Positions 1 through 64,000 of a DNA stretch of 64,000 nt are shown here, in pieces. The position numbers were made by a program, and so were the translations under genes. The DNA comes from Kingella negevensis (GTDB taxonomy: Bacteria > Pseudomonadota > Gammaproteobacteria > Burkholderiales > Neisseriaceae): the NCBI RefSeq assembly GCF_030177895.1, contig NZ_CP123448.1, forward strand, positions 1,240,001 to 1,304,000, given 5' to 3'. The notes under the pieces were generated by a model, which ran no database searches, had not been told where the DNA came from, and saw only the letters and a list, made by a program, of their open reading frames with translations. Every line of letters begins with the position of its first letter. Position 1 is the first letter of the stretch.

Positions 1-393
1 GATGCAGATGGCGATGGCAAACGCAACATTTGGTCAAGCAAAGCAGACGTAGCCGCCAGCGTGGGCAATTACATGAAGCAACACGGTTGGCAAACAGGCA
101 AGCCAATGATTGTGCCAGCAGCCGTGCAAGAAACCGCGCAAATCATCAAGCTCACAGAAGAAAATACCGCGCTCAATTACACCGTTGGGCAATTACGTCA
201 AATGGGCGTTCAACCGCTGCAACCTGTGGCAGACAACGAACGCGCCCTGCTCTATCGCTTAGAAGTTGCGCCAAACCAATATGATTACTTCATCGGCTTA
301 AACAATTTCTACACCGTATGGAACTACAATCACAGCCGAATGTATGTAACTGCTGTGCGCGATATTGCTAACGGTTTGGGCGGACGACTGTAA
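1..393 (+). CDS. mltB: Lytic murein transglycosylase B, C-terminal part (5' end outside window)
   Basis: The frame is open from base 1 and ends at 393, giving about 130 residues of the C-terminus. The segment has the MltB features of a DxDGDGKRN stretch near its start, a helix with VGNYMKQHGW, and a YNHSRMY motif near the end. The family cleaves peptidoglycan glycan strands in the periplasm to form 1,6-anhydro-muropeptides. The catalytic Glu and the signal peptide lie upstream of the window. It ends 2 bases before ogt, so the two may be co-transcribed. Confidence 0.85.
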   Translation, partial: DADGDGKRNIWSSKADVAASVGNYMKQHGWQTGKPMIVPAAVQETAQIIKLTEENTALNYTVGQLRQMGVQPLQPVADNERALLYRLEVAPNQYDYFIGLNNFYTVWNYNHSRMYVTAVRDIANGLGGRL

Positions 394-395
394 CC

Positions 396-902
396 ATGCA
401 GCAAATCATTATTCCCACACCGCTTGGCGACATGGTTGCTGTGTTTAGCCAGCACGGCTTGTGTTTGCTGGAATTTGCCGACCAAACTCAGTTGCCACGC
501 GAATTAGCGGCAGTAGAAAAAGCGCGGAAAGCGGAAGATTGCACTAATCCACAGCACGTTCAATTATTGCAAACGGAATTGGCTGCGTATTTTTCAAGTA
601 GCCTGAAAAACTTTTCTGTGCCGTTAGACCCGATTGGTACGCCGTTTCAGCAGCAAGTTTGGCAGATTTTATGCCAAATTCCGTATGGCGAAACGCTAAG
701 TTATAAGCAGCAGTCTGAAAAACTGGGCAATCCAAAAGCGATTCGTGCGGTGGCTTCGGCGAATGGACAAAATAAAATTTCTATTTTGATTCCGTGTCAT
801 CGCGTGATTGGTAGCAGTGGTCATTTGACGGGGTATGCGGGTGGATTGTCGCGCAAGCAATTTTTGCTGAATTTGGAACGGCAAACGCCTGCTTTGTTTT
901 AA
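396..902 (+). CDS. ogt: Methylated-DNA--protein-cysteine methyltransferase
   Basis: 168 residues, normal for Ogt. The acceptor motif IPCHRVI is present with Cys at about residue 134, preceded by the DNA-recognition helix (IRAVASANG) and followed by the TGYAGG segment. The protein transfers O6-methylguanine or O4-methylthymine alkyl groups to its own cysteine in a suicide repair reaction in the cytoplasm. The ATG lies 2 bases after the mltB stop. A DUS-like SSLKN stretch sits in the N-terminal half. A strong hairpin follows the stop. Confidence 0.93.
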   Translation: MQQIIIPTPLGDMVAVFSQHGLCLLEFADQTQLPRELAAVEKARKAEDCTNPQHVQLLQTELAAYFSSSLKNFSVPLDPIGTPFQQQVWQILCQIPYGETLSYKQQSEKLGNPKAIRAVASANGQNKISILIPCHRVIGSSGHLTGYAGGLSRKQFLLNLERQTPALF

Positions 903-906
903 GCAA

Positions 907-943
907 CAAAAAAACCAAGTATTTTTCAATACTTGGTTTTTTT
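907..943. terminator. Bidirectional terminator between ogt and secB
   Basis: A-rich left arm ending CCAAGTATT, short loop, right arm AATACTTGG followed by a T run. The hairpin reads as an intrinsic terminator on both strands and serves the convergent genes ogt and secB. Confidence 0.9.
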
Positions 944-953
944 CAGGCTGCAA

Positions 954-1418
954 TTATTGCGCTTTTTGCTCTTGAGCTTGGTGATACATCGCATCAAAGT
1001 TGATTGGTGCCAACAATACTGGAGGGAAGCCTGCACGTGTTACAGTTGAAGAAACTGCTTCACGAGCGTAAGGGAACAAGATGTTCGGGCAAGCCACGCC
1101 TAACAGTAAGCTCATGTCTTCTTCTGGGATATTGGCTACTTGGAAAATACCCGCTTGAGTCACTTCGCTCAAAAATACCACACGGTTGTCTGACAATTTA
1201 GCAGTAACGGTAACCGTGATGCTGCAGTCATAGAAACCTTCTTCGATTTTATCGTGGTTGGTTGTGATGCGCATATCCACTTCTGGCGTTTCTTGTTCCA
1301 AGAAAATCGCTGGTGCGTGTGGCACTTCCAAAGACAAGTCTTTTACGTATAATTTTTCTACGCTAAAAGCTGGTGCGTTTTCTTGCGCTTGAACAGGGGC
1401 TTGGTTTTCGTTGCTCAT
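954..1418 (-). CDS. secB: Protein-export chaperone SecB
   Basis: 154 residues, typical for SecB. After a Gln/Ala-rich N-terminal tail comes the conserved core: [16 protein letters not shown], then [14 protein letters not shown], and the LFPYARE segment with [11 protein letters not shown] near the end. SecB tetramers hold preproteins unfolded and pass them to SecA for export. It starts 46 bases after the end of grxC on the same strand, so grxC and secB probably form one transcript, as in many beta- and gammaproteobacteria. Confidence 0.95.
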
Positions 1419-1463
1419 GTTTTATTCCTTTGTTTAAAAATAGGGTTTGGCAGCCTGAAAAAA

Positions 1464-1724
1464 TCATTCGCCATTTAATAAGGGTTGCAGGTTGCCTTGT
1501 TGATGCAATGCGTACAAATCCGTAAATCCGCCCACATGAGTTTCGCCGATAAAAATTTGCGGAATGCTGCGTTGCCCTGTGATTTGCTGCATTTCAGCAA
1601 AATCGGCAGGATTTTTATCTACTCGGATTTCTTCAATTTCTGATACGCCAAATTGTTTCAAAAATTGCTTTGCCATGGTGCAATAAGGACAAAATGCACC
1701 CGTATACATTTTTACTGTTTGCAT
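1464..1724 (-). CDS. grxC: Glutaredoxin 3
   Basis: 86 residues with the dithiol active site CPYC at residues 12-15, the cis-proline region (RSIPQIFI) and the GGFTDL glutathione-binding motif. It reduces protein disulfides and glutathione mixed disulfides in the cytoplasm using glutathione. It lies directly upstream of secB. Confidence 0.93.
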   Translation of the reverse strand: MQTVKMYTGAFCPYCTMAKQFLKQFGVSEIEEIRVDKNPADFAEMQQITGQRSIPQIFIGETHVGGFTDLYALHQQGNLQPLLNGE

Positions 1725-1761
1725 TAATTATCCTTTCATGTTCATGCTGTCTGAAACTGTG

Positions 1762-1799
1762 AAAAAACCAGATTCCAAAAAATAGAATCTGGCTTTTTT
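1762..1799 (-). terminator. Terminator after the rmpM-like gene
   Basis: Stem CCAGATTC / GAATCTGG flanked by A and T runs, just downstream of the minus-strand ompA-family gene and upstream of grxC. It separates the two transcripts. Confidence 0.8.
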
Positions 1800-1830
1800 A
1801 TATGTCAGATGATTTTGAATAAACTCAAAA

Positions 1831-2511
1831 TTATTTAACCAATTCTTGGCGACGAACTTGTTTAGTTACCAAAGAATTAACGATGATGTCTACGCGACGG
1901 TCTGGTTCGATACATGCAATCAACGCAGCACGTTTTTTCGCACGAGAAACTTTAGCGCCCAATTTAGCCACCTCAGCTTGACATTGTTCAGTCATGCGAG
2001 CTTGGCTTTCACCCAAACCAACTGCAGTGATTTTGCTAGCTGGAACACCTTTGCCAACCAAGTAGTTAGCAACTGCGTTTGCACGGCGTTGAGACAGAGC
2101 CAAGTTGTATTTTTCTGTACCCATAAAGTCAGTGTGACCTTCAACACGAGCAGATTGAACTTCGCTACCAGCCAAACGAGCGGCCAATGTGTCCAATGTA
2201 GCAACTGATTCAGGACGCAATTGGTCTTTATCGAAACCGAACAAGAAGTTAGATTTCAATGAAATTGTATCAGTTACGTTTTGAGTAACAGTTACGTATT
2301 CTGGTTCTACTGCAGCAGCACGGTCGCCACATTCAACCAAGCCGTTAGCTGCTTTGTTCAAGTATGTGTTTTCCCAGCATTCACCGTAGTTGTTACGTAC
2401 AACTTCACCTGATTGCTCGCTAACAGTGTAACCATGAATATCGTGAGCCATTGCACCAGTAGAAGCCAACAAGGCAACCATCATCGCGCTTAATTTAATT
2501 TGTTTAGTCAT
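1831..2511 (-). CDS. rmpM: OmpA-family peptidoglycan-binding protein, RmpM (class 4 protein)-like
   Basis: 226 residues. An N-terminal signal peptide of about 22 residues ends TGAMA. A short linker with two Cys (GECWEN and VECGD) follows, then a C-terminal OmpA domain from about residue 85 containing [14 protein letters not shown] and SQRRANAV, with the Asp and Arg that bind diaminopimelate. There is no N-terminal beta-barrel, so it resembles neisserial RmpM, which tethers porins to peptidoglycan, rather than full OmpA. The two central Cys could form a disulfide. Transcribed alone. Confidence 0.88.
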
Positions 2512-2890
2512 TTTATTCCCTCATCAAGAAATGATTTTGTAGCGGATTTTACACCTGCCACACGTTGAGTTAAGGCTGCTATCTAACTGGCTTTGACGCA
2601 AACCTAATTTTTACCAATGCCTACTATAAGAATTTGCAGCGTTTCTGTCAATAGAAAGGCAGTTTTACAGTGTCTGCACGATACCGCAACTGCCTGTTAT
2701 TTGTCATATATTTTGTGTGTTTTTTTGGGAATTTAACACAACGCAGTTGCATAAACACAACACATTTTTCCGCTTTCAGACTGCCTGAAAATAAGGGTAT
2801 GTCGTATCAATTGGTTATTTTACTAGAATTAACACGCTTGCACGTGCTACATTTGTATTTATTTTGCTTTGTGTAAAGGATTAGGTTCGC
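2512..2890. other. Divergent promoter region between rmpM-like and cysB
   Basis: About 380 bases without a gene. The leaders and promoters of two divergent genes must lie here. One DUS (CTGCCTGAAAA near 2781) is present. I see no strong operator, hairpin or small gene. Confidence 0.5.
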
Positions 2891-3835
2891 ATGAAATTGC
2901 AACAACTGCGCTATGCGGTGGAAGTGTTTCGCCGCAATTTGAACGTATCAGAAGCGGCAGACGCTTTGTTCACTTCGCAACCTGGTGTTTCCAAACAAAT
3001 TCGCCTGCTGGAAGACGAATTGGGCGCACAAATCTTCATCCGCAGCGGCAAGCGGATTGTGGCAGTAACCAAAGCTGGACAAGCGATTTTGGAAACGGCG
3101 GAACTGATTTTGCGCCATGTGCAAAACATCAAAAAAATCAGCGCAAAATTTAGCGACACACAAAGCGGCATGCTCACAATTGCCGCAACCCACTCCGTTT
3201 TGCGTTTCAGGCTGCCTGAAACCGTGGCAGCATTCGCAAAAGCGTTTCCCGATGTGCAAATCACGTTAAAACAAGGCAGCCCAGACGAAATCGCCGAAAT
3301 GGTGCTGACAGGCGAAGTCGATTTAGCTATCGGGCAAGACGTACCCGAAACCACGGCAGAATTAAGCCGATTATCCTGCGGCGCGTGGAACTACATTTTG
3401 CTAATGCCGCGCACACACCCGTTGGCACAAAAAAACGTATTCACGCTAAACGATTTAGCGGATTTACCCTTACTAACCTATAGCTTTGCATTTGACGATG
3501 GCGCAGTAGCAACCCGTGCGTTTAACCGAGCGCGATTAGCATGGCACACCGTATTTTTGTCCAACGATAGCGAAGTGTTGAAACAATATATTCGCTTAGG
3601 TTTGGGTGTGGGCTTGCTGGATTCCGCAACCTATCAGCAAGACGCAGACAGCGATTTGGTGGCGATTAACGTGCAATATTTATTTGAACCATGCGAATAC
3701 AAAATCTTGCTACGAAACGACACCCTAATCTGCAGCTATACTTATGATTTCATTCAGCACGTTGAACCCAATTTAAACCGCGAACGCGTCAATAAATTGA
3801 TGTATTCGCCAGCGGTAGAGGATTTTTCTATTTGA
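2891..3835 (+). CDS. cysB: CysB-family LysR-type transcriptional regulator
   Basis: 314 residues. An N-terminal winged HTH (residues about 1-60, with the LysR pattern SEAADALFTSQPGVSKQIRLLE) is followed by a periplasmic-binding-like effector domain. The CysB subgroup shows in ATHSVLRFRLPETV and the GSPDEIAEMV segment that lines the O-acetylserine or sulfate pocket. CysB activates sulfate assimilation and cysteine synthesis genes. A DUS inside the gene encodes the RLPE tetrapeptide. The stop overlaps the start of yihY (TGATG), which implies translational coupling. Confidence 0.9.
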   Translation: MKLQQLRYAVEVFRRNLNVSEAADALFTSQPGVSKQIRLLEDELGAQIFIRSGKRIVAVTKAGQAILETAELILRHVQNIKKISAKFSDTQSGMLTIAATHSVLRFRLPETVAAFAKAFPDVQITLKQGSPDEIAEMVLTGEVDLAIGQDVPETTAELSRLSCGAWNYILLMPRTHPLAQKNVFTLNDLADLPLLTYSFAFDDGAVATRAFNRARLAWHTVFLSNDSEVLKQYIRLGLGVGLLDSATYQQDADSDLVAINVQYLFEPCEYKILLRNDTLICSYTYDFIQHVEPNLNRERVNKLMYSPAVEDFSI

Positions 3836-5046
3836 TGATTTGGACAGATTTTTCAGACAGCCTGAAAAAGTTGGCACAACATCGCATTGCTGCATTTTTA
3901 CTGTTTATTTGGCGGCGATTTGATGACATGGGCATTCTCACGATTTCAGGCAGCCTAACATTTACCACGCTGCTAGCGATTGTGCCTGTGCTGGCAGTTA
4001 CACTGGTGGTAGTTACCATGTTTCCGCAGTTCAGCAACATGGTGGACACCTTTATGCTGTTTCTCAATAGTATTATCGTGCCGAGCGGCGCAGCGAAAAT
4101 GCTGGATTATTTGAACGAATTTAAACTGCAAGCAGGTAAATTAACCACAGTCGGCTTGCTGGCAATGGGCGTAACTTCGCTGATGTTGGTGCAGACGATT
4201 GAGCAGACGTTCAACCGCATTTGGTCTGTGCGAACGCAGCGTTCTTGGTGGTTGCGCGTACCGATGTATGCCGTGCTATTGGTATTTGTACCGTTGCTGG
4301 CTGGCGCGAGCATTTCCCTATCTGATGCCGTTTTGTCTTTTGGCGACAAACATTTGCATTTAGATTCGCCTATGCTCTCAGGCAGCCTGAAAACGCTGTG
4401 GAAAGTGATTTTAGACGCATTAGCATTAGCATTGCTTTATCGCACCGTACCGAATTGCCACGTCCCTTTGCGCCATGCGACTGGCTGCGCCTTACTCACG
4501 GCAATTTGCTTGGAGGGCGCAAAATGGGCGTTCAGCCTGTATTTGCAACGCTTCAACAGCTATGAACTGGTGTACGGCGCGTTTGCCGTGTTTCCCGTGT
4601 TTTTGGTGTGGCTGCATTTGCTGTGGACAATTATTCTGACAGGCGCTTTGCTAACTGCGTGTTGCAATTATTGGCACGGCAGCGCATTTCAGCGCAGCGC
4701 GGCAAAACCCACTATTTTTGATGATGTGATTGGGATTTTGTTGCTGTTGGCACGAACGCCCAAACCATTGCGGATTCGCGATTTCAGGCAGCAATTAAAT
4801 ATTGGTTACGACCGTGCAGAAACGCTGCTGCTGACGTTGTCAGAACAAGGTTACACGCATAAAGTGAAAGACGGTTGGCAATTGAAGCGGTTGCCTGTGG
4901 ATATTGTGCTGACGGATTTGTTTGCCATTTTCGTTTACAACGCGCAAGACGAACACACCAGCGGCGGTGAAATTTTGCGCGATGTGATGGAACCTTGTTC
5001 ACAAGCGATGAAAGTGAGTTTGCAGGAATTATTGAACGCAGCCTGA
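3835..5046 (+). CDS. YihY/BrkB family inner-membrane protein
   Basis: 403 residues from the ATG at 3835, which overlaps the cysB stop by one base. A TTG one codon earlier is possible but less likely. About six hydrophobic segments lie in residues 30-275, typical of the YihY/BrkB (UPF0761) family, with a soluble C-terminal domain resembling a winged helix. The family was once wrongly called ribonuclease BN, and its molecular function is not settled. Several DUS lie in the gene. Confidence 0.85.
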   Translation: MIWTDFSDSLKKLAQHRIAAFLLFIWRRFDDMGILTISGSLTFTTLLAIVPVLAVTLVVVTMFPQFSNMVDTFMLFLNSIIVPSGAAKMLDYLNEFKLQAGKLTTVGLLAMGVTSLMLVQTIEQTFNRIWSVRTQRSWWLRVPMYAVLLVFVPLLAGASISLSDAVLSFGDKHLHLDSPMLSGSLKTLWKVILDALALALLYRTVPNCHVPLRHATGCALLTAICLEGAKWAFSLYLQRFNSYELVYGAFAVFPVFLVWLHLLWTIILTGALLTACCNYWHGSAFQRSAAKPTIFDDVIGILLLLARTPKPLRIRDFRQQLNIGYDRAETLLLTLSEQGYTHKVKDGWQLKRLPVDIVLTDLFAIFVYNAQDEHTSGGEILRDVMEPCSQAMKVSLQELLNAA

Positions 5047-5068
5047 AAAAAGTTTCAGGCTGCGTTTT
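5036..5068 (+). terminator. DUS-pair terminator after yihY
   Basis: ACGCAGCCTGAAA and TTTCAGGCTGCGT form an inverted pair followed by TTTTT. The inverted DUS doubles as an intrinsic terminator, a common neisserial arrangement. Confidence 0.85.
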
Positions 5069-5069
5069 T

Positions 5070-5193
5070 GTTTTGCAAAACTGCTATTTGGTCGGGACAA
5101 GGTTTATCCTTGTCCAATTTTTAATATGCTGTAAATTTTAATTTTTCTGAAAAAACGTGAAAGGACAGGGATAAACCCTGTCCCTACCAAATA
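5070..5193. repeat. Inverted-repeat element of the GGGACAAGG family, copy 1
   Basis: Outer arms TTTGGTCGGGACAAGG and GGGTCC-type sequence ending CCCTACCAAATA form a long imperfect inverted repeat of about 109 bp. The left flank TTTTGCAAAACTGC recurs at 51213. No coding potential. Probably a non-autonomous miniature element. Confidence 0.6.
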
Positions 5194-5246
5194 ACAATTT
5201 CACAAAATTTTCAGGCTGCATTCATCAATCGCAGCCTGAAAATATT

Positions 5247-5364
5247 TATAGTTGATAGAATTATTTTTTGATACAAGACGACAACGCCCGCTGTGTACGA
5301 ATAGTACATAAAGGCGTTGGCAACGCAGTAGCAAAAGATAAGTTCATTAACCATATCAGTTATA
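5247..5364. repeat. Correia-like miniature element, copy 1
   Basis: The core GACGACAACGCCC, an inner TGTACGAATAGTACAT hairpin, and GGCGTTGGCAACGC match the copies at 9272 and 51309. The ends begin TATAGTTGAT and end CAGTTATA, more decayed than in the other copies. The core order (GACAAGGCGAC, GTAC..GTAC, GGCAACGC.GTA) is that of neisserial Correia/NEMIS elements. It lies just upstream of the ArnT-like gene and could supply promoter or RNase III sites. Confidence 0.75.
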
Positions 5365-5395
5365 ATCACATCTTTGCATTTACCCCAACTCAATT

Positions 5396-7045
5396 ATGCT
5401 TACCTACACCCCAAACACGCCACAATCTGCCCCAAAAACACGCGAAAACGTGTGGCTTCTGCTACTGCTCGTTTTCGTGTGGCTATGGCCAGGCGTGTTT
5501 TCCCACGATTTATGGAAACCGTCCGAACCCAAAATATACACCGTTATCGAAGAAGCCGCTCGAGGCACATTCTGGTTATCCACATTCAACGGCAACCCCT
5601 ATTTTGACATCTCCCCCTTATACGTCCAACTCGCCGTATTCTGGCAAAAACTGCTGCACCCATGGGCAGCCGACGCCTATTCATCAGCCCGTTTCGCCAG
5701 CGTAACCTTCACCACAATCGGCTTACTCGGCAGCGGCATGGCAGGCTATCGCTTTTTAGGACGACACTTCGGGCGCAACGTCGTACTCATACTCATCGGC
5801 TCAGCAGGCTTGCTCCCGATTGCCCATTTTGTCGGCGAAAAATCCCCTATTTTCGCAGGCGTAGGCTTGGCATTGTGGGGCTATTCCATCGCCAACAAAC
5901 AAGTGCTAATGGCATCGCTTATCGCAGGACTCGGCATTATGTTACTCGCTCAATCCGCAGGCATCATCATGGCAGCCGCTGTGTTGTTTTCAGGCTGCCT
6001 GTTATGGCTGCACCCCGTTTGGCACAACAACCGCTTGCTCACATCACTTTCCAGCATCGCCGCCGTCGCCCTACCCCTGTGCGCCATTTACCCCATTGCC
6101 CTAAATCTCACGCAACACAACGCATTCCAGCTTTATATGCAAACCCACATTTTCGGCAGTTTTGGCGGCACACACACTTTTCAGGCTGCGTTTAGCCTAC
6201 CGTATTACCTAAAACACGTTCTATGGTTCGCATTCCCAGCCTTGCCTCTCGCCGCATGGACAGTTTCACGCGGCAAATGGTTGCAAACACGCGCAGGCGC
6301 ATTCGCCGCCACATGGTGCGCCGTTTACAGCGTTTTGCTCACGCTCACGCCCGAACGCAACCAAGATTTGCTCGTGTTTTTATTGCCCCCATTCGCCCTA
6401 CTCGGCGCAGCGCAGTTGGACAACTTACGCCGTGGCGTTGCCGCATTCCTGAACTGGTTTGGCGCAATGTTATTTGGCATGGCAGCCGTATTTTTGTGGA
6501 TAGGCTTTGTTGCCATGAACTACGGTTTCCCCGTGAAACTCGCCGAACGCGCCGCCTATTTCAGCCCATATTACACACGCGACATCAATACCATGCCCAT
6601 GATAGTCGCCATCGTATTCACGCCCATGTGGTTCATCGCCATCACGCGCCGCCACATTCGCGGACGGCAAGCCGTAACCAACTGGGCAGCAGGCATGACG
6701 CTCGTTTGGGCGTTGCTGATGACGCTGTTTTTGCCGTGGATAGACGCAGCGAAAAGCTATCGCCCTATAGTCGCACAAATGCAAAGCTCGCTGCCTGAAA
6801 ACGTGCAGCAAGATTTGCAAACAGGCAAAACTTGTCTCTTCACGCAGCCTGAAAACCTAGACGCACGAATCGCATGGAAGCAATACAGCACCTTGCCGAT
6901 TAACGTGAAAAATTCAGGCTGCCAATATGAATTGGTTACTTACAATCCCCAAGCAGAAGCCACGCCCACGCAAGGCAAAATCATTTGGGAAGGACGTAGA
7001 CCGCGCAACAAGCAAGAACGCTTTGTTTTGTTGGAACGGTTTTAG
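5396..7045 (+). CDS. ArnT-like family 39 membrane glycosyltransferase
   Basis: 549 residues with about 11-12 hydrophobic segments. After the first one, the periplasmic loop holds the GT39/ArnT-type acidic segment (SHDLWKPSEPK) and an R/ST-rich second loop. The last about 100 residues are soluble. Such enzymes move a sugar from a polyprenyl-phosphate donor to a periplasmic acceptor (lipid A, protein or other). The acceptor here is unknown. ATG at 5396 follows a Correia-like element by about 30 bases. Several DUS lie inside the gene. Confidence 0.8.
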   Translation: MLTYTPNTPQSAPKTRENVWLLLLLVFVWLWPGVFSHDLWKPSEPKIYTVIEEAARGTFWLSTFNGNPYFDISPLYVQLAVFWQKLLHPWAADAYSSARFASVTFTTIGLLGSGMAGYRFLGRHFGRNVVLILIGSAGLLPIAHFVGEKSPIFAGVGLALWGYSIANKQVLMASLIAGLGIMLLAQSAGIIMAAAVLFSGCLLWLHPVWHNNRLLTSLSSIAAVALPLCAIYPIALNLTQHNAFQLYMQTHIFGSFGGTHTFQAAFSLPYYLKHVLWFAFPALPLAAWTVSRGKWLQTRAGAFAATWCAVYSVLLTLTPERNQDLLVFLLPPFALLGAAQLDNLRRGVAAFLNWFGAMLFGMAAVFLWIGFVAMNYGFPVKLAERAAYFSPYYTRDINTMPMIVAIVFTPMWFIAITRRHIRGRQAVTNWAAGMTLVWALLMTLFLPWIDAAKSYRPIVAQMQSSLPENVQQDLQTGKTCLFTQPENLDARIAWKQYSTLPINVKNSGCQYELVTYNPQAEATPTQGKIIWEGRRPRNKQERFVLLERF

Positions 7046-7052
7046 TCCAAAC

Positions 7053-7086
7053 AAAACACGCACTCATATTCTGAGCGCGTGTTTTT
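7053..7086 (+). terminator. Terminator after the ArnT-like gene
   Basis: Stem AAAACACGC / GCGTGTTTT around ACTCATATTCTGAG, followed by a T-rich tail. Confidence 0.75.
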
Positions 7087-7339
7087 TGTGTGAATGCAGC
7101 CTGAAAACCATTTTTTAGGCTGCATTCACATGGAGCGTCGGCGGTTCGCCGACACAATCGCAGCTCGTAGCGTGCTTTCTATCCACCAAATCTCAACGCC
7201 AAGACAAAATCAATTTTCAGGCTGCAAAATCGCATAGATAAAACCCACCCCACAAATCGCAGCCTGAAAAAATAGACACCAATTAGACGAAATTCCAAAA
7301 TACAGCCTGAAAACCCTTCCAAGCGCCCCAAAATCACCT

Positions 7340-7475
7340 TAATAAAAAGACAAATTGTCTAACAAAGCGCAGCCTGAAAATAAGTTTTAGACAAAATAAA
7401 CCAAACATATTGCGCCCTTGTCCAAAATAAGTATAATCCACCCCATTGAATTCAATTTTTAGACAAAGTACCAAA
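7340..7475 (+). promoter_or_regulatory. leuA promoter with repeated AGACAA / TTGTCT motifs
   Basis: A TATAAT box at 7432-7437 lies 16 bases after TTGCGC (7410-7415). Around it are a perfect palindrome AGACAAATTGTCT (7348-7360) and further half-sites: TTAGACAAA near 7387, TTGTCC near 7419 and TTTAGACAAA near 7458. Repeats of one half-site on both sides of a promoter look like operators. The HTH domain encoded directly downstream is an obvious candidate to bind them. The rest of 7087-7340 holds only DUS and a GTCGGCGGTTCGCCGAC hairpin near 7137. Confidence 0.55.
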
Positions 7476-9260
7476 ATGCAACTAGACATCGACCGACTTA
7501 TTTCCTACTTCGGCGGCGTAAACGCCCTAGCCGAAGCCCTGAAAGCACATGACCCAGACAACGCAGCCAGCACCGCCGCTATTTACAAATGGCGCACACG
7601 CGGTTCCCTACCCTTGGCGCAACTACAAAAGCTCACAGAATTGGCACAGTCGCAAGGTAAATATTTGGATTTGAATGCTTTTGTAAAACAACAATTCCAC
7701 TTGGACAAACCCATTATGAACACAAACAACCGCATCATCATATTCGACACCACACTGCGCGACGGCGAGCAATCCCCAGGCGCATCAATGTCCAAAGAAC
7801 AAAAATTGCGCGTTGCCCGTCAGTTAGAAAAAATGGGCGTGGACGTGATTGAAGCAGGCTTTGCCGCAGCCAGCGAAGGCGACTGGGAAGCTGTAAACGA
7901 AATCGCCAAAACCATCAAAAATTCAACCGTTTGCTCACTGTGTCGCGCTGTAGAACACGACATTCGCAAAGCAGGCGAAGCCATTGCTCCCGCGCCAAAA
8001 CGCCGCATTCACACCTTCATTGCCACCAGCCCAATACACATGGAACACAAGCTGAAAATGAAGCCAAAACAAATGCTTGAAGCCGCCGTGAAAGCCGTCA
8101 AAATCGCCAAAGAATACACCGACGACGTAGAATTTTCGTGCGAAGACGCATTGCGCAGCGAAATGGATTTCCTAGTCGAAATCTGCACCGCCGTGATTGA
8201 AGCAGGCGCAACCACCATCAACATTCCAGACACAGTCGGCTATTCTATTCCGCACAAAACCGAAGCCTTTTTCCGCGAACTGATTAGCAAAACGCCAAAT
8301 AGCGACAAAGTGATTTGGTCAGCGCACTGCCACAACGATTTGGGTTTAGCTGTTGCCAACTCACTAGCCGCAGCACAAGGCGGCGCACGTCAAATCGAAT
8401 GCACAATCAATGGCTTAGGCGAACGCGCAGGTAACGCTAGCCTAGAAGAAATCGTGATGGCATTGAAAGTGCGCAGCGATGTATTCGGCTTGCAAACAGG
8501 CATCGACACCACCCAAATCGTGCCAGCGTCCAAACTCGTTTCCACCGTAACAGGCTACCCTGTTCAGCCAAACAAAGCCGTGGTCGGCGCAAACGCGTTC
8601 TCACACGAATCAGGTATCCACCAAGACGGCATTTTGAAAAACCGCGAAACTTATGAAATTATGTCTGCTGAATCAGTGGGTTGGGCAAACAACCGTCTGA
8701 CTTTGGGCAAACTTTCAGGTCGCAACGCATTCAAAACCAAGTTAGCAGAATTGGGCATTGAACTAGAAAGCGAAGAGGCATTGAATGCCGCGTTTGCTCG
8801 TTTCAAAGAATTGGCAGACAAAAAACGCGAAATCTTTGATGAAGACTTGCACACTTTGGTTTCAGACGAAATGTCTAACTTATCGCAAGACAGCTACAAA
8901 TTCATCTCACAAAAAATCTACACCGAAACAGGAGAAGAGCCACGCGCAGAAATCGTGTTCAGCGTGGCCGGCGAAGAAAAACGCGCCGAAGCAACGGGCT
9001 CTGGTCCTGTGGACGCGATTTTCAAAGCGATTGAAAGCGTTGCCAATAGCGGCGCAGAATTAGAATTGTATTCTGTGAACGCAATTACCAAAGGCACGGA
9101 AAGCCAAGGCGAAACGCTGGTGCGCTTGTCTAAAGGTGGACGCATTGCCAACGGTCAAGGTGGCGATACGGACGTTTTAGTTGCTACCACGCGCGCTTAT
9201 TTGTCCGCATTGTCTAAATTGGCAGGGACTGGCAAAGTGAAAGCACAAGGCGATATTTAA
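7476..9260 (+). CDS. leuA: 2-isopropylmalate synthase with an N-terminal helix-turn-helix domain
   Basis: 594 residues from the ATG at 7476. Residues 1-80 form a small HTH domain resembling Cro/YdaS-type regulators ([10 protein letters not shown], then [12 protein letters not shown], a recognition-helix pattern). From Met81 (ATG at 7716) begins a full Leu[14 protein letters not shown], the HCHNDLG metal-binding motif, the [13 protein letters not shown] loop, and the C-terminal leucine-sensing domain. LeuA alone is about 515 residues, so the extension is extra. No stop separates the two parts, and the ATG at 7716 has no convincing ribosome site. It makes 2-isopropylmalate from acetyl-CoA and 2-oxoisovalerate for leucine synthesis. 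Confidence 0.9.
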
Positions 9261-9271
9261 GCTATCAATTG

Positions 9272-9377
9272 ATAGTTGGTTAAAATAAAAATGAGACAAG
9301 GCGACAACAACTGCCGTGTGCGAATAGCACATAAGGTTGTTGGCAACGCAGTATCATTGCAATTTTAATCAACTATC
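9272..9377. repeat. Correia-like miniature element, copy 2
   Basis: 106 bp. Ends GATAGTTGGTTAAAAT and ATTTTAATCAACTATC form a 16-bp inverted repeat with one mismatch. The core is the same as in copies 1 and 3: GACAAGGCGACAAC, TGTGCGAATAGCACAT, GTTGTTGGCAACGC. It lies between leuA and hscB. Confidence 0.85.
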
Positions 9378-9387
9378 GCATTATAAT

Positions 9388-9423
9388 AACGCAGCCTGAA
9401 ATATTATTTTCAGGCTGCGTTTT
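9388..9423 (+). terminator. DUS-pair hairpin before hscB
   Basis: AACGCAGCCTGAAA / TTTCAGGCTGCGTT with a T-rich tail. It probably ends the leuA transcript and lies only about 15 bases before the hscB start, so it could also affect hscB expression. Confidence 0.75.
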
Positions 9424-9437
9424 ACTTGGAGAACCCT

Positions 9438-9944
9438 ATGTCGCAATACTTTCAACTTTTCAGGCTGCCTGAAACATTCGAATTAGATTTAGTCGCGTTG
9501 GAACAAACCTACCGCACATTAGCCGCACAATTCCACCCCGACAAATTCGCCGCCGCGTCTGCGTTTGAACAAAAACAAGCCGTGATGATGAGCGCAACCA
9601 TCAATCAAGCCTACACCACGCTCAAGCACCCGATTGACCGCGCCGCGTATCTATTAAAGCAGCAAAATATTGACGCAGACGCGCCTGAAAACACATCGTT
9701 TGCACCAGAATTTTTAACGCAACAAATGGAATGGCGCGAAGCCCTAGCCGAAGCCAATATGGAAAACGACACGGCTGCGTTGCAAAAATTGCACGATGAA
9801 ATCGCAGCAAAATACGCCACGTTACAAAACCAATTAGCCGAATCTTTCAGGCTGCCATCTTATGAAACCGCTGCTGACCAAGTTCGCCAAGGACGGTTCT
9901 TGTCTAAAATGTTGCGTGAAACAGAAGTCGCACTGGATAAATAA
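9438..9944 (+). CDS. hscB: Fe-S cluster co-chaperone HscB
   Basis: 168 residues. The N-terminal J domain has the HPD motif at residues 33-35 that stimulates HscA ATPase. The C-terminal three-helix domain binds the scaffold IscU. The ATG at 9438 follows GGAG at a good distance, so a TTG 12 bases upstream is rejected as start. hscA and the isc genes are not adjacent here. A DUS encodes FRLPET at residues 8-13. Confidence 0.92.
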   Translation: MSQYFQLFRLPETFELDLVALEQTYRTLAAQFHPDKFAAASAFEQKQAVMMSATINQAYTTLKHPIDRAAYLLKQQNIDADAPENTSFAPEFLTQQMEWREALAEANMENDTAALQKLHDEIAAKYATLQNQLAESFRLPSYETAADQVRQGRFLSKMLRETEVALDK

Positions 9945-10033
9945 TCTCGTTTTCAGGCTGCCTGAAAACTACATCTGACTACTATTTTGCGTTAAAATAA
10001 TCCAATCTTTCAGGCTGCCTTAAGGAGAGCAAT

Positions 10034-10807
10034 ATGGAACAAGAACAAAACATTTGGCAACAAAAATGGGTTGTCGGAAACTGGAAAATGAACGGACAAC
10101 TGCAAGAAAACAATGCACTTGTTCACAAACTACGCAATTTCCCTGCAATGGACAAAGTGTGTATCGGCATCACACCGCCTACCGTTTACCTATCGCAAGT
10201 CCACAACGCCGTGCAAATTGTGTTGGGCAACAAAATCCACACTTGCGCTCAAGACGTGAGCCGTTTCCCCGATAAAGGCGCGTATACAGGCGAAGTTTCC
10301 GCAGAAATGTTGCGCGATGTAGGCGTGGATATTGTGCTGATTGGACACTCTGAACGCAGCCTGTATTTCAATGAAAAAAACGACATTCAGCGTTTGAAAA
10401 TTGAAAATGTGTTGAGAGTGGGCTTGATTCCCTTGTTGTGCGTGGGCGAAAGTTTGAAAGAGCGCGAAGACGGTCGTGAAAAAGAAGCAGTTGCTTATCA
10501 ACTTTCTGTTTTCAAAGGCTTAAAAACGCAAAACTTTGCTGTGGCTTATGAACCTGTTTGGGCGATTGGCACGGGCAAAGTCGCCACCAAAGAGCAAATC
10601 GCTGATATGCATGAATTTATTTATAGCGAAATCTTGTCTTTAGTGGGCAATAATGCTAATATCCGCGTTCTCTACGGCGGCAGCGTGAACGAAAAAAATG
10701 CCGCCGATATTTTTAGTGTCCCACACGTGGACGGTGCTTTGGTAGGCGGTGCTTCTTTGAAATACGATGCTTTTACTGCCATTATCACTGCCGCTCAGGA
10801 ATCTTGA
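10034..10807 (+). CDS. tpiA: Triosephosphate isomerase
   Basis: 257 residues. All catalytic motifs are visible: NWKMNG (Lys), IGHSERS (His electrophile), [10 protein letters not shown] (catalytic Glu and the mobile loop), and LYGGSVN for phosphate binding. It interconverts dihydroxyacetone phosphate and glyceraldehyde 3-phosphate in the cytoplasm. AGGAG stands just before the ATG. It ends 7 bases before secG, and the tpiA-secG order is common in proteobacteria. Confidence 0.97.
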
Positions 10808-10814
10808 TAAAAAC

Positions 10815-11159
10815 ATGGAAGCTTTTAAAACCGTTATTTGGATTGTCAATATTTTCTCTTCACTGGCAATTATTGCGCTGGTGTTGATGCAGCATGGCAA
10901 AGGTGCTGATGCTGGCGCAAGTTTTGGCGGTTCAGGCAGCGCACAGGGCGTGTTTGGTTCTGCTGGTAATGCAAACTTCTTAACGCGTATGACTGCAATT
11001 TCTGCTGCTGTCTTTTTCGCTTCTTGCTTGGCTTTGGGTTACATCAATACACACGCCAACAAAAGTGGTTTGGATTTCAGCACTGTGCAACAAAGCACAC
11101 CTGCTAAACCTGCTGCTCCAGCGAATGCTGCTCCGCAAGCTGCAAGTGCTGCAAAGTAA
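10815..11159 (+). CDS. secG: Preprotein translocase subunit SecG
   Basis: 114 residues. Two membrane segments (about 4-24 and 54-75) flank the conserved loop with LMQHGKGADAGASFG. The C-terminal tail is rich in Ala and Pro. SecG joins SecYE and assists SecA-driven export. The ATG at 10815 is chosen over an in-frame upstream codon that would lie inside tpiA. Confidence 0.95.
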   Translation: MEAFKTVIWIVNIFSSLAIIALVLMQHGKGADAGASFGGSGSAQGVFGSAGNANFLTRMTAISAAVFFASCLALGYINTHANKSGLDFSTVQQSTPAKPAAPANAAPQAASAAK

Positions 11160-11172
11160 AATTAAATTTTCT

Positions 11173-11258
11173 GCCGACATGGTGAAATTGGTAGACACGC
11201 CATCTTGAGGGGGTGGTGAGCCTAGCTCGTGCGAGTTCAAGTCTCGCTGTCGGCACCA
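11173..11258 (+). tRNA. tRNA-Leu (anticodon GAG)
   Basis: Acceptor arms GCCGACA / TGTCGGC, D arm GGTGAAATTGGTAGACACG, anticodon loop CTTGAGG, a long variable arm typical of class II tRNA, T arm with GTTCAAGTC, and an encoded CCA. The 3' end serves as the attachment site of the integrated element that follows. Confidence 0.93.
11239..11251 (+). other. attL core in tRNA-Leu
   Basis: AAGTCTCGCTGTC within the T arm and acceptor of the tRNA. It is repeated at 19417-19429. With flanking bases the match extends to 17 of 19. Confidence 0.88.
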
Positions 11259-11264
11259 AATCAT

Positions 11265-11297
11265 AAAAAACCGCCTAATTTTCAGGCGGTTTTTTTA
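11265..11297 (+). terminator. Terminator after tRNA-Leu
   Basis: AAAAAACCGCCT / AGGCGGTTTTTT around AATTTTC. It isolates the secG/tRNA transcription from the integrase. Confidence 0.88.
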
Positions 11298-11429
11298 CGT
11301 TTATTCGTGTGTATTGCCGTGTACTAAATCCTGATGAATAAAGGCTTTCAGAGAAATTGACTAATTACTTTTATGTTTGTCTTTCGTGTATTGCCGTGTA
11401 TTGCCGTATCATTGAATAAACGTAAAAAA

Positions 11430-11480
11430 GGGGGTATTCTTGGGGGCATCTAAAAAATACCCCTTTTAAAATACCCCCAA
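11430..11480. promoter_or_regulatory. Integrase arm-type sites and integrase promoter region
   Basis: GGGGGTATTCTTGGGGGCAT (11430-11449) followed by the same motif in reverse (AATACCCC and AATACCCCC) up to the integrase ATG. The same GGGGGTATT pair recurs at the other end of the element (19341-19360). Upstream, 11308-11410 carries repeated GTGTATTGCCGTGTA units. The pattern fits arm binding sites of a tyrosine integrase that also autoregulates. Confidence 0.6.
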
Positions 11481-12683
11481 ATGAAGCTAAACGACCAGCA
11501 AATAAAGAAAGCAAAGCCCAAAGAGAAACCGTACAAGCTAGCCGACGGCAAAGGCTTGTATTTACTTATTACACCAACAGGCGGCAAACTATGGCGGCTT
11601 AAGTATCGCGTGGACGGCAAAGAGAAAACGCTATCAATAGGCGCATATCCAGCCATTACGTTATCAGAAGCAAGGGGACAAGTAGAAGCCGCCCGAAAAC
11701 AGAAAGCGAGCGGTATAGACCCCAGCCAAGCCAAACAGCAAGCCAAAGCAGAACGACAAGCCGCCTTGCTTAACACCTTTCAAGCAATCGCATTGCAATG
11801 GCACACAGCCAACTTGCACCGTTGGAAACCACACAACGCAGAGCGGATTATTGAGCAACTGAAAAAAGACGTTTTCCCACACATAGGCAGCAAGCAGCTT
11901 AATGATGTGAGCGTGGCAGAAGTGAAAGCCGTATTGTTGCGCGTGATAGAACAGCGCAAAGCCCCAGCAACCGCCGAAAAAATACGGCAATGGATTAGCG
12001 CAATATACGCATATGCCGCAATTATGGAACTGACCGATAGAAATCCAGCTTTCGCGCTGCGTGGCACACTAGAAAAAGGGAAAACCAGCCATTTGCCAGC
12101 CCTACCCCAAACAGAGCTAGAAACCTTTTACAGCCGCTTAATGGCGGCGGATATGGCAGAACAAAACAGAATAGCCATTTTGCTGCTTATGTTGCTTTTT
12201 CCACGCAGTACAGAATTCAGGGGCGGCAAATGGGAAGAAATAGACTTCACAGCAAAAACGTGGATTATTCCAGCCGAGCGCATGAAGCACGAAAAAAATA
12301 AACCCAAACCACCGCATACAATACCACTTTCAACGTGGGCAATTGAGTTATTGACCGAGCTACACAGCATAACAGGCAAAACGCCGTATTTATTCCCCAG
12401 CCGCACCGCCCAAAATGGCGTAATTAGCGAAACCACACTAAACAACATCATTAAAAAAATGGGCTACAACGGCATAGCCACACCGCACGGCTTTCGCAGC
12501 CTTGCCAGCAGCGTGTTAAACGAAAAAGGATTTAACCCCGATGCCATAGAACGGCAATTAGCCCATATCCCAAACGACAAAATCCGCGCCGCCTACAACC
12601 GCGCTGAATACATGGCAGAACGCGCCGAATTTATGCAGTGGTATAGCGATTTTTTGCAACAACATTACAGAAACGCCATTTAG
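11481..12683 (+). CDS. Tyrosine integrase, P4/DUF4102 type
   Basis: 400 residues. An N-terminal DUF4102 arm-binding domain (about 1-90) has KLADGKGLYLLITPTGGKLW and ALSIGAYP-like patterns. A core-binding SAM-like domain follows (about 95-180). The catalytic domain carries Arg in PRSTEFRGGKW, the HGFRSLASS box and the nucleophile Tyr in RAAYNRAEYMAER. It integrates the element at the 3' end of tRNA-Leu. It starts next to the attachment site, as in P4-type islands. Confidence 0.95.
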   Translation: MKLNDQQIKKAKPKEKPYKLADGKGLYLLITPTGGKLWRLKYRVDGKEKTLSIGAYPAITLSEARGQVEAARKQKASGIDPSQAKQQAKAERQAALLNTFQAIALQWHTANLHRWKPHNAERIIEQLKKDVFPHIGSKQLNDVSVAEVKAVLLRVIEQRKAPATAEKIRQWISAIYAYAAIMELTDRNPAFALRGTLEKGKTSHLPALPQTELETFYSRLMAADMAEQNRIAILLLMLLFPRSTEFRGGKWEEIDFTAKTWIIPAERMKHEKNKPKPPHTIPLSTWAIELLTELHSITGKTPYLFPSRTAQNGVISETTLNNIIKKMGYNGIATPHGFRSLASSVLNEKGFNPDAIERQLAHIPNDKIRAAYNRAEYMAERAEFMQWYSDFLQQHYRNAI

Positions 12684-12691
12684 GCAGCCTG

Positions 12692-12727
12692 AAAAAAAGC
12701 CCACTAAATAAACTTAGTGGGCTTTTT
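12692..12727 (+). terminator. Terminator after the integrase
   Basis: AAAGCCCACTAA / TTAGTGGGCTTTTT. The following 12728-13029 (about 300 bases) is AT-rich and holds the promoter region of the alpA-like operon plus a TTAAAGGCTTTGTTAAAGCCTTAA hairpin near 12965. I see no gene in it. Confidence 0.88.
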
Positions 12728-13029
12728 ACTGCTTAACATTTTTTTATCAAAATTTTCAAAACAGCAGCGGTAAAAAAACTGAACCGCTATTTTTTTCATA
12801 ATTACCTGTTTTAACAAACAAAATCAATTTCATTTTTGCAAGGTCGTTTCACAGGGTGCAATAACTGTTAAAACTGTTGATTTTTGAAATAACGTTTCAC
12901 TTTCAACATCTTAACCATCGAAACAAATTCAGCTATTCTTTAAACCAATTTTTTAACACGCATTAAAGGCTTTGTTAAAGCCTTAAATCCATAATCCCCC
13001 ACACCAAGCAACGTAAGGACGTGTACTAA

Positions 13030-13242
13030 ATGAACCAAGTTTTAAGAGTGAAACAAGTAGCCGAATGTTTGGGGATTAGCGTGAATAGCGTTTGGAAAAA
13101 GTGCAACGCCAAAAGCCATTTATACGACCCCGATTTTCCCCAGCCGTTCAAAGTTTCAGCCAACGCAACAGGTTGGCTTGCAAGTGAAATTCATCAATTC
13201 ATTCAACTGAAAGCAGACCAAAGAAAGGCAGCAAAACCATGA
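13030..13242 (+). CDS. AlpA-like DNA-binding regulator
   Basis: 70 residues. MerR-like winged HTH of the AlpA family: VKQVAECLGISVNSVWKK recognition region, then FPQPFKVSANATGWLASEI, the typical wing and helix. Such proteins in satellites control integrase or excision genes. The stop overlaps the start of the next gene by 4 bases. It is the first gene of the operon. Confidence 0.82.
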   Translation: MNQVLRVKQVAECLGISVNSVWKKCNAKSHLYDPDFPQPFKVSANATGWLASEIHQFIQLKADQRKAAKP

Positions 13243-13712
13243 AACAACACAAAACCTTAACCACCGCATTAACCGCCCTTGCCAAACTAGAAAAACGCAA
13301 AGCAGAGCTAGAAAACAAACATTGCGCCAAAGTAGCAGAACTGGAAAACAAACACGCCGCCAGTATTGAACCGCTTGAAGCTGAAATGAACACCATTCGC
13401 ACCGCTATTGCCGACTATGCCAACGCACACCGCGAAGAATTGACCGAAAACGGCAAAGTGAAAAGCGTAAAAATCGGTTCAGGCTGCCTGAAATGGCAAA
13501 AGAACCGCGCCAAAGTAGAAATTACAGGCGATACAGCTGCCATTATTGCTGCACTGAAACGCCGCAAGCTGAATCATTTTATCCGCACTCGTGAAGAATT
13601 GGACAAAACTGCCATTCTGAAAGAACCCACCGCTATTAAGCGCCCTATTGACGGATTAACCATTATTCAAGGCGGCGCAAGTGAAACTTTAACGATTGAT
13701 ACAGGGGTTTAA
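13239..13712 (+). CDS. Host-nuclease inhibitor Gam-like protein (Mu type)
   Basis: 157 residues. An N-terminal coiled coil (about 5-65, Lys/Glu-rich) is followed by the Gam-type strand region SVKIGSGCLKWQKNRAKVEI and a domain with FIRTREELDKTAILKEP. Mu Gam binds DNA ends and blocks RecBCD-type exonucleases. That fits an element replicating in a host that has recC (47760). Overlaps alpA by 4 bases and ends 2 bases before the mor-like gene. Confidence 0.82.
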   Translation: MKQHKTLTTALTALAKLEKRKAELENKHCAKVAELENKHAASIEPLEAEMNTIRTAIADYANAHREELTENGKVKSVKIGSGCLKWQKNRAKVEITGDTAAIIAALKRRKLNHFIRTREELDKTAILKEPTAIKRPIDGLTIIQGGASETLTIDTGV

Positions 13713-13714
13713 AC

Positions 13715-14026
13715 ATGGGAACGATTGCAAGTGATGAAGTTTTAGCTGTGATTGAAGAAAGTGTAAGCCACACTTTAGCAGAGCGTGGATTGCCCCCTAA
13801 TATCGTAGCCGCCGCCGCGTTATCCGTAGCAAACAAAATCAATGAAACCTTTGCAGGGCAACTGGTTTACTTCAAAACAGGCGCGAAAAATAACGCGGAA
13901 GAACGACGGTTAGCCTTGATTGCCGACTTTGAAACAGGGAGCTATTCACACGGCGAATTAGCCAAAAAACACCGCATTTCTTTACAACGTGTTTACGCCA
14001 TTTTGAAACAAAATAACAAGGATTAA
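13715..14026 (+). CDS. Mor transcription activator family protein
   Basis: 103 residues. N-terminal helical dimerisation part, then GGQ-like AGQLVYF strand, and a C-terminal HTH (SHGELAKKHRISLQRVYAILK) characteristic of Mu Mor/C. In Mu, Mor activates middle genes and C activates late genes. Here it could switch on the satellite's own genes or act on a Mu-like helper's late promoters. Both are inferences. Confidence 0.82.
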   Translation: MGTIASDEVLAVIEESVSHTLAERGLPPNIVAAAALSVANKINETFAGQLVYFKTGAKNNAEERRLALIADFETGSYSHGELAKKHRISLQRVYAILKQNNKD

Positions 14027-14031
14027 AAAAC

Positions 14032-14727
14032 ATGGATTTAGAACTCAAACGTTTTCAGTTTTTCCGTGCAGGAACGCATAAAAGTTCAAACGGCATGATT
14101 AAAACCTACACAGATAGCGATTTGCAAAAAGTAGCAGACGAATACAACCAGCGCACTGAAAACCGCGCACCGCTTTACCTTTACCACCCAGCGCAAACAG
14201 CACAACACACAGGCGAGCCGTTAGGTTTAGTGAACAAAGTAGAGCTTTCAAACGGCAAGTTATACGCCCATGCCTACGTTACGCCCAAATTGCGCGATTT
14301 AGTACGCAAAGGCGCATTTAGAGCCGTTTCAGCAGGTTTTAAAATTCTCAAAGACGGCTTTAATTTAGACCACATCGCCTTTTTGAACAATCCAGCCGTT
14401 AAAAATATGGAAGCGCTCAATTTTTCAGAACACAAGGATTTAATTATGTTTTCCAGCCCATTAAATACCGTAGATTACAGCAATGACAGCGAAAGCCTAC
14501 ACGCCGCCGCATTAGCACACCAAGCCCAACACGGCAGCAAATACATTGACGCGGTGCGCGCCCTATTGCGTGAACAAGACCGCGCAAACTTTGCCGAAAG
14601 CGATACCGAAGACCAAGACCCAAACAATCACAAATTACACCGTGAAATTTTGGATTACCAAAGCCAATACGGCGGTACTTACGAAAACGCATTAGCCACC
14701 GTTCAACGAATGAAAGCATTTGCATAA
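14032..14727 (+). CDS. Mu I-like (prohead protease/scaffold-related) protein
   Basis: 231 residues. Residues 1-140 resemble the protease part of Mu I proteins: RAPLYLYHPAQTAQHTGEPLG, a strand-rich YAHAYVTPKLRDLV, FRAVSAGFKIL, and HIAFLNNPAVKNM. The C-terminal part has two copies of a helix repeat (LHAAALAHQAQHGSKYIDAV and LHREILDYQSQYGGTYENAL). It is shorter than a full I protein, and no capsid gene accompanies it. It may redirect helper capsid assembly, but that is inference. Confidence 0.65.
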   Translation: MDLELKRFQFFRAGTHKSSNGMIKTYTDSDLQKVADEYNQRTENRAPLYLYHPAQTAQHTGEPLGLVNKVELSNGKLYAHAYVTPKLRDLVRKGAFRAVSAGFKILKDGFNLDHIAFLNNPAVKNMEALNFSEHKDLIMFSSPLNTVDYSNDSESLHAAALAHQAQHGSKYIDAVRALLREQDRANFAESDTEDQDPNNHKLHREILDYQSQYGGTYENALATVQRMKAFA

Positions 14728-14739
14728 GGAAAAAGCACC

Positions 14740-15345
14740 ATGACAAAACCTAAAATTATTCAATCTTTGCTAGCACAAGTTTCAAAAGAATTGAACACAT
14801 TAACCACGCAGCGCAATGAAACAGAAAACGAAATTGTAAAATTAAATCAAGAAATTAACCGCTTAAATAATATGCCAGTTTGCCGCGAAGATTTTGGCGT
14901 GTTGCTGAAAGAAAGCATTGAAGAATACGGCAAAAACAGCGAATTAAAACTAATCAAAAGTTTAATGCACGAGCGTGAACAAGGAGCAATTTTCCCAGCC
15001 ATTTTGCCAGCTAATAAACGCAGTTTTAAAGAGTTAGATGATTGTTTTAAATGGCTATTACACGGATTTAACTTTGAATACAATCCATTTTCACAATCAC
15101 AATTCAAAGATGACGGCATTGATTTAATGGTGTGGCTATTCCCTGACCGTATTCACGAGAAAGTAATGTCAGCGATTGACAAACACCTAGGCACAAAATG
15201 GGGCAATGACGACCTACCACGCCTAGCAGAACGCCGCGAACGCATAGCCGATTTAACAGCAGAGCTAGCAGAGCAGCAAACCAAACTAAACGAAATCAAC
15301 GCCGCCATTGCAGAAATTAGCCGCCTGACTGTAGAAAATTCTTGA
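14740..15345 (+). CDS. Hypothetical protein with coiled-coil ends
   Basis: 201 residues, not recognised. Residues 1-50 and 160-200 predict coiled coils (Glu/Lys/Leu/Asn heptads such as NEIVKLNQEINRLNN and LTAELAEQQTKLNEIN). The middle is a compact region with FKWLLHGFNFEY and DLMVWLFPDRIHEKV. No signal peptide or membrane segment. It is the last gene of the alpA-gam-mor operon, and the next promoter lies over its stop codon. Confidence 0.7.
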   Translation: MTKPKIIQSLLAQVSKELNTLTTQRNETENEIVKLNQEINRLNNMPVCREDFGVLLKESIEEYGKNSELKLIKSLMHEREQGAIFPAILPANKRSFKELDDCFKWLLHGFNFEYNPFSQSQFKDDGIDLMVWLFPDRIHEKVMSAIDKHLGTKWGNDDLPRLAERRERIADLTAELAEQQTKLNEINAAIAEISRLTVENS

Positions 15346-15369
15346 CAATAACACAAACAAGGGTAAATA
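15342..15369 (+). promoter_or_regulatory. Promoter of the immunity RNA / replication operon
   Basis: TTGACA at 15342-15347, a 16-base spacer, then TAAATA at 15364-15369. It overlaps the end of the preceding gene and faces the immunity RNA and primase genes. AAACAAGGGTAA (15355-15366) is repeated inverted as TTACCCTTGTTT at 15491-15502. Confidence 0.65.
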
Positions 15370-15402
15370 ATGGCAGCGTTGCTTTCAATCAAGCAGCCAG
15401 CC

Positions 15403-15423
15403 GTGAGAAGCTGAATACAATAG
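15403..15423 (+). promoter_or_regulatory. Upstream target site (seqA-like) of the CI/c4 RNA
   Basis: GTGAGAA at 15403-15409 and ACAATAG at 15417-15423 repeat, in the same order, the two segments of the downstream target (GTGAGAA at 15607, CACAATAGAA at 15632). Both are complementary to the RNA at 15520-15597. P4 has the same arrangement, where pairing of CI RNA with seqA promotes early termination. Confidence 0.65.
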
Positions 15424-15429
15424 GCAAAT

Positions 15430-15488
15430 AGCCGCCAACGAGCAACAGAGCTACACGATAGCCCGATTGCTAAGCGGTTTTTATTTTG
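15430..15488 (+). terminator. Leader terminator upstream of the CI/c4 RNA
   Basis: Nested stems CCGC/GCGG, AGCAA/TTGCT and GCTA/TAGC followed by TTTTTATTTT. It is placed between the upstream target site and the antisense RNA, where P4-type immunity ends the leader transcript. Confidence 0.55.
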
Positions 15489-15519
15489 CATTACCCTTGT
15501 TTTACCTTTTTCTGACTAT

Positions 15520-15597
15520 GGTTGGCAGGGGGCAAAGCGGACTTTTGTCCACTGGTTCTATTGTGCCAGTTTCTCACTCTTTGCCCTTTTGCCAGCC
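15520..15597 (+). ncRNA. P4 CI / phage c4-type antisense immunity RNA
   Basis: A three-way junction can be drawn directly. The outer stem is GGTTGGC..GGGGCAAAG with CTTTGCCC..GCCAGCC. Inner hairpin 1 is GGAC-TTTT-GTCC (15539-15550). Inner hairpin 2 is ACTGG-TTCTATTGTG-CCAGT (15551-15570). The 10-base loop of hairpin 2 is perfectly complementary to CACAATAGAA (15632-15641), beside the ribosome site of the next gene. The single-strand TTCTCAC (15571-15577) is complementary to GTGAGAA (15607-15613). Two inner hairpins plus two target-pairing segments is the known c4/CI plan. It would repress the replication genes and give superinfection immunity. Confidence 0.8.
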
Positions 15598-15602
15598 GCC
15601 CA

Positions 15603-15645
15603 CCGCGTGAGAACGGAAAGCGGCATTAAACCACAATAGAAAAGG
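15603..15645 (+). promoter_or_regulatory. Downstream target site (seqC-like) and ribosome site of the next gene
   Basis: GTGAGAA (15607-15613) and CACAATAGAA (15632-15641) pair with the CI/c4 RNA. The second segment runs into the AAAAGG ribosome site (15640-15645) 7 bases before the ATG at 15653. Pairing would hide the site. This decides the start of the following gene. Confidence 0.7.
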
Positions 15646-15652
15646 TATCAAT

Positions 15653-15898
15653 ATGACAACTTCTAAACAGGCACAAACGCCGATTTCTTCTGATATTCCC
15701 CAATGTTTTCATAACGGTAAAAAAGACATTTACGAACTCAATGAAACAGCTTATCTGCAAATTGAGCGCGTAGCCGATATGTTGGCAGCTTTGGCATGTT
15801 TTTCACACGGCAACGACAAACGTGAAGAACAGCTTTTCAATACGCTGCATTTTGCCGCCACTTTGTTAGAACAGTCATTGAACTGGAATTGTAAATAA
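15653..15898 (+). CDS. Small satellite protein under c4/CI control
   Basis: 81 residues, not recognised. Soluble and mostly helical, with a short polar N-terminus, then IPQCFHNGKKDIYELNETAY and two helices. Its position, directly after the immunity RNA and before the primase, matches the place of kil or antirepressor-type genes in P4 and P1-type immunity regions. That position is the only hint of function. Confidence 0.7.
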   Translation: MTTSKQAQTPISSDIPQCFHNGKKDIYELNETAYLQIERVADMLAALACFSHGNDKREEQLFNTLHFAATLLEQSLNWNCK

Positions 15899-16034
15899 TT
15901 TTCAGGCTGCAAACCCATTGCTAATGTGCAATCGGTTTCAGGCTGCCTGAAATCGTTTCTAACCACGTTCTGACCGACTAGAAACCGCATTGCAATACGC
16001 GGCAATGTGTTTGCCTATCCAAAGGACAAACGCA

Positions 16035-17102
16035 ATGAAAACGCAAAATAACCGCCCTAGCGTTCAAGACGTGAAAGCGGCAGCGCATGACCGTTGGCAC
16101 GGTATTCATGCCAGTTTAGGCATTGACCCCAAATTACTGAATGGCAAGCACCAGTCTTGCCCCAGTTGCGGCGGCAAAGACCGTTTCAGATACACCGACT
16201 TTCAAGGGAACGGCGGCTTTATCTGTAATCACTGCACACCCGAAAGCGGCAGCGGCTTTGATTTGATTATGCTAGTCTTTGGCTGCACGTTTAGCGAAAG
16301 CGTGGCGCGTGTGGCAAATGTGTTAGGCATGAATAACGCCACACACGCGCCTTTATCACGCACCAAAAGGCAGCCTGAAACAACACCACCGCCCAAAGAC
16401 CAACAAGCCGCCTTATTGCGCTTGTGGCAGCAAACCAAGCCATTAACCGCCAATGACCCAGCAAGCCTTTACTTGCAACAGCGCGGCTTATCGCCAAACG
16501 TGCAAACGCTGAAAAATATCCGCTTTGCTATGTTGGAATATTGGGCGCAATCCATTGAAAACCGCCCCTTATTGTTAGGCGTGTTGCCTTGCATGATTGG
16601 CGCAATCACAACGCCAAACGGCGAACTGCAAGGCGTACACCTAACCTATTTACAGGGTAATCATGCGAACCAATGGCACAAATTGAATGCGCTACACCCC
16701 CAAACCAACGAACCACTACCAGCTAAAAAGATGAAAAGCCGCTTTTCAGGCAGCCTGAAAGGCGCGGCGGTTCACTTATCCACACCCAACCCACAAGGGC
16801 AGCTAATTGTAGCGGAAGGCATAGAAACCGCCCTTGCAGCGCGTGAATTGTTTGACTTACCCAGCGCGGCGGCGTTGAGCTGCTACGGCTTGCAATATTT
16901 TCAACCACCGCCCAGCGTGAAAGAGCTGTTTATCGTAGCGGATAACGATCCAAACGGCGCAGGTATCAAAGCCGCTCAAAGCCTAGCATTAAGCGCAGTC
17001 AAAAACCACATTCAGGCGCATATATGGCAGCCTGAAAACATCGGATTTGACGCATTGGACGAATTAAACAGGATTAGACAAAATGGCAATATTGAGCATT
17101 AA
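16035..17102 (+). CDS. P4-type primase: zinc finger plus Toprim domain
   Basis: 355 residues from the ATG at 16035 with AAAGGA upstream. Near residues 35-65 a zinc-binding motif CPSCGGKDRFR..FICNHC typical of P4 alpha/TOPRIM primases. Near 265-330 a Toprim domain with LIVAEGIETALAA and IVADNDPNGAG (Glu and DxD metal ligands). It would make primers for replication of the element. P4 fuses primase, helicase and origin binding in one alpha protein. Here the helicase part is a separate gene that overlaps by 20 bases. Confidence 0.9.
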   Translation: MKTQNNRPSVQDVKAAAHDRWHGIHASLGIDPKLLNGKHQSCPSCGGKDRFRYTDFQGNGGFICNHCTPESGSGFDLIMLVFGCTFSESVARVANVLGMNNATHAPLSRTKRQPETTPPPKDQQAALLRLWQQTKPLTANDPASLYLQQRGLSPNVQTLKNIRFAMLEYWAQSIENRPLLLGVLPCMIGAITTPNGELQGVHLTYLQGNHANQWHKLNALHPQTNEPLPAKKMKSRFSGSLKGAAVHLSTPNPQGQLIVAEGIETALAARELFDLPSAAALSCYGLQYFQPPPSVKELFIVADNDPNGAGIKAAQSLALSAVKNHIQAHIWQPENIGFDALDELNRIRQNGNIEH

Positions 17103-18789
17103 CCAATTTGAAGAAGTGAGCCTCAAACCGCGCTACAAATGCGATAAAACAGGCGTGTTTTACATTGCCGTAGAAACAGGCAAAGACGGCGAAACATACG
17201 AAAAACCGCCCTTACGCCTTTCAGATAGCATTGAACTGATTGGGCGCGGACGTGATACAGACGGCAACCATTACCGCATTATTGAATGGCGCGATTGCCT
17301 GACCAAGCAAACCAAAACCGCCGCCCTACCTATGGCAGAAATTGGGCAAAACTGGCAAGCCCTGTTAAAAAATGGCATTACCGTACATTCAGGGCGGCGC
17401 AAACGCGAATTGCTGGCAGATTACCTACAAACAAACGGATTACACACGCCCTACACCGTTACCGAAAAATGTGGCTGGCAGAACGGCACGTATGTATTGC
17501 CAAACGGCGAAATTATCCACAACCCAAACAGCAAAAAAGCAGAGCGGATTATCTACAACGGCGACACCAGCCAAAACACCGCCTACACCGTTTCAGGCAG
17601 CCTGAAAGAATGGCAAGACAACGTAGCACAATACGCGAGCGGAAACAGCCGCCTACTGTTAGCCATTGGAACAGCCCTAGCCGCCCCATTGTTGGCAATG
17701 GTAGGCGAGCAGAACGGCGGCTTTCATATCTACGGCGATAGTTCGGACGGCAAAACCACCGCCGCCCTAGTAGCGTTAAGCGTGTTTGGTAATCCACAAG
17801 CCCTAAAAATGACGTGGCGTGGTACAGATTTAGGCTTTTCCAATGCCGCCCTAGCCCGAAATGACGGTTTACTGGTTCTTGATGAAATAGGCGAAGCACA
17901 CCCCAAAACCATTAGCAAAACCGCGTATAGCGTGATTAACGGCAAAAGCAAAATTCAGGGCGCAAAAGACGGCAGCAACAGAACAAGCCAAGAATGGCGC
18001 GTATTACTGTTTTCAACAGGCGAATACAGCCTAAACGCCTACATGAAAGCCGCCGCCGAAAAATGGGAAGCAGGGCAAGCCGTAAGGCTGCCAAGCATAC
18101 CAGCCGCCAAACAATACGGCATTTACGAACACTTGCACGATTTCAGCAACGGCGCGGATTTATCGGAACACCTACAAACTGCCACCGCCAAGCAATACGG
18201 AACGGCAGGGCGCGAATGGATTAAGCAATTAGCACAAATCCCACCTGAACGCATACAAGCCGCGCAAAACGCCTTTATGCAATCCTTACCCAGCCTAGAC
18301 GGACAAGCGCGGCGCGTAGCCAAGCGATTTGCCCTAGTAGCCGCCGCATTGGAACTCTCAGGCAGCATTACAGGATTAGCGCAAGGCGTTGGCATGGTAG
18401 GGATTAAGCAATGCTTTGACGACTGGTTAGCACTCAATGGCGTAGGCAAACAAGAAGACCGCCAAATCATAGAAAACGCCATTACCTTTATGCAGCTTTA
18501 CGCACATTCGCCGCGTTTTGCCAGTTGGAACAGCGAAATAACCAGCAACGAACACGCAGGATATAGAAAAACATCACAAACAGAGCTAGACGAATATTGG
18601 GTTATTCCCAAAGTATTTGAAGATGAAATCTTGCAAGGGAAAGACGTACTGAAAGGCTGTCTAGTTTTACACGGCATAGGTTGGCTAAAAAAGAACGGAA
18701 AAAGATGGAAAATGCAACGCTTTCAAAATGGGCGGTTCTATGTGCTTTCTAACTCAATTCCGCCCGAAAACCCCGACAATTTAGAATAA
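17083..18789 (+). CDS. DUF927 ATPase/helicase-like protein
   Basis: 568 residues. The DUF927 region begins about residue 120 (EKCGWQNGTYVLPNGEII). Walker A GDSSDGKTTAAL lies near 218-229, Walker B LLVLDEIGEA near 263-272, and sensor-like LLFSTGEYSLNAYM follows. The C-terminal 100 residues (YWVIPKVFEDEILQGKDV) may be a winged DNA-binding part. DUF927 proteins stand next to Toprim primases in satellites and act as the replicative helicase. It overlaps the primase gene and is followed by iterons, its probable origin. Confidence 0.88.
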   Translation: MAILSINQFEEVSLKPRYKCDKTGVFYIAVETGKDGETYEKPPLRLSDSIELIGRGRDTDGNHYRIIEWRDCLTKQTKTAALPMAEIGQNWQALLKNGITVHSGRRKRELLADYLQTNGLHTPYTVTEKCGWQNGTYVLPNGEIIHNPNSKKAERIIYNGDTSQNTAYTVSGSLKEWQDNVAQYASGNSRLLLAIGTALAAPLLAMVGEQNGGFHIYGDSSDGKTTAALVALSVFGNPQALKMTWRGTDLGFSNAALARNDGLLVLDEIGEAHPKTISKTAYSVINGKSKIQGAKDGSNRTSQEWRVLLFSTGEYSLNAYMKAAAEKWEAGQAVRLPSIPAAKQYGIYEHLHDFSNGADLSEHLQTATAKQYGTAGREWIKQLAQIPPERIQAAQNAFMQSLPSLDGQARRVAKRFALVAAALELSGSITGLAQGVGMVGIKQCFDDWLALNGVGKQEDRQIIENAITFMQLYAHSPRFASWNSEITSNEHAGYRKTSQTELDEYWVIPKVFEDEILQGKDVLKGCLVLHGIGWLKKNGKRWKMQRFQNGRFYVLSNSIPPENPDNLE

Positions 18790-18800
18790 CTCAAACCAAC

Positions 18801-18836
18801 AAGGCGCAAATAATCAATGATTTGCGCCTTTTTTTA
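18801..18836 (+). terminator. Terminator of the satellite replication operon
   Basis: AAGGCGCAAA / TTTGCGCCTT around TAATCAATGA, followed by a T run. Confidence 0.9.
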
Positions 18837-18891
18837 TTTTCAGGCAGCCTAAAAAAATGCACTCTGTCAAAAAGTGAAAAATGCGTTTTTA

Positions 18892-19129
18892 GTGGTTATA
18901 GTGGTTATTAACACTTTATCTTATTGAAAGAAAAAAAAATAATTCATAACCACTGTGGTTAGAATAGTGGTTATTGAGTGGTTATGCAGTGGTTATTAAA
19001 TTAAAATCAACAGCTTACAATGTAAAGAAAACACCCCATAACCACCGCATAACCATTAACATATCTTTACTGGTTATGAACTTCATCATAATAAACAACA
19101 AGATAGGTCATTCATAACCACATAACCAC
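18892..19129. repeat. GTGGTTAT iteron array, probable replication origin of the satellite
   Basis: Nine exact copies of GTGGTTAT: plus strand at 18892, 18901, 18967, 18978 and 18989; minus strand (ATAACCAC) at 18946, 19038, 19114 and 19122. Near copies lie at 18955, 19049 and 19070. The spacing of 9-11 bases in the tight cluster is about one helical turn. The AT-rich sequence between copies fits an origin. The 720 bases from 18790 to 19511 hold no gene. Confidence 0.72.
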
Positions 19130-19340
19130 TAAAAAACCGTTTTTTGCTTAACTTGTACGTTGAAAATATACTTCTTTGAGCTTTGGCAGCCTGAAATTTT
19201 GCCCTATGGCAGAAAAACACCATTCAGGCTGCTAATGCCGTAATATGCAATAAAATACAAATGGGACTATTCGGAATAAAGCGGTATTAAGTGGGATTTA
19301 TGCAACATGGCAGCAAAAAATAGCCTGACTTAAATGCAAT

Positions 19341-19360
19341 GGGGGTATTTTTGGGGGTAT
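19341..19360. promoter_or_regulatory. Right-end integrase arm sites
   Basis: GGGGGTATTTTTGGGGGTAT, the same pair as at 11430-11449 beside attL. It lies about 57 bases inside attR. Confidence 0.6.
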
Positions 19361-19416
19361 TTTACAAACTTTGAGAAATAATATTTATTTTAAACAATAG
19401 ATTAACTATTAAATTT

Positions 19417-19429
19417 AAGTCTCGCTGTC
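19417..19429 (+). other. attR core
   Basis: AAGTCTCGCTGTC, identical to the attL core in tRNA-Leu. It marks the right end of the satellite, 82 bases before the end of orn. Confidence 0.85.
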
Positions 19430-19470
19430 TGCTTATTTTTAAGCAGCTTTTTTAAAAATACATTCCACCA

Positions 19471-19505
19471 AAAAGCAGCCTGAAAACATTTTCAGGCTGC
19501 TTTTT
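19471..19505 (-). terminator. DUS-pair terminator after orn
   Basis: AAAAGCAGCCTGAAAA / TTTTCAGGCTGCTTTT. It ends the minus-strand orn transcript. Confidence 0.85.
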
Positions 19506-19511
19506 ATGCTT

Positions 19512-20060
19512 TTATTCAGGCAATTTCAAAAAAGTTTCACGATAATGGCGCAATTCCTCAATGCTCTCCAAAATATCGTCTAACGCCTTATGCGAACCCT
19601 TTTTCACAATCCCCTTGTAAACCGCAGGATTCCAGCGTCGTGCCAACTCTTTCAGCGTGGAAACATCCAAATTACGATAATGGAAAAACGCCTCCAAACG
19701 CGGCATATATTTTACCATAAAACGGCGGTCTTGATGGATTGTGTTGCCGCACATCGGCGTGGCTTTTTCAGGCAGCCATTCGCCCATAAAATCCAATAAT
19801 TTCTGCTCAACGTCCGTTTCCGTGTACTTCGATTGTTTCACACGTTCAGTCAAACCCGTACGCGCGTGGGTTGTTGTACACCACTCGTCCATTGCGTTCA
19901 GCACTTCATCGCTCTGATGAATCGCAAAAACTTCCGATTGCGCCAACACATTCAAATCCTTGTCCGTGATAATCATCGCCACTTCAATGATTTTATCCGT
20001 TTCAGGGTTCAGCCCCGTCATTTCCATGTCTAGCCAACACAAATTATTCTGGTCTTTCAT
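19512..20060 (-). CDS. orn: Oligoribonuclease
   Basis: 182 residues, the usual length. DEDDh exonuclease motifs are all present: WLDMEMTGL (Asp, Glu), [13 protein letters not shown] (Asp), and the final SHKALDDI with the catalytic His and Asp. It degrades 2-5-mer RNAs, including pGpG from c-di-GMP breakdown. Divergent from aroA. The 180 bases between them hold an inverted DUS pair (20097-20133). Confidence 0.96.
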
Positions 20061-20241
20061 TTTGTACTTTCGTGATAGAAATAAACGTAAATTATAACGC
20101 AGCCTGAAAAGTTTGTATTTTCAGGCTGCGTTAAAAACAAATTCCGTTTATAATCATTCTTAGCATTTTGTTTATCAAACTAATCCCGTAAACAAAATAA
20201 ACACAATTAAATTTCAAATTAAACAAACAAAATGAAATAAA

Positions 20242-21537
20242 ATGTCAGAATTTATCACATTACAACCACGCAGCCTGAAAAGACACAACACCGTTGCGCT
20301 GCCTGGGTCAAAAAGCATCAGCAACCGCACTTTGCTGCTCGCTGCGTTGTCCGACAACACTTGCGAAATCCGTTCGCTGCTGAAATCAGACGATACCAAC
20401 CGAATGCTAGAAGCTCTTGAAAAATTAGGCATTCCGCTAGAAAAAACCGCTTCAGGCAGCCTGAAAGTTCACGGACAAAGCAGCAAATTTCCAAATAAAC
20501 AAGCCGATTTATTTTTGGGCAACGCAGGCACAGCATTTCGCCCACTTACTGCCGCTTTGGCGATTTTGGGCGGCGAATACCATTTGCACGGCGTACCGCG
20601 TATGCACGAGCGTCCGATTGGCGATTTGGTTGATGCGCTGCGAATTGCTGGTGCAGACGTGGATTATTTGGGTAATGACGGTTATCCGCCTTTGCAAATC
20701 CATGATTACGCAGACAAGCAAGTCCGCCAAATCCCAATTAAAGGCAATGTGTCTAGCCAATTTTTAACCGCGCTGCTCATGGCGTTACCTTTGACTGGCG
20801 AAACGTTTGAAATTCACGTTCAAGGCGAATTGATTTCCAAACCTTATATTGATATTACGTTGAATTTAATGAAACAATTTGGCGTCAATGTAGATAATCA
20901 GGATTATCAAATTTTCAGGCTGCCTGAAAATGTGAAATACCATGCGCCCGAAATTGTGAACGTGGAAGGCGACGCTTCTAGCGCGAGTTATTTCTTGGCG
21001 GCTGGTTTGCTTTCAGGCAGCCCAGTTCGCGTAACAGGTTTAGGCAAAAACGCGATTCAAGGCGACGTGGCGTTTGCGCGTGAATTGGAAAAAATCGGCG
21101 CAACGGTGCTGTGGGACGATGATTTTATTGAAGTTTCACGCGCAGAAAATCAGGCGGTATTGCCGTTTGATTTGGACGCAAATCACATTCCCGACGCGGC
21201 AATGACGTTGGCGGTGGTGGCGTTAGCGACGGGCAAGCCGTGCAGCATTCGCAATATCGGCTCGTGGCGCGTGAAAGAAACCGACCGCATTGCCGCCATG
21301 GCAAACGAATTGCGCAAAGTCGGCGCGACTGTTACCGAAGAACCCGAAGCAATCCACATCACACCGCCCGCGCAACTCATCGCAAACGCTGAAATTGACA
21401 CTTACGATGACCACAGAATGGCGATGTGTTTCTCATTGGTTTCGCTGCTCGGCGTACCCGTTACCATTAACGACCCAAAATGTACACACAAAACGTTTCC
21501 AACATATTTTGAAGTATTTAATGGACTAGCAGCCTGA
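20242..21537 (+). CDS. aroA: 3-phosphoshikimate 1-carboxyvinyltransferase (EPSP synthase)
   Basis: 431 residues. [10 protein letters not shown] (substrate-binding Lys and Ser-Arg), [23 protein letters not shown] and DDHRMAM are all present. It joins phosphoenolpyruvate to shikimate 3-phosphate in chorismate synthesis. In NAGTAFRPL the alanine stands where many enzymes have NAGTAMRPL-like residues, so it looks like a class I enzyme. Three DUS lie in the gene. Confidence 0.96.
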
Positions 21538-21541
21538 AAAT

Positions 21542-21578
21542 AAAAAAGCAGCCTGAAAACATTTTTCAGGCTGCTTTT
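21542..21578. terminator. DUS-pair terminator between aroA and queH
   Basis: AAAAAAGCAGCCTGAAAA / TTTTTCAGGCTGCTTTT. It serves two convergent genes. Confidence 0.85.
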
Positions 21579-21582
21579 CTAA

Positions 21583-22263
21583 TTATTCTTCGTCATCGTC
21601 GCCATAATACTTCACACCAATCTTAATTGGCTCACGCCCCTTCTCTCTACGCCAAGCATTCGTATCACGCAAAGAATACGCACAACCGCAATATTCCTGT
21701 TGATAAAAATGCTCACGCTTACTGATTTCAATCATACGCGCCGAACCGCCGCCCTTGCGCCAGTTAAAATCCCAATAAGCCATATCAGGATAATGGCTCG
21801 CCGCACGGTGTCCGCAATCATTGATTTGCACCATATTCTTCCAACGCGAAATCCCCAAGCTGCTCGAAATCACCTTAAAACCATTTTCATGCGCATACAA
21901 AGCCGTACGCTCAAAACGCATATCAAAACACATCGTGCAACGAATACCGCGTTCAGGTTCGTATTCCATGCCTTTCGCACGTTCAAACCAGTTATCCACA
22001 TCATAATCCGCGTCAATAAATGGCACGCCATGTTCTTCCGCAAAACGAATATTCTCGTTTTTGCGAATTTCATATTCCTTTAACGGATGAATATTTGGGT
22101 TGTAAAAATAAATCGTGTAATCAATACCGCTTGCCAACAACGCTTCCATCACTTCCCCGCTGCAAGGCGCACAGCAAGAATGCAACAACAATTTATCAGC
22201 ACCGTTTGGCAAAACCAATTTTGGACGTTCAATTTGAGTTACTCGTGGCGTATTCATCATCAT
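21583..22263 (-). CDS. queH: Epoxyqueuosine reductase QueH
   Basis: 226 residues from a triple-Met start (22263, 22260 or 22257). Upstream in-frame codons encode a non-conserved hydrophobic stretch and are rejected. [10 protein letters not shown] near residue 28 and the pair CTMCFDMR near 108 are the QueH cysteines that bind the Fe-S cluster and metal. A third pair, YCGCAYS, lies near the C-terminus. QueH performs the last step of queuosine synthesis in tRNA. Other queuosine genes are at 51484 and 52249. Confidence 0.9.
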
Positions 22264-22577
22264 TATTCTAATAATAGTTAAAAACAAAATTGTACCTGAA
22301 AATCCGCACGAAACCATTATTTTGTTTGACAAAAATCCCCTGCGCTGCCATAATTTCGCCCGATTTCATATTTTAACGCAGCCGTTTAACCGAACGGCTG
22401 AAAATATTTTTACAGCGCGGCAAAATACACGCGTTGCGGGTTAGGGGGTGATGTTTACATCATCGGGCTGATATTTTGCCCGTTTCAGCAAACCTTTTGC
22501 GAAACAAAAAAATATCACTTTCAGGCAGCCTGAAAACTGCCGTTTTTATTTTTATTATTTTTTTAAGGATTTTAAAC
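22264..22577. other. Leader region of rpsU
   Basis: 314 bases between divergent queH and rpsU. It holds a CCGTTTAACCGAACGG hairpin near 22382, a GATGTTTACATC hairpin near 22450 and one DUS pair near 22520. These may shape the rpsU leader. No gene seen. Confidence 0.4.
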
Positions 22578-22790
22578 ATGCCTTCTATTCGTGTTAAAGA
22601 AAACGAACCATTCGAAGTAGCAATGCGCCGCTTCAAACGCTCAATTGAAAAAACTGGCTTGCTGACTGAGTTGCGCGCTCGCGAAGCATACGAAAAACCA
22701 ACAACTGAACGCAAACGCAAAAAAGCTGCTGCTGTTAAACGCTTGCAAAAACGTTTACGCAGCCAAACTTTGCCTCCTAAAATGTACTAA
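22578..22790 (+). CDS. rpsU: 30S ribosomal protein S21
   Basis: 70 residues, full length. Starts [21 protein letters not shown], the invariant S21 N-terminus, and has a basic C-terminus ending LPPKMY. The ATG follows AAGGA. S21 helps mRNA binding at the 30S platform. The rpsU-yqeY order is typical. Confidence 0.96.
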
Positions 22791-22808
22791 TTTTTAGGCA
22801 CATTTCAA

Positions 22809-22841
22809 AAACACCGTTTTTCACAAACGGTGTTTTTTGTG
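22809..22841 (+). terminator. Terminator after rpsU
   Basis: AAAACACCGTTT / AAACGGTGTTTT with a T-rich tail. Confidence 0.88.
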
Positions 22842-22903
22842 TTTGGAATACCGCCGTTTTCAGCGTAGAATTTCCTTCTTTTATCACAACAGGAAAAAAT
22901 ATC

Positions 22904-23350
22904 ATGACTCTAAAAGCCCAATTAACCGCCGACATGAAAACCGCCATGAAAGCCAAAGACAGCGTAACTTTATCCACAATCCGCCTGATTAACACCGAAA
23001 TCAAGCAGTTTGAAGTGGACAACCGCGCCGAAGTGGACGATGAAAAAGTTACCGCCATCATCATGAAAATGATTAAGCAACGCAAAGACAGCGCAAAAAT
23101 CTACACCGATGCTAACCGCGAAGATTTAGCCGAAAAAGAACTAGCCGAAGTCGCCGTCTTACAATGCTATTTGCCAGAAATGCTCTCTGCGGACGCAATT
23201 GCGGCAGAAGTTGCCAAAGCCATTGCCGAAACAGGCGCGGCAGGCATGGGCGACATGGGCAAAGTGATGGGCGTGTTGAAAACCCGTTTGGCTGGCAAAG
23301 CAGATATGGGCGAAGTGAACAAAGCCTTGAAAGCCGCTTTAACCGCATAA
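22904..23350 (+). CDS. GatB/YqeY domain protein
   Basis: 148 residues. YqeY fold with MKAKDSVTLSTIRLINTEIKQFEVD near the start, a KQRKDSAKIY-type helix, VLQCYLPEMLS, and GMGDMGKVMGVLKTRLAGKAD in the C-terminal helical domain that resembles the tail of GatB. It may act on aminoacyl-tRNA amidation, but its exact role is unproven. It stands alone after rpsU. Confidence 0.9.
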   Translation: MTLKAQLTADMKTAMKAKDSVTLSTIRLINTEIKQFEVDNRAEVDDEKVTAIIMKMIKQRKDSAKIYTDANREDLAEKELAEVAVLQCYLPEMLSADAIAAEVAKAIAETGAAGMGDMGKVMGVLKTRLAGKADMGEVNKALKAALTA

Positions 23351-23365
23351 TTGGCAGCCTGAAAA

Positions 23366-23806
23366 ATGAAATTTCAGCCAAAATGGTTGATTGCCACCTG
23401 TTTGCTGGGATTTGCTGGCGTGAAATGGGCGGCAGTTCATTGGCAAAATCAGCAGCAAGCCCAGCAACCTGCCGCGCGTGTTCAGGCTGCGTGTGAAGTC
23501 GCAAAACAAGGTTGCCCGTTTTTGCAACAAGCTGTTTTCAGGCTGCAAGGTGTGCGCAATCACAACACGCCGTTTCAGATTGTGGCAGAAAACGTACCTG
23601 CGAATGTGCAGCAAATTTCCGTGTCATTTCAGATGACGGGCATGGATATGGGCTTTAACCGCTTTGATTTGGTGCGCCAAGCGAATGGGCTTTGGTTGGC
23701 AGACAAGGTGTATTTGCCGATTTGCGCAGCTGAACGGCATGATTGGATTGTGCTGTGGACGGTTGATGGGACGCAGAAGTTTCAGGCTGCGTTTAAAACA
23801 CAGTAA
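23366..23806 (+). CDS. Exported or membrane-anchored hypothetical protein
   Basis: 146 residues. One N-terminal hydrophobic segment (about 8-24) could be a signal anchor. A periplasmic beta-rich domain follows with two Cys (ACEVAKQGCPF) and the pattern MTGMDMGFNRFDL. Neisserial genomes carry similar small periplasmic proteins of unknown role. It lies 15 bases after yqeY. Its 3' end overlaps the tail of an opposed pseudogene. Confidence 0.7.
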   Translation: MKFQPKWLIATCLLGFAGVKWAAVHWQNQQQAQQPAARVQAACEVAKQGCPFLQQAVFRLQGVRNHNTPFQIVAENVPANVQQISVSFQMTGMDMGFNRFDLVRQANGLWLADKVYLPICAAERHDWIVLWTVDGTQKFQAAFKTQ

Positions 23807-23979
23807 ACATAAAAAGCAGGAATGCCGTGCTTTAATGATTTAGGTAACAAGGACATCAATTTCCCAAACGGTACAACCGCTTGAAAACCACTTTGTGAAA
23901 CTGGGCTATTATCCACAATTTGCCAAAGTTCAGATAGTGTTGGTTCTTTTTTTACTTCTACTTTTGCTTTTTTATCCAT
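23782..23979 (-). pseudogene. Remnant of a toxin-immunity gene
   Basis: The first 21 residues (MDKKAKVEVKKEPTLSELW) match the N-terminus of the intact immunity gene at 24965-25459 (MAKKAKVKVKEEPTLSELW) almost exactly. After that the sequence is unrelated and runs into the 3' end of the upstream gene. It is the deleted partner of the toxin tail at 24843, from which it is separated by an IS5-family element. Confidence 0.75.
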
Positions 23980-23991
23980 ATTTAGCTCCTA

Positions 23992-24842
23992 GGGGCTATT
24001 GACAATTCAAAAAAAGAGGCAAAGGATTTAAGATATTGTTTCCACACAACCATCCTAAACCTTTGCCATGTCCCGAAACACGCTTACAAATGAAACATGG
24101 TCAAGACTGTTGCCCATTTTGAAACAGCTTGGCATTTATCGCAAGAAAAATTTACGCAAAACAGTAGAAGGTATCCTGTTTCGCTTACGTACAGGCTGCC
24201 AATGGGCTGATATACCTAGTTATTTTGGTAAAGCAAACAGCCTTTACCAAAGTTTCAATCGCTGGTCTAAACGCGGTATTTTTACCAAATTATTTAAACA
24301 TTTGGCAGATACACCCGATATGGAATGGGTCTTTATGGACGGTAGTCATATCCGTGTTCATCAACACGGCATGGGTAAAAAATCCATTGTGCATCAAGCT
24401 GTCGGTAAGAGTATCGGAGGTCATACGTCTAAAATTCATTTAGCGGTTGATGCTTGTGGTAATCCAATTGAATTTATGATTACAGCTGGTAATGTAAATG
24501 AGATTGTTGTTGCGCCTGATTTATTGGCACAATTGGACTTAAGTGATAATGAAACCGTGTGTGCTGATAGGGGTTTTGACAGTGATACTTTTCGTCGGTT
24601 AATTCATTCTAAACAAAGTAAAGCCAATATTCCATATAAGAAAAATAGAGAACATCTTAATGTGGACACAGATTGGTATTTATATAAAATCAGGCACTTG
24701 GTAGAAAATGCTTTTGCACGATTAAAGCATTTTCGTGCGCTGGCAACACGGTACGATAAATTAAAACGTAATTATGAAAGTACCGTGTCATTAGCTTGTG
24801 CTTTGATTTGGTTGAAATTATAGCTAAAATGTCATTAGCCCC
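23992..24842 (+). mobile_element. IS5-family insertion sequence, copy 1
   Basis: 851 bp. Terminal inverted repeats start GGGGCTAWTGACA (left GGGGCTATTGACA, right GGGGCTAATGACA). Both sides carry TA, consistent with a TA duplication. The transposase is intact. The element sits between a toxin tail and its immunity gene. A second copy in the other orientation is at 26890-27740. Confidence 0.9.
24068..24823 (+). CDS. IS5-family transposase
   Basis: 251 residues in one frame. N-terminal DUF4096-type domain with TGCQWADIPSYFGKANSLYQSF; catalytic DDE with VFMDGSHIRVHQH (first Asp), ADRGFDSD (second Asp) and a C-terminal helix RHLVENAFARLKHFR (Glu). Identical in sequence to the copy at 26909-27664, so transposition was recent. 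Confidence 0.93.
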   Translation: MSRNTLTNETWSRLLPILKQLGIYRKKNLRKTVEGILFRLRTGCQWADIPSYFGKANSLYQSFNRWSKRGIFTKLFKHLADTPDMEWVFMDGSHIRVHQHGMGKKSIVHQAVGKSIGGHTSKIHLAVDACGNPIEFMITAGNVNEIVVAPDLLAQLDLSDNETVCADRGFDSDTFRRLIHSKQSKANIPYKKNREHLNVDTDWYLYKIRHLVENAFARLKHFRALATRYDKLKRNYESTVSLACALIWLKL

Positions 24843-24962
24843 TATTGCTTGTTAATAAATTTCACTGATATTCCTGCTTCTTTGGCGAGAATGATAGAAA
24901 GGTTGGCTATTCCTTGTTGTGTTTTAGATTTTGCAAATGTTTCAGGCTGCCTTGCTGAAATT
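24843..24962 (-). pseudogene. C-terminal tail of an orphan CdiA-type toxin
   Basis: The frame reads down to AKEAGISVKFINKQ and a stop. The same ending (KEAGISVKFINKK) closes the toxin pseudogene at 25469. Only about 40 residues remain. It is followed by the IS5 copy and then by the immunity remnant at 23782, so this was once a complete toxin-immunity unit parallel to the next one. Confidence 0.7.
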
Positions 24963-24964
24963 AT

Positions 24965-25459
24965 TTAATTATATTGAGAATATCTTTCTAAAACAGAGTT
25001 CAGTATTGAAGATATATAAATCCCAGTTCTTCTATCTAAACTAGCAGTAACCATGGTTAATGGACAGTCTATAATATTATAACCATCTAAAATAGGAAGG
25101 CTATAATATACATTATCCTCTTCTAGCATTAATTGCCAGCACATATGTGGGTCATGGCTAGCAATAATTTTTCTAAAAGTCTCACCAACATAAACAGCAT
25201 AGCCTTCTAAGATATAAAATGGTTCTTCAAACATAATCTGTTTGTTATTTTCATAATTATCTAATAAGTATTTTTCAACAACATCCAGCGACTCCATCGA
25301 AAAATCCAGTTTATCTGCAACTTCTTTCGGCATCCTAGAGATAAAGCCATCTAGAATATTAGGAATGTCTTTTAACCAACATTTAAAAGCTATCTCTCTT
25401 CGCCAAAGTTCAGATAGTGTTGGTTCTTCTTTTACTTTTACTTTTGCTTTTTTAGCCAT
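24965..25459 (-). CDS. Probable immunity protein of the REase-like toxin module
   Basis: 164 residues, not assigned to a named family. Acidic, no signal peptide, begins with a Lys-rich start and EEPTLSELWRREIAF. It starts 10 bases after the toxin pseudogene stop, the usual toxin-immunity spacing. Position and acidity are the basis for the call. The toxin is frameshifted but the immunity frame is intact, as expected if it still protects against siblings. Confidence 0.65.
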   Translation of the reverse strand: MAKKAKVKVKEEPTLSELWRREIAFKCWLKDIPNILDGFISRMPKEVADKLDFSMESLDVVEKYLLDNYENNKQIMFEEPFYILEGYAVYVGETFRKIIASHDPHMCWQLMLEEDNVYYSLPILDGYNIIDCPLTMVTASLDRRTGIYISSILNSVLERYSQYN

Positions 25460-25468
25460 ATTGAGCTC

Positions 25469-26889
25469 CTATTTCTTGTTAATAAATTTCACTGATATTC
25501 CTGCTTCTTTCAAAGCATTGACCAATGGTTTTGAAGCAGTACCTTCAAATGCCCATTCAATTTTCCAACCATCTTTTACAAGCTGCCTATCTCTTGCTAA
25601 TTCCCAGCGGATGTCTTCGGTAAGATATTGTTTACCCGTTTTAGTTCAACCGCTTTTTTGTTTGGTATATCAGCAATATCATGTCTTCTTGTATAAAGAG
25701 TGCCATTAACTCTTACCTGAACCGTTTGCTCTGTTTCGCCCCAACCAATTTCTTTATGATATGCATCTCTTCTATGATTGGCATGTTTTGCCTTGGTTAT
25801 ATTGGCATCATAGACTTTTGACCATCTCTCATAATCCCATTTACTGTTATTTGGATTTTCCTGATACTCTTTCCATCTTGCTTGTTTATGTTCAGGGGAG
25901 CCAGGCTCTAAGTGTTTTTTAGGTATGTTAGATGGCTTGGGAATATCATGAGTTTTTTTGCCTCTCTGTCTACGAAACCAATCGAACCTCCCATCGCCTG
26001 TTTCGAACCAGATGGTGGTCCACTAAAATGTGCATTAGGCGCATGGATACTGCCTTTTTTCAATAAATTTAAAGCTTTGGCTGCCCCTGTTGCTGATGCC
26101 AAACCATCAGCAGCATGAAGTGCCCACAACCCTGCTTGTGCTCCGCGCACATCTTGACCGTAAATGGATTTCAAATCATTTACAGTCAGCGAACCCCATC
26201 CAGCACCTAATGCCTTACCTGTTTCTACAAAGTGTTCTCTAACGTGCTTCTCTGCCTCCCTTGTGCAATTGTTAAAATTAGCAACACAATTCCATGTTGA
26301 TTTAACAGCAGATGCGCCAGCTGATTTTGCTGTATTAAGCGATGCTGATGCAGCATTTTCAAGATAACGCATACGCCCTTGATTAAACTTATCGTATTCT
26401 GATTTAGCATCTTCAATAACTTTTGTCCAAACTTGCGAGCTAATTGTTTTGCCCCAGTTGTAACAACGCTATTGTTTCTAGAAATTAAGTTTTTACGATA
26501 AAACCCAATATCCCCATTTGCCTCATGTGCAAAATATTCTGGACGTAAGAATTGTTTGCCTTGTGTAGTAAAAAAGGTTTGTTTTTTATTGTTCTCATTA
26601 ACGAAGGATTGGTTTTTAGCTTGTGCTAAAAATTGTTGCGCAGGTTCATCTATTACTTTTTCCAGCGTTAGCATCCAAAGCAAATCAGTTTGTCTTGCTG
26701 CTTGCTGTGCAAGGCGTTTTTCTGCTTCTTCTGGGGTTATACCTAACAATTCTGCAAATTCAGCCGTATGATTGCGTATCCAATTACGTTCATCAGGATG
26801 CAACTGGCGATTAAACCAATCCGCATTCGCCCCAGCAACCGCCGCACCCATGCTTCCACCCGTCAGCACACCAATCGCTGCGCCTCCTA
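25469..26889 (-). pseudogene. Orphan CdiA-type toxin module with REase-like C-terminus, frameshifted
   Basis: Begins at the IS5 copy with GGSMGAAVAGANADWFNRQLHP, matching the pre-toxin part of the main gene (GGNVGSAVVGANVDWHNRQLHP). The reading then breaks three times: near 26440, at an A7 run near 25955, and at an A4 run near 25640. Joined, the C-terminus holds VELKTGKQYLTEDIRWELARD, an ExK pattern like restriction-endonuclease-fold toxins, and ends KEAGISVKFINKK. The module has no secretion domain of its own. Confidence 0.75.
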
Positions 26890-27740
26890 GGGGCTAATGA
26901 CATTTTAGCTATAATTTCAACCAAATCAAAGCACAAGCTAATGACACGGTACTTTCATAATTACGTTTTAATTTATCGTACCGTGTTGCCAGCGCACGAA
27001 AATGCTTTAATCGTGCAAAAGCATTTTCTACCAAGTGCCTGATTTTATATAAATACCAATCTGTGTCCACATTAAGATGTTCTCTATTTTTCTTATATGG
27101 AATATTGGCTTTACTTTGTTTAGAATGAATTAACCGACGAAAAGTATCACTGTCAAAACCCCTATCAGCACACACGGTTTCATTATCACTTAAGTCCAAT
27201 TGTGCCAATAAATCAGGCGCAACAACAATCTCATTTACATTACCAGCTGTAATCATAAATTCAATTGGATTACCACAAGCATCAACCGCTAAATGAATTT
27301 TAGACGTATGACCTCCGATACTCTTACCGACAGCTTGATGCACAATGGATTTTTTACCCATGCCGTGTTGATGAACACGGATATGACTACCGTCCATAAA
27401 GACCCATTCCATATCGGGTGTATCTGCCAAATGTTTAAATAATTTGGTAAAAATACCGCGTTTAGACCAGCGATTGAAACTTTGGTAAAGGCTGTTTGCT
27501 TTACCAAAATAACTAGGTATATCAGCCCATTGGCAGCCTGTACGTAAGCGAAACAGGATACCTTCTACTGTTTTGCGTAAATTTTTCTTGCGATAAATGC
27601 CAAGCTGTTTCAAAATAGGCAACAGTCTTGACCATGTTTCATTTGTAAGCGTGTTTCGGGACATGGCAAAGGTTTAGGATGGTTGTATGGAAACAATATC
27701 TTAAATCCTTTGCCTCTTTTTTTGAATTGTCAATAGCCCC
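26890..27740 (-). mobile_element. IS5-family insertion sequence, copy 2
   Basis: 851 bp, reverse of copy 1, flanked by TA on both sides. It cuts the 5' part of the REase-like toxin module. What lies beyond it is an IS1 remnant, so the missing toxin part is gone. Confidence 0.9.
26909..27664 (-). CDS. IS5-family transposase
   Basis: 251 residues, the same protein as at 24068-24823, with an intact DDE triad. The inverted pair (23992-27740) could flip or delete the 2-kb toxin module between them. Confidence 0.93.
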   Translation of the reverse strand: MSRNTLTNETWSRLLPILKQLGIYRKKNLRKTVEGILFRLRTGCQWADIPSYFGKANSLYQSFNRWSKRGIFTKLFKHLADTPDMEWVFMDGSHIRVHQHGMGKKSIVHQAVGKSIGGHTSKIHLAVDACGNPIEFMITAGNVNEIVVAPDLLAQLDLSDNETVCADRGFDSDTFRRLIHSKQSKANIPYKKNREHLNVDTDWYLYKIRHLVENAFARLKHFRALATRYDKLKRNYESTVSLACALIWLKL

Positions 27741-27751
27741 TACAAATTGTC

Positions 27752-27928
27752 TATGACAATCTTTGCAAAGATAATTTTGCTTACCGTAGCTTTTTGTGCC
27801 ATTTTTGCGTATATTTATGCCTTGGCAGCAAGGATAATAAAGAGTTATTTCAGTTTTTACACATCAAAATATACTCCGTTCTTGCTGCCTTTTCATTTTC
27901 TCAGGCAGCATACTTTTCAGGACACTAC
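27752..27928 (-). mobile_element. IS1-family remnant (transposase 5' end)
   Basis: Reading on the minus strand from the end AGGACACTACC (IS1 inverted repeat), the start of an IS1-type transposase is visible: the zinc finger pieces CCQGINIRKNG and YLCKDCHR. Similar to but clearly diverged from the three full copies. The rest is deleted. 27929-28050 holds nothing recognised. Confidence 0.75.
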
Positions 27929-28050
27929 CTCTTATTTATAGAAATGGGGGCGACCTTATTTCCTCCTATTAGGTTCATTATTGGCACGCCTGATCCAATT
28001 TCTGCAATACCAATCCCCAATTATGCTTAATTCTATCAGGTGTACCAATG

Positions 28051-28470
28051 CTACATTCCAATTGAAATAAAAATTAGAATATCGTTTAAAAAGCCTATTT
28101 TTATTTTTTTGTTATCTATTTCAAAATATTCTATATCATCAAACATACCAACTTTATTGATTGTAATCTTATTTAAATTAATATAATTTAAAATTGTTAC
28201 TTTATCTATCTTTTCAAAAAAAATATTATTTAAATAATTATGAACATAATTTATGCTAAAACAAAAAACTTTATTATTGTATAAATAAATATTTAAAGCT
28301 CCATATCCCATAATTTCTATATTATTCTTCTTTTGTGGTAAATAATTTGGAGCTTCTCCAAGTAAACTAATTACTTTATCTTTATCAGAATTTATAAATA
28401 GTGTATTTTTAATTTTTCCCTCATTTAAAAATTGATAGATATCATCTATTTTTATGTTTAATATTTTCAT
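28051..28470 (-). CDS. Probable immunity protein of orphan toxin module 4
   Basis: 139 residues from the ATG at 28470, which has AGAGGT upstream. Very AT-rich and rich in Ile, Asn and Lys, unlike the core genes, which suggests transfer. Not assigned to a named immunity family. It overlaps the toxin stop by 29 bases. Confidence 0.65.
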   Translation of the reverse strand: MKILNIKIDDIYQFLNEGKIKNTLFINSDKDKVISLLGEAPNYLPQKKNNIEIMGYGALNIYLYNNKVFCFSINYVHNYLNNIFFEKIDKVTILNYINLNKITINKVGMFDDIEYFEIDNKKIKIGFLNDILIFISIGM

Positions 28471-29578
28471 TGCTTGACCTCTGTAAAGCATCTTTCAAAA
28501 ATTGGAATTCTAAAATTTTAGGATTATTAGTTTGTTTAGACATTTGTATTCCTGCCTCAGCATGTTTTATTAAAAAAGTCCTAAACCTTTCATCTTTTAA
28601 GGCTTGGTTTGCTTGTGCAATGGCTTTCGCTACTTCATTTGGATTAGAATAAGAAAAAACAGGTTTAAAAATAATTCCACCTTCATGATTAGGTAAGGCT
28701 TTTAATTCAATTTGTCCTATATTGAAATGTACTCCCTTAATCATCAAATCAGGTGCTATTTTTTGTGATGTAATAATGTTTTTAATAAAACTAGATTCAC
28801 TACCAATAGCTCCAAGTTGAGCAGCTTTTGAGCCATACATTGGACCTGTTAAAAATGTATTTATTCCTCCTTTAACTGTGGTTTTTAATCCTAATGCAGC
28901 TAATCCAAAAGCAGGAGAATCATTCAAAGCACCTGTAATAAATCTAGTAGTCCCTTGATTATAACTACTATCAGCTTCGGCAGCATACATTTGAGCAACT
29001 TGCATTAACTGCTGATGAGTTGCATTTGGATAATGTTTTCGTAACTCCACAACAACATTATTTATACCAATAGAATAAACCCATTGTTTATCCATAGTAT
29101 TTAGGTCATCGCAAGAACTAAAAGTAGTGCATTTAAATTTTGCCCAAGTTAAACGGGTATCTTGTGCTTGATTTAAGATTCTAGCCTCATCAACTACCCT
29201 TTGTTTACATATTTCATCAGTATCACATGCAAAATATGCTTTATCTACTTCAATTAACTGTTTAGCAGATAACCAGTTATTCTCCACCGCACTTTGCGTA
29301 TTCAGGCTGCCTTGCGCTGCATCTGTTGCGCTGTTGCCGACCGCTGCCCCCATAGCCGTCCCTAACAGGTTCGTAATCGCCGTTACAGTTTCTTTCTCTT
29401 CTGCCGTTAAGTCGCTTCCTTTGTCTTTGCCATATAACCATTTACTGATGTAAGGCGCAGCTGCTTCCACTCCACCTGCACTCAATGCTCCTGCAAGCGC
29501 GTTATTGTCCCCTGCTGCTGCAACGGCTGCTCCTAATACCGCATGGACAACGAGTACCCGCCCTACGCTTGCTACCAT
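28442..29578 (-). CDS. Orphan CdiA-type C-terminal toxin module with VENN motif
   Basis: 378 residues. N-terminal Gly/Ala-rich pre-toxin part, then VENNWLSAKQ, the VENN boundary of CDI proteins, near residue 98. A helical part with four Cys (FACDTDEICKQ, KFKCTTFSSCDD) follows, then a C-terminal 150-residue toxin domain I do not recognise, with GVHFNIGQIELKALPNHEGGIIFKP. No signal peptide or secretion domain. It could only act after recombination into a full cdiA gene. Codon use shifts to AT-rich after the VENN motif. Confidence 0.75.
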   Translation of the reverse strand: MVASVGRVLVVHAVLGAAVAAAGDNNALAGALSAGGVEAAAPYISKWLYGKDKGSDLTAEEKETVTAITNLLGTAMGAAVGNSATDAAQGSLNTQSAVENNWLSAKQLIEVDKAYFACDTDEICKQRVVDEARILNQAQDTRLTWAKFKCTTFSSCDDLNTMDKQWVYSIGINNVVVELRKHYPNATHQQLMQVAQMYAAEADSSYNQGTTRFITGALNDSPAFGLAALGLKTTVKGGINTFLTGPMYGSKAAQLGAIGSESSFIKNIITSQKIAPDLMIKGVHFNIGQIELKALPNHEGGIIFKPVFSYSNPNEVAKAIAQANQALKDERFRTFLIKHAEAGIQMSKQTNNPKILEFQFLKDALQRSSNENIKHKNR

Positions 29579-29696
29579 TTAACAATTCGCGTTAATTGTA
29601 CAGGCTACGCTGGCTCTATCTTTGTCAAACACGTTTTTCAGGCTGCCTGAATGTTATTGCAGTAAATGCCAAAAAAGTTGCTCACGCTACTGCTTA
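29579..29696. repeat. Segment duplicated from the main cdiA-like gene
   Basis: 29619-29660 (reverse of SLKNVFDKE codons, with a DUS) nearly repeats 33388-33430 in the main gene. It marks a recombination junction of the orphan module. It is followed by CAAC..GTTGCTCACGCTAC, also found near 31565. Confidence 0.6.
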
Positions 29697-30041
29697 TTAG
29701 CTACAAAGCGATTGTAAGTTTATTTGGATATGTGGTTTTATTCTTATGCTAAAACTACTAACATCGTTATTTTGTTTTAATTCAACATAAAGATATTCAC
29801 TTATCTCATCATTTTTTATTTTCATTTCAATAATTTGCTCTAAATAATATGAGCAAATCATTCCAATAGATGAAAAAACTTTTATGGATACATACGGCAA
29901 AGCATATCCAAAGGCAATTTCAAAATTATTGATACCGTCATTTAATTTGAAAATAACACAACTTTCATCTTCGCTAATTACTGGTTCTTTTTCAAAAAAC
30001 CACATTAACTCATCTGCGTTAAGTAACATATTTTCAGACAT
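29697..30041 (-). CDS. Probable immunity protein of orphan toxin module 3
   Basis: 114 residues, acidic, AT-rich. Family not recognised. Its ATG overlaps the stop of the toxin fragment just upstream (TAATG), the normal toxin-immunity coupling. Confidence 0.65.
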   Translation of the reverse strand: MSENMLLNADELMWFFEKEPVISEDESCVIFKLNDGINNFEIAFGYALPYVSIKVFSSIGMICSYYLEQIIEMKIKNDEISEYLYVELKQNNDVSSFSIRIKPHIQINLQSLCS

Positions 30042-30345
30042 TATTGTCCCCCTTTGGGAATTACTGTATTAAACACTCTTGTTCCATTTGGCAACACTTG
30101 ATATGTGGTTTCAAATTTTACAAACTTTCCACTTGGACTTGCAAACAACGACTCTCTAACTTCAAAATTTCCATATTGTGTAGAAAAAATTCTAACTATA
30201 TTGCTATTGTTTTGTGCAACACTTGTGAAGTGTTCAGTCAATAGATTGTGTCCATAAGCATTATTTGGCACACCAAGTCTTTGCATTGTCTGCGATAATT
30301 GAGAAGACCTCGCTGCATTGTGAGAGTTACTTGAAACATTACCAA
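30041..30345 (-). pseudogene. Orphan toxin module 3, C-terminal fragment
   Basis: About 100 residues, open from about 30345. It contains NYLFGNVSSNSHNAARSSQL, then FTSVAQNNSNIVRIFSTQYG and NFEVRESLFASPSGK, and ends VIPKGG. This is a recurrent C-terminal toxin domain of filamentous haemagglutinin/CDI proteins with no established activity known to me. There is no pre-toxin part and no good start codon, so it is a silent cassette or relic. Confidence 0.7.
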
Positions 30346-30430
30346 AGAGATAATTAAACTTGTTTGTCTTAATCTCGATAAACCCAAAATAACGACCGCA
30401 CGAGATTATTTTGAAAAGTTTATGGAAAAA

Positions 30431-30466
30431 TAAAACAGCGAAAAAGTTTTGGTTTCGCTGTTTTTG
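30431..30466 (-). terminator. Terminator after the Imm8-like gene
   Basis: AAACAGCGAAA / TTTCGCTGTTT with flanking A and T runs, just downstream of the minus-strand gene that ends at 30473. Confidence 0.82.
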
Positions 30467-30472
30467 ATTTAA

Positions 30473-30832
30473 TTAGCACTGATAATCTTCAAATTCCCAC
30501 GAAAAAAAACGAAGTAAATAAGTCAATGACTTTTCCCAAGTTTCTTTTGAACATTCTTTAAGAATTTTCTCAATTTCCGATTTAATAACAGAATGATTAA
30601 ATTCATTCATAATCATCATACCCACTCCCCATTTAACCCTTTGATTTTGGAAACAATTATGCAAAATCCATTTAGGAGAGCATATGCGAACAGAAAATAT
30701 ATCTGCAGCATCACTATCATCAGTTCCTATGTCTAAATCAATTCCCACACAAAAATTGTCTTTGATTTCGGGAACGAAATCTTCAAAGGCACAATCGTAA
30801 AGATTGATGGCTTTCAATTCTAGGTTAATCAT
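30473..30832 (-). CDS. Imm8-like immunity protein
   Basis: 119 residues. The pattern ADIFSVRICSPKWILHN, with an acidic N-terminal half and W near the C-terminus, fits the Imm8 family found beside polymorphic toxins. Overlaps the toxin stop by 4 bases (ATGA type). Intact and probably expressed with, or independently of, its toxin module. Confidence 0.72.
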   Translation of the reverse strand: MINLELKAINLYDCAFEDFVPEIKDNFCVGIDLDIGTDDSDAADIFSVRICSPKWILHNCFQNQRVKWGVGMMIMNEFNHSVIKSEIEKILKECSKETWEKSLTYLLRFFSWEFEDYQC

Positions 30833-31338
30833 TTTATATTCAAATGTCCATTAGTTAGTGTTGTTCTTGTATTTGGGTCTCGAATAACAAAATTCGCTTG
30901 CGTTCCTGTTGGATTAAGATGTGTTGGAGTGTTTTTTTTGGTAGTAGGCGGTCGGTATAAACGAGTTCCGTCAGCACTTATCAAACAACCCTTGCACGAA
31001 GGATTATTGACCAATCGTGCTCCATCTCCAACCCAAATTCTTCCAAGCCTTTCAGCTTCAGAATGACTTGCAGAACCAATACCAAAATTAATTTCTCCTT
31101 TTCCATTTGGTTGCATATTTTTCCAATCATTAACAGCACTATTTAATCGACTGTCTTGTTTGGCAATATTATCCCAATTTTGCTGAACTAAATCAGATTT
31201 TAGTTTAGGATAAGTCGCTATATTCGCCGTTCCATTTGAAGTTACTGGTGTTGTAACTTGCACTGTTTTTTCTGTTGTTGCTTTATTCCCACTTTTCACC
31301 CCACGCCCAGCGGTAACCGCAGCGACACCAAGTGTCAT
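30829..31338 (-). CDS. Orphan toxin module 2 (Ntox17-like C-terminus)
   Basis: About 169 residues. It starts with the same MTLGVAAVTAGR as the main gene just before its own toxin. The C-terminus GTRLYRPPTTKK..QANFVIRD..NGHLNIK resembles the Ntox17 group as I recall it. SCKGC may bind metal. No secretion domain. Homology with the main gene continues upstream of the first Met to about 31385, showing a recombination edge and not a true gene start. Confidence 0.7.
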   Translation of the reverse strand: MTLGVAAVTAGRGVKSGNKATTEKTVQVTTPVTSNGTANIATYPKLKSDLVQQNWDNIAKQDSRLNSAVNDWKNMQPNGKGEINFGIGSASHSEAERLGRIWVGDGARLVNNPSCKGCLISADGTRLYRPPTTKKNTPTHLNPTGTQANFVIRDPNTRTTLTNGHLNIK

Positions 31339-31556
31339 TGTATTTTCTAGAGCATTCCCATATTCAGGATGTGTATAACCTAACTTTAGAGTCCACTTGG
31401 ATAGGCATTAAAAGACTGAATATACAGTATTTATTGGCTTCCTGTGAGCTCATTTTAATCATTGGGTCATTGATACAAAATTATGTTTATATCAAAAATA
31501 GGAAAGATATTGATGATTGATGAGCAGCCTGAAAAAGAGGTTAAGGGTTGTGGTTG

Positions 31557-31588
31557 TGTAGCGTGGGCAACAAGTTGCGCACGCTACG
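31557..31588. repeat. Hairpin GTAGCGTG..CACGCTAC
   Basis: GTAGCGTGGGCAAC AA GTTGCGCACGCTAC, a near-perfect palindrome directly downstream of the immunity gene at 31590. No T run, so it is not a clear terminator. A part of it recurs near 29673. Confidence 0.6.
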
Positions 31589-31589
31589 C

Positions 31590-31961
31590 TCACTGCCAAG
31601 AAACAATTTTACCGTTTTTAATTTTCGGTAAATCATCTTGTAACTCACAAAAACCAAAACATTTTTGTGTGAATTTCGTCCTGAATTCTGTTAATTTATC
31701 AATGAACTCTTGTTCATTTTCCTTTGTTTGAAACGAAAATTCATCTTGTAACTTTTCATAATCGAAATTACCTATTTCATCACAATATAATTTATCAAAT
31801 TCATCTGCTAGCCAAATGCACAATTCTTTCAGATGATTGTCTGATAAAATTTCTCGTGGTAATAATTTTTCACACCAATCGTTTTCAATAATTTCATCAT
31901 TTTCGTCATAGAACCATACTGGGAAACAGTGAAATTCAAGTAACAATCTTATTTTTTTCAT
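31590..31961 (-). CDS. Probable immunity protein of the main CdiA-like toxin
   Basis: 123 residues, strongly acidic (many Asp/Glu: WFYDENDEIIENDW, DEFDKLYCDEIG), no signal peptide. Overlaps the end of the cdiA-like gene by 4 bases (ATGA). Family name not recognised. Position and acidity support an immunity role. Confidence 0.7.
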   Translation of the reverse strand: MKKIRLLLEFHCFPVWFYDENDEIIENDWCEKLLPREILSDNHLKELCIWLADEFDKLYCDEIGNFDYEKLQDEFSFQTKENEQEFIDKLTEFRTKFTQKCFGFCELQDDLPKIKNGKIVSWQ

Positions 31962-34900
31962 TTAACTACTCCTTTTGGATTAGCACCAACAATAAACCCA
32001 TTATTGCCTATATCAATAGCCACACGGTGTTTTGTGCCGTTATAGGTGAATTCATATATAGGTCTTGTGCGTTGCATACCTACAATTTGTCCATTTTTAA
32101 CTGCAGTCATTAAATAATTAGGAATTTCAGATTCAGATATTCCCTTTTTCAAAAATTCCTGTCTGTGCCTTTCTATAATATGGTTTAGTCCAGCCCTTGA
32201 ATTTCCTGTTTCTAACCAAACAATTTTCCCGTCTGTTGTTTTAGTAATAGCAACTACATTATTCGGATTAAACTTGATACCATTAGCTGTTAACTCTTCA
32301 ACAAGTTTAGTTTGTTGTATATTTCTCACTCTTACTTGTGTTCCAGCACGCCCAGCGGTAACCGCTGCGACACCAAGTGTCATTGTATTTTCTAGAGCAT
32401 TCCCATATTCAGGATGTGTATAACCTATACGCCCCATGTGTACATAAGCCCATGAATTTGGATCTATCTCTCCAGTAGCTAAATTCACAGTTGATTCAAC
32501 TGCATTTATACCGCTATTTAATGCAGCCTTACCAATATCTACAACAACTCCAACTTTATAATCCCTTAATTGAGTAGGCGTTTTCCCAAAATAATTGTAT
32601 TGATTGGCTAAATTGAAATCACGAACATAATTTTGAATGTATTGTTTGTTGTAGTTCGGATTAGTGTAATGTTGATCTTGCTTGGGTAAATTGTTTGCTC
32701 CTAAAATTGAAATAATGGCGTCATCAGTACGGAAATTATCCGCTTTAGCTGTTGCGTAATCTACGGTTCGTTGCATATGCCGAATAATTCGCCCAAGTGC
32801 TTCTTCTCTTGAAATTTTCAGACGGGAAGCCACTATATCTGCATATTGTTCTGCTAATTTATATTCACTCGGATGCAACTGCCGATTATGCCAATCTACA
32901 TTTGCACCCACCACAGCAGAACCAACATTACCGCCCACTACATAACCTATCGCTGCGCCTCCAACTGTGTTTAATACCCCTCCTCCTACTATACCAAGTT
33001 TTTCTTCGGCTTCATTTAAATAGGGAGCAGCCAATGATGTTGTGCCGCCAGCCAATGCACCACTTGCATTACCTGTCATCAGCCCACCAACGCCTGATTG
33101 CAACAAAGCTCGTCCTATGCCGCCTTCTTTCCATGTTTCATAAGCGGTTTTATTGGCAGTTAAATATTCATCTGCTTGTTGGATAATTTGTACAAGTTTT
33201 GTGCGTTCAGCTTTATCACTTGTTTGAGCAAGTGTTCTTTCTGCATCTGCTTTAATGAGTGCAATGGTTTCATATTCTGAAACATTGCCTAATTTTTCAG
33301 ATGCATTTGCAACAAGATTAGGCGCAACTGTACCAAATTCTTTTGTTACTTGAACCTGTAAATCCAGCTCGCTTTGCACTGCTTCTTTATCAAACACGTT
33401 CTTCAGGCTGCCTGAATGTTGTTGCGTGGTTTCGCTGGTTGTGTTTGTGTATATGTCGGCTTTGGTCTCCTGTGCCGTTTTGCCCGTCAGTTGGATTTGT
33501 TTGTCTTCATCTGTAATGCGGATATTTTGGGTGTTGATGCCGCTTTTTGTGATGCTGCTTTGACTGTCGCTGTCATTGCCATAACCAATAGATGAACTTG
33601 TACCGTTTTTATCGGCTACGGTTTTTAAGTGACTTTCTTGCGGATGGTTTTGTTCTCCTTGCCCCAGTGTTTTACCGCTTATGGACGCACTTGCGCCAAT
33701 GCCGAAACTTTCGCCTTCGTATCGGCTGTGGTTTTTGATGTCGCTTGTCGTCAGTGTCCCTGTGATGAATCGGTTTTTGCCTTGTGCTTCTGCGCTTTGG
33801 GCGGAGGTAATGATGCCGCCTGTTAGCTGGGTATGCCCGCCTACTTGGACATCAAAGCCGTCTTCGCCTGCAAACAGTCCGCTTTGTTCGCTGACGCTGC
33901 GGTGTTCGGCGTTGATTTTGCTTTGGCTGTAATCGCCTGATGCGGATGCGCCATAGCCTACGGTTACTTGCCCTTTGATATTCTGTTGGCGGCTGTGGTA
34001 GTCGGCGGTGTCTTGTAGGCTTTCTATGTTGAGATTGGCAGCGCGTACGGTGATGCCTTTGCCTGTTACTTGTGCGCCTTTGATGTTGGTATCTCCACCG
34101 CTCATAATGACGGTAGGACTGCCTGCACTGCCGACATGGCTGTGGCGGTAGGTGGTTTGCTCACCATCGGTATAGCCTTTGCCTTTATTGCCGCCTGCGG
34201 TAAAGCCGAATGAGGGTGAGCCGCCGTTAAAGTTCACACTCACCCCTGCATTCCAGCCTTTGCTCGTGTTGCGGCTATGCTCGGAGTGGGTGTTTTGGGC
34301 AGTTTGTAGATTGATTGCGCCATCGGCGTAAAGGGCGGTACCGCCCTTACCGATGACATCAGAACCTGTGATGTTGATTTGAGAGTCTTTGCCTTGACCT
34401 GTCGCACTCAATACAGCAGGACCTACGCCTGATAGGATTTGGCTGGCTTGGCTTTCTGTATGGTAGCTGTTGCGGGTTTGGCGGTTTTTCTGCTCTCCAT
34501 AGGTGATAGAAACACCGACGGTGGTTGGGCTGGTTTCGCCACTTTGGATTTTGTTGGCAGCCTGACCTGTTTGAAAGGCTTGCATGGCAGTATTGGCGGC
34601 TGCCATAGCATTAACGCGGGCATTTTTGCTTTGCCCCACTTGTTTGGCATTTTTGGCGGTATCAATCGCTTGTTGCGCTAAATTGGTAATCGGTGTGCTC
34701 AGCGCAATGGTGAGCCCTTTTTGTTGATGAACGTATTCACTCTCGCCGATTTGGATGTTTTTGGCATCGGCGATGTTGATTTTGGCGGCATCAACGGTAA
34801 TGCGCCCTTTGGGCGTAGAAACGGTGCTGCCGATTTGGCTGTACTGATTGCCTGCGGTAATAAGCGCATCACCATTCAGGCTGCCTGCTGTACTACCAAC

Positions 34901-36605
34901 CTGCTGCACCACTTGTGAGGTTTGCGTGAATTGGTCTTGTTTGCTGCCAATGGTAAAGCCAATACCACCGGTTCCCATCAATCCTGATTTTTTCGTTTGA
35001 TGGGATTCTCGGTCGTTGTAATAGCTTTGCGCTGTCGTCAGTTGCGCATTATGTCCTGCGTGTAGCTGGGCTTTTTGTTCGGAAACAATATCGCTGCCCA
35101 CGATATTCAGGTCGTGTCCTGCGTCCATGTAAACCAGTTTGCCTGTTACACTGCTGCCCTGCGCTTCATCATGTTGCCGTTGGTAGGTATCTAGCTGGTT
35201 GCTTTTGGACAGCAATTTTTTGGATGTGGTGTACACCGATTCATCCAAATCCAATGTGCTTCTGCCTTCGCTGATTTGGATGTCGTGCCCTGCTTGCAGC
35301 GCAGTAAGCCCTTTTTCACTGTCTAAATTCCCTTGACGGATTTTGATGTCATTGCCCGCTTTAACCAGCAAATCGCCTTGGCTTTGAATGTCAGTGCCCA
35401 CTTCGGCGGTTTGATGGACATGACGGTGGTTTTTATCATTCAGGCTGCCATAGCTCTCGTGGCGTTCCGTGGCAACCGTGCCCAAATCCACATTGCCCTG
35501 TTCGGAGATGATTTGGGTTTTACCGCCTTGACTGGTATTGCGCACCACTGCGCCATTGAGCTGAGTGTCGTGTTTGGATTGAATGCTGAGTATGCCGCCT
35601 TCGCTGCCATCCTCGCCCACGGATAAGCGCGCCACTTTATCAACGACTGTGTTGCCGTTTTGTTTGTCGCCCGATGTCGCAGTGGTGCTACTCGCATTGA
35701 TTTGGTCGGCAGTCAAACTCAATAGCTTGCCTGCGGCAATGTCGCCACCTTGCAGATTGATTTGGTTTTTCGCTTCTAGCCAGACTTTTTCACCACGGAT
35801 TTGCCCGCTGTGTTCAATATTTTGCGCACGCAAATCCACCACCTTACGCCCCGCAATGGTGCCACCATTGCGAAGGTCGTCAACACTCAATTGCAACACA
35901 TTGGCACTAATCAGGCTGCCTGTGCTATTCAAATCCCCTTTACGCGCCACCACATACACTTTGGGCACGAGTACGGTTTGTTGGCTGCCGTCTTTCAAGG
36001 TAACGGTTTGGTTCTCCAACCAAACAATGTCGCTGGTTAATTGCGCCACTTGTGTGGCACTGAGTGCGACACCCGGCACCAGTTGTTGGCTGCGGGCAAA
36101 GGTGATGCCTGCGTCCATTAAGGCTTTCAACTGGTCTTCATCGTTGTTATAGCCATCCAAACGGCGATAGCCCGTTAAACGGGCGATTTGTTCATTGACC
36201 AGTTTTTGCTCGTAGTAACCATCGCCTAGGCGTTTGTACTTGTTCGTTGGGTTAAAGGCAGCTAACAAGTAATCGCCACCTAGCCATTGGCGGTAGTTGG
36301 TAAAGGCTGGGTCGGTTTCTACAAGGTAGTCGGGGTGATTGGGTTGGGTGGTGTATAGGCTGCTGTTGGGTAAAACAACTGTTGATTGCTGATTTCGTTG
36401 TGCTCCATGAATAGATGGAGCTACCAAACCCGTAACATCTGCTGGATTGCCTAATTGAGTAGGCAAATTAGATACGTGCTCTTCTACCCATGCAACATTG
36501 AGATTGTAGGTTGCTGATTGTGTTTGGTTATAGTCTCGGTAATCTACCTCTGTGCGCCGTTGCCGTTTTCTACGTTTATACCACCCCTACTTCTTAAAAC
36601 ATTTT
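31958..36605 (-). pseudogene. CdiA/FHA-type exoprotein, 5' truncated by an IS1 element
   Basis: About 1540 codons remain; an in-frame TAG near 36588 and the IS at 36606 close the 5' side. Signal peptide, TPS secretion domain and early repeats are missing. The remaining part shows haemagglutinin repeats (about residues 1-1010), a helical part after SLKNVFDKE (about 1026), a Gly/Ala-rich pre-toxin region with GANVDWHNRQLHPSE, MTLGVAAVTAGR, and a 125-residue toxin. The toxin has HIIERHRQEFLKKGIS and FTYNGTKHRVAIDIG..FIVGANP, resembling BECR-fold RNase toxins. Without its N-terminus it cannot be secreted. Confidence 0.85.
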
Positions 36606-37412
36606 GGTGGTGTCCTGAAAAGTGTGCTGTAAAACTAAACAATGCCAAAGTGAATATCAAAGAAAGCTAAATCAAAAACTTTCTTGTGATAAAACATACT
36701 TTTAGAAAAACAACACGTTTTTCTAAACGCTCGCCTTACTTTGTGCCGTAAACGACAGTTATTACCCTCAATGCCAACTGTGTGTTGCTTACCAACTAGA
36801 TGCCATTCTTCATTTGAAAAGACATTTAAAAATGCAGCCCAGTCGTCGGTCGCAATTCTGTCATAGGTTACACGCAACTCTTTCAAACGCCGTTTGAGTG
36901 CTCGCGCTGTTGCTAAATCGTGCTTACCCCAAACGTAAGCGACAATTTCGCCACTTTCTCTGTGATAGGCATAGACTAGCCATACTTTATTAGACTTGTT
37001 ACCGACAAATGTCCAAAACTCGTCTATTTCAAGTGTAGAGTAATGTTTTTGTTTAGGAAATGGCTCAAACTCATGGCGTTTTAAGGCAGCCTGAACTTTG
37101 TCTTTGCTGTAACCCGTAATTGCTGCAATATCGCGAATGCCACAACCTCTAACGGTCATTCTCCAAACCTGTTCATCAGCTTTGGAATGACAACCCTTAT
37201 AGGTAAGGTTATGGTCGCCAATAAAATTACGGCAGCAATCTTTACAAAAATACTTTTGTTTACGATTGCCAGAGTAGCCATTTTTCTTTATATTTTGTCC
37301 TTGGCAGCGAGGACAAATTAGAGTTATTTCTGTTTTCACACACTCAAATATACTCTGTTTTCGCTGCTTTTTTATTGCTTATTTTTTACAGCACACTTTT
37401 CAGGACACCACC
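36606..37412 (-). mobile_element. IS1-family element, copy A
   Basis: 807 bp with inverted repeats GGTGGTGTCCTGAAAAGTGT. It cuts the cdiA-like gene. Flanks (AACATTTT left, AACAGCTA right) are not duplicates, so the site has rearranged. Copy B begins just 8 bases further. Confidence 0.88.
36635..37339 (-). CDS. IS1-family transposase
   Basis: 234 residues in a single frame, unlike classical IS1 with a frameshift. N-terminal zinc finger CPRCQGQNIKKNG..YFCKDC, HTH GCGIRDIAAITGYSKDKVQ, and a DDE domain with LEIDEFWTFV, TDDWAAF and the IS1-typical CFSKSMFYHKKVFDLAFF ending. Confidence 0.9.
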   Translation of the reverse strand: MKTEITLICPRCQGQNIKKNGYSGNRKQKYFCKDCCRNFIGDHNLTYKGCHSKADEQVWRMTVRGCGIRDIAAITGYSKDKVQAALKRHEFEPFPKQKHYSTLEIDEFWTFVGNKSNKVWLVYAYHRESGEIVAYVWGKHDLATARALKRRLKELRVTYDRIATDDWAAFLNVFSNEEWHLVGKQHTVGIEGNNCRLRHKVRRAFRKTCCFSKSMFYHKKVFDLAFFDIHFGIV

Positions 37413-37420
37413 AACAGCTA

Positions 37421-38227
37421 GGTGGTGTCCTGAAAAGTGTGCTGTAAAACTAAACAATGCCAAAGTGAATATCAAAGAAAGCTAAATCAAAAACTTTCTT
37501 GTGATAAAACATACTTTTAGAAAAGCAACACGTTTTTCTAAACGCTCGCCTTACTTTGTGCCGTAAACGACAGTTATTACCCTCAATGCCAACTGTGTGT
37601 TGCTTACCAACTAGATGCCATTCTTCATTTGAAAAGACATTTAAAAATGCAGCCCAGTCGTCGGTCGCCATTCTGTCGTAAGTTATGCGTAATTCTTTTA
37701 AACGCTGTTTGAGTGCTCGCGCTGTTGCTAAATCGTGCTTACCCCAAACGTAAGCGACAATTTCGCCACTTTCTCTGTGATAGGCATAGACTAGCCACAC
37801 TTTATTAGACTTGTTACCGACAAATGTCCAAAACTCGTCTATTTCAAGTGTAGAGTAATGTTTTTGTTTAGGAAATGGCTCAAACTCATGGCGTTTTAAA
37901 GCAGCCTGAACCTTGTCTTTGCTGTAACCCGTAATTGCTGCAATATCGCGAATACCACAACCTCTAACGGTCATTCTCCAAACCTGTTCATCAGCTTTGG
38001 AATGACAACCCTTATAGGTAAGGTTATGGTCGCCAATAAAATTACGACAACAATCTTTGCAAAAATATTTTTGTTTACGATTGCCAGAGTAGCCATTTTT
38101 CTTTATATTTTGTCCTTGGCAGCGAGGACATTTCAGAGTTATTTGTATTTTCACACATTCAATAATACTCTGTTTTCGCTGCTTTTTTATTGCTTATTTT
38201 TTACAGCACATTTTTCAGGACACTACC
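37421..38227 (-). mobile_element. IS1-family element, copy B
   Basis: 807 bp, tandem to copy A with AACAGCTA between them. Its right end is the variant AGGACACTACC. The 8 bases after it (AAAATAAG) are the reverse complement of the 8 bases after copy C, evidence for an inversion between B and C. Confidence 0.88.
37450..38154 (-). CDS. IS1-family transposase
   Basis: 234 residues, intact, differing from copy A at a few positions: N-terminus MKIQITLK, then KQRLKELRITYDRMATDDW. It shares its N-terminus with copy C. Confidence 0.9.
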   Translation of the reverse strand: MKIQITLKCPRCQGQNIKKNGYSGNRKQKYFCKDCCRNFIGDHNLTYKGCHSKADEQVWRMTVRGCGIRDIAAITGYSKDKVQAALKRHEFEPFPKQKHYSTLEIDEFWTFVGNKSNKVWLVYAYHRESGEIVAYVWGKHDLATARALKQRLKELRITYDRMATDDWAAFLNVFSNEEWHLVGKQHTVGIEGNNCRLRHKVRRAFRKTCCFSKSMFYHKKVFDLAFFDIHFGIV

Positions 38228-38334
38228 AAAATAAGATTTATTGCTTACACGCATTTAAGAAGAAGACGCGGAGAACTTCGAAAAAGGATACTGAAATAAT
38301 TAGAAAACGGTATTCTGAAGTTAAAAAATTTTGA
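38228..38334 (+). pseudogene. higB: higB toxin gene, 3' half
   Basis: Reads FKNKIYCLHAFKKKTRRTSK, DTEIIRKRYSEVKKF and a stop, the conserved C-terminal half of Gp49/HigB toxins (VLHAFQKKT pattern). The first 8 bases AAAATAAG are the target duplication of the IS1 element. The 5' half is at 41619-41852 on the other strand. Split by insertion and then inversion. Confidence 0.82.
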
Positions 38335-38520
38335 TAAATCAAATATATTTTCTTATTAAATTGATAAAAATAATCGAAGAACGATTTTATAATTAAATAG
38401 TGAAAAGTAATTAAACAACTATTTAAATGATTAAAGACTCAGATAGTCCTTTGGAATATCTTAATTATGATTGATACTAAAATTCGCCATATAACACCTG
38501 CTGACAGTAATATTTTTTGA
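38335..38520. other. AT-rich spacer between higB and higA remnants
   Basis: About 190 bases, very AT-rich. No gene, repeat or clear promoter recognised. Confidence 0.4.
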
Positions 38521-38777
38521 GATTTGAGCCACAAAAGGCAGAAAAATTGAAGGCCGAAAGCCAATTATTACTTGAAACCAAATTAATGTTGTCGCAAAGT
38601 GTGGGCGATTGGATTAAAGAAAATAAGCTAAAGCAAGAAGAAGCAGCAGAAATCTTGGGCGTGAGTCGTCTGCGTATTTCTGATGTGGTGAATTAAAAAA
38701 TTGGTAAGTTTACAGTGGATACGCTAATTGGTATGTTGGTTAAAGCTGGGGAAACTGTACAGATTGAAGTGAAATAA
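38521..38777 (+). pseudogene. higA: higA-like XRE antitoxin with an in-frame stop
   Basis: The frame reads VGDWIKENKLKQEEAAEILG, VSRLRISDVVN, then TAA (38693-38695), then KIGKFTVDTLIGMLVKAGETVQIEVK. This is the HTH of HigA-type antitoxins (DUF6290/XRE), in which N-x-K usually continues where the stop now stands. It follows the higB 3' half on the same strand, so the original order was higB-higA. Confidence 0.75.
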
Positions 38778-38844
38778 GAAATGCAGCCTGAAAAATGAGT
38801 TTTCAGGCTGCGTGATGTTTGGTGCGTGTGGCACACCCTGCCAT

Positions 38845-39636
38845 TTATTCCCAAGCGTCCAAAAACGCGCCCCAGTGTTCTTTTTCTTCAGACAAAGTAA
38901 ACAAATACTCGTACAATTTTTCCACTTCGCTTTCGTATTCTTCGCGTGTGATTGCGCCGCTCATCAGGCGGTAGCGTTGGAACACGAGATAAGTGTTGGC
39001 GACATCGGTTTCGCAGTAATCGCGGATTTCTTGTACTTTGCCGTCTTGGAATGCTTGCCAAACTTGGCTGCCGTCCATGCCGAGTTTACCGGGGAAACCA
39101 CACATTTTGGCAAGGTCGTCCAATGGAGCGTTGGCGCGTCCTGTATATATGGCGAGCAAGTCCATTAAATCGCAGTGGCGGTTGTGATAGCGGTTGATGT
39201 AGTTGTTGTATTTGAAATCGCGGCTGTCACGGAAATCGCCGTCGCCCATGTCCCAATAACGGGCTGCCTGAATGCCGTGAACGAGTGCGCGATAGTGCAG
39301 CACGGGCAGGTCAAAACCGCCGCCGTTCCAGCTCACGAGTTGCGGTGTATATTTGTCTATCAGTTTGAAAAATTCGGCGATGATTTCGGCTTCGCTGCTG
39401 TTAGTCTTGCCGAGTGTGCCGATGTGAACTTTGTCGCCCCAGCGTAGGCAGCAGGAAATAGCTAATACGCGTTGCAAATGGTGTGGCATGAAGTCGCTGC
39501 CTGTTTTGGCTCGGCGTTGTTGAAAGGCGTATTCGGCAACTTCGGCTTCGCTGAGGGTGCTTGGCAGTTGTTCTAATACGCGAATGGATTGGGTGTCGGG
39601 TATGGTTTCAATGTCAAATACGAGAATGGGGGTCAT
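38845..39636 (-). CDS. PolB-like 3'-5' exonuclease
   Basis: 263 residues from the ATG at 39636. DEDDy exonuclease: VFDIETIPD (Asp, Glu), SWNGGGFDLPVL (Asp), and YCETDVANTYLVF (Tyr..Asp). The family (predicted PolB-like exonuclease, DUF2364-type) is widespread in beta- and gammaproteobacteria and is probably a DNA or RNA trimming exonuclease. It lies inside the segment inverted between IS1 copies B and C. Confidence 0.85.
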   Translation of the reverse strand: MTPILVFDIETIPDTQSIRVLEQLPSTLSEAEVAEYAFQQRRAKTGSDFMPHHLQRVLAISCCLRWGDKVHIGTLGKTNSSEAEIIAEFFKLIDKYTPQLVSWNGGGFDLPVLHYRALVHGIQAARYWDMGDGDFRDSRDFKYNNYINRYHNRHCDLMDLLAIYTGRANAPLDDLAKMCGFPGKLGMDGSQVWQAFQDGKVQEIRDYCETDVANTYLVFQRYRLMSGAITREEYESEVEKLYEYLFTLSEEKEHWGAFLDAWE

Positions 39637-39791
39637 GTGTGGCTGCCTGAAAATGTGAAATTGAAATTGTGGCACGGTTTCAGGCTGCGTGAAAAGATTT
39701 TTTGATGATAATTTGTGCAAATTTGATTGTTATTTGTTTGTTTATTTGGGTATATTATGCGTTTTAATTTTTTGAATTGGGTAAGTTCTAC

Positions 39792-40622
39792 ATGAAATTT
39801 CGTACTGTTTTTTTGGCTTTGGCGATGACGACTGTGTTTTCAGGCTGCAAACAAAATTTGGCGGTGGCTGGCACGGAGAAAATGGCGGCGAGTGAGCCGA
39901 AAGCGGAGGCTACTAAACCTGCAGCTAAGGCGGAAGTGGGTAAAGATGTGCCTGCTGATGTGACGAAGGCGATTACGTCTAACTTGGAAACGCGTTATGC
40001 TGACCAAAAGTTAAAAATCCAAAGTGTGAGCAGTACGCCGATTGCTGGGTTGTATGAAATTGTGGCAAACGGTAAGCAGATTGCGTACACGGACGCGACA
40101 GGCAATTATATGTTGGTGGGCGATTTGATTGAAACGAAAGAGGGTCGCAGCTTAACGGAAGAGCGCAAGGCGGTGTTGAATGCGATTGATTACAGTGCGT
40201 TGCCGTTCCAATATGCTATTAAGGAAGTGCGCGGCAATGGTAAATTGCAAGTGGCGGTGTTCTCTGACCCTGATTGCCCGTTCTGCAAACGCTTGGAACA
40301 TGAATTTGCGCAGATGACGGACGTTACGATTTATAACTTTATGATGCCGATTACATCACTGCACCCTGATTCGGAGCGCAAGGCAGTTCAAATTATGTGT
40401 CAGCCAAACCCAACTCAAGCGTGGGTAGCTTGGATGCGTGAGGGCAAAATGCCGCCGAAAGTGGCTGAGTGCAATAATCATCACGTTCAGGAAACAATGG
40501 AACTGGGCGAGGGCTTTGGTTTCAATGGTACGCCTACGCTGGTGTTCCCGAATGGTCGAACGCAAAGCGGTTATTTGCCTACTGAGCAACTGGTTGAGGT
40601 TTTGAAAGCGAATCAGAAATAA
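39792..40622 (+). CDS. dsbC: Thiol:disulfide interchange protein DsbC, lipoprotein form
   Basis: 276 residues from the ATG at 39792. Signal peptide with lipobox VFSGC, so probably lipid-anchored in the periplasm. The lipobox is encoded by a DUS core. A dimerisation domain follows, then a thioredoxin fold with CPFC near residue 162, and cis-Pro in FNGTPTLVF. DsbC isomerises wrong disulfides in the periplasm. Inside the IS1-flanked inverted segment. Confidence 0.9.
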   Translation: MKFRTVFLALAMTTVFSGCKQNLAVAGTEKMAASEPKAEATKPAAKAEVGKDVPADVTKAITSNLETRYADQKLKIQSVSSTPIAGLYEIVANGKQIAYTDATGNYMLVGDLIETKEGRSLTEERKAVLNAIDYSALPFQYAIKEVRGNGKLQVAVFSDPDCPFCKRLEHEFAQMTDVTIYNFMMPITSLHPDSERKAVQIMCQPNPTQAWVAWMREGKMPPKVAECNNHHVQETMELGEGFGFNGTPTLVFPNGRTQSGYLPTEQLVEVLKANQK

Positions 40623-40627
40623 TAGGG

Positions 40628-40664
40628 AATGCAGCCTGAAAGAAATGTTTCAGGCTGCATTTTT
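40628..40664 (+). terminator. DUS-pair terminator after dsbC
   Basis: GCAGCCTGAAA / TTTCAGGCTGC followed by ATTTTTG. 40665-40811 holds nothing recognised. Confidence 0.8.
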
Positions 40665-40811
40665 GTTTTAAATATGGGGTAGTGACTACTTTGATACCCA
40701 GCAAAAAACAGCGTTAACTCTGCGGAAAGCCACAACTGGCGCAACTTTTAGCGAAATGAAGTGCTAAAACCACCTTTGATACCTTTTAAGCAAAAGCGAG
40801 CAAAAACAATC

Positions 40812-41618
40812 GGTGGTGTCCTGAAAAGTGTGCTGTAAAAAATAAGCAATAAAAAAGCAGCGAAAACAGAGTATTATTGAATGTGTGAAAATACAAATAA
40901 CTCTGAAATGTCCTCGCTGCCAAGGACAAAATATAAAGAAAAATGGCTACTCTGGCAATCGTAAACAAAAGTATTTTTGTAAAGATTGCTGCCGTAATTT
41001 TATTGGCGACCATAACCTTACCTATAAGGGTTGTCATTCCAAAGCTGATGAACAGGTTTGGAGAATGACCGTTAGAGGTTGTGGCATTCGCGATATTGCA
41101 GCAATTACGGGTTACAGCAAAGACAAAGTTCAGGCTGCCTTAAAACGCCATGAGTTTGAGCCATTTCCTAAACAAAAACATTACTCTACACTTGAAATAG
41201 ACGAGTTTTGGACATTTGTCGGTAACAAGTCTAATAAAGTGTGGCTAGTCTATGCCTATCACAGAGAAAGTGGCGAAATTGTCGCTTACGTTTGGGGTAA
41301 GCGCGATTTAGCAACAGCGCGAGCACTCAAACGGCGTTTGAAAGAGTTGCGTGTAACCTATGACAGAATTGCGACCGACGACTGGGCTGCATTTTTAAAT
41401 GTCTTTTCAAATGAAGAATGGCATCTAGTTGGTAAGCAACACACAGTTGGCATTGAGGGTAATAACTGTCGTTTACGGCACAAAGTAAGGCGAGCGTTTA
41501 GAAAAACGTGTTGCTTTTCTAAAAGTATGTTTTATCACAAGAAAGTTTTTGATTTGGCTTTCTTTGATATTCATTTTGGCATTGTTTAGTTTTACAGCAC
41601 ACTTTTCAGGACACCACC
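40812..41618 (+). mobile_element. IS1-family element, copy C
   Basis: 807 bp, inverted relative to copies A and B. Right flank CTTATTTT is the reverse complement of the flank of copy B (AAAATAAG). Left flank (AAACAATC) matches nothing nearby. Confidence 0.88.
40885..41589 (+). CDS. IS1-family transposase
   Basis: 234 residues, intact, with the same N-terminus as copy B (MKIQITLK) and the same central part as copy A (RRLKELRVTYDRIATDDW). That mosaic pattern is compatible with recombination between copies. Confidence 0.9.
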   Translation: MKIQITLKCPRCQGQNIKKNGYSGNRKQKYFCKDCCRNFIGDHNLTYKGCHSKADEQVWRMTVRGCGIRDIAAITGYSKDKVQAALKRHEFEPFPKQKHYSTLEIDEFWTFVGNKSNKVWLVYAYHRESGEIVAYVWGKRDLATARALKRRLKELRVTYDRIATDDWAAFLNVFSNEEWHLVGKQHTVGIEGNNCRLRHKVRRAFRKTCCFSKSMFYHKKVFDLAFFDIHFGIV

Positions 41619-41852
41619 CTTATTTTTAAACTTTGTAACATAAAACTATACGATATGTGCCTGTCTCATCAGATTGCCGAAGTCCCAAGATACCAGAACC
41701 TAAATTGCACATCGTTTTGAAATTCTTTGGTTTTTGTCCATGTTGTATTAGGTACACATCATGACCAAATTTTACTTTTATACTATCTGGAAATGATTTT
41801 CCTATATCCTGAGTATTACCCATCCAGACAAATCTTTTTTATTAATTTCCAT
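41619..41852 (-). pseudogene. higB: higB toxin gene, 5' half
   Basis: Starts MEINKK, then after a one-base slip in an A run (near 41836) reads FVWMGNTQDIGKSFPDSIK, GHDVYLIQHGQKPKNFKTM and GLRQSDETGTYRIV. This is the Gp49/HigB N-terminal half. An extra T near 41645 shifts the end; corrected, it reads VTKFKNK and joins exactly with the half at 38228 through the shared AAAATAAG. So the gene has two frameshifts, an IS insertion and an inversion. Confidence 0.82.
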
Positions 41853-41974
41853 TCATCATAAGCCCCAATCATAAATAAATTTATGTATAAAATTTTATAC
41901 AAATTAAAATTTCACATTTTTTCAGGCGGCCTTTCAAACTATAATAACCCCACAAAATCACTCACTTCACCCCC

Positions 41975-42844
41975 ATGACCCTAAACCAAATCACCCTAAT
42001 CGGCGTCGGCTTAATCGGCGGCTCATTTGTGCTAGACCTCAAACGCCAAAAGCGCATCCAAACCATCATCGGCATCGACCTAGACCCCACCAACCTAGAA
42101 CGCGCCATCGAACGCCGCGTGATAGACATCGCCCACACCCAAATTACCCCCGAATCCGTGCAACACAGCGACCTTGTACTCATCGCCACGCCCGTCGCCA
42201 CCCTGCCCAAAATCTGCGCCACCCTCGCTCCCATGCTGCCAGAAAACATCATCATCAGCGACGTAGGCAGCACCAAACAATCCGCCCTAGCCGCGTTCAA
42301 ACAACACCTACCGAAACACTACCCCCAATGTGTCGCCGCCCACCCAATAGCAGGCTCAGACCGCAGCGGCGCACTAGCCGCCCAATTCGGCTTATACCAA
42401 AACAAAAAACTCATTCTCTGCCCACACGAGCAACAAGACACACGCAGCCTGAAAACCATAGCCGAACTCTGGCAAACCGTCGGCGCAAACGTCCACCAAA
42501 TGACCGCACAAGAACACGACCAAATCTTCGCTGCCGTGTCCCACTTCCCCCATTTGCTCGCGTTCGCCTACGTTCACCAAATGCTAGACGACCCCAACGG
42601 CGCACGTTACTTAGGCTTCGCAGGCAGCGGCTTTCGCGACTTCACGCGCATCGCCGCCAGCAGCCCCGATATGTGGCGCGACATCGCCCTAGTCAACCGC
42701 GATAGTTTGCTGCAACTCATTGCCGCGCAAAAACAGCAATTAGACTATTTGGAACGCAGCCTGAAAAACGACAACGCCCAAGCCCTGTGGGATTATTTTC
42801 AGGCTGCCAAACAAGTGCGCGAAGAATGGGGCGAAACGCATTAA
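41975..42844 (+). CDS. tyrA: Prephenate dehydrogenase
   Basis: 289 residues. NAD-binding GVGLIGGS at residues 10-17 and the acidic end of strand 2 (GIDLD), the catalytic His region (HPIAGSDRSG), and C-terminal SHFPHLLAFA. It oxidises prephenate to 4-hydroxyphenylpyruvate for tyrosine. No chorismate mutase domain, as in other neisseriae. It is preceded by a non-coding region that includes an IS1 edge. Confidence 0.94.
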   Translation: MTLNQITLIGVGLIGGSFVLDLKRQKRIQTIIGIDLDPTNLERAIERRVIDIAHTQITPESVQHSDLVLIATPVATLPKICATLAPMLPENIIISDVGSTKQSALAAFKQHLPKHYPQCVAAHPIAGSDRSGALAAQFGLYQNKKLILCPHEQQDTRSLKTIAELWQTVGANVHQMTAQEHDQIFAAVSHFPHLLAFAYVHQMLDDPNGARYLGFAGSGFRDFTRIAASSPDMWRDIALVNRDSLLQLIAAQKQQLDYLERSLKNDNAQALWDYFQAAKQVREEWGETH

Positions 42845-42905
42845 ACCTTGATATTCCACGCCAACACCCCCATATCATGCAGCCTGAAAAACGGAAAACG
42901 AAACC

Positions 42906-43529
42906 ATGAACCAAATCAAAGACTATCTACAAACCCAAGCCCTCAAACTCAACCAAGACGAAGTTGCCATATCACGCGCCGCCGCCCAAACCGTTCTCCA
43001 AAACGGACGCGCCCACATTGAAAACCGCGTGATACTGCACGACCAACTCCCCCAAGAAATCGCCAGCCAAACCAAAGCCCTCAAACAGCTTTTCATGGCA
43101 CTCGATTCCACCAACACACGCCAAAAAGCCCAAACTGCCGTGATATACGGTTGGCAGCCTGAAAGCAACCAACTTATCCGCCTCGCCCAAACAGGCAAAC
43201 CCATTGAAACCCTTATCCCAGTAAACGAAGACAACGCATGGCAATACCTCGCCGCACGTACCGTCAATTCAGGCTGGGCAAACATCGCCGAAGATGTGGC
43301 TCGCTGGTTGGAAATCGACGAACTCAAAGGCGAACACAACCGCCGCGCCGTCAGCCAAATCAGCTTACCCATTGCAGGCGAAGACGGCATCGTTTACGGC
43401 GTATTGCACATTGAAACCGCCAAAATGCAGCCTGAAAACGAAATTGCCGATTGGGTAGGATTAGCGTTGGGCGTATTGCCCGTGTTGAGCCAACTTTTGC
43501 CACAAGAAACAGCAGAAGACGAAGCATAA
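42906..43529 (+). CDS. GAF-like domain protein
   Basis: 207 residues. The C-terminal two thirds look like a GAF sensor domain: TLIPVNEDNAWQYLAARTV, SGWANIAEDVARWLEI, SLPIAGEDGIVYGVLHIE, which are GAF strand patterns. N-terminal 70 residues are helical. No output domain is visible, so a role in signalling cannot be assigned. It lies 61 bases after tyrA and may be in its transcript. Confidence 0.65.
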   Translation: MNQIKDYLQTQALKLNQDEVAISRAAAQTVLQNGRAHIENRVILHDQLPQEIASQTKALKQLFMALDSTNTRQKAQTAVIYGWQPESNQLIRLAQTGKPIETLIPVNEDNAWQYLAARTVNSGWANIAEDVARWLEIDELKGEHNRRAVSQISLPIAGEDGIVYGVLHIETAKMQPENEIADWVGLALGVLPVLSQLLPQETAEDEA

Positions 43530-43634
43530 AACGCAGCCTGAAAAACAAAATTTTGCGTTAAAATAAGCCAATCCCTTTCAGGCAGCCTGAAACCCCATTT
43601 TCAGGCTGCCAAAACCATTTAAAAGACAAACACA

Positions 43635-44234
43635 ATGAACCAAAATCCCATTAAATACATCACCGCCTGCCGTCTACCCACAGAATACGGCGTTTTCCAA
43701 ATGCACGGCTTTGAAGACTCACGAACAGGGCAAGAACACATTGCCCTCGTTATGGGCGACATTTCAGGCAGCGAACCCGTGTTGTCCCGCATACACTCAG
43801 AATGCTTAACAGGCGACGCATTATTCTCACAAAAATGCGACTGCGGTCCACAGCTAGAAGCCGCCATGAAAGCTGTCCAACAAGCAGGGCGCGGCGTGAT
43901 TGTGTACCTTCGCCAAGAAGGACGCGGTATCGGCTTGCTCAACAAAATCCGTGCCTACGCCCTGCAAGACCAAGGCATGGACACCGTAGAAGCCAATCTC
44001 GCCCTCGGTTTGCCTGTGGACGCACGCGATTTCACCATCGCCAAACACATTTACGACCATTTAGGCGTACAATCCGTGCGATTACTCACCAACAACCCCA
44101 AAAAACTAGAAACCATGCGACAAAGCGGCATCAATATTGCTGAACGCCTACCGTTGCACGTCGGCATCAATCCCGAGAACCAAAAGTACCTCGACACCAA
44201 AGCCGAAAAACTCAACCACATGATGAAAGACTAA
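43635..44234 (+). CDS. ribA: GTP cyclohydrolase II
   Basis: 199 residues. Zinc cysteines in [15 protein letters not shown] (about 55, 66, 68), [16 protein letters not shown], and [10 protein letters not shown] are all present. It opens GTP to start riboflavin synthesis. It lacks a RibB domain, so it is a stand-alone RibA. Ends 2 bases before the next gene. Confidence 0.95.
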
Positions 44235-44236
44235 AC

Positions 44237-44626
44237 ATGTTAATCCTCACGCTTATCCTTGCCACCATTACCGCCCTCACTCACTTCTACATCTTCTTTT
44301 TAGAAGTTCCCGCATTCGGCACAGACAAATTCCGCCAAGTCTTCCGCATTCCAGCGCATGAACTGCTGCAAGTGAAACCCTATTTCAATAATTTGGGCGT
44401 GTATAACCTTGCCCTAGCTCTTTCTGCCACTTTAGGCATTTTGCTACACACCGCCGCCAACACCGTTTACTTATACGGCATGGCAAACGGCTTGCTGTTT
44501 ACTGCATTGCTCACCGCCACCGCAGCAGGCAGTTACTTAGCCGCAACCGCCCCAGATAAACGTCGCGCCGCTCTAATTCAAGCGGGGCCAGCATTTTTAG
44601 GCTTACTCTTCCTCGCATTTATGTGA
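44237..44626 (+). CDS. DUF1304 family membrane protein
   Basis: 129 residues, four hydrophobic segments. The start pattern ITALTHFYIFFLEVPAFGT and F-x-NLGVYNLAL near 55 fit DUF1304. Function unknown. It begins 2 bases after ribA and is probably co-transcribed. Confidence 0.82.
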   Translation: MLILTLILATITALTHFYIFFLEVPAFGTDKFRQVFRIPAHELLQVKPYFNNLGVYNLALALSATLGILLHTAANTVYLYGMANGLLFTALLTATAAGSYLAATAPDKRRAALIQAGPAFLGLLFLAFM

Positions 44627-44757
44627 TTTTTTCAGGCACCCTGAAAACTATTTTTCGATAAATTTTAAATAGTTACAAAATAATCACAACAAAACACTTG
44701 CCAGAAAAAACAAAATTTGGTTTAATAACGTCTTTCGTAGATAACGCGAAACAGAAT

Positions 44758-44833
44758 GGGTGATTAGCTCAGTTGGTAGAGCGTCTGCCTTACAAGCAGA
44801 ATGTCGGCGGTTCGACTCCGTCATCACCCACCA
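44758..44833 (+). tRNA. tRNA-Val (anticodon TAC)
   Basis: 76 bases with encoded CCA. Acceptor GGGTGAT / ATCACCC, D arm with AGCTCAGTTGGTAGAGC, anticodon loop CTTACAA, T arm TCGACTC. Confidence 0.95.
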
Positions 44834-44867
44834 TTTTTTTGGCTGTTTGATTTATTAAGCAACCTGC

Positions 44868-44944
44868 GCGGTGGTAGCTCAGTTGGTTAGAGTACTGGCC
44901 TGTCACGCCAGTGGTCGCGGGTTCGAGCCCCGTCCACCGCGCCA
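44868..44944 (+). tRNA. tRNA-Asp (anticodon GTC)
   Basis: 77 bases with encoded CCA. Acceptor GCGGTGG / CCACCGC, anticodon loop CTGTCAC, T loop TTCGAGC. It follows tRNA-Val by 34 bases in one operon. Confidence 0.95.
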
Positions 44945-44949
44945 ATTTT

Positions 44950-44981
44950 TAAACCGCACCTTTTTCGGAAGGTGCGGTTAA
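44950..44981 (+). terminator. Terminator after the tRNA pair
   Basis: AACCGCACCT / AGGTGCGGTT around TTTTCGGA. Confidence 0.82.
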
Positions 44982-45002
44982 TTGCGTATTCAGGAAATAA
45001 AT

Positions 45003-45557
45003 ATGAAATCTTTATTCTCACGCATTACCCTATTCTTCAGCTTGCTTATCAGTTTTCAGGCTTCATTTGCCAATTATCCAGACGGTGAAATCCTAAAGTT
45101 TTACGATAACGGTAATAAAAAAATCAGTGGCGCATTTAAAAACGGCGTGCCAGACGGCACTTGGACGCGCTGGTTTCCCAATGGGCAAAAATCCGAAGAA
45201 TTGTTTTACGACAACGGCAAAATCAAAGGCACGGGAACAGCTTGGTACAACAACGGGCAACGCCGCAGTGAAAAACATTTTGTGAATGATGTGGAACACG
45301 GCACAGTTAAAACGTGGTTTCGCAATGGTGCGCTGCAATCGGAAACAGAAATGGAACATGGTGCCATCACCCACGCGCTTTCTTGGGACGAAAACGGCAA
45401 TTTAACTTCGGAACTGGATTACCCAAACGGCAAACGCACAGGCGTGATGACAGAATGGTATGATTCTGGGCATCGCCGCACGGAACGCACCTATCAAAAT
45501 GATGAAATCATCTCCATTCGTAGCTGGGACGAGAATGGTCATTTACTGAATGAATAG
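45003..45557 (+). CDS. Exported MORN-repeat protein (YwqK family)
   Basis: 184 residues from the ATG at 45003, which has AGGAAA upstream. Signal peptide of about 23 residues. Six or seven repeats of the pattern YDNGxxKxxGxxKNGxxDGxWxxW (for example FKNGVPDGTWTRWF, YNNGQRRSEKHF), the MORN-like repeats of the YwqK family. Although the family is often labelled antitoxin, export makes a surface or periplasmic binding role more likely. No toxin lies beside it. Confidence 0.78.
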   Translation: MKSLFSRITLFFSLLISFQASFANYPDGEILKFYDNGNKKISGAFKNGVPDGTWTRWFPNGQKSEELFYDNGKIKGTGTAWYNNGQRRSEKHFVNDVEHGTVKTWFRNGALQSETEMEHGAITHALSWDENGNLTSELDYPNGKRTGVMTEWYDSGHRRTERTYQNDEIISIRSWDENGHLLNE

Positions 45558-45595
45558 TTAAAAATGGTGCGCGTGACACACCCTACATAGCAATA

Positions 45596-45632
45596 AAAAC
45601 GCAGCCTGAAAAACTTTTTCAGGCTGCGTTTT
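45596..45632. terminator. DUS-pair terminator between the MORN gene and trxA
   Basis: AAAACGCAGCCTGAAAAA / TTTTTCAGGCTGCGTTTT. Convergent genes share it. Confidence 0.85.
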
Positions 45633-45637
45633 GTATA

Positions 45638-45967
45638 TTACGCGATTGACGCGTTGATAAATGCTTCCAATTGATTTTTTGCCAAAGCACCTACTTTAGT
45701 CGCGACGCTTTTACCATCTTTAAACACGATTAAAGTGGGAATGCCGCGTACACCAAATTGTGCTGGAATCGCTTGGTTATCATCAACATTGATTTTAGCG
45801 ATTTTTACTTTACCGTCCATTTCTTCAGCCAATTGGTCCAAAACTGGAGCAATCATTTTGCAAGGGCCGCACCATGGTGCCCAGAAATCCAATACCACTG
45901 GCAGTGATGAATTCAATACTTCTGCTTCAAATGTTGTGTCTGTAACGTGTACTACTTTTTCGCTCAT
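45638..45967 (-). CDS. trxA: Thioredoxin 1
   Basis: 109 residues. WCGPC at residues 32-36 (Cys33 and Cys36), Lys after it, cis-Pro in RGIPTLIVF and the KVGAL ending. Main cytoplasmic disulfide reductant. Alone on its strand, divergent from uhpT. 45968-46203 (236 bases) holds both promoters. Confidence 0.96.
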
Positions 45968-46203
45968 GGCGTATTCCTTTTACTGTTAGAGTTAATAGTG
46001 CGCGTAAGATAAGGCTTTACTGGGAATATTTCAAGACTTCTTTACATTTAATAGTTTTTTCATATCTTTAGAATTGCTAATCTATTGTTTCACTAGTTCT
46101 TTCTACTTATGAGATTGAAAACCATATGTAAATTTCTTTTTACATTACTTTTTATTAGGGAGTAAAATTACAACTCATTTCAACAAAGAAGAGGCTTCAC
46201 AAA

Positions 46204-47607
46204 ATGGCTAACTTTTTATCTATCAACAAGATACCGAACAAAGGTATTCCGATTTCAGAACAACGCCGAATGTGGCTACGTGAGTTTTTGAAAGCGTTTT
46301 TGGTGGTATTTATTACATACATGTGTATGTATTTAATCCGCAATAACTTCAAAGCCGCTCAGCCAATGATGAAAGAGCAACTGGGCTTCTCCACCACAGA
46401 ATTAGGTGTGATTGGCTTGGCATTCAGCATCACATACGGCTTAGGTAAAACCGCCGTTGGTTACTACATCAGTGATAAAAACACGAAAAAATCCGTTTCT
46501 TGCATGCTGATTGGTTCTTCCATCTGCGTTTTGATTATGGGTATCTTGTTCAGTAGCACAGGCACACCAATCGGCTTATTGATGGCTCTGTGGGGCTTAA
46601 GTGGCGTGCTCCAATCTGCTGGTGGTCCTGCTTCTTATTCTACGATTTCTCGCTGGGCACCTCGTCAAGAACGTGGTCGCTATTTAGGCTTCTGGAATAT
46701 GTCGCACAACATTGGTGGTGCATTGGCAGGTGGTTTGGCTTTGTGGGGTGCAAACTTGCTGTTTAATGGCAATGTGTACGGTATGTTTATTTTCCCTGCT
46801 GTGATTGCTTTGATTGTCGGCATCGTTACTTTATTCATCGGTAAAGACGACCCTGAAGAATTAGGCTGGAATCGCTGCGAAGAAATTTTTGAAGAACCTG
46901 TTGAAGAAGAAAACAAAGAAGCAGACGAAATGCCAATGTGGCCAGCATTTAAAAAATTCGTGCTGACTAACCCTTGGATTTGGATGCTGTGTTTTGCTAA
47001 CGTATTCGTTTACATCGTCCGCATTGGTATTGATAACTGGGCACCATTATACGTAACCGAAGCCTTGCACTTCAGCAAATCAGATGCAGTAAACACCATC
47101 GCTTATTTTGAGTTTGGTGCTGTGTTGGCAAGTATGAGCTGGGGCTACATCTCTGATAAAGCAAATGGTCGCCGTGCTGCGGTTGCAGTGGGTTGCTTGT
47201 TAGCGATTTTCGGTGCAGTTTATATGTACCGCCACGCAACCAGCGTATTCATGGTAAACGCTTCATTGTTCTTGTTAGGCGCTTTGATTTTTGGCCCACA
47301 ACTGTTGATTGGTATTTCATTGGTTGGCTTCGTACCGAAAAAAGGTATTTCTGTTGCTAACGGCATGACTGGCACATTCGGTTATCTGTTTGGCGACTCA
47401 ATGGCTAAAGTCGGCGTGGCTGCAATTGCAGACCCTAAGAAAAATGGCTTGGAAGTGTTCGGTCATGTATTGCACGGTTGGCAAGACGTATTTACCGTGT
47501 TCTATGCCGCATTGGTTTTAGGTATCGTGTTATTGACCATTGTTGCTTTCGGTGAAGAAAAACGCATTCGTGAAGTAAACGCTAAATTGGCTCAACAAAA
47601 ATCTTGA
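46204..47607 (+). CDS. uhpT: UhpT-like hexose-phosphate:phosphate antiporter
   Basis: 467 residues with 12 hydrophobic segments, a member of the organophosphate:Pi antiporter part of the MFS. YLIRNNFKAAQP, SITYGLGKT, GFWNMSHNIGGA, and FGPQLLIGISLVGFVPKK match UhpT/GlpT motifs, with the substrate-binding Arg in the first. It imports sugar phosphates in exchange for phosphate. No uhpABC regulatory genes lie beside it. UhpC-like sensor function is less likely. Confidence 0.85.
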   Translation: MANFLSINKIPNKGIPISEQRRMWLREFLKAFLVVFITYMCMYLIRNNFKAAQPMMKEQLGFSTTELGVIGLAFSITYGLGKTAVGYYISDKNTKKSVSCMLIGSSICVLIMGILFSSTGTPIGLLMALWGLSGVLQSAGGPASYSTISRWAPRQERGRYLGFWNMSHNIGGALAGGLALWGANLLFNGNVYGMFIFPAVIALIVGIVTLFIGKDDPEELGWNRCEEIFEEPVEEENKEADEMPMWPAFKKFVLTNPWIWMLCFANVFVYIVRIGIDNWAPLYVTEALHFSKSDAVNTIAYFEFGAVLASMSWGYISDKANGRRAAVAVGCLLAIFGAVYMYRHATSVFMVNASLFLLGALIFGPQLLIGISLVGFVPKKGISVANGMTGTFGYLFGDSMAKVGVAAIADPKKNGLEVFGHVLHGWQDVFTVFYAALVLGIVLLTIVAFGEEKRIREVNAKLAQQKS

Positions 47608-47621
47608 TGCAGCCTGAAAAA

Positions 47622-47656
47622 TAAAACCCACGTTGGAAAACAGCGTGGGTTTTTCA
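47622..47656 (+). terminator. Terminator after uhpT
   Basis: AAAACCCACG / CGTGGGTTTT around TTGGAAAACAG. Confidence 0.85.
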
Positions 47657-47759
47657 TGCCTATTTCACTATATAATTCATTCAAATTTCCAGTACATAAC
47701 AAAAAATTCTGTCGTATACCAAAACGCAGCCTGAAAACAAATTTAAACGGATACTCACC

Positions 47760-50700
47760 ATGCTCCACCTATACCAATCCAACCGCCTAGAAGACCTCGC
47801 CGAATTACTCACCCAACTCCACACCACAGCCCCATTAAGCAACCCATTTGCCAGCGAACAAATCATCGTCCAAAGTCAAGGCATGCGCCGCTATATCAGC
47901 CAATATCTCGCCCAACACACAGGCATTGCAGCAAACCTAAAATTCAGTCTACCCGCAGGTTTCGCATGGCAACTCATGCGCCAAGCCATGCCCAATATCC
48001 CCGAACTCAGCCCATTCGCATCAGAAGTTATGCGCTGGCGACTGCTCGACCTATTCCAATCCAACGAATTTCACACCAGCCCCGATTTTCAGGCTGCAAA
48101 AGAAGTCCTACAAAGCTACCTAAACAACGGCGCATACGCCGCCTACCAACTCGCAGGGCAACTCGCAGACGTATTCGACCAATACCTTGTTTACCGACCC
48201 GAATGGATAGAAGCATGGGCAAACAACCAAACCATTAACAGCCTGAAAAACGACAGCGACCAAACATGGCAAGCCCAAATCTGGCGATATTTAGACCAAA
48301 CCAATCAAAATATCCCCCACCGTGTCCAAATATGGCACACGCTCATGGACACACTCGCCCAAGCCAACGCCATGCCCCACCTAGCCAAACGCTACTTCGT
48401 GTTCGGCATCGCCACGCTTGCCCCCATGCACTTCAAACTATTAGAACAACTCGCCCTACACCGCGAAGTCCACATACTCGCCCTAAACCCAAGCAATCAA
48501 TACTGGGGCAACATACTCGAACCCACCCAAATCCTAAAACTCGGCGACGAAGCCGATTTAAGCATACAAGGACACCCCCTACTCGCCTCACTCGGCAAAC
48601 AAGGGCGCGACTTCTTCAACGAACTCGCCGAAGCACAAGTGCAGCTAGACATCGACACCTACAACGAAGAACCCCAATCCCACAGCCTATTACACAGCAT
48701 ACAACACCAAATCCAAACCCAAGTCCTGCCCGAAGACGCACACAAAGCAGGCTGGCTAAACCAACACCAACACTACCTAGAACAACACATCTTCCCCACT
48801 AAACCTCAATGGAAGCAACAATTTCAGGCTGCCACAGCACAAACGCGCCCAATCGTCCAGCTCAATGCCGACAACAGCCTACAAATCCACAGCGCACACA
48901 GTCCCCTACGAGAACTCCAAATCCTCAAAGACCAACTTCTAGACCTACTCAACCAACACCCAGAATGGCAACCCAGCGACATTGCCGTTCTCACCCCCCA
49001 TATTGAACCCTACGCCCCCTATATCAAAGCCATATTCAGCGAACAAACCAACGGCAGCCCAGCCCTACCATTTACCCTGTCTGACGTTAAACTCAGCCAC
49101 CGCCAACCCCTGTTAGACGCACTAGAACAAACCCTAGAGCTACTCAACAGCCGCCTTGAAGCCGACAAACTCCTCGCCCTATTAGACAACCCACTTATCC
49201 TAGCCCACCACCAAATCAACCGCGAAGACCTACCCCTGATTCACGACACCGTAAACAAACTCAACATCAAATGGGGCAGCGACGCACAAGAACGCGCACA
49301 ACACGGCGACACCCACAACCTATTCACATGGCAACAAGGATTAGACCGACTCATCCTAGGCTTCATGCTGCCTGAAAACACCCAAAACCCACTCTGGCAA
49401 AACATCGCCCCCCACAGCAGCCACCCAGACCACATTCCCGTTTACAGCAAGTTAGCCGCCCTCGTCCGCCTACTCGCCCAAACCAAACACCAATGGCAAC
49501 AAAGCACCACTGCCCAAGAATGGAGCAACCGAATCCGCAGCCTCACCACAAACCTACTCACCCCACAAACCCAAGAAGACCACGCCGCCCTACAACAACT
49601 CGAAACCGCCCTCACCCAATGGCAAAACGAAACCACCACCGCCAACTATAACCAAGCCCTACCCCAAGAAATCGCCCTACAACACATCGTCCGCTTTCTC
49701 AGCAGCCAAGACGAAAAAGGGTTTTTGCGCGGCGGCATTACCTTTTGCAGCATGGTACCCATGCGCAGCCTGCCCTTCCAAGTCATCTGCCTACTCGGGC
49801 TGAATGACGGCGACTTCCCACGCAACACCAAAGCCGCCCCATTCGACCTCATCGCCCGATACCCCCAAAAAGGCGACCGCGCCCGTCGCGACGACGACCG
49901 CTACCTATTTTTAGAAGCACTCATGTCCGCCCGAAGCGTGTTATACCTATCCTACATCGGCAAAGACATCCGCACAGACGAAGAACGCGCCCCCTCCACC
50001 CTCATCGGCGAACTCATCGACACCCTGTCCGCCCTAAGCAACCAAGCCCCAAAAGACCTAAAACAACAATGGCTTACCCAACACCCCTTACAACCCTTCT
50101 CACGCCAATACTACACCGCCAACCCCAAACTACACAGCGCACGGCAAGACTACGCCCACGCCCTAAACCACCCACAACCCCAACCCAAGCCATTCATCAA
50201 TCCAACGCAGCCTGAAAACCCACCGCCAGCCCAAAAAACCGACCAAAAAACCTTCCTGCACTACTGGCGCAACCCCCTACGCCACTGGCTCAACAACCAA
50301 CTCAACTGGAGCAACCCCTACACCCAAAGCACCCAACAAACCCAAGAACCCTTCTTGCCCGACCAGCCCCGCCAGCTCGCCGATGCCTACACACGCGCCC
50401 GACTACAAAACCAAGACTACAGCCAGCTCGCCCAAACCCTAGCCGCCCAAAGCCAACTGCCCACAGGCAAGCTAGGCGAACTCGTGCGTCAAGAATACCA
50501 AACACGCGCCATCGCCCTGCCCAAGCATCTTATCAGCAGCCCAGCCCAAGCAGAGCAAAGCGGCGAATTACTCGGCGTACTGACTTACCACCTCACCCAC
50601 AACCACCAAGACGGACAAATCCTATACGCCAGCCAATTTCTCAACGAAAGAAACGCCCACGGCAAACTACAACACACCGACAAAATCGAACTACTGCTGC

Positions 50701-51155
50701 GTCATCTCATCTACAACGCAGCCACCCCAGACAACAGCCCCACCAACCGACAAACCCACTATCTCAGTTTACAAGAAAGCTACAGCCTGCCCCCAATAGA
50801 CCAACAAACCGCCCAAGACACCCTGTCCCAATGGCTCATCGCCTACCAAGCAGGACAAAGCCACCCATTACCCTTTTTCCCACGCGTCAATTTAGCCGCC
50901 GCCACCGCCCTATACACCAAAGAAAAAGCCACATGGGAAACTGCCCAGTCCGCCGCCCAAAAAGCCTATCACAACGGCTACAACGGCTTCGCCCAAGAAG
51001 ACTATCCCGAAGTCAAACTCATCTACGGGCGCAACACAGACGAAGACCCACCTTACACCAGCGAAGTCTTCCAACGGCTCACAGAAAATCTCTTCGCCAA
51101 TCTTTCAGGCTGCCTGAAAGTATTGGCAGATAAAGATGAAGACAAAGAAGAGTAA
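47760..51155 (+). CDS. recC: Exodeoxyribonuclease V gamma subunit RecC
   Basis: 1131 residues, normal for RecC. Starts MLHLYQSNRLEDL, has SQGMRRYISQYLAQ, LPAGFAWQLMR, CSMVPMRSLPFQVICLLGLNDGDFPR and RDDDRYLFLEAL. It recognises Chi and organises the RecBCD helicase-nuclease. recB and recD are not in the window. Very rich in CC-type codons compared with its neighbours. Several DUS are present, fitting their concentration in recombination genes. Confidence 0.95.
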   Translation: MLHLYQSNRLEDLAELLTQLHTTAPLSNPFASEQIIVQSQGMRRYISQYLAQHTGIAANLKFSLPAGFAWQLMRQAMPNIPELSPFASEVMRWRLLDLFQSNEFHTSPDFQAAKEVLQSYLNNGAYAAYQLAGQLADVFDQYLVYRPEWIEAWANNQTINSLKNDSDQTWQAQIWRYLDQTNQNIPHRVQIWHTLMDTLAQANAMPHLAKRYFVFGIATLAPMHFKLLEQLALHREVHILALNPSNQYWGNILEPTQILKLGDEADLSIQGHPLLASLGKQGRDFFNELAEAQVQLDIDTYNEEPQSHSLLHSIQHQIQTQVLPEDAHKAGWLNQHQHYLEQHIFPTKPQWKQQFQAATAQTRPIVQLNADNSLQIHSAHSPLRELQILKDQLLDLLNQHPEWQPSDIAVLTPHIEPYAPYIKAIFSEQTNGSPALPFTLSDVKLSHRQPLLDALEQTLELLNSRLEADKLLALLDNPLILAHHQINREDLPLIHDTVNKLNIKWGSDAQERAQHGDTHNLFTWQQGLDRLILGFMLPENTQNPLWQNIAPHSSHPDHIPVYSKLAALVRLLAQTKHQWQQSTTAQEWSNRIRSLTTNLLTPQTQEDHAALQQLETALTQWQNETTTANYNQALPQEIALQHIVRFLSSQDEKGFLRGGITFCSMVPMRSLPFQVICLLGLNDGDFPRNTKAAPFDLIARYPQKGDRARRDDDRYLFLEALMSARSVLYLSYIGKDIRTDEERAPSTLIGELIDTLSALSNQAPKDLKQQWLTQHPLQPFSRQYYTANPKLHSARQDYAHALNHPQPQPKPFINPTQPENPPPAQKTDQKTFLHYWRNPLRHWLNNQLNWSNPYTQSTQQTQEPFLPDQPRQLADAYTRARLQNQDYSQLAQTLAAQSQLPTGKLGELVRQEYQTRAIALPKHLISSPAQAEQSGELLGVLTYHLTHNHQDGQILYASQFLNERNAHGKLQHTDKIELLLRHLIYNAATPDNSPTNRQTHYLSLQESYSLPPIDQQTAQDTLSQWLIAYQAGQSHPLPFFPRVNLAAATALYTKEKATWETAQSAAQKAYHNGYNGFAQEDYPEVKLIYGRNTDEDPPYTSEVFQRLTENLFANLSGCLKVLADKDEDKEE

Positions 51156-51212
51156 AAAAAGCAGCCTGAAAACGTAGGTCGGCGCATTTATACCCGACAT
51201 TTTCAGGCTGCA

Positions 51213-51308
51213 AATTTTGCAAAACTGCCGCTTGGTAGGGACAAGATTTATCCTTGCCTTTTTTGTTGTTCAGTAAATTCAAAATGGACAATGATAAACC
51301 TTACCTAA
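51213..51308. repeat. Inverted-repeat element of the GGGACAAGG family, copy 2
   Basis: TTTTGCAAAACTGC then TTGGTAGGGACAAGATTTATCC, and on the right side GGACAATGATAAACC..TACC, as in 5070-5193. It directly touches a Correia-like element, as copy 1 nearly does. Confidence 0.55.
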
Positions 51309-51415
51309 TATAGTGGATTCAATTCAAATTAGGACAAGGCGACAACGCCCGTCGTGTACGCGTGGTACATAAGGGTGTTGGTAACGCTGTACTAGTTTGA
51401 AGTGAATTCACTATA
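51309..51415. repeat. Correia-like miniature element, copy 3
   Basis: 107 bp. Ends TATAGTGGATTCAATTCAAA and TTTGAAGTGAATTCACTATA, the classical Correia end TATAGTGGATT. The core shares GACAAGGCGACAACGCCC, TGTACGCGTGGTACAT and GGTAACGCTGTACTAG with copies 1 and 2. Confidence 0.9.
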
Positions 51416-51443
51416 CCAAAAAGATTAAAAATTGCAGCCTGAA

Positions 51444-51479
51444 AAAAGCAGCCTGAAAATATTTTCAGGCTGCTTTTTG
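51444..51479 (-). terminator. DUS-pair terminator after yhhQ
   Basis: AAAAGCAGCCTGAAAA / TTTTCAGGCTGCTTTT just downstream of the minus-strand operon. Confidence 0.85.
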
Positions 51480-51483
51480 TATT

Positions 51484-52179
51484 TTAATTCTGCTCAACAG
51501 CAGTCAATTGCTGCGTTTGCACAAATTGCGATAATTTTTTCATAATCATGTTGAGCAACACGCCGTAAGCTGGCAAGAACAAGCCCATGCAAATCACGAG
51601 TTTAAACAGGTAATCAACAAAAGCGATGTGCGTCCAGTTGGCTGCCATAAATGAGTCGCTGCTGGCGTAAAACGCGACAAAGAAGAAGATAATGGTATCC
51701 ATGGCGTTGCCCATAAACATGGAAGCGGTTGGCGCAATCCACCACGATTTCAGGCTGCGTAATTTATTGAATACGAAAATATCCATGATTTGCCCGAACA
51801 GATAAGCGGAAAAACTTGCCAAGGCAATGCGAAACACAAACATGCTGAATGTGGTGAGTGATTGCCAACCTGTCCATTGTCCTTCGGCAAACAGCACGGA
51901 GAGTGCGTACGAAATAATTAAGGCTGGGAACATGACGAAGAAAATAATGCGTCGTGCCAGTGGTTTGCCGAAAATGCGGACGGTTAAGTCGGTCGCCAAA
52001 AAGATGAATGGGAATGTGAGTGCGCCCCAAGTGGAATGCACTTCAAAACCGTTTGGCAAGGTGATTGAAAACGGGAATTGCACCAGATAGTTGCTCGATG
52101 TAATCACGAGAATGTGGAATAAAACGAGCCAGAACAGTGCTTTGGATTTTTGTTTGTCTGTAAATAAATAAGTTTGCAT
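51484..52179 (-). CDS. yhhQ: Queuosine precursor transporter YhhQ
   Basis: 231 residues from the ATG at 52179, preceded by AAGGAAA. Upstream in-frame codons are not conserved. Six hydrophobic segments; VUT-family patterns FPFIFLATDLTVRIFGKPLARR and GNAMDTIIFFFVAFY. It imports preQ0/preQ1-type precursors. It follows queF in one operon. Confidence 0.9.
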   Translation of the reverse strand: MQTYLFTDKQKSKALFWLVLFHILVITSSNYLVQFPFSITLPNGFEVHSTWGALTFPFIFLATDLTVRIFGKPLARRIIFFVMFPALIISYALSVLFAEGQWTGWQSLTTFSMFVFRIALASFSAYLFGQIMDIFVFNKLRSLKSWWIAPTASMFMGNAMDTIIFFFVAFYASSDSFMAANWTHIAFVDYLFKLVICMGLFLPAYGVLLNMIMKKLSQFVQTQQLTAVEQN

Positions 52180-52248
52180 AGTTTTCCTTAGTTTTGTTAG
52201 CGCGGGAGGTTTACGAACCGCGTGGTTAATCAAATTGCAGCCTGAAAA

Positions 52249-52722
52249 TTACTGCATTTCGTGTTTGAACAAGCGTTCACGCGCCATTTGCTCAAATGGG
52301 GTGTTTTCACGACCGTAGTTGGCAAAAGGCATAATGGAAATGCCACCACGCGGAGTGAAGTCGCCATACACTTCAATGTATTTTGGATTCATCAGCTTGA
52401 TTAAATCTTTCATGATGATGTTTACACAGTCTTCGTGAAAATCGCCGTGATTGCGGAAGCTGAATAGATACAGTTTCAGCGATTTGCTTTCAACCATTTT
52501 TACATCGGGAATGTAGCGAATGGTGATGGTGGCGAAATCGGGCTGACCTGTAATCGGGCAAAGGCTAGTAAATTCAGGGCATACAAATTTGACGAAGTAG
52601 TCATTCGTTGGGTGTTTGTTGTCAAACGATTCCAACATTTCGGGCGCGTAATCGGTGGGATATTGCGTCTTTTGGTTGCCAAGCAGCGTTACGCCGTTTA
52701 GCTCTTCTGCGTTTCTAGACAT
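52249..52722 (-). CDS. queF: NADPH-dependent 7-cyano-7-deazaguanine reductase
   Basis: 157 residues, the short unimodular form. Catalytic Cys in [13 protein letters not shown] near residue 54, Asp following, and the E(S/L)[14 protein letters not shown] substrate motif. It reduces preQ0 to preQ1 using NADPH. The operon with yhhQ suggests salvage as well as synthesis. I looked for a preQ1 riboswitch upstream and did not find one. Confidence 0.94.
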
Positions 52723-52870
52723 TTTTTTGACCTAGTTTGAGTTGAAAAAAAGATTTTACTGCCTTGCGGCATACTCTTTTATACCCAAATCGAAGATTTG
52801 GACAAAAGAGCAAGGCTGCTTGAAAAAGCAGCCTGAAAACGAGAATGGCGAATTATAAAACCTTGAAACC

Positions 52871-54475
52871 TTAATGGAAAATTTTTTCCGCGCTGATAAA
52901 CCATTCGCCGTTTTTGCGTGAATAGAGTGCTGGCATATTGCTATCAATTTTCAAATAGCGATAGTTCAAACGTGGCGTGATGCCGTGCCACGTTAATTTG
53001 TGATGCCATACGGCTGCGCTGATTTGGTACTCTTTGTCTGCACGATGACTGCCATACAAGAAGTGCGCATCTTGGAAACGGCGGTTGGCAAAATTGAAGT
53101 TGGTTCGTGCACCCCATTTTTGGTTATCGTACACCACGCCACTGGTGAAGCCTGCGCGTTTTGAGCTTTCGGCTTTGTCTTTTAGCTTGTCATGGCTGGC
53201 ATTCACGCCACCAAACAGCAACCATCTTGGCGTTGGGTTCCACATCAGCGTTAAGCCCACATTGTTGTTGTAGCCGTTGTAATATTTGGCGACATTATCG
53301 CTGCGGTAACGCGTATTAAAATAGGTATGCGCGGCGGAAATCGACCACTTCGGATTAAAGCGATAACGATAATTGCTGGTTACGCCAAAGCGTTGATTAT
53401 AGCGTTCACCGCCGAGCCAGTTTTGCGCGAAAAATGGCGAGAAGCCGAGTTGGTAACGCCAGCTTTGGTAGCGATAACCTGCACTCAATTGCAACGAGTT
53501 TTCATCGTAATCCGAGTTATCCCAATAATGTACGCCGCTGCCGTTTATGCTCACTCGTGCATAATGGTTGCCTGCTAAGTTGGTGTCTTTTTCCAGTCCC
53601 AGATTGTAGTTGAAACCGTGCGCTGACTTTGGTAAGGCATCGGTATCTTTCACAAAACGTCTGCCGTTATAAAACAGTTCTACGCTATCCGATGCGTTGT
53701 TCACATTATCGGTTTGCGTGTATTGTAAGCCCATATTCGGCTGCCAGCTTTGCTCTTTTTCCATACCTTCTAAATACGCATCGACGATTTTTTGCGCTCT
53801 TGCTTCTGGATTGATACGCGCTTTGGCTTCGGTTAATTCGGCTTTGGCTTCACGGAATTGCTTGTTTTCAAACAACATGATGCCCAAGTCTAAACGCGGA
53901 TAGCCCAATTCAGGCTGCGCGGCGACTACTTTGCGATATTCTGCGATTGCCTGTGGATATTCTTGTTTTTGACGCAATAGTGCGCCTTTGGCATAAGCTC
54001 GCAGCGTTTCGTCTTGTCCTGCTTGCTGTTCTACTGCCAATAGTTTTTCCAGCTCGTCCCATTTTTTGGCGACTAACGCTTGGTTGATTTGGTCGTCTAA
54101 TTGTTGTGTGCTGGTTTGTTGGTTTTCAGGCTGCGATGCTTCAGGCTGTGTTAATTCAGGGATAACATCTTTTTTCGCTGGATTCGGCAACGGCTGCAAT
54201 TCATATTCCTGTTGCACGTCTGCTAAATCGTTTTTTGGCAAATTGGGCAACGGTTTTAATTCATATTCTTCTTGCGTGTTCACATCATCAAACGGCTGCT
54301 GAAATACTTGTGGGTCGTTATGCGTGGCTGTGGCAGCTTTGGCAATGGGGATGGTTTCCACCGTGTTGTTTTCTTTGCGTTTGGCAGTGGCGGAAGTGGG
54401 CAAGTCTTCATCATCTGCTGCATTTGCTGATAAGCTCGCAGCCAACAATAATAAGAAGAGATGATGTGTATTCAT
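52871..54475 (-). CDS. Slam (surface lipoprotein assembly modulator)
   Basis: 534 residues. Signal peptide (about 1-19), then a low-complexity part with two copies of EYEL(K/Q)PLPN, a TPR-like helical domain (about 125-235, DETLRAYAKGALLRQKQEYPQAIAEYRKV), and a C-terminal DUF560 beta barrel of about 14 strands from about 245 (MGLQYTQTDNVNNAS to the end). Slam moves lipoproteins through the outer membrane to the cell surface. It lies 81 bases after a lipoprotein gene, its probable client. Confidence 0.88.
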   Translation of the reverse strand: MNTHHLFLLLLAASLSANAADDEDLPTSATAKRKENNTVETIPIAKAATATHNDPQVFQQPFDDVNTQEEYELKPLPNLPKNDLADVQQEYELQPLPNPAKKDVIPELTQPEASQPENQQTSTQQLDDQINQALVAKKWDELEKLLAVEQQAGQDETLRAYAKGALLRQKQEYPQAIAEYRKVVAAQPELGYPRLDLGIMLFENKQFREAKAELTEAKARINPEARAQKIVDAYLEGMEKEQSWQPNMGLQYTQTDNVNNASDSVELFYNGRRFVKDTDALPKSAHGFNYNLGLEKDTNLAGNHYARVSINGSGVHYWDNSDYDENSLQLSAGYRYQSWRYQLGFSPFFAQNWLGGERYNQRFGVTSNYRYRFNPKWSISAAHTYFNTRYRSDNVAKYYNGYNNNVGLTLMWNPTPRWLLFGGVNASHDKLKDKAESSKRAGFTSGVVYDNQKWGARTNFNFANRRFQDAHFLYGSHRADKEYQISAAVWHHKLTWHGITPRLNYRYLKIDSNMPALYSRKNGEWFISAEKIFH

Positions 54476-54556
54476 TTGAAATATTCCATAGATTTAAAAA
54501 TTTTCAGGCTGCCTGAAAAACCATTTCAAGCAGCCTGAAAAAAGACGCAAGATAAA

Positions 54557-55579
54557 TTAGCGTTTGCCGCCAAAACCAACGTGTTCCAAACCTTTAAAGT
54601 TGGCAGTACCAGCCACTTCTTCAGCATTTGGACCGAAGAAACCTACGGTGTAAGTGCCTACAATACCCTTAGCTGTAGTTGCTTGAGTTTCACCGATACC
54701 AGAAGAAGTTGTGGTTTTGTGTGTATAAGAACCGATTTTGCCTTCTTCCAAAGTAATCGTGCCAGTTGTGTCGATACCTGTAATAGAACCTTTACCTGAT
54801 TTTTTATCAAAGTCTACTGTATAGCTCAACACACCATCTTTGTCAGTGGCTGTGAATGCTTTACCTGAATAGGTATAAGAGCCACTAGTTGGCAATGCAG
54901 CTGTTTTAATAGATGAACCAACCACATCATAAGTATCCATCAATTTATCAGAATAGCTTGTTTTATTAACTTTTTTTACACTAGTATCTTTACTACTATT
55001 AAATGTAGCAAAATCATCGTTGGTCGTATCATAACCAATCACAGTAGAGTAATCTTGATTATAAGCACGTACAGTTTGAGTGAGGTCTCGACGGTAAGAA
55101 TCTTGAACTTCCTTATCTTCTTTATCATAACCGTTATAAGTTAATGTATGTTTGATTTTCATCGTTACATCTGTTACTTCATTCTTCGGTAGATAATCTT
55201 TCAGCTCAATATTACTATCTGTTAAATAAGTTTTGGTTTGATTTTTGGTATCAATTAAATCAATAGTTAAACTTTCTGCAGAAGAAACGATAGTTTTAGG
55301 TACTCTATATAACTCTGCTTTTGCTGCAGCGTCGGCAGCTTCTTTCATACTTGTTTTAATAGCTGCCACATCTAACACAGGTGAAAACGTTACCTTTGTG
55401 GTATTAGTCGTGTTTTCGTTTGTTGTTTCTGTTTTAGAAGAATTATTGTTATTGGTTTTCACACCCAAATTAGAAGACGTAGTGTTTGTCGCGCTCAAAG
55501 CTGAACCCCCACCGCTAGAACCACACGCAGATAATGCTGTAGCCATCGCCATTGCCAATAAAACTATATTTTTACTCAT
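54557..55579 (-). CDS. TbpB-like surface lipoprotein, probable Slam client
   Basis: 340 residues from the ATG at 55579 with GGAAG upstream. Lipobox ALSAC at about residue 19, Gly-Ser-rich anchor and a long Asn/Thr/Ser-rich tether (about 20-55). The handle is beta-strand-rich. The C-terminal barrel has GTYTVGFFGPNAEEVAGTANF and ends GFGGKR, the TbpB/HpuA/fHbp-type barrel signature that Slam recognises. The ligand is unknown. Heme (hemophilin-like), transferrin or host factors are all possible. Confidence 0.83.
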   Translation of the reverse strand: MSKNIVLLAMAMATALSACGSSGGGSALSATNTTSSNLGVKTNNNNSSKTETTNENTTNTTKVTFSPVLDVAAIKTSMKEAADAAAKAELYRVPKTIVSSAESLTIDLIDTKNQTKTYLTDSNIELKDYLPKNEVTDVTMKIKHTLTYNGYDKEDKEVQDSYRRDLTQTVRAYNQDYSTVIGYDTTNDDFATFNSSKDTSVKKVNKTSYSDKLMDTYDVVGSSIKTAALPTSGSYTYSGKAFTATDKDGVLSYTVDFDKKSGKGSITGIDTTGTITLEEGKIGSYTHKTTTSSGIGETQATTAKGIVGTYTVGFFGPNAEEVAGTANFKGLEHVGFGGKR

Positions 55580-55642
55580 GTTTACTTCCAATTCTTGGAT
55601 AAATAAAAAAAATGATATTGTCATTAAAATGAAACTTTTACA

Positions 55643-55707
55643 ATTATTAAAGATACCACCCAATTTATCAAGTTTTTTCTCAACATTTACAACAAAATGT
55701 TGTAAAT
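55643..55707 (-). promoter_or_regulatory. Promoter of the lipoprotein-Slam operon with upstream palindrome
   Basis: On the minus strand TTGATA (55666-55671), 17-base spacer, AATAAT (55643-55648). Upstream at 55685-55707 lies a perfect palindrome, ATTTACAACA AAA TGTTGTAAAT, placed like an activator or repressor site. The sequence is not a textbook Fur box. Confidence 0.6.
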
Positions 55708-55848
55708 CACGCAGAGCTAAAATCCCCATTTTCAGGTTGCCACAATAATTTTCACAAAATCAAGCACAAACAAGTATCGTCCTTTATAATACGCGCGATT
55801 ATTCTATCTTTTCAGGCAGCCTGAAATAACCATTTTCAGGCTGCCTGA

Positions 55849-57027
<1,179 letters not shown>

Positions 57028-57039
57028 TTTAAGGAGTAA

Positions 57040-57354
57040 ATGATGCTAGGTATCAGTAAAGAAACCGTTGTGATAGCAGTAGTCGCATATTTTGGCTATG
57101 ACTATTATGTGAAACATGATGTTACGCCTTTCCCTCCTATGAAAGGCACAGTAGAAAAAGCGATTACGCAATCTAATTTGGAATTTAATAAAGTTTCTGA
57201 TATAGAAATTGTGAACAATTGCCGCCGTACCAGTGGCTCTGTACTGGAGAAAAGTGTGTTTACTTGCGGGATTGAATACACGCAAAATGGCGAAATGTTC
57301 AGCAAAGACATTCGCATTACCAAAACTAAAGGTAAATGGAAAATTGTGGAGTAA
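57040..57354 (+). CDS. Small membrane-anchored hypothetical protein
   Basis: 104 residues. Starts with ATGATG after AAGGAG, so translation is expected. One hydrophobic segment (about 7-22) and a periplasmic domain with two Cys (NNCRRTSGS and FTCGIEY), likely a disulfide. Unknown family. The obgE transcript probably includes it. Confidence 0.7.
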   Translation: MMLGISKETVVIAVVAYFGYDYYVKHDVTPFPPMKGTVEKAITQSNLEFNKVSDIEIVNNCRRTSGSVLEKSVFTCGIEYTQNGEMFSKDIRITKTKGKWKIVE

Positions 57355-57361
57355 TCCACAC

Positions 57362-57396
57362 AAAAAGCAGCCTGAAAACGTTTCAGGCTGCTTTTT
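57362..57396. terminator. DUS-pair terminator
   Basis: AAAAAGCAGCCTGAAAA / TTTCAGGCTGCTTTTT between convergent genes. Confidence 0.85.
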
Positions 57397-58035
57397 TTAT
57401 GCTCGGACATACGGGTTGTATTGCTTTTCATGCCCAATAGTGGTGGTTCTGCCATGACCGGGAACGACTAATGTATTTTCAGGCAGCGTGTAGAGTTTTT
57501 TGGCGATATTTTCCAGCAAATCTTGATGATTGCCGCGCGGAAAATCGGTGCGCCCAATGCTTTCGTAAAACAGCACGTCGCCAGCAATCAGCAATTCTGC
57601 GGCGGCGCAGTAAAACACAACTTGGCCAGGTGTGTGGCCGGGAATGTGCAATACATCAAACGTGTAATTGCCGACCGTGAGCTGTTCTCCTTCGTTGAGC
57701 CAGCGCGTTGGCACGAATGTGGGGCAAACGGGGAATTTATAGGCAGTTGTGGTTTCAGGCAGCGATTCGAGCAAAAATAAATCATCTTGGTGTGGACCAA
57801 TCACAGGAACATTTACGCGCTCTAGCAACATGGGAACGCCGCCTGCGTGGTCTAGGTGTCCGTGCGTGAGCCAGACGGCATTAAGTTTCAGGCTGCGTTT
57901 TTCGATTTCGGGCATGATGTAATCAATGTCGCCACCTACGTCTGTTAAGATTGCGTCTTTGATTTCATCGTCCCAAATGAGGGTGCAGTTTTGGCGGAAT
58001 GGGGTTACGGGGAGGATTTGGATTTGTAAGGTCAT
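57397..58035 (-). CDS. MBL-fold metallohydrolase (glyoxalase II-like)
   Basis: 212 residues. THGHLDHAGG (metal-binding HxHxDH), HIPGHTPGQVVF (second His), GDVLFYESIGRTDFP (bridging Asp), and a final VVPGHG His. Most like the YcbL group of short glyoxalase-II-like enzymes without the C-terminal domain. A thioester hydrolase in the cytoplasm; substrate not certain. Confidence 0.9.
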   Translation of the reverse strand: MTLQIQILPVTPFRQNCTLIWDDEIKDAILTDVGGDIDYIMPEIEKRSLKLNAVWLTHGHLDHAGGVPMLLERVNVPVIGPHQDDLFLLESLPETTTAYKFPVCPTFVPTRWLNEGEQLTVGNYTFDVLHIPGHTPGQVVFYCAAAELLIAGDVLFYESIGRTDFPRGNHQDLLENIAKKLYTLPENTLVVPGHGRTTTIGHEKQYNPYVRA

Positions 58036-58111
58036 GGTTTGTGTTTTTTGGTTAATGATTTGCGGCCTGAAAATGGGTTTTCAGGCTGCATTTTTATTTT
58101 GGATTAAATAA

Positions 58112-58203
58112 GTAGGTCGGTGCATTTATGCCCGACTTTTGAACGCTGTGCAAAATGGCTCAAAAACAGGGTAATTTTGTCGGGCATAAATGCGCCGACC
58201 TAC
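58112..58203. repeat. Inverted-repeat element GTAGGTCGG..CCGACCTAC
   Basis: Arms GTAGGTCGGTGCATTTATG plus CCCGAC and GTCGGGCATAAATGCGCCGA plus CCTAC, 25 bp each with two mismatches, around 42 bases. A half copy lies at 51176. Probably a miniature repeat. Confidence 0.7.
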
Positions 58204-58218
58204 AGGTCTCGCGGAAAT

Positions 58219-59502
58219 TTACTTCGCTGCGTCATACACTTCGCGCACGACTTCGCCAATGGTGGCAATGCCTTTTTGCAGCGTTTCATCAGGCTGGGCA
58301 ATGCTCATGCGAATGCACTCGTGGGCGTGGCGATAGTTTTTTGTATCCAGCCCCACAAAGAAATGCTCGCTTGGGATAATCAGCGTGCCTTTGGCTTTCA
58401 GTCGTTCATACAATTCTTGCGATGTAATCGGCAAGCCTTCAAACCATACCCACAGGAAAATCGCGCCTTCGGGTTTGTGGATTTTCACAGAATAATCTTG
58501 AAATTCTTGTTTCAACAGGGAAACGGCAAGCGCAGCTTGTTTTTTGTAAAACGGTTGAATAGCGTTGTCTGCCAAGTTTTTCAGGCTGCTATCTTGCAAT
58601 AATGGTGTGGCAATCGCGCCGCCGAAACGGGTTGGGGCGAGGTTCACAATGGCATTCAGGCTGCTAATGGCTTGCACGACTTCGGGCGCGGCAACGATGA
58701 TACCTGTGCGTACCCCCGGTAAACCGATTTTGGATAGGCTGAAACAGAGAATGATGTTGCTGTGCCATGTGAGCGTTACGTCGCTGTAAATGATATTGGG
58801 GAACGGCATGCCGTAGGCGTTGTCGATAATCAGCGGAATATTGTGTTTTTGCGCGAGTGCGTCTAGGCGCGCCATTTCGTCGTCTGTGAGAACGTTGCCT
58901 GTGGGGTTAGTTGGGCGTGAGCAACAGATTGCGCCGATTTTGCCGTTTTGCAATTCGGGCAGGTTTTCTAATGCGTCAAAATCCACGCGGTATTTGTAGA
59001 AACCGTCTTGTCCTTCGTGCTGCACATCTTCCATTTTGGGCGGCACGGAAATGAAGTGTTTGCCTTCAACGTGTACGTCTGCGTAGCCGATGTATTCGGG
59101 CGCAAGGGGCAGCAAAATGGCTTTGTCGCTGTCTGCGAATTTGCCGCCGAATAGGTTGAACAGGTAGAAAAAGGCGTTTTGTGAACCGTTGGTTAGGGCG
59201 ATGTTGTCGCTGGTTAAGCCCCAGTTGTATTCGCGGTTAAAGAAATCAACTAATGCGCTGATGAATTTGGTGTCGCCTTGTGGAGTGGAATAGTTGCCGA
59301 CACTTTCTACGCCTGCGCCGTTTGCCACGATTTGTTCGAGTGTTTTTTGGTAGGCTTGATTGACTTCGGGGATTCGCGCTGGGTTGCCGCCGCCGAGCAT
59401 GTTGATGGGGCGGTCGCTGTTGAGTGCGGTACCAAGATCGTCCATGAGTTGCAAAATGCCGCTTTTTTGAGTGAATTTGTTGCCGAAGTTAGAGAATTGC
59501 AT
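58219..59502 (-). CDS. avtA: Valine--pyruvate aminotransferase
   Basis: 427 residues, fold type I PLP enzyme. GGGNPARIP at the start, CCSRPTNPTGNVL, DNAYGMPFPN (Asp for PLP nitrogen), SLSKIGLPGVRTGI (Schiff-base Lys), and R in HECIRMSIAQ. It exchanges amino groups between valine or alanine and their keto acids. Transcribed alone, downstream of the plsX cluster. Confidence 0.93.
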   Translation of the reverse strand: MQFSNFGNKFTQKSGILQLMDDLGTALNSDRPINMLGGGNPARIPEVNQAYQKTLEQIVANGAGVESVGNYSTPQGDTKFISALVDFFNREYNWGLTSDNIALTNGSQNAFFYLFNLFGGKFADSDKAILLPLAPEYIGYADVHVEGKHFISVPPKMEDVQHEGQDGFYKYRVDFDALENLPELQNGKIGAICCSRPTNPTGNVLTDDEMARLDALAQKHNIPLIIDNAYGMPFPNIIYSDVTLTWHSNIILCFSLSKIGLPGVRTGIIVAAPEVVQAISSLNAIVNLAPTRFGGAIATPLLQDSSLKNLADNAIQPFYKKQAALAVSLLKQEFQDYSVKIHKPEGAIFLWVWFEGLPITSQELYERLKAKGTLIIPSEHFFVGLDTKNYRHAHECIRMSIAQPDETLQKGIATIGEVVREVYDAAK

Positions 59503-59607
59503 GGTGTGTTCCTTTGTGGATATGGGGAAAGTATTTTATAGCAGGAATTTATGATGTGGACAAAATTTTTCAGGCTGCCTGAAAATATCAAGCAGCCTGA
59601 AAGTTTG

Positions 59608-60624
59608 TTATTCTGATTTGTTCAACTGAGCCGCAATGCCCTGTTCAATTTTGGCGATACTGTTCGCCTGCGCTTCGTGATACGCTTCTTCCAGCGCGTA
59701 CATGAAACCAATTTTGTCCGTACCGCCGTGGCTTTTCACGACCACACCGTGCAGTCCTAAGAAAATCGCGCCATTGTAACGGCGTGGGTCTAAACGGCGT
59801 TTGAAACTTTTCAGCACAGGCAACGCTGCCAACGCGCTAAGTTTTGTGAACACGTTGCGCGTAAATTCTTGCTTAATCATGCCACCAGCAAAACGGATTG
59901 TACCTTCAACGGTTTTTAGCACCACATTGCCCGTGAAACCGTCTGCCACAATCACATCAGCTTCCGTGTCAAAAATCGTGTTCGCTTCTACATTGCCGAT
60001 AAAATTCAAGTTGCTTTCACGCAGCAGCGTAAACGTCTGTTTTACCGTTTCCGTGCCTTTGATGTCTTCCGTGCCAATGTTCAGCAGACCAATTTTCGGA
60101 TTGGCGTTTTCAGGCTGCAATGCGCGAACCAGTTGCCCACCCATTACGGCAAATTGCAGCAACTGTTCAGGTGTGCAATCCACGTTTGCGCCCAAATCCA
60201 ACACCAGCGTTTGATGCCCTTTTGCTGCAGGCATAAATTTTGCAATCGCAGGGCGGTCAATGCCAGCCAGCGTTTTCAAGACAAAACGTGCAGTTGCCAT
60301 TAAAGCCCCCGTGTTGCCAGCCGAAACCGCCGCTTGCGCTTTGCCTTCTTTCACTTGCTGAATCGCCACGCGCATGGATGAATCTTTTTTGTTTTTCAAC
60401 GCGTGCTGCGGCGATTCGTCCATGCCCACCACTTCGCTTGCATGCACGATTTCTACGCGTTCCATTGGCACGTTTTCTTTTGCCAACGCAGCCTGAATTT
60501 GTGCGCTATCGCCCACCATAATCAGGCGCACGTCTGCTTGATTTTGCAAAAAACGCGCCACCGCAGGCGCAGTAACCGTTAAACCTTCATCGCCGCCCAT
60601 TGCATCGACAGAAAGCGTTATCAT
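59608..60624 (-). CDS. plsX: Phosphate acyltransferase PlsX
   Basis: 338 residues from the ATG at 60624, which follows AAGGA at a normal distance. SVDAMGGDEG at the start, GNTGALMATA, MPAAKGHQTLVLDLGANVDC, and FTGNVVLKTVEG. It makes acyl-phosphate from acyl-ACP for phospholipid synthesis. The usual yceD-rpmF-plsX order is kept, but a phosphoribosyltransferase gene stands between rpmF and plsX. Confidence 0.95.
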   Translation of the reverse strand: MITLSVDAMGGDEGLTVTAPAVARFLQNQADVRLIMVGDSAQIQAALAKENVPMERVEIVHASEVVGMDESPQHALKNKKDSSMRVAIQQVKEGKAQAAVSAGNTGALMATARFVLKTLAGIDRPAIAKFMPAAKGHQTLVLDLGANVDCTPEQLLQFAVMGGQLVRALQPENANPKIGLLNIGTEDIKGTETVKQTFTLLRESNLNFIGNVEANTIFDTEADVIVADGFTGNVVLKTVEGTIRFAGGMIKQEFTRNVFTKLSALAALPVLKSFKRRLDPRRYNGAIFLGLHGVVVKSHGGTDKIGFMYALEEAYHEAQANSIAKIEQGIAAQLNKSE

Positions 60625-60681
60625 ATCCAATCCTTGTTATAGTATTATTGCACTAGACAAATTGTATCACAGCACAAACAA

Positions 60682-60715
60682 TTTCAGGCTGCCTGAACAC
60701 TCAGGCAGCCTGAAA
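60682..60715 (-). terminator. DUS-pair hairpin between the phosphoribosyltransferase gene and plsX
   Basis: TTTCAGGCTGCCTGAA and TTCAGGCAGCCTGAAA, two full 12-mer DUS face to face with only CACT-type loop bases between. A terminator-like hairpin, so plsX may have its own promoter. Confidence 0.65.
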
Positions 60716-60725
60716 AGTATCGTTA

Positions 60726-61259
60726 TTATTCTTCTTGAACACCAGCAGCCGCACGACGGTTATGCGCGTCAATATCTTCAGCGTCCCAAGGATAGTTAAT
60801 CCACCAATCCTCAATTTCTACACCGCTGAAATACGCAATTCCCTCAGGCATTTTGCCTTTTTTTGGTTTTAATTTATTGTGAATCACCGCCACGCCAATT
60901 TTGCCAAAACCATCTTTAATCAACTCGTTCAGCACAAATTCCATGGTTACGCGGCTATCATCCACTTCATCAACCACTAAAACGTTCTTACCAATCAATT
61001 CTTTAGGAATTGGGTCAAGCCATTGGATTTTCTTCACAGAATCATCAGTCTGACCACCTTCTTCATTCAAATAATAAGCAGTTGTTACCGCATAAATCGG
61101 CACATCAATAAAGCAACGCAACATACGCGCAGGGATAAAACCACCACCACCAATAGCAATCATCGCATCATATTGCACACCAGCTTCTTGAATACGCGTT
61201 GCAATTTGTTTCACAGTTTTGTGAACATCATCATAGGTATACCAAACTTTTTGAACCAT
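60726..61259 (-). CDS. Purine phosphoribosyltransferase-like protein
   Basis: 177 residues. PRPP motif VLVVDEVDDSRVTM near residue 94 and GGGGFIPARML near 38. Resembles small xanthine/hypoxanthine phosphoribosyltransferases (Gpt/Hpt-like), with a C-terminal W-rich end (EDWWINYPWDAED). Exact purine preference cannot be read from the sequence. Confidence 0.85.
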   Translation of the reverse strand: MVQKVWYTYDDVHKTVKQIATRIQEAGVQYDAMIAIGGGGFIPARMLRCFIDVPIYAVTTAYYLNEEGGQTDDSVKKIQWLDPIPKELIGKNVLVVDEVDDSRVTMEFVLNELIKDGFGKIGVAVIHNKLKPKKGKMPEGIAYFSGVEIEDWWINYPWDAEDIDAHNRRAAAGVQEE

Positions 61260-61287
61260 TATCTCTATCCCTCAATCAACTACTAAT

Positions 61288-61328
61288 TATAGTTGATTAA
61301 AATATCAATTTCATTTTAATCAACTATA
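61288..61328. repeat. Minimal Correia-like element (termini only)
   Basis: TATAGTTGATTAAAAT and ATTTTAATCAACTATA, a perfect 16-bp inverted repeat separated by 9 bases. The ends match copy 2 (9272), with the core deleted. Lies just upstream of the phosphoribosyltransferase gene. Confidence 0.75.
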
Positions 61329-61370
61329 TTTCAGGCTATTTATTCACGCAGCCTGAAATTTACTATGCGA

Positions 61371-61415
61371 AAAAAGCCAGCCGATATTGCAAAGAGCGCA
61401 ATCGCTGGCTTTTTT
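61371..61415 (-). terminator. Terminator after rpmF
   Basis: AAAAAAGCCAGC / GCTGGCTTTTTT with an inner GATTGC/GCAATATC stem. It separates yceD-rpmF from the phosphoribosyltransferase gene. Confidence 0.85.
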
Positions 61416-61434
61416 TCAATCCTTACCGCAATAA

Positions 61435-61614
61435 TTACTCGCCTTTAGCTTTCATTACTTTGCGACCACGGTACATACCGTTAGGAGAAATGTGATGTGG
61501 GCGATGAACTTCACCAGTTGCCGCATCAACTGATAAAGAAGGTGCAGTCAAAGCATCGTGGGAGCGGTGCATACCGCGGCGTGAAGGGGATTTTTTGTTT
61601 TGTTGAACAGCCAT
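61435..61614 (-). CDS. rpmF: 50S ribosomal protein L32
   Basis: 59 residues. Starts [20 protein letters not shown], the invariant L32 N-terminus, then [20 protein letters not shown] and [11 protein letters not shown]. It lacks the zinc Cys pairs (C-minus form). It follows yceD by 33 bases with a GGAG-type ribosome site. Confidence 0.95.
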
Positions 61615-61647
61615 TTCAAGCTCCTGAAAATAAAATAAATAAAAATT

Positions 61648-62148
61648 TTAATCCGACTTTTTCAAACCCGCCAACACGGCAAAAGGATTGGGTTTATCTT
61701 GATTTACGGCATCTAAATCCGTGCTGCCACATTGTTCGTGCTTGGGAGAAAACGGCAAAGCCATTAGGATTTGGTCTTCAATCAGCGAGAAAACGTCCAA
61801 CTCAGCTTCTAAAAGCATGCCTTCCAATTCTTCATCGGCAAGCATGGCTTCATCAAGCGATTCTTCGGTTTCAAACAAAACAATTCGCACATTTTCATCT
61901 AGCGCAAAATCCACAGGTTTCATGCAGCGTTGGCATTGCAACGGCAAGCAGCCTGAAAGTGAGAGCGTTAAAAACGGACGTTGCCATCTATCCACGCCGC
62001 CTTTGAGGGTGTACGCTAATTCTGATGACAATTCGGTAAAATCGTGCGACCAAACACGTTCGTCTAAATCGTTCAATGAAACTTTGCCTTGCAAACTTTC
62101 TTGTTTGATTGCAAACGCTTGGGGGTCAATCAATATTCGGTTTAACAT
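61648..62148 (-). CDS. yceD: YceD (DUF177) family protein
   Basis: 166 residues. The DUF177 core has LSLSGCLPLQCQRCMKPVDF near residues 67-86 (CxxC), acidic EDQILMALPFSPKHEQC with a late Cys. YceD is linked to 23S rRNA processing and stands before rpmF in most proteobacteria. Divergent from maf. Confidence 0.92.
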   Translation of the reverse strand: MLNRILIDPQAFAIKQESLQGKVSLNDLDERVWSHDFTELSSELAYTLKGGVDRWQRPFLTLSLSGCLPLQCQRCMKPVDFALDENVRIVLFETEESLDEAMLADEELEGMLLEAELDVFSLIEDQILMALPFSPKHEQCGSTDLDAVNQDKPNPFAVLAGLKKSD

Positions 62149-62219
62149 AAACGAGGCATGATATAATTTTATTGCTTTGTAGTCAATATTTTTACGCTAT
62201 TTATACAGGGATTTTTGCG

Positions 62220-62804
62220 ATGAGTTTACCGATTATTTTGGCTTCTACTTCTGTTTTCAGGCAGCAGCAACTGCGCACTTTGGGCGTGGATTTTGTGGCG
62301 GCGAAACCTGTGTTTGATGAAACGCCGTTGGCTGGCGAATCGGCGGCGGATACGGCTTTGCGTTTGGCGGTTGGTAAGGCGCAATCTTTGGCTGTGCATT
62401 ATCCGCAACATTTGATTATTGGGGCTGACCAAGTGGCGTGGTGCAATAGCAAGCAGCTCGGAAAACCAATGTCGGTGGAAAAGGCGGCGGCGATGTTGGG
62501 GGAATTATCGGGGCAGCGGATTGAGTTTTACAGCGCGGTTTGTGTGTTGAACACGGTTTCAGGCTGCGTGAAACATCATGTGGATACTACTGTCGTGCAA
62601 ATGCGTGAATTGTCAGACGCGCAAATTCGCCGTTATTTGGCGCGTGAGCCTGATGCGATTTATTGCGCTGGCGCAGCGAAAAGTGAAGGACTGGGCGCGG
62701 CGTTGTTGCAAAAAATTGAAAGTGATGATCCAAATGCGTTGATTGGTTTGCCGATTTTTTGGTTGGTTTCTTGTTTGACTGAGTTTGGGGTGGAAGTGGT
62801 TTAA
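62220..62804 (+). CDS. Maf/YceF nucleotide pyrophosphatase
   Basis: 194 residues from the ATG at 62220. ILASTSVFRQQQL (substrate loop), ADQVA catalytic Asp region, KPMSVEKAAAML, and AGAAKSEGLGAAL near the end. The YceF group hydrolyses 7-methyl-GTP, removing damaged nucleotides. Divergent from yceD with 70 bases between. Confidence 0.92.
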   Translation: MSLPIILASTSVFRQQQLRTLGVDFVAAKPVFDETPLAGESAADTALRLAVGKAQSLAVHYPQHLIIGADQVAWCNSKQLGKPMSVEKAAAMLGELSGQRIEFYSAVCVLNTVSGCVKHHVDTTVVQMRELSDAQIRRYLAREPDAIYCAGAAKSEGLGAALLQKIESDDPNALIGLPIFWLVSCLTEFGVEVV

Positions 62805-62971
62805 ATTTTCAGGCTGCAAACACATTCCGTTATTTTTATCGTTTGACATGGCGTTGCGCCGCCATACCCACGCTTTAGATTGATGAAACGCAACAGTTTC
62901 AGGCCATATTAACAGGGATTGTCGGCTTAGAAAGCCAACCTACGGCAACCTGAAAAGTCGGGCAACAACTT

Positions 62972-63487
62972 TCAGGCTGCGTTTTGCATTTGTGCTAACT
63001 TTTGACGTTGTTGTTCGCTTGGCGGTTGCATGGCTGGAACATGAATTTCGCCTTGCACAGGGTTGTTGTTAAGCCGCAGATAGCTTTGTAATACACTGGT
63101 TTCATCTACGTTGTGGATATTGGGATAGAAATTGTGTAGGCGATAAATTTCGGTTTCAAAGCCGTGTTGTTGGGCGGCAGTAATTTGCGTTTGGCAAGTT
63201 TTGGTTTTTTGGTTGGGATTGGCGTTGATGATAAGTATGTGTTTTTCAGGCTGCATTTTGCCATTTTGCAGGGCTTGTTGTTGGCGTTGAACGTTTTGTT
63301 GATGGGCGGCGGCAAATGAAGGGAAATCAAAATGGTATTCGCCGTGTTCGTTGGTTAGGGCAATGTCGTTATCAATAAGATGAATTTCAGCTTGCGGGTA
63401 AGTTTGTTGGAATTGGGCGATTTTTTCTTGGGCGAAGGTGGATTTGCCTGAACCTTCGTGTCCGCGCAACAAAATAAATTTTTGCAT
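62972..63487 (-). CDS. P-loop AAA/kinase-like protein
   Basis: 171 residues from the ATG at 63487. Walker A GHEGSGKST at residues 9-17, LIDNDIALTNE (possible Walker B or base-binding Asp), then Gln-rich helices (QQNVQRQQQALQNG) and LIINANPNQ. Similar to small ATP-binding kinases or zeta-toxin-like folds. Substrate unknown. No partner gene. Confidence 0.75.
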   Translation of the reverse strand: MQKFILLRGHEGSGKSTFAQEKIAQFQQTYPQAEIHLIDNDIALTNEHGEYHFDFPSFAAAHQQNVQRQQQALQNGKMQPEKHILIINANPNQKTKTCQTQITAAQQHGFETEIYRLHNFYPNIHNVDETSVLQSYLRLNNNPVQGEIHVPAMQPPSEQQRQKLAQMQNAA

Positions 63488-63543
63488 TTTCAGGCTGCCT
63501 GAATGTTTAAAAGGCGGCATTTTAATTTGATTTGGAGTTTGGT

Positions 63544-63849
63544 ATGAATAAATTGTGGTTTCTAGTTGGGTTGTTGGCTTGGTGCGTGTCGGCGAATGCG
63601 GTGGATATTCAGCGTTGGCACACGAAATCAGGGACGGAAGTTTTATTGATGGAACGCCATGAATTGCCGATGATTGATTTTGTGGTGGCGTTTCGTAGGG
63701 GGTTAAAAATAGCGCAGCCTGAAAGTGAGTTTTCAGGCTGCGTTTCTTCGTCCGCAAAAAATCAATCAAAGCGTTTCACATATTTCAGCTCACCGCCCGA
63801 AGATTCCGTCCCTCCACGCGCCACCGCTTGGAACGATTGCGACAGTTGA
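63544..63849 (+). pseudogene. M16 peptidase, N-terminal remnant
   Basis: Signal peptide then DIQRWHTKSGTEVLLMERHELPMIDFVVAF, the start of neisserial periplasmic M16 zinc peptidases. After residue about 55 the reading runs into the DUS pair at 63712 and then the antisense of the next gene; the HxxEH zinc site is missing. The rest of the gene is deleted. Confidence 0.75.
63712..63746. terminator. DUS-pair terminator near the right edge
   Basis: CGCAGCCTGAAA / TTTTCAGGCTGCG. It ends the minus-strand gene at 63762. Confidence 0.8.
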
Positions 63850-64000
63850 TACACCAATTTCACAGACTGACTCGCCGTTTGCAAACCTGCTTCATAACCC
63901 AAATATAAATCTTTCGTCAGTTGCTTACCAAACGTCAGAACTTGCTGCGCGGGGTTCATTTCACCTGTTTGCGCGTTACGCGTTTGCTGGCTAGACAAAC
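63762..64000 (-). CDS. Hypothetical protein, C-terminal part (5' end outside window)
   Basis: About 79 residues, open to the window edge. Helical and Gln-rich: NPAQQVLTFGKQLTKDLYLG, GLQTASQSVKLVYQLSQSF, then a Gly-rich end GGTESSGGELKYVKRF. It has some phasin-like character, but too little is visible for a firm call. Confidence 0.5.
   Translation of the reverse strand, partial: LSSQQTRNAQTGEMNPAQQVLTFGKQLTKDLYLGYEAGLQTASQSVKLVYQLSQSFQAVARGGTESSGGELKYVKRFD

Follow-up and report, generated by a model that had tools for sequence, protein, structure and literature searches.

The window, that is, the whole 64,000-nucleotide stretch of Kingella negevensis DNA that was analysed, contains a satellite-like element of about 8.2 kb (11173–19429, no strand assigned) inside a tRNA-Leu(gag) gene (11173–11258). 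The element is bounded by a 13-base direct repeat of the tRNA-Leu 3' end, AAGTCTCGCTGTC, at 11239–11251 and 19417–19429, and no other copy of this repeat occurs on the plus strand of the window. Its plus strand encodes a tyrosine integrase (11481–12683; PF13356, PF22022 and PF00589), an AlpA-type regulator/excisionase (13030–13242; PF05930, E 8.6e-9), a Mu Gam-like protein (13239–13712; PF07352, E 1.1e-24), a Mor-type transcription activator (13715–14026; PF08765, E 5.5e-13) and a short, 231-aa relative of phage head-maturation protease (14032–14727; phrog_976, E 8.7e-26), on which PF10123 scores 24 bits, slightly under its cut-off of 25.2. A 201-aa protein is encoded between this protease relative and the region of a predicted C4-type antisense RNA. 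After the RNA follow, in this order, on the plus strand and with open reading frames, a gene for an 81-aa protein of unknown family (15653–15898), a DNA primase with zinc ribbon and Toprim domains (16035–17102; PF08273, PF13362) and a DUF927 replicative helicase (17083–18789; PF06048, E 6.6e-61). The first-pass annotation had placed the RNA in front of a primase operon, and the profile searches that identified these two replication genes 3' of it bear this out. The primase shares 28% identity with the alpha protein of P4 over 82% of the query, and the 81-aa protein, which a profile search assigned to neither a Pfam nor a PHROG family, has homologues after the C4 in all four satellites of window-like gene order.

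With an integrase and replication genes, and with no match to capsid, portal, terminase or tail genes in the ten element proteins scanned against Pfam and PHROGs, the element has the general composition of a phage satellite, one short head-maturation protease relative being present. The genes psu, sid and delta are the markers of the P4 family of satellites; none of the three was matched in the same ten proteins and the same two collections, and the element is therefore not assigned to that family. Uptake-like words occur in the window as GCAGCCTGAA (115 copies) and GCTGCCTGAA (34 copies), with no copy of GCCGTCTGAA, a profile that we take to point to a Kingella/Simonsiella-like genome rather than to Neisseria proper. 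Elsewhere in the window, the segments 24068–24823 and 26909–27664 have the same 251-aa translation in opposite orientation, about 2.1 kb apart and transposase-like by eye, and a PreQ1 riboswitch is matched at 52182–52227 (47.7 bits, above its cut-off).

The predicted C4-type antisense RNA occupies 15514–15603 of the plus strand, as judged from Rfam model RF01695, the fold and a Neisseriaceae covariance model. The Rfam model and a covariance search were among the checks proposed in the first pass, and each finds the RNA at the place named. RF01695 aligns over model positions 1–87 of 87 with E values of 8.7e-5 for 8 kb and 7.2e-4 for 66 kb, though its 39 bits fall under the curated cut-off of 45 bits; among all Rfam families compared, it gives the top match in window positions 12000–20000, and at E <= 0.01 this is its sole match in the whole 64 kb. 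Relatives exceed the cut-off at the equivalent place (L002 with 55.1, L004 with 54.0 and L005 with 47.8 bits). The covariance model, built from 33 other Neisseriaceae C4 RNAs with the window left out, scores the window RNA at 57.1 bits (E 1.3e-10) and gives no second match in 64 kb at E <= 1. The segment 15514–15605 folds with an energy of -42.1 kcal/mol (z -5.33; 0 of 200 shuffles equally stable) as a three-way junction that contains two inner hairpins and leaves one joint single-stranded, which is the structure described at first for 15520–15597. In addition, the GGT at 15520 agrees with the motif that marks the RNase P site in C4 RNAs, whose stable processed form has about 77 nt; a GGW motif at the RNase P processing position of such RNAs is described in the available part of PMC5320573.

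The specificity word of the RNA, a', is the loop of the second hairpin (TTCTATTGTG, 15556–15565), and the second word, b', is the joint TTCTCAC (15571–15577), both read from the plus-strand sequence. Downstream of the RNA, GTGAGAA at 15607–15613 (b2, plus strand) is complementary to the joint, and CACAATAGAA at 15632–15641 (a2, plus strand) is fully complementary to the loop and adjoins a Shine-Dalgarno-like AAGG at 15642–15645, so that both downstream pairings proposed at the outset hold in full. One of the traits by which C4 RNAs are recognized, namely a' and b' complementary to a2 and b2 before the first gene, is accordingly present. The upstream unit repeats the order b then a: b1 (GTGAGAA, 15403–15409) is displayed in the loop of a hairpin with a CAGC/GCTG stem (15398–15413, plus strand), and a1 (ACAATAG, 15417–15423, plus strand) comes right after this hairpin. 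The earlier claim that both words recur at 15403–15423 in the same order thus stands for b1, with all 7 bases, but in a weaker form for a1, which is complementary to only 7 of the 10 loop bases. RF03163, the Rfam model of upstream targets (c4-a1b1), has no match in window positions 12000–20000 at E <= 5. When the flanks were shuffled 5,000 times with dinucleotide composition kept, the 10-base match arose 7 times, the 7-base downstream b match 74 times and both upstream matches jointly 8 times, and all four matches jointly were never obtained. The window's loop word is found in none of the other instances among 99, and its joint word is found in six others.

A predicted sigma-70 promoter lies ahead of these elements at 15342–15371 of the plus strand and can be read as TTGACA-18-AATAAT (11/12) or TTGACA-16-TAAATA (9/12). 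The latter is the promoter of the first-pass annotation; the site is there, and some relatives have a like one, but by itself it does not rise above chance (one such site against 0.9 ± 0.8 expected in the promoter scan). Of the 23 loci listed in this comparison, L009, L014, L021, L022, L049, L033 and L034 have a like site at -169 to -176 from the C4, and L014, L021, L022 and L049 are relatives sharing the window's gene order; no like site was found in L016, L024, L027, L011 and L018, and in the other listed loci it has a different position. Between a1 and the C4, folding predicts a terminator-like structure on the plus strand (15424–15489), in which a 6-pair stem encloses an internally folded stretch of 38 bases and is followed by a T-rich run (15478–15487). 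A strict intrinsic-terminator scan finds nothing on the plus strand between the targets and the C4 of the window, and the feature is weaker than had been stated.

The origin that had been called neisserial is supported by relatives of both the element and the C4 in Neisseriaceae genomes. RF01695 matched 18 of 46 genomes of G001's genus (13 above cut-off) and 39 of the 83 genomes of its family (34 above cut-off), counts that are lower bounds, as the stricter filters missed G002, whose C4 another scan found; none of 14 control genomes was matched. The 44 Neisseriaceae loci L006–L049, which were chosen by the RF01695 model and include the 33 used for the covariance model, fold into a junction of the same type as that of the window, except that in L048 the second hairpin is shifted. 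Genome contigs searched with the primase contained four matching loci, which come from three Neisseria genomes and are 41–43% identical. When nine window proteins were compared with 20 relative loci, the gene order of the window was seen in four other genomes: L075, L076, L077 and L080 carry all nine proteins in the same order, with the integrase and helicase of L076 each matching in two pieces. A partial set, with integrase and primase always present, is found in L002, L003, L004, L005, L078, L079, L081, L082, L086, L087 and L088, and none of the nine proteins was matched in L083, L084, L085, L089 and L090. Among viral contigs, the primase matched one distant locus, L001, for which no C4 match is listed, and searches of the phage collection with the leader DNA and with the 81-aa protein gave no match.

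Several further features of these relatives were recorded. The Mu-type Gam, Mor and short protease relative (window 13239–14727) also occur in L075, L076, L077 and L080, and such genes might serve the use of a Mu-like helper. A full-length Mu-like protease is present in 2 of the 11 genomes searched, a third match being the satellite's own, and the window's protease relative has a remote likeness (E 0.003) to one of the full-length proteins. L003 and L005 are tandem satellites on one contig (66549–83439) of one Neisseria MAG; their joint word is identical, and their loop words differ (TTCGAACTG in L003, TTCGATTTG in L005). An Rfam int-alpA RNA lies above cut-off between integrase and alpA in L003 (12704–12785) and in L002 (2531–2619); none is listed at E <= 5 in window positions 12000–20000. 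Orphan C4 copies without downstream targets were seen at L019/L020 and L026 (L083), near-identical in two genomes (0.985); the one in G043 is located 670 bp after another C4, whose next reading frame is short (46 aa).

The layout of targets was surveyed in 54 instances, a set that includes neither G079 and P4 nor the 11 loci whose words are repeats. Both a2 and b2 occur in 49 of the 54. Word b1 was counted in 53, a few rows having the TTGACAG of a promoter-like site as their first b1-like match, and is enclosed by a stem of at least 4 pairs in 49 of these 53; a1 lies at most 40 bases from b1 in 46 instances. Under a 6-base rule, 15 of the 54 are incomplete, with words missing or shortened. As the downstream pair stands beside the ribosome site, a block of translation of the first gene would be favoured, and the conserved upstream pair together with the replication operon would favour early termination of the kind known from P4; by analogy, both may act. 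A branch of the preferred explanation in which the RNA works in trans mainly through a P1-like translation block, the upstream pair and the terminator being minor, draws on the fact that every one of the 49 a2 words has AGG, GGA or GAG close by as a Shine-Dalgarno-like purine run and an ATG 5–19 bases later, and on the presence of a strict terminator in just 17 of the 53 instances with a b1 and its absence from the window. However, upstream and downstream units are conserved to about the same degree, the upstream words and the C4 change together, and the operon that follows is a replication operon, as in P4; this branch is tentative, and we would sooner bet against it than for it.

Covariation was examined first in the helices, on the alignment of Neisseriaceae C4 RNAs behind the window-excluded model, made from sequence alone. 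Paired cells make up 97.4% of the helix positions; shuffles give 80.6%, and sliding the partners by 1–3 columns leaves no more than 53.1%. Changes on both sides are seen in 10 of the 15 helix pairs, the 15 being all the pairs that RNAalifold recovered from the MAFFT alignment, which were used unaltered; their number is small because the stems differ in length. Lack of stem covariation in related elements had been named beforehand as an outcome that would speak against the circuit, and the stems do covary. Words and targets were compared in 34 distinct loop-plus-joint sets from 45 loci (11 repeats dropped). The mean longest match of an RNA to its own flanks is 7.8 for loop and 6.9 for joint downstream and 6.8 for loop and 7.0 for joint upstream, against 4.7, 4.4, 4.8 and 4.8, respectively, for foreign RNAs, and 0 of 20,000 permutations reached any of the four observed sums. 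Ranked by pairing energy to each downstream flank, the element's own C4 comes first in 18 of 34 cases and among the best three in 25, so the predicted specificity is not absolute.

The strongest evidence for the circuit is the concerted change of words in the RNA and at its two sites in sister satellites. L002 and L012, from two genomes, differ over the stretch compared by exactly six bases, which are the same two in a1, loop and a2, and none of the 217 positions beyond the words has changed. Between L004 and L012, two bases each are changed in b1, joint and b2 and 5 of 217 elsewhere, and in L009 and L022 both words differ at every place, with 3 of 217 differences elsewhere. L009 and the window are distinguished by a matched one-base length change, the loop TTCTATGTG with CACATAGAA standing against TTCTATTGTG with CACAATAGAA. 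In L003, a2 (CAGTTTGAA) fits its loop save one G-U wobble, a state that could be an intermediate. The promoter, which alone is not above chance, might leave room for a reading of the locus as a chance fold with chance complementarity, but the Rfam match, the fold z, the 0 of 5,000 shuffles, the window-excluded model, the helix covariation and the changes of sister words are all against it; because of the covariation this reading is refuted, and its probability is negligible. The score below the Rfam cut-off and the existence of orphan copies without own downstream targets (L019/L020) would be expected of a C4 that has decayed to an inactive remnant in a dead element. However, the four words and the stems of the window are intact, the operon frames are open and loop and targets have changed length together with respect to L009, which makes such decay very improbable.

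The rate at which words change was estimated from pairs more than 88% alike among 45 loci plus L003, in total 31 pairs, of which 9 are satellite and 22 other. In the satellite pairs, which like the others share members and are not independent, the words differ at 0.147 against 0.049 outside them, that is, about three times faster, and 7 of the 9 have different words; in the 22 other pairs the values are 0.028 for words and 0.074 outside, and 3 of 22 have different words. The satellite label was set by hand. At 3 kb, the loci L023, L033, L034 and L035 show no primase; int, alpA, primase and helicase are present around L023 and L033 when these loci are widened (to L082 and L088, respectively), and the label of L034 and L035 is provisional. 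With shared members and these two provisional labels, p-values computed from the pairs overstate the difference. These sequence comparisons suggest, without proving it, that mobile satellites diversify their words and resident copies preserve theirs. Two broader statements were rejected. Words do not always evolve fast, since in a thinned set of 32 pairs more than 88% alike they differ less (0.046) than the rest (0.080). That co-resident elements never share words was given up because the numbers, 0 of 17 within-genome pairs against 40 of 1,414 between-genome pairs outside G079, are too few, this count having been made without 11 of the 45 loci, which repeated words of the set. The 54 instances outside G079 hold 42 word pairs, and inside G079 both words are common to 6 of 946 pairs.

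Since a single predicted transcript would contain every one of the words, they could pair exclusively in cis; the locus would then be an attenuator of that transcript, with neither free antisense RNA nor immunity. Both target pairs and the RNA are indeed on the same predicted transcript, and covariation of loop and target does not require action in trans. However, Rfam homology to C4 RNAs and a GGT at the position where other C4 RNAs are processed, as far as the available part of PMC5320573 describes it, argue against this, as do the different words in 7 of the 9 close satellite pairs (which share members), because escape from immunity in trans would explain such differences and a purely cis switch needs none. 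A switch restricted to cis is therefore improbable in our estimate.

G079, a genome of 2.2 Mb, has a C4 repertoire of its own, with 44 instances by the Neisseriaceae model and 41 by Rfam (loci L050–L057 and L059–L074). These comprise 39 different word pairs when a 7-base joint is used and 40 with an 8-base joint; 24 copies have their own downstream targets, with 22 different word pairs among them. Tandem arrays consist of several C4 units about 355 bp apart, the last of which precedes an 84-aa ORF, and the upstream units are often without own targets. Only 2 of the 20 orphan copies fit the downstream target of another copy with both words, so targeting in trans by the arrays is not demonstrated. 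The short contigs L064, L065, L070 and L071 have, next to polymorphic-toxin-like ORFs, a small ORF and a C4 copy, and ORFs of L064 and L071 contain the pre-toxin VENN domain PF04829. The available part of PMC5320573 reports 21 similar C4-like sRNAs in one A. baumannii genome. A far-reaching idea would see in the Neisseriaceae C4 RNAs a programmable RNA compatibility code, in which the 7–10-base words of satellites are under diversifying selection and change together in the RNA and both sites, with sisters escaping each other's immunity, and in which the 44 copies and 39 word pairs of G079 form a standing RNA immune repertoire against satellites and phages. We regard this combined idea as doubtful and offer it as speculation.

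Our preferred reading is that a C4-type RNA, with a' and b' complementary to b1/a1 and b2/a2, probably functions, once processed, as an antisense silencer of the operon of the 81-aa gene, primase and helicase and would confer word-specific superinfection immunity; we assign it a probability of roughly 0.87. A single transcript starting at about 15342 would carry b1, a1, the C4 hairpins, b2, a2 and the operon, from which the C4 RNA would be cut by RNase P together with other enzymes, as is suggested by P1 and P4. The free RNA would then pair with b1/a1 and b2/a2 of new transcripts, whether of its own or of an incoming element, and once paired at a2 it would mask the ribosome site that serves the 81-aa gene. 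With transcripts untranslated or prematurely ended, primase and helicase would remain unmade, and an element with other words would escape. Overall, the original observation is confirmed in that the circuit is real as a sequence feature, being a P4/P1-type antisense circuit of known kind, and its reading as an immunity circuit of the P4 CI/C4 type is supported at the level of sequence; transcription, processing, trans action, termination and immunity are what we infer by analogy with those systems.

What is new here is the host of the circuit, its satellite and its allelic richness. A search of the open-access literature found no report of a C4 antisense RNA in Neisseria, and the open-access papers on phage satellites and Neisseria concern other subjects, as judged by title. 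In a set of Neisseriaceae satellites, several of them with Mu-type genes, a P4/P1-type circuit precedes the replication genes. It comes in dozens of natural allelic word pairs, some of them in leaders that are nearly identical apart from two bases at each of three positions. Such natural alleles in near-identical leaders make the evolution of RNA immunity specificity directly testable, in particular which base changes split one immunity group in two and whether wobble intermediates exist.

The CI RNA of P4 and the C4 RNA of P1 are the textbook cases of RNA immunity in enterobacterial phages. The C4 RNA of P1/P7 (RF01695) resembles that of the window in its three-way junction, a' loop, b' strand and targets before the first gene; unlike the antirepressor of those phages, the first gene of the window encodes an 81-aa protein ahead of a primase. 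Some Neisseriaceae C4 loci of our set presumably precede ant-like genes, as judged by eye. The available part of PMC12197685 describes a block of translation by C4 at the ribosome site of ant and the heteroimmunity of P1 and P7. The C4-like sRNAs of A. baumannii share the fold and a variable a' loop, but their targets are discussed as possibilities in the available part of PMC5320573, whereas most of the Neisseriaceae RNAs have a cis target pair of their own. IsrK/STnc1160 of Gifsy-1 differs in that, according to the part of PMC4825925 available, it controls anrP in a full prophage rather than the primase of a satellite; weak isrK matches, below cut-off, lie upstream of the C4 in L002, L003 and L004.

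Finally, P4 itself shares the plan of the window's circuit. Its CI RNA pairs with seqA and seqC, with premature termination as the outcome, as stated in the available part of PMC4825925. Taken through the same procedure, P4 (NC_001609) gives 74.9 bits for C4, 60.8 for isrK and 44.1 for c4-a1b1, the last also below that model's cut-off of 46.7; its own-word matches are 9 + 7 downstream and 8 + 7 upstream, and its a word overlaps AGGAGG before an ATG. This control has the same anatomy as the window, with a C4 in the leader of a primase operon and targets on both sides, and upholds the comparison with the seqA-CI-seqC plan that was drawn at the start. The window differs from P4 in its a word, in having primase and helicase as two genes, and in carrying Mu-type Gam, Mor and a short protease relative, with psu, sid and delta unmatched. 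The two are alike in the succession of a b1 hairpin loop, a1, a T-rich terminator-like stretch, the C4, b2 and an a2 at the ribosome site, all before a primase, and their b word, GTGAGAA, is identical.
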